A stretch of DNA of 37,689 nt from NCBI GenBank assembly GCA_021298655.1, contig JAJTFK010000011.1, forward strand, positions 1 through 37,689, given 5' to 3'. Source of the DNA: Cryomorphaceae bacterium. Its GTDB lineage: Bacteria > Bacteroidota > Bacteroidia > Flavobacteriales > Schleiferiaceae. This document shows, piece after piece, positions 1 to 37,689 of the stretch. Both the position numbers and the translations under genes were made by a program. The notes beneath the pieces were generated by a model, which was not told the origin of the DNA, did not search any database, and saw only the letters and a list, made by a program, of their open reading frames with translations. Numbering within the stretch: position 1 is the stretch's first letter; each line of letters opens with the position of its first letter.

Positions 1-792
1 GGCCCAAAGTTCGGTGGAGTCCTTTTCCCAATCCAAGAGGTTGGCTGAACCCGTCCAGGTGGTGCGGTCCTCGTCGGGCCACCGCGACCATTCCACCGAT
101 TGAAACCGCCGCGTTGCGCCCCAACCGCGCACCCCTCCGGCCAACTTGATGCTCCTTCGGCCGCTGAGCACCAGGGACCCGCGGCCAAAGACCACCGAAT
201 CCCCTTCGGTAGCCAAGCTTCCACCCTGGGGTAGGTCGGCGCTGCGCTGGGCGCTGCGGTACTCCACCGTTTCGCTGTACAGCCGTTCGTTGGCCCCCTT
301 CCAGCGCACGTCGCCCAGGAATCGGTAGGAGCCGCCGCTAAAATCACCGCGGCGGCACGTAAGGTTTCCGTCGGGTGTTGCAACGGTGGCGCGCTGCGAG
401 AACATGCCGCGCTGGGTTTTGGTGTCGTAGCGCAAACTGGACGTTTGAAGGGTCTGATCGCCATCGCGAACGCTAACGCCTCCTGCGAAGTAGCTTTCGC
501 CGTTGAGGTATTCGAGCGTTCGGGCGCGGACCCTCGTGCCGCTTCGGCCCGTAAACCGCACGTTGCCGTAGGCGAAAAAGCGATTTTCTGCGCGGAACCA
601 GTCCGCACTGTCGCAAGCAAAAACGCCGTCGCTGCTGGAAAGTTTGACGTTGCCCCGGAGCTTCGTAACGCTGCGGCCGTAGCTCGTTACGACCGTAAAG
701 GTGTCGGCCCGCTTGAGCTGCAGCGACTGCGCCGCCGCTCCCCACGCGGAGAGGATGATTGCCGCAACAAGGTACCGGCTCAGCGGCGCCAT
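1..792 (-). CDS. OstA/LptA-like lipopolysaccharide-transport protein, N-terminal part (cut by window edge)
   Basis: The frame is open from an ATG at 792 to the left edge, giving 264 residues without a stop, so the C-terminus lies outside the window. The protein begins with a clear signal peptide ([11 protein letters not shown]..., small residues up to AAAQS near residue 22). The mature part has repeated short beta-type units, such as KLRGNVKLSSSDGVFACDSA, FFAYGNVRF and YFAGGVSVRDG. This pattern is typical of OstA/LptA beta-jellyroll proteins that bind LPS or related lipids in the periplasm. The start overlaps the last 13 bases of purA, so it is the third gene of a fur-purA-ostA operon. The family assignment rests on the repeat pattern and the signal peptide. 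A specific role in LPS export is inferred. Confidence 0.72.
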   Translation of the reverse strand, partial: MAPLSRYLVAAIILSAWGAAAQSLQLKRADTFTVVTSYGRSVTKLRGNVKLSSSDGVFACDSADWFRAENRFFAYGNVRFTGRSGTRVRARTLEYLNGESYFAGGVSVRDGDQTLQTSSLRYDTKTQRGMFSQRATVATPDGNLTCRRGDFSGGSYRFLGDVRWKGANERLYSETVEYRSAQRSADLPQGGSLATEGDSVVFGRGSLVLSGRRSIKLAGGVRGWGATRRFQSVEWSRWPDEDRTTWTGSANLLDWEKDSTELWA

Positions 793-2051
793 AGGGTTTG
801 CTCGCGGTCGGGGCCAACCGACACCAGCACTACGGGAACCCCGGTGAACGCTTCAATGAAGCGCACGTAGGACTCCAGCGTGGCCGGCAAGTCTTTGGGG
901 TCTCGCACGGCAGTAAGGTCTTCGCGCCAACCGGCAAGCGTTTGGTACACCGGCTCCAGCAGGCTCGCGTCGAGTCGGTAGGGCAGATGGGAAATTTCCG
1001 CTCCACGGTAGCGGTAGGCGGTACACACTTCAAGGTGCTCCAAGCCGCTCAGTACGTCGGCCTTCATCATCATCAGCTGGGTAACCCCGTTGACTTCCAC
1101 GGCGTACTTCAGGGCGACCAAATCGAGCCAACCGGTCCGGCGCGGACGCCCGGTTGTGGAACCGAACTCATGCCCTTTTTGGCGGATGGCTTCACCCAAG
1201 TCGTTGTCGAGCTCCGTGGGGAAGGGGCCGCTGCCCACCCGGGTGCAGTACGCCTTAAAAATGCCGATTACTTCGCCGATGCGGTTCGGCGCCAGGCCCA
1301 ATCCCGTACATGCGCCGGCCGCCGTAGTCGTCGACGACGTAACAAAGGGATAGGTTCCAAAATCTACGTCGAGCATGGTGCCCTGGGCGCCTTCGGCCAA
1401 AATGCGCTTGCCCGCGCGGTAGGCTTCCTGAATAAGCACGTCCGTGTCGGCCAGCGGGAGCTGAAGCATGCGGTCCATGGCCGACTTCCACTCGGATTCC
1501 GCCGCCGCGAGGTCAAAGGCAGGTTCCGCTCCGTCCAGCATTTGGAGGTGCTTGGCTTTCAGTGCCTCATAGCGCTCCTCAAAATCGGGAAGCTCGACGT
1601 CGCCAATGCGCAGGCCGTTTCGCCCCGTCTTGTCCATGTAGGTCGGTCCGATTCCTTTGAGGGTTGAGCCAATTTTATTTTTGCCCTTGGCTGCTTCCGA
1701 TGCGGCGTCGAGCAGGCGGTGGGTCGGCAAAATCAGGTGGGCCTTTCGCGAAATTCGGAGGCTTTTGGCGCAGTCAACCCCCAGCGGCGCCAGTTTGTCA
1801 ATCTCGCGCATGAAAATGACCGGATCGATCACCACGCCGTTGCCCACAATATTGATGGCCTTGGCGTGAAAAATACCGCTTGGAATGGTGTGCAGCACGT
1901 GCTTGATTCCCTCGAACTCCAGGGTGTGACCCGCGTTGGGTCCGCCCTGAAACCGAGCGACCACATCGTAGTCCCGAGTTAATACGTCAACAATTTTACC
2001 CTTTCCTTCGTCGCCCCATTGCAGGCCGAGGAGTATGTCAGCACCCTTCAT
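780..2051 (-). CDS. purA: Adenylosuccinate synthetase
   Basis: This cytoplasmic enzyme joins IMP and aspartate using GTP to form adenylosuccinate, the first committed step from IMP to AMP. The 423-residue length fits the family. The N-terminus carries the phosphate-binding loop [11 protein letters not shown] with the catalytic base at Asp14. The [11 protein letters not shown] segment supplies the catalytic His42. Further conserved blocks include [33 protein letters not shown] and [10 protein letters not shown]. The ATG at 2051 overlaps the end of fur by 14 bases, and the stop overlaps the start of the OstA-like gene by 13 bases. Translational coupling along this three-gene unit is therefore likely. 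I see no promoter of its own. Confidence 0.97.
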
Positions 2052-2487
2052 TCGTTGATTTTGATTTTGCGTAGATATAAAGTTGATGGCCTGTCACTTC
2101 AACACCAAAAAGTTCGGCAATACTTGCTTTAATGTGCTGGATTCGGGGGTCGCAGAATTCCTTGACTTCACCGCTGTCGACCAACAGCACGTGGTCGTGC
2201 TGTCGGTTAAAATAGGATTTCTCGTAGTGCGCTTGGTTGGTGGCAAACTGGTGGCGGCGCACCAAGCCGCCCTCGATGAGCAACTCCATGGTGTTGTACA
2301 GCGTAGCTCGGCTCACCCGGTAGTTTTTTGCCTTCATGCTGGCGTAGAGGGTCTCTACGTCAAAGTGACCGTCTTGCGCATAGACTTCGCTTAAAATGGC
2401 GTACCGCTCCGGTGTTTTTCGCTGACCTCGGTCTTGGAGGTAGCGGGTGAATACGTCGCGTACGTGGTCTAGTTGCGTTTCAGACAT
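2038..2487 (-). CDS. Fur-family transcriptional regulator
   Basis: This is a 149-residue metal- or peroxide-responsive DNA-binding repressor of the Fur/PerR/Zur type. The winged-helix half contains the recognition pattern [20 protein letters not shown] (about residues 57-76). The dimerisation half has the metal-site segment [16 protein letters not shown] (residues 96-111). The histidines at 97 and 99 are present. The two cysteines that usually follow as HDHLxCxxCG are replaced by Leu102 and Ser105, so the structural Cys4 zinc site seen in many Fur proteins is absent. Which metal or signal it senses cannot be told from the sequence. It is the first gene of an overlapping operon with purA. Confidence 0.88.
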
Positions 2488-2506
2488 GGGTCATTGGACC
2501 AAAGGC

Positions 2507-2514
2507 CAAAGGTA
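2507..2514 (-). promoter_or_regulatory. Predicted -7 box (TACCTTTG) for fur-purA-ostA
   Basis: On the minus strand TACCTTTG matches the Bacteroidota -7 consensus TAnnTTTG exactly. It lies 19 bases before the fur ATG. I see no good TTTG at the usual upstream distance, so the call rests on the -7 box and its position. Confidence 0.5.
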
Positions 2515-2540
2515 GGATTTCGGCGCGTACCTTGCGGCCT

Positions 2541-4421
2541 ATGCGCGGGCTGATTTTTCTGCTTTTCTGCGTGCTTTTCGCGGCGGACTCCTTGGCTCAG
2601 TCCAAGGGCGAGGTCAACCGCTTTCAAAAGGCCATGAGCCTGCTTCGCGCCCAGCCGCCCCGTGCCGATAAAGCCCGCGAACTCCTCGAAAAACTTACGG
2701 AATCGAATCCCGAATACGCCGCAGCATGGGTGGGTTTGGGCGAAGCCTACGCCGCCTTTGAGCCGCTGGATCCCGATCGGGCTCGGGCCGCCTTTTCGCG
2801 CGGCGCTTCGGCGGGCGCGGCACGACAGGCCATGTTTCGGTGGATGCGGCTGGCCATGCTCAACGGATGGTATCCCGATGCGGATTCCGCCGCTTCGGCC
2901 TACTTGGACTTGCCCAAAACGCCCCAGAACCAGCGCCAGGAAGCGGAACAGCTTCGCGCTTCGGCCCGCTTTGCCCAAGCGGCGCTGCGTCGCCCGGAAC
3001 GCTATGATTTTAGCCGCCTGAGCGATTCCGTGAACCGCAGCGAAATGAATTACTTCCCGAGCATTTCGGGCGACAATTCGGTGCTCTACTTTACGGCGCG
3101 GCAACGCAGCCGTTCCGGCGATGAAGCGATCATGTCCAGCGTTCGGAACTCGGGCGCGTGGTACGCCGCCCAACCGCTGCAGGGTTCGCTAAATACCCAG
3201 GGAAACGAAGGCGCCGTCAGCATTCGTGGCGACCAGCGCGTCATGGCCTTTGCGGCCTGTGATCGGGGCGACGGATACGGCTCCTGCGACATTTACTTCA
3301 GCATTCGCCGGCCCGATGGGTTTTGGTCCGAAGCGCAAAATGCCGGGCCTGCCATTAACACAGGGCAATGGGAATCGCAGCCCTGCTTGAGCGCCGACGG
3401 CCGCGAACTTTTTTTTGTGCGGGAATCCCGTCAGGGAGAGGGCAACGCCGATATATGGCGTGCGGTGCTTCGAAACGGCCAATGGACCGATGTTCGCCCC
3501 CTTCCGTCGCCCATCCGCACCGCGGGCATGGAATCAACGCCCTTCCTGCACGCCGACGGCAAAACCCTCTACTTTGCCAGCGACGGCCGTTTGGGCATGG
3601 GCGGGAGCGACCTGTATGTCAGCCGTAGGCGCTCCGACTCAACCTGGTCCGAACCCCAGCATTTGGCTTATCCGCTGAATGACCACCTCGACAATTTTGG
3701 ACTGGTGGTTCGTCCCGACGGAGCGGAGGCCTTCTTGGCTCGGGGAGGACTGGCGGACGACCACCTCGAGCGCGTCGATTTGTACCGGTTGTCGCTTCCC
3801 GCCGCCTACCGTCCGACGCCCATACTGTGGTGGACCGTTTGGGTTGCGGATCAGGCTACGCGCCAGCCCGTGACCACTGCCCTGTGGACCATTTCGAGCC
3901 CCGACGGACTGGTTCCAGCCGCACACAAGGGGCCGAGCTACCAGGTGGCGCTGCCCGAAGGCAGTCCGCGCGGATTTCAAATACAGGCTCCGGGGTACCA
4001 GCTGCTGAGCGAACGGCGGGTTTTGGATCAGCGCAGCGCCGATGCGCGCGTCGATACGCTGTGGCTGCAGCCCATCAAGTCGGGGCAGCGCACCCGCTTG
4101 GAGAACCTGTACTTCGCTACGGATTCCGACGTGCTGCTTCCGGAATCGCAGCCTGAATTGGCGAGTTTGGCCGCATGGCTAGCTGCAAATCCGAACGTCC
4201 GGGTGCGCATCGAAGGCCACACCGACAACCAGGGCAGTGCCGCCTACAACCTCGACCTGTCGACGCGTCGGGCCCGCGGGGTGTATCTTGAACTAATTAA
4301 TAAAGGAATAGATCCTAATCGACTTGAATTCAATGGTTTTGGTTTAAAAAACCCCATTGATTCAAACGAAACCGACCGCGGCCGAGCCCGCAACCGGCGC
4401 ACCGAAGTCCTTATTCTTTAG
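2541..4421 (+). CDS. TPR / PD40 propeller / OmpA-C outer-membrane-associated protein, PorE-like
   Basis: The protein has 626 residues. An in-frame TTG lies 9 bases upstream at 2532, but the ATG at 2541 starts directly at the signal peptide (MRGLIFLLFC... SLAQS) and is preferred. Domains in order are: a TPR-like helical part (about residues 25-130); PD40-type propeller repeats (about 150-410) with motifs such as YFTARQRS, LFFVRESR and LYFASDGRLGMGGSDLY; a carboxypeptidase-regulatory-like beta domain (about 425-505, including FQIQAPGYQL); and an OmpA C-terminal peptidoglycan-binding domain (about 515-626, with FATDSDVLLPES, IEGHTDNQG and LDLSTRRA). This order is that of PorE, a type IX secretion accessory protein, but other Bacteroidota OmpA proteins share it. 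There is no lipobox, unlike a lipoprotein. The C-terminus overlaps convergent rarA by 11 bases. Confidence 0.8.
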   Translation: MRGLIFLLFCVLFAADSLAQSKGEVNRFQKAMSLLRAQPPRADKARELLEKLTESNPEYAAAWVGLGEAYAAFEPLDPDRARAAFSRGASAGAARQAMFRWMRLAMLNGWYPDADSAASAYLDLPKTPQNQRQEAEQLRASARFAQAALRRPERYDFSRLSDSVNRSEMNYFPSISGDNSVLYFTARQRSRSGDEAIMSSVRNSGAWYAAQPLQGSLNTQGNEGAVSIRGDQRVMAFAACDRGDGYGSCDIYFSIRRPDGFWSEAQNAGPAINTGQWESQPCLSADGRELFFVRESRQGEGNADIWRAVLRNGQWTDVRPLPSPIRTAGMESTPFLHADGKTLYFASDGRLGMGGSDLYVSRRRSDSTWSEPQHLAYPLNDHLDNFGLVVRPDGAEAFLARGGLADDHLERVDLYRLSLPAAYRPTPILWWTVWVADQATRQPVTTALWTISSPDGLVPAAHKGPSYQVALPEGSPRGFQIQAPGYQLLSERRVLDQRSADARVDTLWLQPIKSGQRTRLENLYFATDSDVLLPESQPELASLAAWLAANPNVRVRIEGHTDNQGSAAYNLDLSTRRARGVYLELINKGIDPNRLEFNGFGLKNPIDSNETDRGRARNRRTEVLIL

Positions 4422-5682
4422 GACTGCCCCAGCGTGCCGCCAAAAATTCGGCCAGTTTGGCCTCGGTAGCGCTTGTTCCGGGCTTGAACCATTCGGCACC
4501 GCGCAGCGCTTCGGGGAGGTATTCTTGAGCGATAAAATTCCCCGGCGCGTCGTGGGGATACCGATACGCTGCACCAAAACCCAGTTCCTTCATCACGCGG
4601 GTGGGCGCGTTTCGCAAGTGAAACGGTACCGGCAGGTCGCCGCTCCGCTCTACTTCGGCAAGCGCCGCGTCAATGGCGAGGTAGGCGGAATTCGATTTGG
4701 GACTGCAGGCCAAGTAGATGGCGCATTCCGACAACGGAATTCGCGCCTCGGGAAAGCCCAGCCGCTCCACGGCTTGGGCGCAGGCGGTTGCGACCGTTAA
4801 GGCATTGGGGTGCGCCAAGCCGATGTCTTCGGCCGCTGAAATCACCAGGCGGCGCGCAATGAATTCGGGCTTTTCGCCTCCGGCAATCATGCGTGCAAGC
4901 CAGTACACGGCAGCCTGTGGGTCGCTGCCCCGAATGGATTTGATCAGGGCACTAGCCATATCGTAGTGCATGTCGCCAGCCCGATCGTAGCGCACGGCGG
5001 CCCGAGGGGCGTTCTCGGCAATCCACGCGGACTGGAGTTCCGTTACTCCGTCGTGCTTGGCGGCCAAAGACAGCGACTCCAGCAAGTTCAAAAACCTTCG
5101 GGCATCGCCGGCTCCAAGGGGCGTAAGGGCGTCCCAATCGACGTAGTTGATGCCGCAGCCCCGGAGTTCCGAATCCAGTTCCATGGCCCGTTCACCCAAA
5201 ATGCGCAAATCCGATTCTTCGAGCGATTTGAGTACGAAAAGCTGGCACCGCGACAGAAGGGCCGCGTTGACCTCAAAACTTGGATTTTCGGTGGTGGCCC
5301 CAACCAGGGTGAGGCTTCCCCGCTCAACCGCCCCGAGCAGCGCGTCCTGCTGGCCCTTATTGAATCGGTGGATTTCGTCGATGAACAGCAGCCGGCCCTT
5401 GGGCGCAAACATCCGGTCGTTTTCGGCGCGTGCAATTTCGTCGCGAACGTCTTTGACGCCCGCCGAAACGGCGCTTAGGGTCGAAAAGGGCAGGTCCACA
5501 TGCTGAGCCAGGAGTTGGGCTAAGCTCGTCTTGCCAACACCCGGAGGTCCCCAAAACAGCAGGGAGGGTAATCGTCCGGCCTCAAGGGCTGGGCGCAGCG
5601 CACCCTTTGGGCCCACAATGTGCGCTTGGCCGACGTAATCCGTCAGCGATTTGGGGCGCATGCGTTCAGCGAGGCTAGCCAT
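4411..5682 (-). CDS. rarA: Replication-associated recombination protein A (RarA/MgsA), AAA+ ATPase
   Basis: This AAA+ ATPase acts at stalled replication forks and is related to clamp-loader subunits and RuvB. The start is placed at the ATG at 5682, giving MASLAERMRPKSLTDYVGQ, the usual beginning of the family. A longer in-frame reading to 5757 would add an unconserved leader inside the upstream gene. Walker A is GPPGVGKT (residues 45-52), Walker B is LLFIDEIHRF (98-107), and sensor 1 is VGATTENPSFEVN. The C-terminal RarA domain includes SAAEDIGLAHPNAL and LRNAPTRVMKELGFG. The length of 423 residues is normal. The start overlaps the preceding gene's stop in the 8-base sequence ATGGCTAG, so the two are probably translationally coupled. 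Confidence 0.95.
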   Translation of the reverse strand: MASLAERMRPKSLTDYVGQAHIVGPKGALRPALEAGRLPSLLFWGPPGVGKTSLAQLLAQHVDLPFSTLSAVSAGVKDVRDEIARAENDRMFAPKGRLLFIDEIHRFNKGQQDALLGAVERGSLTLVGATTENPSFEVNAALLSRCQLFVLKSLEESDLRILGERAMELDSELRGCGINYVDWDALTPLGAGDARRFLNLLESLSLAAKHDGVTELQSAWIAENAPRAAVRYDRAGDMHYDMASALIKSIRGSDPQAAVYWLARMIAGGEKPEFIARRLVISAAEDIGLAHPNALTVATACAQAVERLGFPEARIPLSECAIYLACSPKSNSAYLAIDAALAEVERSGDLPVPFHLRNAPTRVMKELGFGAAYRYPHDAPGNFIAQEYLPEALRGAEWFKPGTSATEAKLAEFLAARWGSPKE

Positions 5683-6445
5683 GCTTCCAAAGTTCGGGGG
5701 CTTCGAGGCCCAATCCAAACAAGGCGAAATCAAGCCGCGCTGGATCCTCGGGGTCAATGCTCCGAAGCGCGGCGTCCAGTTCCTCCACCGCGGCGGCGTC
5801 GTTTGCGCCGCGCTTTAGCAGTCCAAGACTTCGTGCTACGCGCCCCGTGTGCACGTCCAGCGGGCAACTCAGCGCGGACTTGGGCAAGTGGCTCCAGATT
5901 CCAAGATCTACGCCGCGCCCCGCCGGCCGCACCATCCAACGCAAAAAAAGATGCATACGCTTTGCGGCAGAGCCCGCGGCCGGACTGGCAATGTGTTTGG
6001 CCGAACGCGAGGCGAGCGCATTGCCCAAAAGTTCGGTCCGCGCCCGATCAATGGCTCCGAAAAAATTGGGTTCCCCCGGATGAAGCGAAAAAAGGGGAGC
6101 CAGCGATCCGTGGCGCCGAACGGCGCGCTGAAGTCCGCGCAGGAGAACCCCTGAATCTTCGGCGAGCAGGGTGCGGTGCCGCCAGGGTAGGGCGTCAAGG
6201 TCGTCTTCGTCGGCCTCGGCAAGCCAAACGGCGGGCCGATCGCCCATGCCCGCCAGCGCGCGCTCCGCCGACGAAATGATGCTGGCTCGCGAGCCCCAGG
6301 CGACGGTTGCGGCCATAAAGCCCGCGATTTCAGCACTTGGTGGGTCCTCGGCAAACCTCCGGGGCAGCAAAAGCGGGTCTTGTGCCACAAATTCAGGCCG
6401 TTCTACGCGGTCGGCCCATTCCAACAGCAGTTCGGCTACGCCCAT
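5675..6445 (-). CDS. TIGR02757 / DUF2400 family protein
   Basis: This 256-residue protein matches the widespread but uncharacterised TIGR02757/DUF2400 family. Recognisable features are the early VAWGSRASII segment (about residues 48-57), the LHPGEPNFFGAIDRAR region, and LRWMVRPAGRGVDLGIW (about 168-184). The segment CPLDVHTGRVARSLGLL (about 194-210) resembles the DTHVxRVxxRLG signature that carries the catalytic Asp in helix-hairpin-helix DNA glycosylases; here it would be Asp197. No lysine of a bifunctional lyase or iron-sulfur cluster cysteines are evident. It lies between an ABC ATPase (10-base overlap upstream) and rarA (8-base overlap downstream). A DNA-repair role fits the rarA neighbour, but that is inference. 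Confidence 0.85.
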   Translation of the reverse strand: MGVAELLLEWADRVERPEFVAQDPLLLPRRFAEDPPSAEIAGFMAATVAWGSRASIISSAERALAGMGDRPAVWLAEADEDDLDALPWRHRTLLAEDSGVLLRGLQRAVRRHGSLAPLFSLHPGEPNFFGAIDRARTELLGNALASRSAKHIASPAAGSAAKRMHLFLRWMVRPAGRGVDLGIWSHLPKSALSCPLDVHTGRVARSLGLLKRGANDAAAVEELDAALRSIDPEDPARLDFALFGLGLEAPELWKHG

Positions 6446-7092
6446 TTACCGTCCTGCAGATGGAGGCGTCGGTCGGCTTTGGATGCCAGCCAGTCCGAGT
6501 GCGTAACCACCACGACGGCTACATTCCATGCGCTACGGGCATCCGCTAAAAGCGCATACAGCTCCTCGGAACGGGCGCGGTCGAGGTTCCCCGAAGGCTC
6601 ATCGGCAAACAAAACACGTGGTTTGTTGATCAGCGCACGGGCTATCGCCACCCGCTGCTGCTCGCCGCCGCTGAGCTCATCTGGGCGGTGGTCCAAACGG
6701 TTCGCCACGTCCAAGCGGTCGGCCAATTCCCGAGCCCAAGCCTCTGTTGAAGGTCCCGAACGGCCCGCAATCGAAGCGGGCAGAAGAATGTTCTCTAAGG
6801 CGGTCAGCTCCGGCATTAAATGATGAAACTGAAAAATCAGACCAAGTTCCTGATTTCGAAATCGGTCCAACTCACGGCCCGAAGTGGGGTAGGGCGTGTT
6901 TTTGAAGTAAAGCGCCCCGGAGTCCGGCTGATCTAGGCCTGCCAACAGGTGCAAAAGCGTCGACTTACCCGAGCCACTTGCGCCGGTTATGGCCACAAAT
7001 TCTGAGGGAGCTAGTTCAAAATCAATACCTTGGAGCACGCGAAGCGCACCGTAGCTCTTGCTTAGATTTTCGGCGTGAATTAAGTGCTCCAT
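6436..7092 (-). CDS. ABC transporter ATP-binding protein, LolD/MacB type
   Basis: This 218-residue nucleotide-binding subunit belongs to the LolD/FtsE/MacB group, which pairs with FtsX-like permeases for lipoprotein release or efflux. Walker A is GASGSGKST (residues 37-45). The Q-loop region is LIFQFHHLMPELTALEN. The signature is LSGGEQQR (140-147), Walker B is VLFADEPSGNLD, and the switch histidine is His198 in VVTHSD. The LxPExTxxEN pattern around the Q-loop is typical of LolD. No permease is adjacent, so the partner must be elsewhere. The ATG at 7092 lies 4 bases after a perfect TATTTTTG promoter box. The 3' end overlaps the next gene by 10 bases (ATGGGCGTAG). Confidence 0.88.
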   Translation of the reverse strand: MEHLIHAENLSKSYGALRVLQGIDFELAPSEFVAITGASGSGKSTLLHLLAGLDQPDSGALYFKNTPYPTSGRELDRFRNQELGLIFQFHHLMPELTALENILLPASIAGRSGPSTEAWARELADRLDVANRLDHRPDELSGGEQQRVAIARALINKPRVLFADEPSGNLDRARSEELYALLADARSAWNVAVVVVTHSDWLASKADRRLHLQDGKWA

Positions 7093-7096
7093 GCCT

Positions 7097-7104
7097 CAAA
7101 AATA
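7097..7104 (-). promoter_or_regulatory. Predicted -7 box (TATTTTTG) for the lolD-like operon
   Basis: This is an exact TAnnTTTG on the minus strand. Only four bases (AGGC) separate it from the ATG at 7092. Transcription would begin at or next to the start codon, so a leaderless message is predicted. Confidence 0.6.
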
Positions 7105-7128
7105 GGCTGAAATGCCCGCCGTGCAGCG

Positions 7129-7136
7129 TACTTTTG
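7129..7136 (+). promoter_or_regulatory. Predicted -7 box (TACTTTTG) for sucC
   Basis: This is an exact TAnnTTTG match, 34 bases before the sucC ATG. The 11-base core CGTACTTTTGC (7127-7137) is identical to the one in front of sucD, at nearly the same distance from the start codon. Confidence 0.65.
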
Positions 7137-7170
7137 CGTCCGTTCTTCTCAACCAAAGAAAGCCCTTCAA

Positions 7171-8361
7171 ATGAACCTTCACGAATACCAAGGCAAAGAA
7201 ATTTTAGCCGGATACGGAGTGCGCATTCAGCGCGGAATTGTCGCATCAACCCCCGACGAGGCCGTGGCCGCCGCACAAAAACTCACCCAAGAGACCGGAA
7301 CCGGCTGGCACGTCGTGAAGGCACAGGTGCATGCGGGCGGACGCGGTAAAGGTGGCGGTGTGAAGCTGGCTAAAAACCTAGATGAAGTTCGCGAGCGCGC
7401 GTCGCAAATCATTGGAATGATGCTCGTTACCCCCCAAACTTCGGCCGAGGGAAAGAAGGTTCACCAAGTATTGATCGCCGAAGACGTGTACTACCCGGGC
7501 GAATCGCCCACCGCCGAGTTTTACATGTCGGTTCTGCTCGACCGCGCCGCGGGCTGCCCAATGATTATGTACAGCCCCGACGGAGGTATGGACATCGAAG
7601 AGGTTGCCGAAAACCACCCGGAACGCATTTTTACCGAGCACATTGATCCGGCCATTGGGTTTCAAGACTTCCAGGCTCGCCGCATCGCCTTCAATCTGGG
7701 TCTGAGCGGCACCGCCATGAAGGAGATGATCGGCTTTGTCAAGAGCTTAGTCAAGGCCTACCAGGGTGCGGACGCCTCACTTTTTGAGATCAATCCCGTT
7801 CTTAAAACCAGCGACGACAAAATCATGGCGGTTGACGCCAAGGTGGTTTTGGACGACAACGCCTTGTTTCGCCATCCCGATTTGGCTGCGTTGCGCGATA
7901 AGCGCGAAGAGGACCCGACCGAAGTTCGCGCCGGTGAAGTGGGCCTCAACTTTGTGAAACTCGACGGCAACGTGGGCTGCATGGTGAACGGGGCGGGCTT
8001 GGCCATGGCCACGATGGACATCATTAAAATGGCGGGGGGTAACCCAGCTAACTTTCTCGATGTAGGCGGTACTGCCGATGCCCAGCGCGTCGAGACGGCC
8101 TTCCGAATCATCCTCGAGGATCCCAATGTCAAGGCCATCCTTGTGAACATTTTTGGGGGTATTGTGCGCTGCGACCGCGTAGCTCAAGGTATCGTCGATG
8201 CCTACCGATCCATCGGCGAAATTCCCGTGCCCATTATTGTGCGCCTTCAAGGAACCAATGCCGCCGAGGCCAAAAAACTAATCGAGGACAGCGGCCTCAA
8301 GGTCTACTCTGCGATTATGCTCCAGGAAGCGGCCGATTTGGTAGCGGAGCACGTCGGTTAA
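7171..8361 (+). CDS. sucC: Succinyl-CoA synthetase, beta subunit (ADP- or GDP-forming)
   Basis: This is the nucleotide-binding subunit of the TCA-cycle enzyme that converts succinyl-CoA to succinate with substrate-level phosphorylation. It acts as a complex with SucD in the cytoplasm. The 396 residues begin [12 protein letters not shown], the family's typical start. The ATP-grasp glycine-rich segment [13 protein letters not shown] lies at residues 57-69. The C-terminal ligase domain includes [20 protein letters not shown] and [13 protein letters not shown]. Its partner sucD lies far away, at 34875-35756 on the other strand. A pnuC-like gene follows after 9 bases, probably in the same transcript. 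Confidence 0.97.
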
Positions 8362-8370
8362 CAACGCGAT

Positions 8371-8907
8371 ATGCTGGCGATTGAACTCGCGTCAGCGCTG
8401 CTCAATGGAGTCTACGCCATCGGGCTTGCAGTTCGCAAGCGCTGGGCTTGGTCGCTTGGTTTTTTGGGGTCCCTCCTGGGGTCCGCCGTCATGCTTGACG
8501 CGAAACTTTATGCAGAATCTGTCCTGCAGGTAGTTTATTCAATATTGGCCGTGTTGGGCTGGATTTCCTGGGGAAATGGATTCGCGTCGGGCCCTCCAAC
8601 GCGCAAACTTGATGTGGGCATCGCCCTGACTCTGACGTTGACCGTCGGGGGCGGCATGTGGGCGTTTAGCGACAACCCGCGTCCAATTTGGGATTCCGTG
8701 CTTTTTTCCGGCGGACTTTTGGCCACCTGGTGGCAGGTTCGGGGCGATCGATGGAACTGGCCGTTGTGGATAGGGCTGAACCTTGCCGGACTTTGGCTTT
8801 ATGCCGACCGCGGACTCTGGGCGTATAGTGCCTACAGCGGATTCATGGCCGCCGTCGCATGCTGGGGTTGGTTCAGGTGGAATTCCGCGCCACATCCAAT
8901 TCGTTGA
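8371..8907 (+). CDS. PnuC-family vitamin transporter
   Basis: This is a 178-residue inner-membrane protein with about six or seven hydrophobic segments. The segment KLYAESVLQVVYSILAVLGW followed by ISWG, and the later WPLWIGLNLAGLWLY, match PnuC transporters, which let nicotinamide riboside or related vitamins diffuse in for trapping by phosphorylation. It is shorter than E. coli PnuC, which is common in the phylum. The substrate cannot be fixed: relatives carry thiamine or riboflavin, and I saw no riboswitch upstream. It follows sucC by 9 bases. Its last 35 bases overlap the convergent esterase gene. Confidence 0.85.
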   Translation: MLAIELASALLNGVYAIGLAVRKRWAWSLGFLGSLLGSAVMLDAKLYAESVLQVVYSILAVLGWISWGNGFASGPPTRKLDVGIALTLTLTVGGGMWAFSDNPRPIWDSVLFSGGLLATWWQVRGDRWNWPLWIGLNLAGLWLYADRGLWAYSAYSGFMAAVACWGWFRWNSAPHPIR

Positions 8908-9529
8908 GCCAAGACGCAATGCGCTGCCATGCTTCCGGGGCAAGGCCGTGCCCCATGGGTACGGTATGCACGTCTACGGGAGCACCCAGGGCTATCGCCC
9001 GCTCGTAACTGGGCAAGGCCAGTCCAGGGGGAATCACCCCATCTTCGGTTCCAACAACCGCCAAATGCGGAAGTTCCGGATCGGGTTTGCACTCAAACCC
9101 TTCGGTAAACCATTCGGTCGGGGCGTAGCTCGCAACGGCCACACACGCCGAAATAAGCTCGGGGCTGCTCATGGCCAATGCGTTGGCCATAATTCCGCCC
9201 TGCGAAAAGCCAAAAAGAATGGGCCGACATTCGCTGGATTTTAGCAGTTCCTTAAGCCAATCTAAGCTTTCGCGCACCTGAGCAGGGTCGGTGTGGCGAA
9301 CGCCCCGAGCATCAAAATGCAAATCGTACCAAGAATACCCTCCCTGCGCAAGGGGAAATGGAGCCCTTAGGGACCGAACGCACCACGAACTTGGCAGGAG
9401 TCGGGCCAGGCCAAACAAATCCTGTTCGTTACTTCCGTACCCGTGCAAAAACCACAGTTCCCTTTTGGGTTGACCTTCGGCTTCCCGAACGAGTATGTGG
9501 TTGCGCGGGATCACCGTACAATATCCCAA
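8873..9529 (-). CDS. Alpha/beta-hydrolase, phospholipase/carboxylesterase family
   Basis: This 218-residue cytoplasmic serine hydrolase resembles the YpfH/carboxylesterase-2 family. The oxyanion-hole region is LHGYGSNEQDL (about residues 29-39). The nucleophile is Ser109 in GFSQGG. Likely acid and base are Asp163 (VVGTEDGVIP) and His194 (MGHGLAPE). SWYDLHFDARG is the block seen after the first strand in this family. The natural substrate is unknown. It is the last gene of a minus-strand run and overlaps the upstream DUF2452 gene by 19 bases. Its 3' end overlaps the convergent pnuC-like gene by 35 bases. Confidence 0.88.
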   Translation of the reverse strand: MGYCTVIPRNHILVREAEGQPKRELWFLHGYGSNEQDLFGLARLLPSSWCVRSLRAPFPLAQGGYSWYDLHFDARGVRHTDPAQVRESLDWLKELLKSSECRPILFGFSQGGIMANALAMSSPELISACVAVASYAPTEWFTEGFECKPDPELPHLAVVGTEDGVIPPGLALPSYERAIALGAPVDVHTVPMGHGLAPEAWQRIASWLNELDVARNST

Positions 9530-9951
9530 GTCAGGTCCGCGAGCAAGCGGATAGAATGCACAAATTCAAGCGCGGGCCGACGCGAAAGGGTCCATTCTTC
9601 GGGGCTGAGCATGGAAAGAACGTGGTCTCCTTCGGGCCGACGGTACAGGTGATACACGTGGTTAATCACGGGCTTGAAACTCATTTTCGCAGCGTACACC
9701 CACTCCGAGACTTCCCTGCGGCGTTGAATCGCCTTGGCTTGTTCCGCCAGCAATTCCATTTGCTTGCGCAGCAAATCCATTTGCTGGTCGGTCTGGTGCG
9801 CCATCACCTCGAGCGATTGGTGCCGAATCATGCCTTCGTTTGTGGGCACAATGGGCGGAGCGCTCACCGAGTGGGCATAGGGGAGCAGGCCGGGGTTTTG
9901 CGCCACCTTGTCCGCGTCAATGGGGTTCTCGGTAATCGTACGGTTGGGCAT
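9511..9951 (-). CDS. DUF2452 family protein
   Basis: This 146-residue soluble protein matches DUF2452 of Bacteroidota. The N-terminus has NPIDADKVAQNPGLLPYAHSVSAPPI in pieces typical of the family. A coiled-coil-like helix follows (about residues 50-80, QTDQQMDLLRKQMELLAEQAKAI), then VYAAKMSFKPVINHVYHLYRR and HVLSMLSPEEW. The function is not known. It lies 9 bases after the SRPBCC gene and overlaps the esterase by 19 bases, so the three are probably expressed together. Confidence 0.8.
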   Translation of the reverse strand: MPNRTITENPIDADKVAQNPGLLPYAHSVSAPPIVPTNEGMIRHQSLEVMAHQTDQQMDLLRKQMELLAEQAKAIQRRREVSEWVYAAKMSFKPVINHVYHLYRRPEGDHVLSMLSPEEWTLSRRPALEFVHSIRLLADLTWDIVR

Positions 9952-9960
9952 GCCGGTGCA

Positions 9961-10422
9961 TCAAAAGGTGCCGAAAAGGCGCTCGTTGGCCTTCCAACGA
10001 TAGGAGAATATCTGCTCCAGTTTGGGTCGAACGATGAAGGGGTGAACCAGCGTCCCCAGGATACCAAATGGAACTTTGTAGTGAACGACGTCGGTCATCT
10101 TTACGCCTCCGGGAATGGACTCGAAAAAATGCTCGTGATGCCAAATGGCGTACGGACCTACGCGCTGCTCGTCGACAAAATAAGAACCCTCTCGAATGTG
10201 GGTAATTTCCGTCACCCAGGTCATTGGAATGCCCAGCAGGGGAGATACCGTATACTGAATGAACAGCCCGGGGTACATCTTTTCGGGAACCTCACCGTGA
10301 ACCACGAAGCCCAGTTCGTTGGGGGTTATCTCGGCGAGGTTCTTGGGGGACGAAAAAAAGGCCCAGGCTTCCTCGAGCGAAATGGGAAGCGATTGGGTTC
10401 GCTCAATACGGTACATGCCCAT
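9961..10422 (-). CDS. SRPBCC-fold (START-like) ligand-binding protein
   Basis: The 153 residues match the SRPBCC superfamily of hydrophobic-ligand-binding proteins. Typical parts are LPISLEEAWAFFSSPKNLAEITP near the N-terminus, the WVTEITHIREGSYFVDEQ strands, HHEHFFESIPGGVKMTDVVHY, and the final helix HPFIVRPKLEQIFSYRWKAN. Close relatives in the phylum are often labelled cell division inhibitor, without good evidence. The ligand is unknown. An in-frame ATG two codons downstream (MYRIERTQ) is an alternative start. The sequence TTGCTTTG, one mismatch from a -7 box, ends 5 bases before the ATG, so an internal promoter is possible. Confidence 0.8.
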   Translation of the reverse strand: MGMYRIERTQSLPISLEEAWAFFSSPKNLAEITPNELGFVVHGEVPEKMYPGLFIQYTVSPLLGIPMTWVTEITHIREGSYFVDEQRVGPYAIWHHEHFFESIPGGVKMTDVVHYKVPFGILGTLVHPFIVRPKLEQIFSYRWKANERLFGTF

Positions 10423-10439
10423 TTAACCAAAGCAACCGA

Positions 10440-10826
10440 TTAAAGTTCGGCGGCTTCGGGAACCAGAACTTGAAACTTGCCGTCGCGAACCAAAATCAAC
10501 TGATCGTAGCTCAGCGCCGGAGCAGGATTGCGGCGAGTGCCAATAGCTTTTTCGGGCTTGGAAGTTGCGCGATCCGAGGGGCGGGTTAACGCGGATTCGC
10601 TCGCGGTTTTTGACGTTCCGCCCAAGACGACAAAGGCCAAATCAAAATCGGAATACGTGCGCGCAGCATGCTGTACCACCGTCAAACTTAGTCTGTTGCG
10701 TCCAGTAAGTATGTGCGACAGGACAGCACGCGACAGTCCTAAATCTTTAGCTACCGTCCCTGCGCTTCGGTGGGTTCGCTCCATCCAATCCTTAAAACGT
10801 TGATTTTCTGATGGTATGCTTTCCAT
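10440..10826 (-). CDS. Small helix-turn-helix (XRE-like) protein
   Basis: This 128-residue protein has an N-terminal lambda-repressor-like HTH (about residues 8-60). The pattern is TVAKDLGLSRAVLSHILTGRNRLSLTVV, in which SRAVLSHI would be the recognition helix. The middle (about 70-105) is polar and probably disordered. The C-terminal part (SYDQLILVRDGKFQVLVPEA) has no recognised match. It probably regulates transcription, possibly of its own operon (SRPBCC, DUF2452, esterase), but no target is shown. A perfect -7 box lies 4 bases before the ATG. Confidence 0.68.
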   Translation of the reverse strand: MESIPSENQRFKDWMERTHRSAGTVAKDLGLSRAVLSHILTGRNRLSLTVVQHAARTYSDFDLAFVVLGGTSKTASESALTRPSDRATSKPEKAIGTRRNPAPALSYDQLILVRDGKFQVLVPEAAEL

Positions 10827-10830
10827 ACCG

Positions 10831-10838
10831 CAAAGTTA
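10831..10838 (-). promoter_or_regulatory. Predicted -7 box (TAACTTTG) for the HTH-SRPBCC-DUF2452-esterase run
   Basis: This is an exact TAnnTTTG on the minus strand. It is separated from the ATG at 10826 by four bases (CGGT). The first three bases of the box are the TAA stop codon of the upstream phosphatase gene, so the promoter is built into that gene's end. Confidence 0.6.
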
Positions 10839-11783
10839 CAATTCGTATACAACGTTTACAATTGATTCACCATTTGTTGAAAAGTATTCCACCATAAGTT
10901 TCCCCTTTGAAACGGTTACCAGGGTAAAATGCGGCTCGTTGATGGGTTGACCGACCAAGGTCGTGTTGGTTTCCACCTCGGGACTTCGCGGAGGGAATAC
11001 CTTAGATGTGAGCGGTGACGAGCAGACTTCGATGAATTCCGTACCGCGGTGGACAAGCACCTCGACTTCGCCGTGGTGGCGGTCACCAGTTAAAAAAACC
11101 ACCCGTCCCGGAAACCGCGCGCACCGGTCCAGTAGGTCCAGTCGCTCTGCCGGGTAGCGAATCATGTTCTCAAAGGACTCTGCGAGGTTGAGAACCTGAG
11201 AACCTACCGCAACAAAGACCACGTCCGCATCCTTGTGCGTCTCCAGTTCAGAAGAAAGCCAGTTCAATTGATCCGATCCGAGTACGTGCGTGCCCACTGG
11301 CCCCCGGTGCGTCCGGTCGTCAAGGGCAATAAACAGCGCATTTTCTCTGCGTTCGGACCACCGGATATCCCCGTATTCCGCCAGCCTAAAGGGAGTCTGG
11401 GCAAAAACCGAGGTAAAAATTCGGGCACTCACCTCCTTCAAGGCATACGTGGAATCGGCATCGTTCGGGCCAAAATCATGATCGTCCCAAATGGCGCGCT
11501 GCGGAACGGACTTCATCATTTCGGCAAGCGGAGGACTTGCCAATCGCCGACTCCAGTTTTGGGCCATGCGCGTGCTGTCGTTCCATTCGCCCGAGGTGTA
11601 GTAGGTGTTGTCCCCAAGCCAAAGAAAAAAATCGGGATTTTTCTTTTGAATACTTGTGAAAATCGCCTCACGTGCGGGGTCGTTTAACTCAGCGCAACTT
11701 CCCATAGCAAATCGCAGCACTTGAGCGTGGGCCAATGGAGGAACAAGCCCCAAAAAGACAAGCGTCAGAATACGGTATAACAT
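10836..11783 (-). CDS. PhoD-like metallophosphatase, secreted
   Basis: This 315-residue protein has a signal peptide (MLYRILTLVFLGL... AHAQ), so it acts in the periplasm or outside the cell. It belongs to the PhoD-like phosphatase/phosphodiesterase group with a metallophosphoesterase fold. Metal-site motifs are RFAMGSCAE near the mature N-terminus, FLWLGDNTYY, IWDDHDFGPND and FLTGDRHHGE. Substrates in this group include phosphodiesters of lipids or teichoic acids; the real one here is unknown. It is divergent from the M14 peptidase gene across a 40-base gap that must hold both promoters. Confidence 0.87.
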   Translation of the reverse strand: MLYRILTLVFLGLVPPLAHAQVLRFAMGSCAELNDPAREAIFTSIQKKNPDFFLWLGDNTYYTSGEWNDSTRMAQNWSRRLASPPLAEMMKSVPQRAIWDDHDFGPNDADSTYALKEVSARIFTSVFAQTPFRLAEYGDIRWSERRENALFIALDDRTHRGPVGTHVLGSDQLNWLSSELETHKDADVVFVAVGSQVLNLAESFENMIRYPAERLDLLDRCARFPGRVVFLTGDRHHGEVEVLVHRGTEFIEVCSSPLTSKVFPPRSPEVETNTTLVGQPINEPHFTLVTVSKGKLMVEYFSTNGESIVNVVYEL

Positions 11784-11810
11784 GGACGTAAGTTACTTCG
11801 GTAGCTAACG

Positions 11811-11818
11811 TATTTTTG
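11811..11818 (+). promoter_or_regulatory. Predicted -7 box (TATTTTTG) for the M14 peptidase gene
   Basis: This is an exact TAnnTTTG, with five bases (GCAGC) before the GTG start at 11824. It supports the GTG as the true start and predicts a leaderless transcript. Confidence 0.58.
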
Positions 11819-11823
11819 GCAGC

Positions 11824-12876
11824 GTGCGTTACCAAAACTTTAGCATTCGCCTCAAGCAGCTTACCGAGGCAGCTGAACGCGGCGGTTGGTCCCTCGAGGA
11901 CCTGAATCGCGGGAGCGCTCGTCCATTTTGGGTTGCCACACACCCGCATGCTGTTGGGGCTCCCAATCGAATCGCGTGGTCCTTCATGCACGGCAACGAA
12001 CCCACGGGATTTGAGGCGCTGCTTGCGTTTATGGCGCAAGGTGCCCCACGGAACAATTGGACCTTGGTGCCCCTGGTGAATCCGACCGGTATTGATCGGT
12101 TTACCCGACTAACGGTGGACGGGGTTGACCTGAATCGCTGCGCCCGCATAACCGGTCCCGAGGAATCGGATCACCTCAAATCGGTGCTGCAGCGTGCGCC
12201 GTTTGAGCTTGCCCTGAATTTACACGACCAGCGAAGCATTTTTCATCCACGCGGACAATCCATCCCGAGTACCTTGAGCGTATTGGCACCGAGGGCGTTG
12301 ATCCAGGGTAAAGAATTTGTTCCGCAGCGCGCTAAGGAATGGGCGGGCTTGCTTAGCCAGGCGGTGGCAACCTTAGAGCCGGATTGGGGTTACGCGCGGT
12401 TTGACGACCAGTACTATCCGGAAGCCTTTGGAGAATGGACTCAGGAACTGGGCATTCCGACGGTAACCGTTGAAACGGGTGTGTCTCTCGGCGATTACGG
12501 CCGTACGAACATTGCGCGTCACCTTGCACGGGCACTTACGGTATTGGACCACACCCGGAAGCCGCTTAAAGAACACGCGGCTGGCTACGAGGCCTTGAAC
12601 GCCAATGAGTCTACGGGAATAGATTTGCTTCTGGAATCACCGTCCTGCCAAAGTTTTTGGAGGGTAGTGGAAGAGGTCCAGCCCGAGCTTGGCTACCGGT
12701 GGGGCATAGCAAGGTATTCCCCGGAAACGTCCGGAAGCGTGGTGGCCTATCAGCGCATTTTTATGGAATCCGAAGCGCACCTCAGCCTAAATGCTCGGGA
12801 TTTCTGGACCTCTTCAGCCCTTTACGCCAGCGCTTCTGAAGGGCTTCGGTCCTTTGCTGTCGGACTTCCCAGGTAG
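11824..12876 (+). CDS. M14-family zinc carboxypeptidase-like protein
   Basis: The 350 residues, with a GTG start, show the M14 metallopeptidase / succinylglutamate desuccinylase fold. Zinc ligands would be His56 and Glu59 in MHGNEPTG and His134 in LNLHDQR. Glu217 in VTVETG is the likely catalytic general base. NPTGIDRFTR and DGVDLNR are the usual substrate-carboxylate segments. No signal peptide is present, so it is probably cytoplasmic and may act on peptides or N-acyl amino acids. The last third (about residues 255-350) is not conserved enough for me to place. Its 3' end overlaps the convergent ssb gene by 55 bases. Confidence 0.85.
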   Translation: MRYQNFSIRLKQLTEAAERGGWSLEDLNRGSARPFWVATHPHAVGAPNRIAWSFMHGNEPTGFEALLAFMAQGAPRNNWTLVPLVNPTGIDRFTRLTVDGVDLNRCARITGPEESDHLKSVLQRAPFELALNLHDQRSIFHPRGQSIPSTLSVLAPRALIQGKEFVPQRAKEWAGLLSQAVATLEPDWGYARFDDQYYPEAFGEWTQELGIPTVTVETGVSLGDYGRTNIARHLARALTVLDHTRKPLKEHAAGYEALNANESTGIDLLLESPSCQSFWRVVEEVQPELGYRWGIARYSPETSGSVVAYQRIFMESEAHLSLNARDFWTSSALYASASEGLRSFAVGLPR

Positions 12877-13184
12877 GTAAAGTCCCGCGCGATAACCTCC
12901 GTTTTCGTGACGCTTTGCTGCTCGCTGTTGGTGTAGGTCGTGTAGGATAAGCTGCCCTCGACCGCGCACAAATCTCCTTTTTTAAGAAGTTTTCCGGCCC
13001 GAACCGCCAACTTGTTAAACATTACGAGCTGATGCCAGGTAGTGCGGTCTTCGTACGTGCCCGCGGCATTCTTAACTCGGTCGTGCGTGGCAATAGAGCA
13101 GCGCAGGCGAACCACCTCGTTCTCGAAGTTCTTGATTTCGGGGTCCTGCCCCAAGTAACCAATAAGCTGAATTTTGTTTTTCAT
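12822..13184 (-). CDS. ssb: Single-stranded DNA-binding protein, short form without acidic tail
   Basis: The 120 residues form a single OB-fold of the SSB type. Key parts are IQLIGYLGQDPEIKNF, RLRCSIATHD, TTWHQLVMFNKLAVRAGKLLKKGD and VEGSLSYTTYTN. Canonical SSBs end in a flexible linker and an acidic tip of the DDIPF type that recruits partner proteins. Here the chain ends about 15 residues after the fold, in KDRSPSEALA, with no such tip. It may therefore be a secondary SSB rather than the main replication protein. It is transcribed away from the zinc-ribbon gene across a 193-base spacer and overlaps the M14 gene at its 3' end. Confidence 0.9.
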   Translation of the reverse strand: MKNKIQLIGYLGQDPEIKNFENEVVRLRCSIATHDRVKNAAGTYEDRTTWHQLVMFNKLAVRAGKLLKKGDLCAVEGSLSYTTYTNSEQQSVTKTEVIARDFTYLGSPTAKDRSPSEALA

Positions 13185-13340
13185 AGTTTATACAAATGTT
13201 GATTAAGTTGAACGCAGCAAACTTGATGCGAAACAAGCCCATTAGTCGGTTATAAACGTATGATTGGGAATTTATTAACTTTTTGTTGATTACTCGTTTT
13301 GGTGCAAAATATATACAGATGTTTACATAAATTCGGAACC

Positions 13341-13354
13341 GTTACGCAAGTAAC
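13341..13354 (+). other. Perfect short hairpin GTTAC-GCAA-GTAAC in the ssb / zinc-ribbon spacer
   Basis: The 193-base spacer 13185-13377 is AT-rich and must hold promoters for both divergent genes, but I see no exact TAnnTTTG there. It contains one perfect inverted repeat with five-base arms and a GCAA loop (a GNRA-type tetraloop if transcribed), 23 bases before the zinc-ribbon ATG. It could be a leader RNA hairpin or an operator. The bases after it are an A-rich leader. Confidence 0.35.
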
Positions 13355-13377
13355 AAATTAACCTAATAAATAAAAAC

Positions 13378-13755
13378 ATGAATAGAAAAGCTTCCCGTTT
13401 CTGCCTGAATTGCGGCCTTCCTGTTTTCGGTCGCGCCGACAAGAAGTACTGCGACGACCACTGCCGCAACGACTTCCACAACAGCCAAGCCGTGACCAAC
13501 TCTCGGCTCACGCGCTCGGCCCATAAAAACCTCCGACGCAACTACGAAATCCTTTCGGGTGTGGTTGAGGCGGGTATTTGTGAGATAGCCAAGGACGAAC
13601 TGCTGGTGTACGGATTCACGACCAAGCCGATTACCGAAATGGAGCTTCGCGAAGACGGAACCATGATCTACGGAATCTACGACATTCACTACTTCGAGAA
13701 AGCCAATCGGATGATTGAGGTCTATCGGAAGTCCGACTTGCCGCAGTATTGGTAG
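13378..13755 (+). CDS. Small zinc-ribbon protein, function unknown
   Basis: This 125-residue protein has an N-terminal zinc ribbon with cysteines 9, 12, 25 and 29 (FCLNCG and KKYCDDHC). The HCRNDFHN continuation recalls DUF2116-like ribbons. The rest (about residues 45-125) is a helical-then-beta segment (NYEILSGVVE, LLVYGFTTKPITEM, YGIYDIHYF, IEVYRKSDLP) with no domain I can name. It starts after an A-rich leader, as often seen for well expressed genes in this phylum. Nucleic-acid binding is possible from the ribbon, but not shown. Confidence 0.78.
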   Translation: MNRKASRFCLNCGLPVFGRADKKYCDDHCRNDFHNSQAVTNSRLTRSAHKNLRRNYEILSGVVEAGICEIAKDELLVYGFTTKPITEMELREDGTMIYGIYDIHYFEKANRMIEVYRKSDLPQYW

Positions 13756-13762
13756 CTAAACC

Positions 13763-13770
13763 TACCTTTG
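13763..13770 (+). promoter_or_regulatory. Predicted -7 box (TACCTTTG) for the flavoprotein gene
   Basis: This is an exact TAnnTTTG, eight bases after the previous stop codon and five bases (GCGCT) before the ATG at 13776. It supports that ATG over the in-frame TTG at 13749 and predicts a leaderless message. Confidence 0.6.
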
Positions 13771-13775
13771 GCGCT

Positions 13776-15011
13776 ATGGCAAAGCGCTTTGTGGTAATCG
13801 GAGGAGGGGCTGCGGGCTTTTTTGCTGCGGTAGCAGCAGCTGAAGCCAATCCAGAAGCACAGGTTGTTTTGCTCGAAAAATCCGCGCAATTCCTTGGAAA
13901 GGTTCGGATTTCGGGAGGAGGTCGGTGCAACGTTACCCATGCGTGCTTTGATCCGCGCGATTTAGTGGAGTTTTACCCAAGGGGCGGGCAGGAATTGCTT
14001 GGCCCCTTTACTCGTTTTGCCTGCGGCGATACCATGGAATGGTTCGAAGACCGCGGCGTTGCGCTAAAGGTGGAGGAAGATGGCCGAGTTTTTCCGACCA
14101 GCGATCAATCGGAGACCATTGTAGATTGCCTCATGGGCATGGCTGAAGCGTCTGGCGTTCGCTGCTCCCTTCATTCGGGAATAAAACGGGTTGAGCCCGG
14201 GCAGGATGGAACGTGGACGGTTTTCCTGGAAAACGGTGATCAGGTTGGGGCGGATGCGGTGCTTTTCGCGCCGGGCGCGAGCAAGCGCATTTGGGATTCC
14301 CTCGAGGACCTAGGCCATCGAATTATACCCCCGGTTCCGTCGCTGTTCACTTTTAACATCCGCGATCCGCGCATTGCGGAGTTGGCGGGCGTTTCGGTTT
14401 CGAATGTTCGCGTTACGGTTCCCGTTGGCGGCCTAGAGACGGAGGGGCCGATGCTTATCACTCACTGGGGACTCAGCGGGCCTGCGGTACTGAAGATGAG
14501 CGCCTTTGGCGCTCGGTGGATGGCGGATCAGGATCACCGCTTTACGGTTTTTGTGAACTGGCTTCCGCAGTTCGACACCGCCGATGAGCTTTTGGACGCC
14601 TTGAATGCCCTTCGCAAGGACGCATCCCATCAGCGCAAACGCGTCCTTTCCAATGCCTTGTTTGGTATTCCGCTTCGCCTTTGGCGGAACCTGGGAATGT
14701 TTGCGCGCATTCCCGAATCCGCAAACTGGTCGGACCTGAGCAAGCCCCAGCTTCGAAAGTGGGCCGAGGTGCTCACGGAGTCTGCATTTTCGGTTGTGGG
14801 CAAGTCGACCCATAAGGATGAGTTTGTGACGGCAGGCGGCGTCGCCCTGAACGAGGTTTCGTTTGCAACCATGGAAAGCCGCCTGCATCCGGGGCTGTAT
14901 TTCGCGGGGGAAGTGCTGGATATTGATGCACTCACGGGCGGATTCAACTTCCAAGCAGCCTGGACTACGGGGTGGATTGCGGGGCACGCAATGGCTGGGG
15001 CGCCGATCTAA
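13776..15011 (+). CDS. HI0933/YhiN-family FAD-dependent oxidoreductase
   Basis: This 411-residue flavoprotein belongs to the HI0933 (TIGR00275, BaiN/YhiN-like) family. The N-terminal dinucleotide-binding loop is VIGGGAAGFFAA (residues 7-18). The family signature SGGGRCNVTH lies at residues 46-55. The C-terminal FAD-contacting segment is FAGEVLDIDALTGGFNFQAAW. The middle inserted domain includes LFTFNIRDPRI and GPMLITHWGLSGPAVL, also typical. The substrate and physiological role are unknown for most members. An in-frame TTG 27 bases upstream lies before the promoter box, and the ATG fits the family start (MAKRFVVIGG). Confidence 0.9.
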   Translation: MAKRFVVIGGGAAGFFAAVAAAEANPEAQVVLLEKSAQFLGKVRISGGGRCNVTHACFDPRDLVEFYPRGGQELLGPFTRFACGDTMEWFEDRGVALKVEEDGRVFPTSDQSETIVDCLMGMAEASGVRCSLHSGIKRVEPGQDGTWTVFLENGDQVGADAVLFAPGASKRIWDSLEDLGHRIIPPVPSLFTFNIRDPRIAELAGVSVSNVRVTVPVGGLETEGPMLITHWGLSGPAVLKMSAFGARWMADQDHRFTVFVNWLPQFDTADELLDALNALRKDASHQRKRVLSNALFGIPLRLWRNLGMFARIPESANWSDLSKPQLRKWAEVLTESAFSVVGKSTHKDEFVTAGGVALNEVSFATMESRLHPGLYFAGEVLDIDALTGGFNFQAAWTTGWIAGHAMAGAPI

Positions 15012-15017
15012 AAAAAA

Positions 15018-15058
15018 TTTGCCCTAATTCATTTTACTAACTATATTAGCATACTAAT
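15018..15058 (+). promoter_or_regulatory. Promoter with overlapping palindromic operator for the LexA-like repressor and dinB
   Basis: A TTTG (15018-15021) is followed after 20 bases by TATATTAG (15042-15049), one mismatch from TAnnTTTG; this is a good Bacteroidota promoter 18 bases before the ATG. The -7 box sits inside the inverted repeat CTAA-CTATA-TTAG (15037-15049). A second inverted repeat, TTAG-CATA-CTAA (15046-15057), shares its middle arm. Another CTAA lies at 15024-15027. A repressor bound here would cover the promoter, which suggests autoregulation by the gene that follows. Confidence 0.6.
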
Positions 15059-15067
15059 TTTAAATGT

Positions 15068-15847
15068 ATGGCACTCGCGGAGCAAATTAAAAAATACCGA
15101 AAAGCAAAGGGCTGGACCCAGGCTCAGTTGGCCGATCGATTGGGCTTAAGTCGCGCTCAGGTTGGATCCTACGAGGAGGGAAGGGCAGAGCCTCGACTCG
15201 ATTCATTAAAGGCCATGGCGCAGCTTTTCGGCTGCAGTATTGATGCCCTGGTTTCGGGAGATGGCCGCGCTCCCCAAGAGCTTTCGGGGCAGCGCCTTCG
15301 GGTACTCACGGTGGCGGTGGACCCCAAGGAGGGACGCGAGCGGGTTACGGTTGTTCCCGTTAAGGCTGCGGCAGGTTACCTCGGGGGCTATGGAGATCTT
15401 GATTTTATTGAGGCATTGCCGCAATTTGCCCTACCGCTTCCGGAGTTTGCTCACGAAGAAACGCGCAGGGTGTTTCAAATCCAGGGAGACAGTATGCTTC
15501 CGGTTTTGCCTGGGTCCTATGTGATTTCAAGCTACGTACAGGATTGGCGGAGTATTAAGACCAACGAATGCTACGTGTTCTTGACCCAGGAACAGGGCGT
15601 GGTCTTTAAGCGCGCCGTAAACAGGATTGAGGCGTCGGGGCATGTGGATTTAGTCTCCGACAATCCGATTTATGAACCGTACTCCGTTCACGTAGATGAT
15701 TTAATTGAGGTCTGGAAGGTACAGGGATTCATTCAGCTTGACCTCAACGCTCGCCCCAGCATGGATCAAGTAATTCTTGCGCGCTTGGAGAATCTTCAAA
15801 GCGAAGTTCACGCGCTGCGGCGCTCGCTGAATCAGCATGTAGCTTGA
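15068..15847 (+). CDS. LexA/CI-like self-cleaving repressor (XRE HTH + S24 peptidase)
   Basis: The 259 residues combine an N-terminal XRE helix-turn-helix (about residues 5-62, TQAQLADRLGLSRAQVGSYEEG) with a C-terminal S24/LexA-type peptidase. The catalytic pair is Ser142 (QGDSMLP) and Lys181 (GVVFKRAV). The predicted self-cleavage bond is Ala102-Gly103 in KAAAGYLGGYGD, at the usual distance before the serine. All parts needed for RecA-stimulated autocleavage are present. The HTH is of phage-repressor rather than classical LexA type. A C-terminal helix (about 235-259) may aid dimerisation. dinB begins 6 bases after its stop, so it probably represses its own operon and releases it after DNA damage. 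Confidence 0.9.
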   Translation: MALAEQIKKYRKAKGWTQAQLADRLGLSRAQVGSYEEGRAEPRLDSLKAMAQLFGCSIDALVSGDGRAPQELSGQRLRVLTVAVDPKEGRERVTVVPVKAAAGYLGGYGDLDFIEALPQFALPLPEFAHEETRRVFQIQGDSMLPVLPGSYVISSYVQDWRSIKTNECYVFLTQEQGVVFKRAVNRIEASGHVDLVSDNPIYEPYSVHVDDLIEVWKVQGFIQLDLNARPSMDQVILARLENLQSEVHALRRSLNQHVA

Positions 15848-15853
15848 TGCATT

Positions 15854-17065
15854 ATGGATCGGGTGGTGCTCCACATGGACCTCGACAGCTTTTTTGTTTC
15901 GGTGGAGCGCCTCGCAGACCGGCGCCTTCACGGAGTCCCCGTGTTGGTTGGTGGGCTAAGCGATCGAGGCGTAGTGGCGGCGTGCAGCTACGAGGCCCGG
16001 CAACTGGGTGTTCGTTCGGGAATGCCCATGCGAATGGCTCGGGAATACTGCCCTGAAGCGGTGGTTGTCCGGGGCAACTCGATGGAATACACCAAGCACT
16101 CCAAGGTGGTCACGGACATCGTGCGCCAGGCGGTCCCGGTTCTTGAAAAGGCTTCCATAGATGAGTTTTATGCGGATTTAAGCGGCATGGATCGCTTTTT
16201 TGGAACCTATCAATTTGCGCAAGAGCTTCGAGATCGGGTTATTCGGGAGTCGGGACTCCCTATTTCATTTGGGCTTTCCACAAGCAAGACGGTGGCCAAG
16301 GTGGCAACCGGGGAGGCCAAGCCGAATAACCACCGACACGTACCTCGAGGGGTGGAGCGCCCCTTCATGGCGCCTTTGTCTGTTCGAAAAATACCCATGG
16401 TGGGCGAGAAGACCTATCAAACGCTTCGCGTGCTGGGGATTCAACGCATTGCTACGCTCCAGGAAATGCCCGCCGAGATGCTTTACCAGGTACTTGGGGC
16501 GCCCGGATTGGACCTTTGGAGCAAGGCTCAGGGAGTAGACGACCGTCCGGTAAAGCCCTACAGCGAGCGAAAGTCCATCTCTACCGAGCGAACATTTGAG
16601 CAGGATACCCTAGATGAGGTTAAACTTCGCGGGATGCTGTTGGCTATGGCAGAAAACTTGGCGTTTCAGCTGCGTCGCGGACACCGACTCGCGAGCAATG
16701 TGGCGGTTCGCATTCGCTACGCGGACTTTCAGACCGTTTCGCGGCAGCGCCAGATTCCGTACACGGCTTCGGATGAAGTGCTTCTTGAGGTGGCGGGAGA
16801 GCTGTTTCGCCAGCTTCACGACCGCAGGCAGCGCATACGCCTCATCGGCGTCCGCTACAGCGGCCTCGTTGGGGGAGGGGAGCAGTTTGGTCTTTTTGAG
16901 GTAGACGACCGGGGGCACCGATTGAGTGAAGCCATGGATCGAATCCGCACGCGGTTTGGGGATCGTTCGGTGGTTCGCGCGTTCGGAATGGCGGCACAGA
17001 CCATTGGTCGAGCAAATCCCTTTACGGGAGACCCGCCGCCACTTTTGGCTAATCGAAGGCAGTAA
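15854..17065 (+). CDS. dinB: DNA polymerase IV (Y-family translesion polymerase)
   Basis: This 403-residue Y-family polymerase copies past damaged bases with low fidelity. Metal-binding acids are Asp9 (HMDLDSFF) and Asp103-Glu104 (SIDEFYADLSG). The aromatic steric-gate position follows in DSFF. SFGLSTSKTVAKVATGEAKP is the palm-fingers block, and KIPMVGEKTYQTLRVLGI is the helix-hairpin-helix thumb region. The little-finger domain occupies about residues 235-345. A beta-clamp-binding type motif QFGLF lies at 344-348, with about 55 further residues after it. It is intact and probably active, unlike the polymerase-dead ImuB found in some DnaE2 cassettes. It is co-transcribed with the repressor. 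Confidence 0.95.
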   Translation: MDRVVLHMDLDSFFVSVERLADRRLHGVPVLVGGLSDRGVVAACSYEARQLGVRSGMPMRMAREYCPEAVVVRGNSMEYTKHSKVVTDIVRQAVPVLEKASIDEFYADLSGMDRFFGTYQFAQELRDRVIRESGLPISFGLSTSKTVAKVATGEAKPNNHRHVPRGVERPFMAPLSVRKIPMVGEKTYQTLRVLGIQRIATLQEMPAEMLYQVLGAPGLDLWSKAQGVDDRPVKPYSERKSISTERTFEQDTLDEVKLRGMLLAMAENLAFQLRRGHRLASNVAVRIRYADFQTVSRQRQIPYTASDEVLLEVAGELFRQLHDRRQRIRLIGVRYSGLVGGGEQFGLFEVDDRGHRLSEAMDRIRTRFGDRSVVRAFGMAAQTIGRANPFTGDPPPLLANRRQ

Positions 17066-17104
17066 AACGACCCATAGTATTCATCTATTGATTTTTTTAA
17101 AATA

Positions 17105-17134
17105 TTGAAAACCAGTTTTTCAAATATAATTAGT
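17105..17134 (+). promoter_or_regulatory. Candidate operator region for SRAP-dnaE2, related to the repressor operator
   Basis: The 91-base AT-rich gap after dinB holds a perfect inverted repeat, TTGAAAA-CCAGT-TTTTCAA (17105-17123). It also holds, at 17121-17134 on the minus strand, the sequence ACTAATTATATTTG. This agrees at 12 of 14 positions with ACTAACTATATTAG in front of the LexA-like gene. The shared form is CTAA-N5-TT(A/T)G. I see no clear -7 box here, so promoter placement is uncertain. The resemblance suggests control by the same repressor. Confidence 0.45.
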
Positions 17135-17156
17135 TAATGTTTTAATTTAATAAAAA

Positions 17157-17936
17157 ATGTGCGGACGCTATGTTCAGGTTTCTAAGCTTGAGGTGCTCGA
17201 AAAGCGCTTCGAGGCGGCAGCGGCACAGCCTGAATTGTGGCGCCCCAACGCGAATGTGGCTCCAGGTACTCGGGCGCCGGTAGTTACGTCGAACGCCCCG
17301 AAGGAAATTCAATTTTATCAGTTTGGTTTTCGTCCCGCGTGGGGAACGGCCCAAATGCTGTTCCTCAACGCGCGGTCGGAGGGCGACCACAATCCCGACA
17401 ACGATCCCGGGTACCGTGGAGCGAAGGGCATTATTCAAAAGCCCAGTTTCCGAAAGGCAATTCGGAGTCAGCGCTGCCTGGTCTTGGCGGATGCATTTAT
17501 TGAAGGCCCGTTCGATCGAAAGCTAAGCGAGCCCTACCTGGTGTACCTCACGGGAAGGGAGCGCCCATTTGCCATGGCTGGGATTTGGGATTCATGGCTC
17601 GACCCAACGACCCAAAACGAACTCTTTTCATTTGCCGTAATCACCACGACGGCCAACGAAGTACTTCAGCGCATCCGACATCCGCGTTCTCCGGTTATTC
17701 TCCCGAGGGAAGCTGAGGCTGCGTGGCTTTCGCCCGACACCGAACTGGCCGATATTACGGATTTGCTTGCGCCCTGGCCGGCCCGGAAAATGAATGCCTA
17801 CCCCATTAGCCCGGCGATTAAGCGCCCGTCCGCACAGGGATTGGAGCTGCTCAACCCCATAGGTGAGCGAATTTTTCCAGAAGAGGAACTGCGCCTTACC
17901 GACGACATTGAGCTTCAGGGAGCTAAATCTCGTTAG
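17157..17936 (+). CDS. SRAP-domain protein (YedK/HMCES type)
   Basis: SRAP proteins form a stable thiazolidine crosslink with abasic sites in single-stranded DNA and shield them from error-prone processing. The 259 residues start MCGRY, so after methionine removal Cys2 becomes the reactive N-terminal residue. Other expected active-site residues are Asn71 and Arg73 (LNARSE), Glu116 and His175 (RIRHPRSPVIL). The glutamate lies in AFIEGP, where most family members have FYEW, so its surroundings differ. Ten bases separate its stop from the GTG of the DnaE2-like gene. Its place between two translesion-type polymerases fits a role at damaged replication forks. Confidence 0.92.
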   Translation: MCGRYVQVSKLEVLEKRFEAAAAQPELWRPNANVAPGTRAPVVTSNAPKEIQFYQFGFRPAWGTAQMLFLNARSEGDHNPDNDPGYRGAKGIIQKPSFRKAIRSQRCLVLADAFIEGPFDRKLSEPYLVYLTGRERPFAMAGIWDSWLDPTTQNELFSFAVITTTANEVLQRIRHPRSPVILPREAEAAWLSPDTELADITDLLAPWPARKMNAYPISPAIKRPSAQGLELLNPIGERIFPEEELRLTDDIELQGAKSR

Positions 17937-17946
17937 GTGATCGGCC

Positions 17947-20900
17947 GTGCGCATTACCCACACCGCCATGAGCATGCATTTCGGACTGCATGCTCCCGAA
18001 CAAGTGCTTCGTTTCGCAGCACAGTGGGGCGCAGGCACGCGTCTTATTGCGGCTGAAGTCAACGGATCGGGCGGATGGCTCAGCATGCTGCGCCAAGCGG
18101 AAATCCCCCTGCAGCCCGGGGTGGATTGGCGATTGGGTGGTCTGCGAACCCTGTTGCTGCTGCCTCGGTCGCTGGATGCCTATCGCTTTATAATGCACTG
18201 GATTAGCGAGATGCGCGCACTAAATCGGGTAGGGGATGCTTCTGATTGGATGGCCGGCCCCCTGCATGCGGACGTAGATGTTGTTTTCCCCATTCAGCGC
18301 GCACCGAAGCGCCTGCTCGGACCGCGCGAATGGCTTGGCGTGAGCGACCACGAGCAGCTTCGCGCCCAGCGGCACCCGCAACCCAACCGAGCCTTGGCCT
18401 GGAAGACCTGTGTTTTTGCGCGTCCAGAAGACCCGGAACTTCACCGCGTACTGCGTGCCATTGGTCAAAACAGAACATTGGCCACCCTTCCAGAAGGTTC
18501 GGTGCTCGAGGAGCGGGACCCGTGGTGGGAGTCGGTCGAACGTACCCAGCAACGGTTTGAACCCTGGATTTGGCGGCAAACCGAAGGATTTCTCGCAGAG
18601 CTACCCGAGTGGAGCCTTGATCTGTGGCGCGGAACGGGCAACCAAAACCAGTCTACGTACACCGGGCGGCGCAGCAAAGACCGAGCGTTGCTGCGCATGC
18701 TGTGCGACGATGCGCTGCACGAGCGCTACCCGGGCAGGGCCAACGACCCCGTGCTGAAGGCCCGGCTTGAAAAGGAACTGGAACTGATTCAGCAAAAGGA
18801 CTTTGTCGCCTACTTCCTGCTGAATTGGGACATCGTTCGCTACGCCCAAAAGCAGCATTTCTTTTACGTTGGACGGGGGAGTGGAGCAAATTCAATAGTT
18901 GCCTATCTGCTTAAAATTACGAATGTTGACCCTATTGAATTAGACCTTTACTTCGAGCGATTCATCAACCTTTACCGCAGCGCGCCGCCGGACTTCGACA
19001 TTGATTTTTCGTGGCGAGACCGCCCAAGGCTAACCGAGTACATTTTCACTCGGTTTCCGCACACCGCCTTGCTCGGAGCCGTTAGCACCTTCCAGCACCG
19101 CGCGGTCGTTCGCGAACTGGGCAAGGTTTGGGGGCTACCCAAGTCCGACATCGACGAGTTGGCCGACGGAAAACTCAGGGACCGTGACGAAACCGCCCGG
19201 GCCATTCTTCGCTACGGCCGCTTCCTGCACGGGCTGCCCAACCGCATGACGCTGCATTCCAGCGGAATACTTATTGCCAACGCCCCGTTGACTACCTGGT
19301 CCACGACCTTTATCCCGCCCAAGGGCTTTGCAACCGTGGACCTGGACATGCACGTTGCCGAAGACGTGGGACTGCACAAGTTTGACATTTTAGGCCAACG
19401 CGGACTCAGTAAAATCTCCGAAACACTCGCCACGCTGCAGCAAGCGGGAATTCCAACTGCAGACATTCACGACAGCCAGCGATTCAAGCAGGATCCGCAT
19501 TGCCTCGAACTTCTGCGCAACGGCGGCGCCATGGGTTGCTTTTACGTCGAATCCCCGGCAATGCGCATGCTGATGACCAAGCTTCAAACCTCGAACTACC
19601 TTGAGCTGGTCGCGGCAAGCTCCGTAATCCGCCCCGGCGTATCGTCGTCGGGAATGATGAAGGCCTACATCGATCGCCACCGCAATCCGGAGCTCCGGGC
19701 CCAGGCTAATCCGGACCTACTGCGGATTCTTCCCGATACCTACGGAGTCATGGTATACCAAGAAGACGTGATTCGCGTGGCCCACGAATACGCTGGACTC
19801 ACCCTGGCCGAGGCCGACGTTCTTCGGCGCGGAATGTCCGGAAAATTCCGTTCCCGAACGGAATTCCAGGAAGTTGAGCGTCAGTTTTTCGCCAACTGCG
19901 CCCAACGCGGACACTCCTCCGAAGCCGCTCGCGAAGTGTGGCGCCAAATCGAAAGCTTTGCCGGGTACGCCTTCGCCAAGGGCCACTCCGCATCCTATGC
20001 TGTAGAAAGCTTTCAAAGCCTCTACCTAAAGGCCTACTTTCCAGTGCCCTTCATGGTTGCCAACGTCAACAACGGCGGCGGCTACTACCGGGCGGAGCAC
20101 TACCTCAACGAAGCCCGCAGGCACGGAGCGCGCATCGAACCGCCCTGCGTCAACGAGGGGCGAACCTTCACCGTGCTTCATTCAGGATTCCGAGTAATCC
20201 TCGGAACCGACCGAATCCGCAGTTTTGACGCGGAATTCGGACGACGAATCGACCGTGCCCGGCAGGAGGGAGGCCCCTTCGCTGATCTTGACGATTTTAT
20301 TGACCGCCTTCACCAACCCGGGGCCCCAGTGGCACTCGACTCCCTGCTTCTTCTGGTCCGGGCCGAAGCCTTCCGCTTCACGGGCCGCCCCGCGCGCACG
20401 CTTCTCTGGGCGGCCCACCGGCGCCTGGGCCACCGCCCGCCGCCGGCGCCCGGCCCCAGTCTTTTCGACTCCGCAATGCCGCTCAAGCCCGCATACGCAG
20501 CCATCCCCGAGCTCAAAACCAGCGACTTAGAGCGCTCCTACGAGCAGATTGAACTCTTTGGATTTCCGCTTTGCGACCCCTTTACGCTGTTTGAAATCCC
20601 TGAAATTCAGGCAGGATGCCCCCCCGAAGACTGGCCGCTGCACCACGGGGCCGCAATCGAACTACTTGGCTACCTCGTGAGCCTAAAAAACACCAAGACC
20701 GTTCGCGGAGACTGGATGCAAATCGGAACCTTCGAAGACCGGCGAGGCGTCGTATTTGACGTGGTACTTTTTCCGCCCGCCGTGGCGCGCCACGCCATCC
20801 GCCGCCGGGGAATCTACCTAATGCGCGGCCGAATCTCCGTGGACTACGGCTACGCCAGCCTCGATGTACAGCACCTAGAGCGTTGCGCGCCCAAGCTTGA

Positions 20901-21009
20901 TCCGCGCTTCGACGAGACGCCTGCGCACTTGATGCCCGTAGCCACGAAGTCGGGCCGCGGAATGACCGTGGGCCGCAATCCAATCAAGTCGCTGCTCCGC
21001 GGCGCCTAA
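17947..21009 (+). CDS. dnaE2: DNA polymerase III alpha-type subunit, DnaE2-like (error-prone class)
   Basis: This 1020-residue C-family polymerase is shorter than typical replicative DnaE. The GTG at 17947 gives MRITHTAMSMHFGLH; ATGs at 17968 and 17974 are alternatives. The polymerase core is intact: GRGSGANSIVAYLLKITNVDP, the catalytic pair Asp351 and Asp353 (PDFDIDF), and the third Asp480 (HKFDILGQRGL). The fingers region includes YGVMVYQEDV and FAGYAFAKGHSASYA. A C-terminal OB-fold spans about residues 895-965 (IELLGYLVSLKNTKTVRGD). The N-terminal PHP region lacks the usual metal ligands; for example, the LTDHD position reads AAEVNG. Position and size indicate the damage-tolerance polymerase DnaE2, but no ImuA or ImuB gene is adjacent. 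Confidence 0.88.
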   Translation: MRITHTAMSMHFGLHAPEQVLRFAAQWGAGTRLIAAEVNGSGGWLSMLRQAEIPLQPGVDWRLGGLRTLLLLPRSLDAYRFIMHWISEMRALNRVGDASDWMAGPLHADVDVVFPIQRAPKRLLGPREWLGVSDHEQLRAQRHPQPNRALAWKTCVFARPEDPELHRVLRAIGQNRTLATLPEGSVLEERDPWWESVERTQQRFEPWIWRQTEGFLAELPEWSLDLWRGTGNQNQSTYTGRRSKDRALLRMLCDDALHERYPGRANDPVLKARLEKELELIQQKDFVAYFLLNWDIVRYAQKQHFFYVGRGSGANSIVAYLLKITNVDPIELDLYFERFINLYRSAPPDFDIDFSWRDRPRLTEYIFTRFPHTALLGAVSTFQHRAVVRELGKVWGLPKSDIDELADGKLRDRDETARAILRYGRFLHGLPNRMTLHSSGILIANAPLTTWSTTFIPPKGFATVDLDMHVAEDVGLHKFDILGQRGLSKISETLATLQQAGIPTADIHDSQRFKQDPHCLELLRNGGAMGCFYVESPAMRMLMTKLQTSNYLELVAASSVIRPGVSSSGMMKAYIDRHRNPELRAQANPDLLRILPDTYGVMVYQEDVIRVAHEYAGLTLAEADVLRRGMSGKFRSRTEFQEVERQFFANCAQRGHSSEAAREVWRQIESFAGYAFAKGHSASYAVESFQSLYLKAYFPVPFMVANVNNGGGYYRAEHYLNEARRHGARIEPPCVNEGRTFTVLHSGFRVILGTDRIRSFDAEFGRRIDRARQEGGPFADLDDFIDRLHQPGAPVALDSLLLLVRAEAFRFTGRPARTLLWAAHRRLGHRPPPAPGPSLFDSAMPLKPAYAAIPELKTSDLERSYEQIELFGFPLCDPFTLFEIPEIQAGCPPEDWPLHHGAAIELLGYLVSLKNTKTVRGDWMQIGTFEDRRGVVFDVVLFPPAVARHAIRRRGIYLMRGRISVDYGYASLDVQHLERCAPKLDPRFDETPAHLMPVATKSGRGMTVGRNPIKSLLRGA

Positions 21010-21018
21010 ATTTTCTGA

Positions 21019-21101
21019 AATCCGGATATTCCCGGACGGCAGAAGGCCAATCCCCAAAAAACCACCCGGAACACCTCAAGGAATCCGGGTACAACCGGAC
21101 G
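21019..21101 (+). repeat. Two palindromic direct repeats, TCCGG-N6-CCGGA, after dnaE2
   Basis: The 230-base convergent spacer 21010-21239 contains two 20-base units, 21019-21038 and 21082-21101, that agree at 16 of 20 positions. Each is itself an inverted repeat with five-base arms (TCCGG and CCGGA) and a six-base centre. Between and around them, TCCCCAAAAA (21051-21060) could pair with TTTTTCTGGGGA (21105-21116). The stretch could fold in RNA at the end of the dnaE2 transcript or bind a protein. An AT-only 14-base palindrome follows at 21129-21142. No gene is supported in the spacer. Confidence 0.5.
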
Positions 21102-21189
21102 CTATTTTTCTGGGGAATAATTTATCCTATAATATATATTATGTTAATTACAAAGTGGAAACAACCCAATAAGCCCACGCCTTCTCCGC

Positions 21190-21217
21190 AAAAAAAAAAC
21201 GCCCGCAAACGCGGGCG
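21190..21217 (-). terminator. Rho-independent terminator of the TPR-protein gene
   Basis: On the minus strand the stem CGCCCGC-GTTT-GCGGGCG is followed by ten T residues, about 20 bases after the TPR-protein stop codon. This is a textbook intrinsic terminator. In the other direction there is no T-run, so it does not serve dnaE2. Confidence 0.92.
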
Positions 21218-21239
21218 CTTCTACTTCCTTGGAATGCGT

Positions 21240-22538
21240 TTACTGAAGTGCGGCAATCTCGGCGGCCACCCGCTTAACGTCTTCGTACTTGCTCAACTTG
21301 TAGTACACCTCACGCAATGCTTCCAGCGTGCTCAAGTCTTTGGGATTAACCTTGTACGAACGCTCAAAGTACGACAAGGCCTTCTGAAGCTCGGCGTTCT
21401 TCTTCTTATCCAGCTCATCAAACTGCTTTTGGGTCGCGTTGCGCGGAAGCGCATTGATTTGCTCTACGAACTTGTTGCTTTCGTCAATGTACACCAGTCC
21501 AAGCATGTAAATCGCATCGACGTACTTCTCGTCGGCCGCAATGGCCTTCTGGTAGTACTCGATTCCCTTGGCGGTGTTTTTAAGCTTTTGGTGGTAAAGG
21601 AATCCGGCATTGTACAAGTACAGCGGATTGTTCGGCTCCTTCGTCAGCGCCTCGTCCAACTTCGCGACGGCTCCCGCAAAATCTTCGCGATCCAGGTAGG
21701 CCTGAAGCTCCAACTTCAGCAAATCGTCGTTTGCGGGGAATTTGGCCCGAGCCACCTTAATCAAGGCGTCAAAATCCGCCGTGCGCTTCTCCTCGATGTA
21801 CATAAACAGCAAGCGAACGTAAAAATCCACCAAAATGCTCTCGGAACGCTGCGGATCGCTGGCCTTTTCGGTCTTGATGTACATATCCAGCGTGGCCTTG
21901 TCCGGGAACGGGTAGCGTTTTCCGTCTTCTGCCAGCAGTGCCGTCCACTGGATTCCCTTGTATTCCAGCTCGATCAGTTTTTTGAACATGGCTTCCGCCT
22001 TGGGCTTATCGCCCAATTCGGCCGACAAGTAGGCCACGTACGACATGTTGGTTGTGTCGAGCTGGCCAACTTTAGCACGCGTTTCTACGGCGCGTTCGTA
22101 GGCCGAAACGGCTGATTTTTTATCGTTTTGATTGAAGTTGAAATCTTCCGCCAGCTGAACGTAGGCTTGAGCAAGCAAGGGAAGCTTCTCCTGCGATGCC
22201 GTACCCAATTTCACCTTGCCGAGCTTGGTTTCGTAGTCCAGAAGGTCGCTGTAGGCGGCAACCGCTTCATTCAGCGTCTCAAGGTTCTTGCTCGACGGAT
22301 CGTTGAACAAGGCGTAGTACACATCCCCTCGGTACAGGAAGTACTTCGGCATGAGTTTCGGATTGCGCGCCTCGGGAGCGATGGCCTCAATCCCTTTTTT
22401 CGCTTCGTCAATGTACTTTTTGGCTTCCGCGAGGTCGCCGGCGTTCAAGGCAATTTTAGCACTTGAAATCGTGGGGCCGTCTTGGGCCTGCGCCAGGAGC
22501 GCAGCACCGGCAAAAGCGGCAAAGAGAACCTTTTTCAT
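21240..22538 (-). CDS. Secreted TPR-repeat protein, function unknown
   Basis: This 432-residue protein has a signal peptide (MKKVLFAAFAGAALLAQA) and is otherwise almost entirely helical TPR-like repeats. Typical units include NAGDLAEAKKYIDEAKKGIE, AVAKLDEALTKEPNNPLYLYNAGF, GIEYYQKAIAADEKYVDAIYMLGLVY and ALSYFERSYKVNPKDLSTLEAL. It is probably a periplasmic scaffold or interaction protein; such proteins are common in Bacteroidota. No enzymatic domain is visible. It has its own promoter, which overlaps the gyrA terminator, and a strong terminator of its own, so it appears to be a single-gene unit that follows gyrA. Confidence 0.88.
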   Translation of the reverse strand: MKKVLFAAFAGAALLAQAQDGPTISSAKIALNAGDLAEAKKYIDEAKKGIEAIAPEARNPKLMPKYFLYRGDVYYALFNDPSSKNLETLNEAVAAYSDLLDYETKLGKVKLGTASQEKLPLLAQAYVQLAEDFNFNQNDKKSAVSAYERAVETRAKVGQLDTTNMSYVAYLSAELGDKPKAEAMFKKLIELEYKGIQWTALLAEDGKRYPFPDKATLDMYIKTEKASDPQRSESILVDFYVRLLFMYIEEKRTADFDALIKVARAKFPANDDLLKLELQAYLDREDFAGAVAKLDEALTKEPNNPLYLYNAGFLYHQKLKNTAKGIEYYQKAIAADEKYVDAIYMLGLVYIDESNKFVEQINALPRNATQKQFDELDKKKNAELQKALSYFERSYKVNPKDLSTLEALREVYYKLSKYEDVKRVAAEIAALQ

Positions 22539-22554
22539 AACTACGTATTTGATG

Positions 22555-22585
22555 CAAAGATAAAGGCCCCGCGCTGCGGGGCCTT
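22555..22585 (-). terminator. gyrA terminator hairpin fused to the TPR gene's -7 box
   Basis: On the minus strand a 10-bp perfect stem (AAGGCCCCGC / GCGGGGCCTT, loop AGC; 22563-22585) follows the gyrA stop by 26 bases. It runs directly into TTTATCTTTG. The last eight bases of that tail, TATCTTTG (22555-22562), are an exact TAnnTTTG -7 box lying 16 bases before the TPR-protein ATG. A TTTG stands just before the stem, 23 bases upstream of the box. The terminator hairpin therefore occupies the spacer between the two promoter elements. Confidence 0.75.
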
Positions 22586-22611
22586 CAAAATCAACGAAAA
22601 GTTAACGCGGC

Positions 22612-25119
22612 TTATTCGGCCGAATCCGCGCCACCCTCGTCCGACGCAACGCCTTCGATGCCCTCCGCCCCTTCTTCCAGTTCCGAGGCAGGAACCTTGG
22701 CTACCGAAGCAATCAACTCGCCCGACTTAAGGTTGATCAAGCGCACCCCTTGCGTGGCACGACCCATAACCCGCAGATCGGCAGCGGCCATGCGAATCAT
22801 GATGCCGCGCTTGGTGGTAATCATCAAGTCGTCCTCGTCCGTAATGTCCTTGATGGCAATGACATCGCCGGTTTTGTCGGTGACGTTTAAGGTTTTAACC
22901 CCTTTTCCGCCCCGGTTGGTAATGCGGTAGTCTTCGACCAGGGTGCGTTTACCGTAGCCGTTTTCGCTCACGACCAAGATGGAATCCTGCTCGCTCGCGG
23001 CGCAGACCATACCCACCACTTCGTCGTTCTCCGTATCCAAGGCCATGGCGCGCACGCCCGATGCACCCCGGCCCATGGGGCGAACTTTTGCCTCGGGGAA
23101 GCGAATGGCCTTTCCGCTGCGGACGGCCATAATGATTTCATTGCCTCCGTTGGTCAAACGAGCCTCGAGCAGGGTGTCTCCGTCGCGAACGCCGATGGCA
23201 TGAATTCCGTTGGCACGCGGGCGGCTATACGCCTCCAGGGTGGTCTTCTTGATGATGCCCTTAACCGTACAAAGCACGACGTAGTGGCTGTTCACGTACT
23301 CCTCGTCCTTCAGGTCCTTCGTGTTAATGAAGGCACGCACTTTATCGTCGCTCGGCAAATTGATCAAGTTGACAATGGCCTTGCCCTTGCTCGTGCGGTT
23401 CCCCTCGGGAATCTCATAGACGCGCAGCCAGAAGCAGCGACCCTGTTCGGTGAAAAACAGCAGGTAATTGTGGTTGGTCGCGACAAACACATGCTCGATG
23501 AAGTCTTCGTCGCGGGTGGTTGCGCCCCGCGACCCCACTCCGCCCCTACTCTGGGTTTTGTATTCCGTCAAGGCGGTACGCTTCACGTAGCCCATGTGCG
23601 AAATGGTAATGACCACCTCTTCGTCGGCAATCATGTCCTCCATGCGCATGTCGCCACCCGAAAAGTCGATTTCGGTCCGGCGCTCGTCGCCGAACTTGTC
23701 GCGGACCTCAATAAGCTCGTCTTTGATGATCTGCATGCGCAGGTCCACCTCGTTGAGAATTCGCTGCAGGTAGGCGATTTGCTCCATGAGCTCGTTGTAC
23801 TCGGCCTTAATCTTATCGCGCTCCAAGCCGGTAAGCTTCTGCAAACGCAGGTCGAGAATGGCCTTTGACTGAATTTCGCTCAAGCCAAAGCTGCTCATCA
23901 AACCATCTTTGGCGAGTTCAACCGTCTCCGACGCACGGATCAGCTTGATGACCGCATCAAGGTTGTCAATGGCAATCAAGAGGCCTTCGAGAACGTGTGC
24001 GCGCTTTTGGGCCTCCGATAATTCATACTTAGATCGGCGCACCACGACCTCATGGCGGTGCTCGACGAAGTACTTGATCATGTCCTTGAGGTTCAGCAGC
24101 ATCGGTCGGCCGTTCACCAGGGCAATGTTGTTTACGCTGAAGCTCGACTGCAGCTGAGTGTACTTGTAAAGCTTGTTAAGCACCACATTGGGTACGGCTT
24201 CGCGCTTGCACACGTACACGATGCGCATTCCGTTTCGGTCCGACTCGTCGCGGATGTCGGCAATTCCATCGAGTTTTTTCTCGTCGACCAAGTCTGCCGT
24301 CTTCTTGATCATGTCGGCTTTATTGACCTGATACGGGATCTCCGTGACAATGATGCAGTCGCGGCCATTCACCTCTTCGATGTGGGCCTTGGCGCGCAGT
24401 ACGATTCGGCCACGGCCGGTTTCAAACGCTTCGCGCACCCCGTCGTAGCCGTAGATTGTTCCGCCCGTCGGGAAATCAGGTGCGGTAATGTGCTTCATCA
24501 AATCAAGCACCTCCACGTCGTTGTTTTCGATGTACGCGATTGTGGCGTTGATCGACTCCGTCAGGTTGTGGGGCGGCATGTTGGTAGCCATACCGACCGC
24601 AATGCCCGAAGCGCCATTGACCAAAAGGGCCGGAATGCGCGTCGGAAGCACCGTGGGTTCCTCGCGTGAATCGTCGTAGTTCAGCTTAAAATCGACGGTA
24701 TCCTTATCGATGTCGCGCACGAGCTCTTCGGTGATCTTCCGCATCCGCACCTCGGTGTAGCGCATAGCTGCCGGGGCATCGCCGTCCATCGATCCAAAGT
24801 TTCCCTGTCCGTCGACGAGCATGTAGCGGAGGCTCCACTCCTGGGCCATGCGCACAATGGTGTCGTAAATGGCGGAGTCGCCGTGTGGGTGGTACTTACC
24901 CATTACCTCACCGACCACGAGTGCGGACTTTTTGTAGGCCTTGTAAGAATGGTTGCCCATTTCGTTCATGCCAAAAAGGACCCTGCGGTGAACCGGCTTG
25001 AGTCCATCGCGCACATCCGGAAGTGCGCGCGAAACAATCACCGACATGGAGTAGTCGATGTAGGAGGTTTTCATTTCCTCCTCAATATTTATCGGTATAA
25101 TGCGTTCGCCTTCGGCCAT
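22612..25119 (-). CDS. gyrA: DNA gyrase subunit A
   Basis: This is the breakage-reunion subunit of the type II topoisomerase that introduces negative supercoils; GyrB must be encoded elsewhere. The 835 residues begin with the conserved block around DYSMSVIVSRALPDVRDGLKP in shorter pieces. The active-site tyrosine is Tyr121 (AMRYTEVRM). The quinolone-resistance region reads HPHGDSAIYD, with Ser82 and Asp86 equivalent to E. coli Ser83 and Asp87, i.e. the unmutated type. The C-terminal propeller carries the GyrA box TNRGGKG, which separates gyrase from topoisomerase IV. The tail is acidic. A -7 box lies 25 bases upstream and an intrinsic terminator follows. Confidence 0.97.
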   Translation of the reverse strand: MAEGERIIPINIEEEMKTSYIDYSMSVIVSRALPDVRDGLKPVHRRVLFGMNEMGNHSYKAYKKSALVVGEVMGKYHPHGDSAIYDTIVRMAQEWSLRYMLVDGQGNFGSMDGDAPAAMRYTEVRMRKITEELVRDIDKDTVDFKLNYDDSREEPTVLPTRIPALLVNGASGIAVGMATNMPPHNLTESINATIAYIENNDVEVLDLMKHITAPDFPTGGTIYGYDGVREAFETGRGRIVLRAKAHIEEVNGRDCIIVTEIPYQVNKADMIKKTADLVDEKKLDGIADIRDESDRNGMRIVYVCKREAVPNVVLNKLYKYTQLQSSFSVNNIALVNGRPMLLNLKDMIKYFVEHRHEVVVRRSKYELSEAQKRAHVLEGLLIAIDNLDAVIKLIRASETVELAKDGLMSSFGLSEIQSKAILDLRLQKLTGLERDKIKAEYNELMEQIAYLQRILNEVDLRMQIIKDELIEVRDKFGDERRTEIDFSGGDMRMEDMIADEEVVITISHMGYVKRTALTEYKTQSRGGVGSRGATTRDEDFIEHVFVATNHNYLLFFTEQGRCFWLRVYEIPEGNRTSKGKAIVNLINLPSDDKVRAFINTKDLKDEEYVNSHYVVLCTVKGIIKKTTLEAYSRPRANGIHAIGVRDGDTLLEARLTNGGNEIIMAVRSGKAIRFPEAKVRPMGRGASGVRAMALDTENDEVVGMVCAASEQDSILVVSENGYGKRTLVEDYRITNRGGKGVKTLNVTDKTGDVIAIKDITDEDDLMITTKRGIMIRMAAADLRVMGRATQGVRLINLKSGELIASVAKVPASELEEGAEGIEGVASDEGGADSAE

Positions 25120-25144
25120 AATGTCAGTTCGCTAGGATATCCTT

Positions 25145-25152
25145 CAAAAATA
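25145..25152 (-). promoter_or_regulatory. Predicted -7 box (TATTTTTG) for gyrA
   Basis: This is an exact TAnnTTTG on the minus strand, 25 bases before the gyrA ATG. The remaining part of the 162-base divergent spacer toward clpC shows no other gene. Confidence 0.55.
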
Positions 25153-25268
25153 CGCGGCACGGTGCGCTTGAACCGCAGCAAGGGCGCGGATTTTCTAGGG
25201 TTTTATGCACAATATGTTGTTTATAAATAAGCCAACTCGGCACGCACCCATACTTGGCACGGCATTGG

Positions 25269-25276
25269 TTACTTTG
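25269..25276 (+). promoter_or_regulatory. Candidate -7 box (TTACTTTG) for clpC
   Basis: This is one mismatch from TAnnTTTG and lies five bases (GCGGT) before the clpC ATG. The ten-base form GTTACTTTGG also occurs just before the DUF493 start, which supports it as a variant promoter box. Confidence 0.42.
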
Positions 25277-25281
25277 GCGGT

Positions 25282-27840
25282 ATGGATGAAAATTTCTCAC
25301 CGCGGGTCAAGGACGTAATTGGCTACAGCAAAGAAGAAGCGCTGCGCCTCGGTCACGACAGCATTGGCACCGAACATTTGGTGCTGGGGCTCGTTCGCGA
25401 AGGTGCGGGTTCGGCGATTGAATTACTTCAAGCATTGGGCGTGGACTTGCTCGAGGTGCGCCAAAAAATTGAATCGCTGCATCAGGCCGTGGAAAACCCT
25501 GCGTTGAGCCGAAAGAACATTCCGCTGACACGCCAAGCCGAAAAGGCCCTAAAGACCACCTTCTTGGAAGCCAAGCTTTACGGGAGTCCGGTGATTCGCA
25601 CCGCCCACCTCCTGCTGTGCATTTTGCGCAACGATAACGATCCGGTCGCCACGGTACTTCGGAATTTTGGCATCGACTACGAAACCCTCAAAAACGAATA
25701 CCAGAATCGCTTCATGGAAGAGCGAAAGCCGGAGCGCGGCAGCAGCCCGTCGGCGGCTTTAAGCGGTGATGACGACGAAGACGAACCCGTTCGCGGCGGA
25801 TCTTCGCGCCCAACAAAATCCGGTGAAAGCAAGAGCAAAACCCCTGTTTTGGACAATTTTGGACGCGACTTAACCAAGCTCGCCGAAGAGGATAAGCTGG
25901 ATCCCGTCGTGGGTCGTGCCAAAGAAATCGAACGCGTCAGTCAGGTCTTGAGCCGGCGCAAAAAGAACAACCCCCTACTCATCGGCGAACCGGGAGTGGG
26001 AAAATCGGCAATTGCCGAAGGATTGGCGTTGAAGATTGTTCAGAAGCAAGTGAGTCGGGTGCTGTTTGGCAAGCGCGTGGTGACCCTCGATTTAGCCAGC
26101 CTCGTAGCCGGCACGAAGTACCGCGGTCAGTTCGAAGAGCGCATGAAGGCCCTGATGAATGAACTCGAAAAGAACGACGACATCATCCTTTTTATTGATG
26201 AAATCCACACCATTGTGGGCGCCGGGGGCGCCACGGGCTCTTTGGACGCCAGCAACATGTTCAAGCCGGCTCTAGCGCGGGGAGAAATTCAGTGCATCGG
26301 AGCCACCACGCTCGATGAATACCGCCAGTACATTGAGAAGGACGGGGCCTTGGAACGCCGCTTTCAAAAGGTCACCATCGATCCACCGAGTCCCGAGGAG
26401 ACCCTTCAAATCCTTCAAAACCTCAAGCCCAAGTACGAAGAGCACCACAACGTGACCTACACCGAAGAGGCGCTTGCGGCCTGCGTTTCGTTGACGGTGC
26501 GCTACGTACCGGATCGATTCCTTCCCGACAAGGCGATTGACGCATTAGATGAGGCCGGAAGCCGCGTGCACCTTGGGTCCATCTCGGTGCCCCAGGGCGT
26601 TCGCGAACTGGAGGAGCAGCTGGAGGCCGTCCGCCAGCAAAAAATGGACGTCGTGAAGAAGCAGCGCTATGAGGAGGCGGCCAAGCTTCGGGACGACGAA
26701 AAGCAGCTCGAGGGCAAGTTGGCCCTTGTTCAGGCAGAATGGGACGAAGAGGTACGGAAAAACCGAACTCCGGTAACCGAAGACGACATTGCCGAAGTGG
26801 TGGCCATGATGACGGGAATCCCGGTGCGCAAAGTGTCTAAGGATGAGCTAGCTAAGCTAGCCGCCATGGAGGAAGACATTAAGGCCAAAATCATCGGTCA
26901 GGACGAGGCCGTGCGCAAGGTGGTTCGCGCCATTCAGCGCAACCGTGCGGGCCTCAAAGACCCCAACAAACCCGTGGGCTCCTTTATTTTTCTAGGCCCA
27001 ACGGGCGTTGGAAAAACGCAGCTCGCCAAGGAAATCGCCATCCAGCTGTTTGACTCGGCCGATGCACTGATTCGCATCGATATGTCGGAGTACATGGAAA
27101 AATTTGCAATCACCCGTCTGGTTGGCGCGCCTCCGGGGTACGTGGGCTACGAAGAAGGCGGACAGTTAACCGAAAAGGTGCGCCGAAAGCCCTACTCGGT
27201 GGTGCTGCTCGATGAAATCGAAAAAGCCCACCCCGACGTGTTCAACTTGCTCCTGCAGGCCCTTGATGACGGCCACATGACCGACAGCTTGGGCCGTAAA
27301 GTGGACTTTAAAAACGCCCTCATCATCATGACGTCCAACATTGGTTCGCGCCAATTGAAGGACTTCGGCACCGGGGTGGGTTTCGGAACGCGAACGCGCC
27401 AAGACAACACCGAGGAATTGGCCAAAGGGGTGATTGAATCCGCGCTGAAGAAGGCGTTTGCGCCGGAGTTTCTCAACCGAATCGACGACGTAATCGTGTT
27501 TCAGCCCTTGGAAAAAGACGACATCGCCAAAATTGTACACATCGAGCTCCAAAGCCTGCTCAAGCGCATGACGTCGCTGGAGTACCATGTGCAGATTGAG
27601 GAGTCGGCGGTTGCTTTTCTGGCCGAGAAGGGTTTTGACCCGAAGTTTGGCGCCCGTCCCCTGCAGCGCGCGATTCAGCGGTACGTCGAAGACCCCTTAG
27701 CCGAAGAAATCGTCAAGGGCGCCTTTCATCCGGGCGATACGGTGGTGTTTACGGCCGAGCCCGGGGCGGAACAGCTCGCGCTCGCTATTGCGCCGAACGC
27801 ACCGGACGCCCCGCGTTCCGAGGCGGACGCGGAACGTTAA
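25282..27840 (+). CDS. clpC: ATP-dependent Clp protease ATP-binding subunit ClpC
   Basis: This Hsp100 unfoldase feeds proteins to the ClpP protease. The 852 residues contain an N-terminal Clp repeat domain (about 1-145; FSPRVKDVIGYSKEEALRLG, IGTEHLVLGLVREG) and a polar linker (about 150-190). AAA module 1 has Walker A GEPGVGKS (235-242). A UVR-type coiled-coil segment follows (about 450-480, QRYEEAAKLRDDEKQLEGKL). AAA module 2 has Walker A GPTGVGKT (572-579). The UVR segment distinguishes ClpC from ClpA and ClpB. The C-terminal tail is acidic. Its TAA stop shares bases with the stop of convergent DUF493 in TTAA. Confidence 0.96.
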   Translation: MDENFSPRVKDVIGYSKEEALRLGHDSIGTEHLVLGLVREGAGSAIELLQALGVDLLEVRQKIESLHQAVENPALSRKNIPLTRQAEKALKTTFLEAKLYGSPVIRTAHLLLCILRNDNDPVATVLRNFGIDYETLKNEYQNRFMEERKPERGSSPSAALSGDDDEDEPVRGGSSRPTKSGESKSKTPVLDNFGRDLTKLAEEDKLDPVVGRAKEIERVSQVLSRRKKNNPLLIGEPGVGKSAIAEGLALKIVQKQVSRVLFGKRVVTLDLASLVAGTKYRGQFEERMKALMNELEKNDDIILFIDEIHTIVGAGGATGSLDASNMFKPALARGEIQCIGATTLDEYRQYIEKDGALERRFQKVTIDPPSPEETLQILQNLKPKYEEHHNVTYTEEALAACVSLTVRYVPDRFLPDKAIDALDEAGSRVHLGSISVPQGVRELEEQLEAVRQQKMDVVKKQRYEEAAKLRDDEKQLEGKLALVQAEWDEEVRKNRTPVTEDDIAEVVAMMTGIPVRKVSKDELAKLAAMEEDIKAKIIGQDEAVRKVVRAIQRNRAGLKDPNKPVGSFIFLGPTGVGKTQLAKEIAIQLFDSADALIRIDMSEYMEKFAITRLVGAPPGYVGYEEGGQLTEKVRRKPYSVVLLDEIEKAHPDVFNLLLQALDDGHMTDSLGRKVDFKNALIIMTSNIGSRQLKDFGTGVGFGTRTRQDNTEELAKGVIESALKKAFAPEFLNRIDDVIVFQPLEKDDIAKIVHIELQSLLKRMTSLEYHVQIEESAVAFLAEKGFDPKFGARPLQRAIQRYVEDPLAEEIVKGAFHPGDTVVFTAEPGAEQLALAIAPNAPDAPRSEADAER

Positions 27841-28103
27841 AGGCTGATCAAGCCGGGTATACCCTTGGCTTTTTGGTAGCGCTCGACCACTGCGTCCACG
27901 CTCATCATCAGTTCCGTAGCCGTGAATGAAACGTAGGTGCCCTTCGACGAAGGCCTGAGCGCGAGTTCGGCCACTTCGGGGTCAAACATCTGCTGTAGCT
28001 TCGCAATGGATTCGTTGTCGGCCGGACAAATGAATTTAAACATGTACACGCACGGCCAGCTGTAGTTTTGCTCAAGCAGCTCCCGAAATTTGACTTCATC
28101 CAT
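27837..28103 (-). CDS. DUF493 family small protein
   Basis: The 88 residues, starting MDEVKFRELLEQNYSWP, match the DUF493 (YbeD-like) family, a small ferredoxin-like alpha/beta fold. Other family blocks are YMFKFICPADNESIAKL, RPSSKGTYVSFTA and DAVVERYQKAKGIPGL. The function is unknown. The start at 28103 is preferred over GTG at 28121, because the extension MVLLWV is unconserved. Its ATG and the ATG of the divergent ATPase share the palindrome CATG (28101-28104). Its stop and the clpC stop share TTAA (27837-27840). There are no spare bases on either side. Confidence 0.85.
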   Translation of the reverse strand: MDEVKFRELLEQNYSWPCVYMFKFICPADNESIAKLQQMFDPEVAELALRPSSKGTYVSFTATELMMSVDAVVERYQKAKGIPGLISL

Positions 28104-28653
28104 GACCCAAAGTAACACCACAACCCGACGCGTCGTGCTAACCGGAGCTCCCTCAACGGGAAAAACTTCGGTTGTGGCGCGGCTTCAGGATTTGGGTCAT
28201 CCGGTGCTGCACGAAATTTCACGGGACATTATTACCCAAGAAGGAACCAAGCTCGGGGGTGACGATCCGTGGCGAAACCTGCTCGCCTTTTCGGAAGTGA
28301 TTTGGAACCTGCGCTGCGCCCAGCATGCCGAGGCCGCGAAGTACTCGGGCGACGTTTTTTACGACCGAAGCCTTTTGGATACCCTGAGCTACCTGCAGGC
28401 TGGTTCAAAGCCAACGCCGGAATGGATGGACCTAACGCCCTACCCCTACCACTACAAGGTGTTTATTTTTCCTCCGTGGGAGGCAATCTACCGAACCGAC
28501 GGCGAACGCTGGGAGCCGTTTGAAACCGCGGTACAGGTTCACGAATCCTTGGTGTCAACCTATTCGGCCAACGGCTACGAGCTGGTTGAAGTTCCCCGCA
28601 CCAGTGTTGCCGAACGCGTCGAATTCATGCTCCATGTCCTCCAGCGTGCTTGA
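28102..28653 (+). CDS. AAA_28-type P-loop ATPase/kinase-like protein
   Basis: This 183-residue protein has the Walker A motif GAPSTGKTS (residues 15-23). The fold resembles NadR-type and small nucleoside-kinase-like ATPases (AAA_28). Other features are HEISRDIITQEG, FYDRSLLDTLSYL (a Walker B / LID-like position) and KVFIFPPWEAIYRTDGERWE. The latter motifs are common in predicted ATPases of Bacteroidota. The substrate is unknown. The ATG at 28102 is preferred over an in-frame TTG at 28090 because it begins next to the first conserved strand. It shares its start bases with DUF493 and overlaps recQ by 20 bases. Confidence 0.8.
   Translation: MTQSNTTTRRVVLTGAPSTGKTSVVARLQDLGHPVLHEISRDIITQEGTKLGGDDPWRNLLAFSEVIWNLRCAQHAEAAKYSGDVFYDRSLLDTLSYLQAGSKPTPEWMDLTPYPYHYKVFIFPPWEAIYRTDGERWEPFETAVQVHESLVSTYSANGYELVEVPRTSVAERVEFMLHVLQRA
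28108..28115 (-). promoter_or_regulatory. Candidate -7 box (TTACTTTG) for DUF493, inside the divergent gene
   Basis: This minus-strand box has one mismatch to TAnnTTTG and lies four bases (GGTC) before the DUF493 ATG. It falls within codons 3 to 5 of the divergent ATPase gene, as it must, because no intergenic DNA exists between the two. Confidence 0.38.
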
Positions 28654-30490
28654 CCCGCTGGATTCGGTGCTCCAGCGCGTTTGGGGGTATCCGGAATTCA
28701 GGCCGCTGCAGCGTCCCATTGCGGAATCCGTTTTGTCGGGACGCGATACCGTAGCCCTGCTTCCCACTGGAGGCGGAAAGTCCCTGTGTTTTCAGGTTCC
28801 GGGTTTGGTTCTAGGCGGGACCTGCATCGTAGTCTCGCCCTTGATTTCGCTGATGGCCGACCAAGTACATCAGCTCGTGCGCCGGGGAATAGACGCGCGC
28901 TCTTTGGCCGGCGACTTGCGGCCCGCCGATTGGGTGAAGCTGCAGCAGCAACCGCCGCAGTTTGCCTACGTTTCCCCGGAGCGGGCACAGTCCAAGAATT
29001 TTTTAGCCATGGTGGAGCACTGGGATGTGCGACTTCTCGCCATCGACGAGGCCCACTGCGTGAGCCAGTGGGGGCACGACTTCCGCCCTCAGTACGTGCA
29101 GCTAAAAACCCTTCGCAGCGCCCTTTCCGGCGTTCCCTGCATCGCCCTTACGGCTTCGGCAACCCCGGAAGTGCTGGACGACATGGTGCAGCTGCTCGGG
29201 TTGGTTAATCCGTTTATCGCGCAGGGGTCCTTTGCGCGACCCAACTTGATTTGGACGGTGCGGGAAGTTCCCGATGTCGTTCAAGCTTGCTGCGATGCGA
29301 TTCAACCGGATCTGGGGAGGCAAATCGTGTACGTACGCAGCCGCGCAGGCGCAACCAAGTGGGCTGAATTGCTCAAGCAAAAGCGCATTCCCGCTGCGGC
29401 CTACCATGCAGGCTTGCCGCGAGAAGAGCGCATGAAGCTTCAGGAGGCCTGGTCCGAAGGCGAAATCCGCACCATGGTGGCTACGACGGCGTTCGGAATG
29501 GGTATTGACCAGCCCGATGTGCGGCAGGTCGTACACGTTGAAGTACCCGAAAGTCCGGAATCCCTCTACCAGGAAATGGGTCGGGGCGGACGCGACGGCG
29601 GCGACGCGCAGGCGCTGGTACTGGTTGATCCCAAATCCCTGGCGCAGTTCCGCCGAAAAATGGAGCGTTCGGTGCCGGAGTTCGATGTTTGGCGCTCTGC
29701 CTACCACGCCCTGGCGAGCCGCGCCCAAATTGCGGTGGGCGACGGAACCGGGGTGCCCGTGCGGCCCCAAAAAGCCGAAGAGGACTTCGTGCTGCAGGTT
29801 CTGGTCCGAAAAGGCCTCGCAGAGCGAATCGAGGCGCAGGAAAACAGCTTGAGCGTGCAGCTTCGCTACGGAGGGACGGCCTTGGTAGATGCGGCCGAGG
29901 CCAACCCCGCGTTTTCGGAATTGCTTTATGCCCTGGCACGTCGGTATCCCGGGATTGTGCACCATGCGGAGCGCGTGGACCTCCCTTCTTTTGCGGCGTC
30001 CGGCGGGTGGACCATTACCGAGGTTCGCTCGCTCGTTGCTTCGGCCGCGCATTTGGGGCTGCTCGAGGCCGTCTTGGACGGCTCGGGGAACACCTACCGC
30101 TGGGGCCATCCGCGCTATCCTCAAGGCACGAGCCCCATTCCCAAATCCGAATGGGATCGCGACCGGTCGCGCATTCTGCGCCGCGCTCGAGCCGTAGCCC
30201 AGGTGGTTGATCCCGATTCGAAAACCTGCCGGTTCACCCAGCTCCTTGCCTATTTTGGTGAAGAGGCCAAGGATTGCGGACGCTGCGACGTCTGCGCACA
30301 AAAAAAGCCGGCCGCCGGCGGCGTGGAGCGAATGCGAAGTCTGCTGTCGGCGAACCCCGATAAACGGATGCAGGTGGCTCAGGCAGCCCTTCTTTTGCCC
30401 GTTCCGCGCGCGGAATTCCTCAACATACTTCAGCAAGGGGCTGCTTTGGGCTGGTGGACCGTGGATGCCGAGGGTTGGTTGCGCCTTTAA
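28634..30490 (+). CDS. recQ: ATP-dependent DNA helicase RecQ
   Basis: This 3'-5' DNA helicase serves recombination and fork repair. The start is set at the ATG at 28634 (MSSSVLDPLDSVLQRVWG); the 38 codons upstream are unconserved and lie inside the ATPase gene. The 618 residues include FRPLQ (Q-motif), Walker A LPTGGGKS (43-50), the DEAH box (138-141) and TASATPEV. The second RecA domain has YHAGLPREER, ATTAFGMGIDQPDVR and QEMGRGGRDG. The RecQ zinc cysteines are 532, 548, 551 and 554 (CGRCDVC). There is no obvious HRDC domain; the tail is a short winged-helix-like segment, so this is a shortened RecQ form. Confidence 0.94.
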   Translation: MSSSVLDPLDSVLQRVWGYPEFRPLQRPIAESVLSGRDTVALLPTGGGKSLCFQVPGLVLGGTCIVVSPLISLMADQVHQLVRRGIDARSLAGDLRPADWVKLQQQPPQFAYVSPERAQSKNFLAMVEHWDVRLLAIDEAHCVSQWGHDFRPQYVQLKTLRSALSGVPCIALTASATPEVLDDMVQLLGLVNPFIAQGSFARPNLIWTVREVPDVVQACCDAIQPDLGRQIVYVRSRAGATKWAELLKQKRIPAAAYHAGLPREERMKLQEAWSEGEIRTMVATTAFGMGIDQPDVRQVVHVEVPESPESLYQEMGRGGRDGGDAQALVLVDPKSLAQFRRKMERSVPEFDVWRSAYHALASRAQIAVGDGTGVPVRPQKAEEDFVLQVLVRKGLAERIEAQENSLSVQLRYGGTALVDAAEANPAFSELLYALARRYPGIVHHAERVDLPSFAASGGWTITEVRSLVASAAHLGLLEAVLDGSGNTYRWGHPRYPQGTSPIPKSEWDRDRSRILRRARAVAQVVDPDSKTCRFTQLLAYFGEEAKDCGRCDVCAQKKPAAGGVERMRSLLSANPDKRMQVAQAALLLPVPRAEFLNILQQGAALGWWTVDAEGWLRL

Positions 30491-30506
30491 GCCCGACCTT
30501 TGGGAC

Positions 30507-31469
30507 ATGATTCGCACCGTTTTTTTTGGCACACCGGATTTTGCCGCGACCTGCCTCAAGGCCTTGATCGCGGACCCCACGATTGAAGTTTGCGCGGTCG
30601 TAACGGCGCCGGACCGTCCCAGCGGCCGGGGATTGGCGCTGCATCCCTCCGCCGTGGCCGTGTGCGCCTCGGAACACGGCCTCCCGGTGCTTCGCCCGGA
30701 ACGCCTTCGCGACGAGGGTTTTCTCGCCGAGCTTCGCGCAATCCAAGCGGATGTGTTTACGGTGGTTGCGTTTCGCATGCTGCCCGAGGTGGTTTGGTCC
30801 ATGCCCCGATTGGGTTCGCTAAACATTCACGCTTCCCTCCTGCCCGACTTGCGCGGTGCCGCGCCAATACAGTGGAGTTTGGCCTACGGCGACCGCGAAA
30901 CCGGCCTCACGGCTTTTTCGCTGAACGCCCACATCGACGAGGGCCCGCTGCTCGCACAGGTTGGTGTTTCGATTGCGCCAAACGAAACCTTGGGCCAACT
31001 TTATCCACGTATGGCGGAGGAAGGCGCAGGCCTGGCTGTTCGCGTCCTGGGCGATTTGGCCCACGGAAGCATCACCGGACGGCCCCAATCTGCGGACGAC
31101 GAATGGCGCCTTGCGCCCAAACTCGGACCGGAGTTCGCGCGTTTGGAGTTGCTGTCCAGTGCATTTTTGGTTCACAACCGCATTCGTGCCTGCGATCCAG
31201 CCCCGGGAGCAAGCTTGCCGAATCCGGAGCGACCCGAAGAGCGCTTTAAGCTGTTTCGCAGTGAATACCTACCGTCCGCAACCGAAGGCCAATCGGTAAA
31301 TCCGTTTTATGTTATTGATAATGAGGAATTTATTATCAAGGATGCGCAGGGCGAACTCCGAATTCACGAAATTCAATGGCCCGGAAAGCGCCGCATGCCG
31401 GTGGCCGATTTTCTGCGCGGGACCCGAATTAGGGGAAGATTTACACTTAGTGGTCAAAAAATTGACTAA
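30507..31469 (+). CDS. fmt: Methionyl-tRNA formyltransferase
   Basis: This enzyme formylates initiator Met-tRNA with 10-formyl-tetrahydrofolate for translation start. The start at the ATG at 30507 gives MIRTVFFGTPDFAATCLKAL, the normal beginning; the frame stays open upstream through recQ, but that part is not Fmt. The catalytic Asn106 and His108 lie in LNIHASLLPDLRGAAPIQW, and the third catalytic Asp lies in AHIDEGPLL. A C-terminal tRNA-binding OB-type domain follows (about residues 200-320). The length of 320 is normal. GACCTTTG ends 4 bases before the ATG, one mismatch from a -7 box, 16 bases after recQ. Confidence 0.94.
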   Translation: MIRTVFFGTPDFAATCLKALIADPTIEVCAVVTAPDRPSGRGLALHPSAVAVCASEHGLPVLRPERLRDEGFLAELRAIQADVFTVVAFRMLPEVVWSMPRLGSLNIHASLLPDLRGAAPIQWSLAYGDRETGLTAFSLNAHIDEGPLLAQVGVSIAPNETLGQLYPRMAEEGAGLAVRVLGDLAHGSITGRPQSADDEWRLAPKLGPEFARLELLSSAFLVHNRIRACDPAPGASLPNPERPEERFKLFRSEYLPSATEGQSVNPFYVIDNEEFIIKDAQGELRIHEIQWPGKRRMPVADFLRGTRIRGRFTLSGQKID

Positions 31470-31473
31470 ATCC

Positions 31474-31503
31474 TTGCGCGTATTAGGTTTCCGACTATAT
31501 TTG
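31474..31503 (+). promoter_or_regulatory. Predicted promoter of the HU gene (TTG-N19-TATATTTG)
   Basis: TTG at 31474-31476 is followed after 19 bases by TATATTTG (31496-31503), an exact -7 consensus. This is the best promoter in the window. The leader of about 40 bases is A-rich just before the ATG, as expected for a highly expressed gene. Confidence 0.8.
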
Positions 31504-31544
31504 GGAAAACCAAACGTTTAATCACTCTCTAAAAAACAACAAGC

Positions 31545-31814
31545 ATGAACAAGGCAGAACTCATCGATGCCATCGCTGCAGACGCAGGTATTTCTAAGGC
31601 CCAAGCTAAATCAGCTTTGGATTCCGTAACCAACAACATTGGTGGTGCTTTGGCCAAAGGTGGCAAAGTATCGCTCGTAGGTTTCGGTACCTTCAGCGTA
31701 TCAGCCCGCGGTGCTCGTGAGGGCCGCAACCCACAAACTGGCGCTACCATCAAGATCGCTGCCAAGAAGGTTGCTAAGTTCAAGGCTGGCGCTGAGCTGG
31801 CTGGCAAACTCTAA
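31545..31814 (+). CDS. HU-family histone-like DNA-binding protein
   Basis: This 89-residue nucleoid protein bends and compacts DNA as a dimer. The N-terminal helices (MNKAELIDAIAADAGISKAQ), the GGKVSLVGFGTFSVSARGAREGRNP region in shorter conserved pieces, and the beta arm around RNPQTGATIKIAAKKVAKFKAG are all typical. Codon use is simpler and more uniform than in neighbouring genes, with fewer rare triplets, consistent with high expression. It stands alone, with its own promoter and terminator. Whether it is HU-alpha or HU-beta is not meaningful here. Confidence 0.95.
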   Translation: MNKAELIDAIAADAGISKAQAKSALDSVTNNIGGALAKGGKVSLVGFGTFSVSARGAREGRNPQTGATIKIAAKKVAKFKAGAELAGKL

Positions 31815-31837
31815 TGCCCTAGAATCACCTAAACGCG

Positions 31838-31863
31838 AAAGCCGCCCTCGGGCGGCTTTTTTT
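31838..31863 (+). terminator. Rho-independent terminator of the HU gene
   Basis: The GC-rich stem GCCGCC-CTCG-GGCGGC (31841-31856) is flanked by AAA and followed by seven T residues, 26 bases after the HU stop. Read from the other strand, the T-run is broken (TTTCGCG), so it may act only weakly for the convergent dehydrogenase gene. Confidence 0.92.
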
Positions 31864-31886
31864 ATGACCGTAAACGGGCTGCAGGG

Positions 31887-32897
31887 CTATTTTGCGAGCG
31901 CGTAAATGGACTCAATAATCTCCACAACCTTCAGGCCTTCCAGCGCGTTGGTGGTGATGGGCTTCGTTCCCTCCAGCACGTCGCGCACATTTTCGTACAC
32001 GTAGATGTGGTTCGCTGCCGATCCCTTGTACGGTCCGTAGTCGTTGGGCGGATTGCTCGGAGCAAGCGTCGGCATGTGGTAGCCTTCAATATGGCAGTGC
32101 ACCACTTCATTCATGTACTGTCCGGCAACCTTGATGCTGCCGGTAGCACCGATTACCGTCATCGAGCTTTCGAGGTTGGCATCCCATACACTGGTGCTGT
32201 AGTTGAGCGAACCCAGCGCGGCGCCGTGTTGGGGAAGCGCAAAATGCACCAGTCCGCTATCTTCAAAAGCGATGCTGTGGCCGTGGTTGTAGTTGCGAAG
32301 GAGGGCATTCAAGGGCTTTACGTCGCCAAAAACCCAGTACAAAATGTCGATAAAGTGGCTGAACTGCGTGAACAGGGTTCCGCCATCAAGGTCCTTTGTT
32401 CCGTGCCAGCCACCCGGGCGGTAGTAGCGATCGTCTCGATTCCAAAAGCAATCGATGTGAACCTGATAAATTTCGCCCAAAAGCCCTTGGTCCACCACCG
32501 ACTTAAGCCACTCCGATGGAGGCGAATAGCGATTCTGCATTACGCCAAACACGTACCGACCCTTTTGCAGCGCAAGGTGAAGTACCCGCTCGGCGTCGGC
32601 CTTGCGCAACGCCATCGGCTTTTCAATGATGACGTGGGCGTTGGCATGGAGCGCAGCAAGGGCGTGTTCGGCGTGGAGTCCATTAGGGCTCGCAATCGCC
32701 ACCACATCGACGCGGTGCGCCGCAAGAAGTTCGTCAAGACGGCTGTAGTGCGGAACCTCCCCCGACAAACCCAAGTCCGCTCGCGAGTGAATGTCGCAGG
32801 TGGCCACGAGCTCGGCGCCACGGACGTTGCGGATCATTTCAATATGGCGTTGGCCGATGCGGCCACAGCCTACGACGGCAAATTTGGATGTGCTCAT
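31887..32897 (-). CDS. Gfo/Idh/MocA-family oxidoreductase, WlbA/WbpB-like
   Basis: This 336-residue NAD(P)-dependent dehydrogenase has a Rossmann loop VVGCGRIGQRH (residues 8-18) and the family EKP motif at 92-94 (HVIIEKPMAL). The substrate domain carries GGWHGTKDLDGGTLFTQFSHFIDIL, a pattern seen in WlbA/WbpB-type enzymes that oxidise UDP-N-acetylglucosaminuronate at C3 during surface-sugar synthesis. That specificity is a guess from overall resemblance, and no other sugar genes are nearby. Its start overlaps the pdxH stop in ATGA, so the two are translationally coupled. Confidence 0.85.
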   Translation of the reverse strand: MSTSKFAVVGCGRIGQRHIEMIRNVRGAELVATCDIHSRADLGLSGEVPHYSRLDELLAAHRVDVVAIASPNGLHAEHALAALHANAHVIIEKPMALRKADAERVLHLALQKGRYVFGVMQNRYSPPSEWLKSVVDQGLLGEIYQVHIDCFWNRDDRYYRPGGWHGTKDLDGGTLFTQFSHFIDILYWVFGDVKPLNALLRNYNHGHSIAFEDSGLVHFALPQHGAALGSLNYSTSVWDANLESSMTVIGATGSIKVAGQYMNEVVHCHIEGYHMPTLAPSNPPNDYGPYKGSAANHIYVYENVRDVLEGTKPITTNALEGLKVVEIIESIYALAK

Positions 32898-33529
32898 GGT
32901 TGAAGGCGTTGCGCGGACCAGGTTCCGTCGGCGCGGTGTTGGTATTGGATTCGGTCATGCAGGCGGCTTGCTCGGCCCTGCCAAAATTCGATTCGGTGCG
33001 CCGTGAGGGCGAATCCACCCCAGTGCGGCGGACGCGGTACGCCATTGGGGTTCGCCGTGCTCAGGGCAAGAAGCCGCTCTTCCATTGCCTCCCGCGATGC
33101 CACCGGCTGGGATTGATCCGAAACGGCAGCACCCCACTGACTGCCAACGGGACGGCTCGCGAAGTAGGTCAAGCTTTCTTGGTCCGAAACCCGGGCGACG
33201 CTACCGAAAATTCGTACCTGCCGTTCCAAAGCAGGCCAAAAAAACAAGGCATGAGCGCGAGGATGGGCTTCGAGGTCCTGACCTTTTTTGGAACGGTAGT
33301 TCGTGAAAAACACGAGCTCCCGTCCCCGAAGTTCCTTGAGCAGCACGATTCGCGCGTCGGGTTCGCCTTGGCTTGAAACCGTACTGAGCGCAAACGCCGT
33401 CGCGTCTTCGGCACCGGTGTTGCGGTATGCCTCAAGCCAATCTGCAAACTGCACCAGGGGATCAACACCCAAACAGCGGTCGTCGAGGATTCCCTTCGTG
33501 TATTCCTTGCGGTCGTCGTGCAGCGCCAT
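32894..33529 (-). CDS. pdxH: Pyridoxamine 5'-phosphate oxidase
   Basis: This FMN enzyme oxidises pyridoxine or pyridoxamine 5'-phosphate to pyridoxal 5'-phosphate, the PLP cofactor. The 211 residues have the FMN-binding blocks RIVLLKELRGRELVFFTNYR, SKKGQDLEAHPRAHALFFW and RQVRIFGSVARVS. The substrate block SRPVGSQWGA and the C-terminal RLHDRIQY...W...RLQP signature are also present. The start is only 21 bases from the divergent algH start. A TAATTTAG near-match to a -7 box lies 7 bases before the ATG. Confidence 0.95.
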   Translation of the reverse strand: MALHDDRKEYTKGILDDRCLGVDPLVQFADWLEAYRNTGAEDATAFALSTVSSQGEPDARIVLLKELRGRELVFFTNYRSKKGQDLEAHPRAHALFFWPALERQVRIFGSVARVSDQESLTYFASRPVGSQWGAAVSDQSQPVASREAMEERLLALSTANPNGVPRPPHWGGFALTAHRIEFWQGRASRLHDRIQYQHRADGTWSAQRLQP

Positions 33530-33550
33530 ATTTGCGCTAAATTAGTTCGC

Positions 33551-34093
33551 ATGCAGGGCAAACCGGGTGATTTTTTAGCAGCACATCCCTTATTGGACGA
33601 CGAAAACTTTGCCCGCAGCGTGGTTCTCCTTACCCAATGGGATGCCGACGGTGCCGCGGGGTTGATCGTGAACCGCTTGAGCGACTACACCTTAGATCAA
33701 GCACTGCAGGGCGAATGGCCCAGTTGGCCGCTGTACTTCGGCGGACCGGTGCAAACCGATTCCCTGTTCTTTATTCACTGCCGCCCCGATCTCATTGCGC
33801 ACGGTTCGCCCGTGGGCTCCAACCTCTTTTTTGGTGGCGATTTCGAAGCCATGCGGTACGCCGTGGCCAATTCCCTTATTTCACCCGACGAAATTCGCTT
33901 TACCGCCGGGTACGCGGGCTGGACCGTAGGCCAACTGGAGGCCGAGTTGGATGAGGCGAGTTGGGTCCTGCAGCCGTCTAGGCCTTCCGAAGAATGGTGG
34001 AGCAACGAGGCGCTTTACCAAAGCCTTGCCAAAGATTGGCCCGACGACCTAAAGTTATGGGTTAATAAACCAGAGGTTCCCTATTGGAATTGA
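33551..34093 (+). CDS. YqgE/AlgH family protein (UPF0301)
   Basis: The 180 residues match the AlgH/YqgE family. Typical parts are GDFLAAHPLLDDENFARSVVLL, GAAGLIVNR, LYFGGPVQTDSLFFIH and AGYAGWTVGQLEAEL, with the C-terminal W-rich end. The molecular function is unresolved; some members affect alginate genes in Pseudomonas. The ATG at 33551 is preferred over an in-frame GTG at 33518, which would overlap the pdxH start. Its 3' end overlaps the convergent pabC-like gene by 13 bases. Confidence 0.9.
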   Translation: MQGKPGDFLAAHPLLDDENFARSVVLLTQWDADGAAGLIVNRLSDYTLDQALQGEWPSWPLYFGGPVQTDSLFFIHCRPDLIAHGSPVGSNLFFGGDFEAMRYAVANSLISPDEIRFTAGYAGWTVGQLEAELDEASWVLQPSRPSEEWWSNEALYQSLAKDWPDDLKLWVNKPEVPYWN

Positions 34094-34872
34094 GCAACTT
34101 CCGATCGATTCCGAACTAAATTCTGCATGTCCTGAGCCCGAGCGGCACCGTAGGTCGTCTTGCGAAATTGACGAACTGCCGCCACACCCTGAATGCTGTT
34201 GGTAAGCCACACTTCATCGGCCTGCTGCAGCGCAAAGGGGCTAAAAAGCTCTTCCCGCACCGAGAGTCCGAGCTCCGGCGCTAGGCCAATTACGACTTCG
34301 CGCATTACCCCGCGCAGTGCGCCGGAACTCAGCGGCGGCGTAATCAACTCGGTTCCGCGCACAATAAAGACATTGGACTTCGACGCTTCCAGCACCATAT
34401 TCGCTGGGTTCATGATCAATACCTCGTCGAGGTGCTGTTCTTGGGCGAATCCCGCCGCCAAAATGTAGAGCAGGGCGTTCGACGACTTTACGTTACCCAG
34501 CAACCCCTCGGACTTTCGGTGCTCCTGAAAAAGCCCAAGTTCCGGACGCATCACGGGATTGGGAAATCCCTGACCCTCAAGCATAACCGCATCAATGGAC
34601 CACGAAACGCCCGCACGGGGCTCGGGCACGTACCCCAGCTCACCGTTTCGCCAAACCTGAAACCGTAGTCGGTAGTCCAAAGTCGGGTCAAGTTGTTCGA
34701 GATTTAGTGCCTGCAGCCAGCCGGCCGGACTCCACTCGTTGGGAATGTTCATCCTTAAAATCCGCATGCCCGCAAGCAAGCGAAAGTAATGTTCCTCTGG
34801 AAAGCAAAGCCGTCCTTTTGAAACCCGCATGGTTTCAAAAAGTCCGTCGCCGTAGGCTTGCGCCCTGTTCAT
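34081..34872 (-). CDS. PLP-dependent class IV aminotransferase, PabC (aminodeoxychorismate lyase)-like
   Basis: This 263-residue fold-type IV PLP enzyme has the cofactor lysine at Lys129 (GNVKSSN) and Glu163 (VLEASKSNVFIV) near the pyridine nitrogen. The N-terminal block is AYGDGLFETMR. The length is like PabC (about 270), which releases 4-aminobenzoate for folate synthesis, but D-amino acid and branched-chain transaminases share the fold. The N-terminus is about a dozen residues shorter than usual, and no earlier start codon is available in frame. Only 2 bases separate it from sucD, so it depends on the sucD transcript. Confidence 0.84.
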   Translation of the reverse strand: MNRAQAYGDGLFETMRVSKGRLCFPEEHYFRLLAGMRILRMNIPNEWSPAGWLQALNLEQLDPTLDYRLRFQVWRNGELGYVPEPRAGVSWSIDAVMLEGQGFPNPVMRPELGLFQEHRKSEGLLGNVKSSNALLYILAAGFAQEQHLDEVLIMNPANMVLEASKSNVFIVRGTELITPPLSSGALRGVMREVVIGLAPELGLSVREELFSPFALQQADEVWLTNSIQGVAAVRQFRKTTYGAARAQDMQNLVRNRSEVAQFQ

Positions 34873-34874
34873 GC

Positions 34875-35756
34875 TCAGGCCGTTACGCCGAAGAGCTCGG
34901 CCATGCGCTTGCCAATGTGGGCCGGTGAATCCACCACCTCAACGCCGCATTCGCGAAGGATCGCCTTTTTGGCTTGTGCCGTATCGTCGGCTCCACCCAC
35001 AATGGCCCCAGCGTGGCCCATGGTTCGGCCCTTGGGCGCGGTTTCGCCCGCGATGAAACCCACCACCGGTTTGCGGTTGCCGTTGGCCTTGATCCATCGA
35101 GCCGCTTCGGCTTCAAGCTGTCCGCCGATCTCACCGATCATTACGATGCCTTCGGTTTCGGGATCGTTCATCAGCAGCTCAACCGCCTCTCGGGTCGTCG
35201 TTCCGATGATGGGGTCTCCCCCAATTCCGATTGCGGTAGTCACGCCCAATCCTGCTTTAACCAATTGATCTGCCGCTTCGTAGGTCAATGTTCCCGACTT
35301 TGAAACGATGCCAATCTTGCCTTTTTTGAACACAAAACCCGGCATAATGCCCACTTTGGCTTCGTCGGCCGTGATCACGCCCGGGCAGTTGGGGCCGATG
35401 AGGCGCACTCCGCGCTTGGTCACGTAGGCCTTGGCCTTCATCATGTCGGCGACCGGAATGCCTTCGGTGATGCAAACAATCACCTTAATCCCGGCGTCCG
35501 CGGCCTCCATGATTCCGTCGGCAGCAAATGCGGGCGGCACGAAAATAATGGAAACGTCCGCACCCGTCGTCTTAACCGCGTCGCTAACCGTATTGAACAC
35601 GGGGCGATCCAGGTGCATCTGCCCACCTTTTCCAGGGGTAATCCCTCCAACCACGTTGGTTCCGTAGGCCATCATTTGCTCGGCGTGGAAGCTGCCCTCC
35701 TTGCCGGTGAAACCTTGTACGATGATTTTAGAATGCTTGTTGACCAGAACGCTCAT
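34875..35756 (-). CDS. sucD: Succinyl-CoA synthetase, alpha subunit
   Basis: This 293-residue subunit binds CoA and carries the phosphorylated histidine of the TCA-cycle enzyme. The N-terminal CoA-binding Rossmann region includes [16 protein letters not shown] and [26 protein letters not shown] and [10 protein letters not shown] follow. The active histidine is His248 in [10 protein letters not shown]. It is the partner of SucC, encoded over 26 kb away in this window. Its promoter core is identical to that of sucC and sits almost the same distance from the ATG. The pabC-like gene follows directly. Confidence 0.97.
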
Positions 35757-35789
35757 GGGGATTCAAGGATTAGCGGGTTAATTGCGCGG

Positions 35790-35797
35790 CAAAAGTA
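35790..35797 (-). promoter_or_regulatory. Predicted -7 box (TACTTTTG) for sucD
   Basis: This is an exact TAnnTTTG on the minus strand, 33 bases before the sucD ATG. The surrounding CGTACTTTTGC (35789-35799) is identical to the sucC promoter core. It lies in the 55-base gap after the peptidase gene. Confidence 0.65.
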
Positions 35798-35811
35798 CGA
35801 CGCGACCGGGC

Positions 35812-37689
35812 TTAGCGGACGATGTTCATCTCCTCAATGAGTCGCTTGGCCCCGGCATATTCATCCACAACCCAGAGCACGTAGCGAATGTCGACCATGA
35901 TGTTTCGGCAGCGCTGGGTCGTAAAGTAAAAGTCACTCATCGTGCCTTCCCAGACGCGGTCGAAATTTAGGCCGATCAGCTGTCCGTGGGCATTGAACGC
36001 GGGGCTTCCGGAATTTCCACCCGAAGTGTGGTTGGCGGCCAAAAAGCACACCGGAAGCGCTCCATTAGCCATGGCATAAACGCCGTACTGCCGCGCCTCC
36101 AGCTTTGCCCGGTAGGCATCAGGAAGGTCAAATTCGTAATCGCCCGGTTGGTATTTATCCAGTACGCCATCGGCCGTTGTGTGGGTCGTGTAGTGAACCC
36201 CGTCGTTCGGCGAAAAACCTCCCGCGCGTCCGTACGCAACCCGAAGCGTGGAATTCGCGTCGGCAGCAATCGGCCGATCCTGCTTTGCTGCATGAGCCAG
36301 CTGCACGGCCATCCACGACTTCATGCCCTCTTGGTAGGTTCGTTCGGCTCCGGCCAATTCCCCCATGATGGCGTTCAATTCGGTCCGAAGGTTGCCGCTT
36401 AATCCCAGGGCGGGATTGCTTTTTGCGGCGGCGGCGAACGAATCCCAGGACTCGCCTTCGGCCGGCAACCTTGGAATGCTGTTGACCGTCTCGACCGACG
36501 TGAACCCAGTTAGATTCAACTCGGAATGCCCCACTTCGCCATTGGCATTCCATGCCGCGATGAGTCGCGCTGCGGCACGGCGATCCAGTTCCGGATTCCA
36601 ATCCTTATAGAGTTCGCGAAGGGCGTTTTGATGGCTTTCGACTTGGTCGCCCATGCCTCGGGCCTTTAGGTAGGCCGAGGTCAGACGGCTCCAAGCCACC
36701 AACTCCCAGCGCGGAATAAGTTCTTGGTAGTACAGCGCCGTCCATCGCTGCAGCTTTAGGGCCTCATTTTGCTCGGCAAAGGCCTGAATCTGGCGCGCTC
36801 CTGCGGCGGAAAACGAAGCAACGGCCGCTTCGCGCTCCGCCAAGGTATCGAGCCCGTGAACTTCGGCCATCCCCTCAATTTGGCCAATCCACTTCTTCCA
36901 TCCGTTGGCCACGCTTGCGTACTTTGAAGCGTACTGAATCTTCACCTTCGGGTCCACGCGCATGGCGGAATCCCAGGTCCGAAGCACCTCATTGCGCAGC
37001 TGAACGCGGGTGGGTAGCATGACGTCAAGCTGCTGCTTCACTTCGGAAACCGGCATGTAGCTGTCGGTGCGCCCCGGAAAACCATAAATCATCGTAAAAT
37101 CACCTTCTTCAACGCCGCGAAGACTGATTTCCAGTGGTTTTAGCACGTTCATGGGCACGTTTTGGGGACTGTAGGCGGCTGGGCTGCCGTCGGGCGCGGT
37201 ATACACCCGAAACAGGGAAAAATCGCCGGTGTGGCGCGGCCAGACCCAGTTGTCGGTATCGGAGCCGTACTTGCCCACGGCACTGGGCGGCGCGCCAACC
37301 AAACGTACGTCCGGGTACCGGCGAGCCGAAGTCAAGACGTAGCGATTTCCGGCGTAAATGGCCTTAACGCTGTGTACCCAGCTGGCGTCGGCCTTCGGCT
37401 GTTCTGCGGCAACGGCCTTCGCGGCTTCGTCCGAACTCATGCCCTTCGCCTCGTAGCGGGCCACCTCGAAGGTCACGTCGCGCGTCTGCAGCACAAAATC
37501 CACGTACAGCCCGGGATTGGGCTTTTCGTCGGCATAGGAAGCAGCCCAAAATCCGTGCTCCAGCAAATTGTCCTCGATGCTCGAGTGCGACTGAATGGCA
37601 TCGTACCCACAGTGGTGGTTCGTCAGCACCAGCCCCTTGGAAGAAATGACCTCGCCGGTACAAAATCCGCCAAAATGAACCACGGCTTC
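35812..37689 (-). CDS. S46-family dipeptidyl-peptidase, DPP11-like (N-terminus cut by window edge)
   Basis: The frame stays open to the right edge, giving 625 residues. Family members have about 710-720, so roughly 90 N-terminal residues, including the signal peptide, lie outside. S46 enzymes are periplasmic serine peptidases that release dipeptides from oligopeptides. The triad is visible as the histidine in LTNHHCGYDAIQSHS, the aspartate in RHTGDFSLFRVY and the serine in GGNSGSPAF. Eighteen residues after that serine stands Arg in NFDRVWEG. This position (673 in Porphyromonas enzymes) is Arg in DPP11, which prefers Asp or Glu at P1, and Gly in DPP7. The C-terminus NFDRVWEG...VDIRYVLWVVDEYAGAKRL is typical. 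sucD follows after 55 bases. Confidence 0.93.
   Translation of the reverse strand, partial: EAVVHFGGFCTGEVISSKGLVLTNHHCGYDAIQSHSSIEDNLLEHGFWAASYADEKPNPGLYVDFVLQTRDVTFEVARYEAKGMSSDEAAKAVAAEQPKADASWVHSVKAIYAGNRYVLTSARRYPDVRLVGAPPSAVGKYGSDTDNWVWPRHTGDFSLFRVYTAPDGSPAAYSPQNVPMNVLKPLEISLRGVEEGDFTMIYGFPGRTDSYMPVSEVKQQLDVMLPTRVQLRNEVLRTWDSAMRVDPKVKIQYASKYASVANGWKKWIGQIEGMAEVHGLDTLAEREAAVASFSAAGARQIQAFAEQNEALKLQRWTALYYQELIPRWELVAWSRLTSAYLKARGMGDQVESHQNALRELYKDWNPELDRRAAARLIAAWNANGEVGHSELNLTGFTSVETVNSIPRLPAEGESWDSFAAAAKSNPALGLSGNLRTELNAIMGELAGAERTYQEGMKSWMAVQLAHAAKQDRPIAADANSTLRVAYGRAGGFSPNDGVHYTTHTTADGVLDKYQPGDYEFDLPDAYRAKLEARQYGVYAMANGALPVCFLAANHTSGGNSGSPAFNAHGQLIGLNFDRVWEGTMSDFYFTTQRCRNIMVDIRYVLWVVDEYAGAKRLIEEMNIVR

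Follow-up and report, generated by a model that had tools for sequence, protein, structure and literature searches.

A putative self-regulated SOS operon combining an intact Y-family polymerase, an SRAP protein and DnaE2 in a Cryomorphaceae bacterium

Organization of the locus

The window, i.e. the whole stretch of 37,689 nt of contig JAJTFK010000011.1 that was analysed, carries an operon flanked by gyrA, ssb and a gene for an FAD enzyme. Four adjacent same-strand genes had been named in an earlier sequence-only reading, and ORF calls, gene order and Pfam domains agreed with it: the genes are intact and follow each other in the order repressor, PolY, SRAP and DnaE2, with intergenic gaps of 6, 91 and 10 nt. 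The first gene (15068..15847, + strand) encodes an XRE/CI-like S24 repressor of the non-canonical LexA type, which comprises 259 aa with the domains HTH_3 (PF01381) and Peptidase_S24 (PF00717). It is followed by the gene of PolY, a predicted active Y-family polymerase (15854..17065, + strand; 403 aa; IMS, PF00817, and IMS_C, PF11799), by the gene of the SRAP protein (17157..17936, + strand; 259 aa; PF02586), and by the gene of a C-family polymerase of the DnaE2 type (17947..21009, + strand; 1020 aa, GTG start; DNA_pol3_alpha, finger and HHH_6 domains, PF07733, PF17657 and PF14579). In the genome, which is 97% complete, a Y-family polymerase, an S24 protein and RecA each occur once, and there are three exact CTAA-N5-TTAG sites. 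The conservation of the four-gene order was surveyed in 101 loci; the identical order recurs in 28 of them, the window included, and is therefore more than a product of chance. Pairs of PolY and DnaE2 are recurrent in the survey in either gene order, and DnaE2 occurs without PolY inside the stretch examined at 14 of the 101 loci.

Repressor, operator and regulon

The repressor, to which the only S24 match in the genome belongs, possesses the residues expected for self-cleavage according to the alignment (Ala102-Gly103, Ser142 and Lys181), so that its earlier description as a LexA/CI-like, self-cleaving protein is upheld at the level of HTH_3 and S24 domains, Ala-Gly site and Ser/Lys dyad. The operator CTAACTATATTAG (15037..15049, + strand), an exact CTAA-N5-TTAG site located 31 to 19 nt upstream of the repressor ATG, was overlooked by that reading, as was a RecA-NT-like motif of PolY. 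Of 37 same-strand cassettes, 29 have an exact operator close to the start of the repressor gene and seven others match 7 of 8 positions; among random 400-nt stretches from the same loci, the background is 50 of 1850 with an exact site. A second operator candidate before SRAP (CAAATATAATTAG at 17121, 7 of 8) was discarded as it is not kept within the genus.

The recA promoters of all eight genomes examined from the window's genus have no site with at least 7 of 8 matches, and RecA itself would therefore not be induced by the repressor. Among five other family members, one recA promoter has an exact site (G362, a relative from genus g157) and one a site with 7 of 8 matches (G309).

PolY and DnaE2

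The catalytic residues Asp9, Asp103 and Glu104 of PolY are invariant in 8/8 aligned sequences, and a strict catalytic-motif pattern was failed by 12 of 167 PolY relatives. A motif search revealed the clamp-binding motif QFGLF at residues 344-348 (16883..16897, + strand), and the general form Qxx[LMI][FYL] is kept in 166 of the 167 relatives. Both features bear out the earlier call of an intact Y-family polymerase with a clamp motif. C-terminal to the clamp motif, residues 356-376 (16919..16981, + strand) gave a profile match to RecA N-termini with an hhalign probability of 90% and a score of 25.3, which was reached by none of 200 column shuffles. The protein ends in a conserved C-terminal tail (NPFTGDPPPLLANRRQ; 17015..17062, + strand), and such a tail is found in 132 of the 167 relatives.

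DnaE2 is encoded by a gene distinct from that of the replicative DnaE of the genome. Its residues Asp349, Asp351 and Asp480 are the same in all 99 aligned DnaE2 sequences, which agrees with the proposed 1020-residue C-family polymerase; its shortness as a special feature was rejected. A DnaE2 divided between two genes was also encountered in other Bacteroidota. The site of the clamp motif carries Gln in only four of the 99 aligned DnaE2 sequences, and Gly in the DnaE2 of the window. Since the motif is kept in nearly all PolY relatives while the DnaE2 site rarely has Gln, the active PolY is likely to be the clamp link of the module, as had been suggested for DinB.

SRAP protein

The residues Cys2, Asn71, Arg73, Glu116 and His175 of the SRAP active site are kept, and the sequence matches the structures of YedK and HMCES. 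Cys2, Asn71, Glu116 and His175 correspond to Cys2, residue 75, Glu105 and His160 of YedK, an equivalence read from motif context. Together with the PF02586 domain, the retained cross-linking residues are those of the abasic-site type of SRAP protein that had been recognized before.

SRAP lies directly upstream of DnaE2 in every same-strand order seen, in more than one family, and in other Flavobacteriales the two are found together in cassettes whose gene order is shuffled. In a tree, the cassette SRAPs form one group apart from 12 standalone SRAPs, with modest support of the fork (80/68). No SRAP above 300 bits was found in the cassettes of 60 of the 101 survey loci. Within the genus, SRAP is missing in four near-complete genomes (G335, G339, G352 and G353), in a subclade that has lost it. 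Because these genomes keep repressor, PolY and DnaE2, SRAP is, judged by its distribution, an accessory of the cassette.

Intergenic element between PolY and SRAP

The PolY-SRAP gap contains an element of fixed spacing, ATAG-N7-YTAT-N23-YCAG (17074..17115, + strand), which is present in 22/22 PolY-bearing loci of the genera g1, g144 and g153 and in none of 12 g157 loci and 51 other loci. A cultured relative, Phaeocystidibacter luteus (L183), has the element together with all four genes. An RNA-pairing test gave 84.6% paired cells, as high as in 14 of 500 shuffles; the count of doubly changed pairs was reached by 91 of 500 shuffles, the core of helix 1 is invariant, and RNAalifold yielded only -0.4 kcal/mol. 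Rfam gave no match over 14900-18100, and scans for terminators and promoters did no better than chance. A reading of the element as RNA is unsupported by covariation shuffles, RNAalifold and Rfam.

Search for ImuA and ImuB

The sequence-only reading had stated that ImuA and ImuB are not present and that their places are taken by SRAP and DinB. No ImuB was found in the 97% complete genome, where the intact PolY is the sole Y-family match. For ImuA, the searches made gave no sign. The Pfam RecA model detected one gene in the genome, RecA itself, and an ImuA model had no match over the cut-off in 88 family genomes; the same model was silent in 14 of 14 control genomes and therefore cannot show absence of ImuA. 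A stand-in role of SRAP or DinB for ImuA was rejected on account of the RecA-NT-like motif of PolY and the sister cassettes without SRAP, which likewise speak against SRAP in the place of ImuB. Because PolY carries this motif, the place of ImuA is most likely filled by RecA and not by SRAP.

Proposed function and alternative explanations

Building on the genes, catalytic residues, operator, RecA-NT-like motif and conserved co-occurrence found here, it appears quite probable that the locus is a self-regulated SOS operon for an error-prone complex of the DnaE2-PolY-RecA type together with an abasic-site shield. In the undamaged cell, the CI-like LexA would bind CTAA-N5-TTAG and repress its own operon. 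Upon damage, RecA filaments on single-stranded DNA would trigger self-cleavage of the repressor at Ala102-Gly103 and the operon would be freed. PolY would then contact the sliding clamp via QFGLF and RecA via the RecA-NT-like motif, and would recruit DnaE2, which is without the Gln of the clamp motif. SRAP would cap abasic sites via Cys2, which would be shielded while other lesions are bypassed. Repressor cleavage, induction, complex formation and SRAP cross-linking are assumed by analogy to known relatives, and the way in which SRAP and the polymerases would share the work is the most speculative part.

There is nearly an even chance that SRAP is a co-regulated neighbour only, handling abasic sites alone without dealings with the polymerases. 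The subclade that lost SRAP and kept the rest, the 60 survey loci without SRAP and the membership of SRAP genes in the SOS regulon of several species (PMC8565304) are consistent with this; the single tree group of cassette SRAPs, despite its modest support, and the fixed position right before DnaE2 in more than one family argue against it. The opposite extension is rather doubtful. In it, SRAP of several Flavobacteriales families would have become devoted to a mutasome of the DnaE2-PolY-RecA type; by capping abasic sites at the forks where this mutasome acts, SRAP would hold it away from them and so influence which lesions undergo mutagenic bypass, and in the window's genus the SOS regulon of the repressor would have shrunk to this single self-repressing operon. 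The exact recA operator in G362 lowers the weight of this extension. The eukaryotic SRAP protein HMCES is reported, in the available part of PMC9436759, as an inhibitor of mutagenic translesion synthesis.

That PolY and DnaE2 are two independent polymerases sharing nothing but the operon is improbable: both seem catalytically intact and DnaE2 is found without PolY at the 14 loci mentioned above, but the pairs recur in either order, the clamp-site Gln is rare in DnaE2, and such complexes have been modelled with good scores (PMC12926913). Very unlikely is the strict form of the earlier reading, with SRAP and DinB as structural adaptors of DnaE2 replacing ImuA and ImuB; SRAP does adjoin dnaE2, where imuB would lie, but PolY has a motif of the RecA-binding type, four genomes of the genus keep the cassette without SRAP, and the SRAP cross-linking site is intact, as expected of an enzyme. 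Least credible is that the locus is left over from a prophage and controlled by a phage CI repressor, instead of being a host SOS operon. The N-terminal domain of the repressor is of the phage-repressor type, and viral contigs, too, carry PolY-DnaE2 pairs, with an integrase (L247) or a large phage-family protein (L249) as neighbour; against this stand the neighbours of the operon, the operator kept in the family, and the finding that 18 of the 21 other genomes in the genus have a DnaE2 match (51-89% identity), a conserved spread which speaks against a prophage remnant.

The putative SOS operon is the sole Y-family and SOS-type set found in the genome. DnaE2 is described as typical of bacteria with fairly large genomes (PMC12926913); here, bacteria whose genomes measure 1.3-1.8 Mb have retained it, alongside a repressor of its own and a shield for abasic sites. 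An operon in such small genomes offers a simple natural setting for asking why induced mutagenesis persists and whether abasic-site shielding and bypass are coordinated. The added SRAP and the apparent shrinkage of the damage response to little beyond the operon are points worth testing.

Comparison with known systems

The repressor resembles the non-canonical LexA of Bacteroidetes (CTAA-N5-TTAG group, PMC8565304) in HTH_3 and S24 domains and cleavage residues, as well as in the operator ahead of its own gene. The regulon described there includes recA and several other operons, whereas none of the three exact sites of the window genome lies at recA; since regulon size is taken as variable in that study, the missing recA site does not exclude membership.

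Like the ImuA-ImuB-DnaE2 mutasome, the operon combines DnaE2 with a Y-family clamp link and puts both under a repressor of LexA type; ImuB is catalytically dead there, in contrast to the apparently intact sole Y-family protein here. A published DinB operon with SRAP, of which LexA and a DnaE paralog are possible members, is similar in its SRAP, LexA-type and DnaE-type genes; its text names no Bacteroidetes.

The earlier proposal of a Bacteroidota DnaE2 module finds support in the intact PolY with its RecA-NT-like motif beside DnaE2. The core of the operon is not new: by its sequence features it fits the DnaE2B-PolY-RecA module predicted for Bacteroidetes, which is without ImuA and ImuB (PMC6511836, PMC12926913), with the assignment to the DnaE2B group being putative here. 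Shared is an active PolY with a RecA-NT motif beside DnaE2. SRAP is not named as a part of the module in the accessible parts of these two papers, and the window adds it between PolY and DnaE2, together with a same-strand repressor at the head of the operon.

Organization of the operon and its active sites

The proposal from sequence alone that four same-strand genes encode a repressor, a Y-family polymerase, an SRAP protein and a C-family polymerase with their active-site residues was borne out by open reading frames, domains and residues. The genes for the S24 repressor (15068-15847; Ala102-Gly103, Ser142 and Lys181), PolY (15854-17065; Asp9, Asp103 and Glu104), SRAP (17157-17936; Cys2, Asn71, Arg73, Glu116 and His175) and DnaE2 (17947-21009; Asp349, Asp351 and Asp480) are separated by 6, 91 and 10 nt and flanked on the opposite (-) strand by ssb (12822-13184) and gyrA (22612-25119). 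The three Asp residues of DnaE2 were unchanged in 99/99 aligned DnaE2 sequences, and metal ligands in its N-terminal PHP region were seen, by eye, only as remnants. Counterparts of the abasic-site cross-link residues described for YedK in the available excerpt of PMC9436759 were found in the cassette SRAP, and Met-Cys-Gly was present in 54 of 56 cassette SRAPs, the remaining two being cut at contig ends.

The host genome (1.6 Mb, 97% complete) holds a single match each for Y-family polymerase, S24 peptidase, SRAP and RecA, and a replicative DnaE besides DnaE2. One Y-family match was found in 19 of the 22 genomes of the genus and none in three; a strong match to the DnaE2 was found in 19/22. 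Within the family, no genome of genera g1, g144, g154 or g157 showed more than one Y-family match, and a second one occurs in most genera with larger genomes. The closest named PolY relatives are from Flavobacteriales bins (Baikal-G4, 89% identity), followed by bins labelled Cryomorphaceae or Schleiferiaceae and, at greater distance, by Phaeocystidibacter luteus and Owenweeksia sp. TMED14.

Repressor operators and an intergenic element

Positions 15037-15049, ahead of the repressor gene, read CTAACTATATTAG, an exact match to CTAA-N5-TTAG, which the accessible part of PMC8565304 reports as the operator of Bacteroidetes non-canonical LexA proteins. Among 37 same-strand cassettes, the site near the repressor gene start was exact in 29, matched at 7/8 positions in seven and at 6/8 in one, compared with exact sites in 50/1850 segments of 400 nt taken at random from these loci. 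Divergent repressor genes (n=16) had an exact site in two cases and a 7/8 match in one. Genome-wide, three exact sites were found versus 25 for the reversed pattern. The second lies where a truA-like ORF ends, ahead of an ABC-transporter-like ORF (L003), and the third adjoins a MarR-like ORF (L004), all names being readings of the ORFs; flanking ssb and gyrA have no exact operator. Within 300 nt upstream of recA, no operator with at least 7/8 matches was present in 8/8 genomes of the genus. Upstream of recA in five other family members, a single site was exact (G362, position -25) and another matched at 7/8 positions (G309); the g157 relative among these members thus retains an operator there. 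The three genomic sites, from a scan for exact matches, and the lack of any ahead of recA in the genus suggest that the regulon of this genus may have been reduced to the operon itself.

Between PolY and the next gene, ATAG-N7-YTAT-N23-YCAG (17074-17115) has a spacing fixed across three genera. The form ATAG-N7-YTAT-N23/24-YCAR follows PolY in 22/22 PolY-bearing loci of g1, g144 and g153, four of which lack SRAP and carry the element ahead of DnaE2; it was found in 0/12 loci of g157 and 0/51 other loci. The host genome has the pattern once per strand (control, 0 and 1). As a guess, it could be a DNA site or promoter; an RNA structure was not supported.

Gene orders and distribution

The survey of 101 loci comprised 40 of the 52 phylum-draw DnaE2 matches with an E-value of 1e-190 or lower besides that of the window, 60 family loci and the window, with score limits of 140 (S24), 300 (PolY), 300 (SRAP) and 250 (DnaE2) bits; several stretches stop at contig ends. 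The order S24-PolY-SRAP-DnaE2 occurred in 28 loci, PolY-DnaE2 in 23, divergent S24 with PolY-DnaE2 in 15, DnaE2 alone in 14, DnaE2-PolY in seven, S24-PolY-DnaE2 in five, S24-SRAP-DnaE2-PolY in four, SRAP-DnaE2 in three, and PolY-SRAP-DnaE2 and divergent S24 with DnaE2-PolY in one each. Cassette SRAP was thus missing from 65 loci (60 without the five S24-PolY-DnaE2 loci), and outside the family it occurred in a single survey locus, L036. Another 84 loci (80 named and four viral, partly on contigs shared with the survey) gave PolY-SRAP-DnaE2, with or without S24, in 18 and S24-SRAP-DnaE2-PolY in one.

In the phylum draw of 296 genomes, 44 had a match to this DnaE2 with an E-value of 1e-190 or lower, three with an internal stop; all 44 belong to the host's class (73 genomes drawn), and misses are possible because scoring was limited to two candidates per genome. 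Viral-called contigs carry PolY-DnaE2 pairs with a divergent S24 repressor and an integrase (L247), with a distant SRAP (L248), or near a large phage-family protein with weak tail matches (L249). The cassette may be mobile.

Other Bacteroidota encode DnaE2 as two genes (L250-L255, in G031, G184, G116, G124, G263 and G062). C-half frames that match the window's DnaE2 at roughly residues 496-986 occurred in 18/296 genomes, one frame being truncated by a contig end. Four of six fetched loci encode the N-half (approximately HMM 1-500) in a separate nearby ORF, which stands beside PolY in three of these four. The break lies directly past the third catalytic Asp motif, and an intein-sized extension is absent. 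The excerpts of PMC3919608 and PMC12926913 mention split DnaE solely for cyanobacterial inteins.

Role of SRAP and comparison with known mutasomes

The earlier reading had placed SRAP and PolY in the positions of ImuA and ImuB. The S24-PolY-DnaE2 loci of G335, G339, G352 and G353, genomes that are 89-95% complete and gave no SRAP match, speak against a core role of SRAP. Across the genus, a single SRAP match was found in 14/22 genomes, two pieces in G345 and none in seven. The SRAP tree (n=59) grouped 46 cassette members with L170, which despite its solo label is the remnant of a cassette with a broken gene; the remaining 12 standalone SRAPs fell outside, at a fork of modest support (80/68) and with long branches in several standalone rows.

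The C-terminal region of PolY contains QFGLF (344-348) followed by a RecA-N-terminus-like stretch (356-376), which scored 25.3 (probability 90%) in a profile comparison with RecA N-termini; 0/200 column shuffles reached this score (maximum 15.6). The clamp motif is retained in 166/167 PolYs; at the corresponding DnaE2 position, Gln occurs in 4/99 and Gly in the window. The tail NPFxGxPPxLLANR (17015-17062) after the RecA-like stretch is conserved in 132/167 relatives, 52 with cassette SRAP and 80 without it, and may be a partner-binding element like the UmuC tail.

The cassette is best read, from sequence, as a putative operon for an SOS-type DnaE2-PolY-RecA mutasome, controlled by its own LexA, in which SRAP would act as an accessory abasic-site shield. 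Searches of an open-licence library listed no paper devoted to SRAP and DnaE2 together in Flavobacteriales, which does not prove absence in print. PolY residues 356-376 correspond to the RecA-NT motif of PMC6511836 and PMC12926913. According to the predictions in these papers, an active PolY bearing this motif acts in Bacteroidetes with DnaE2 and RecA, without ImuA or ImuB. The core of the operon is thus already known, and the SRAP gene, together with what appears to be a reduced regulon, makes the version described here a variant.
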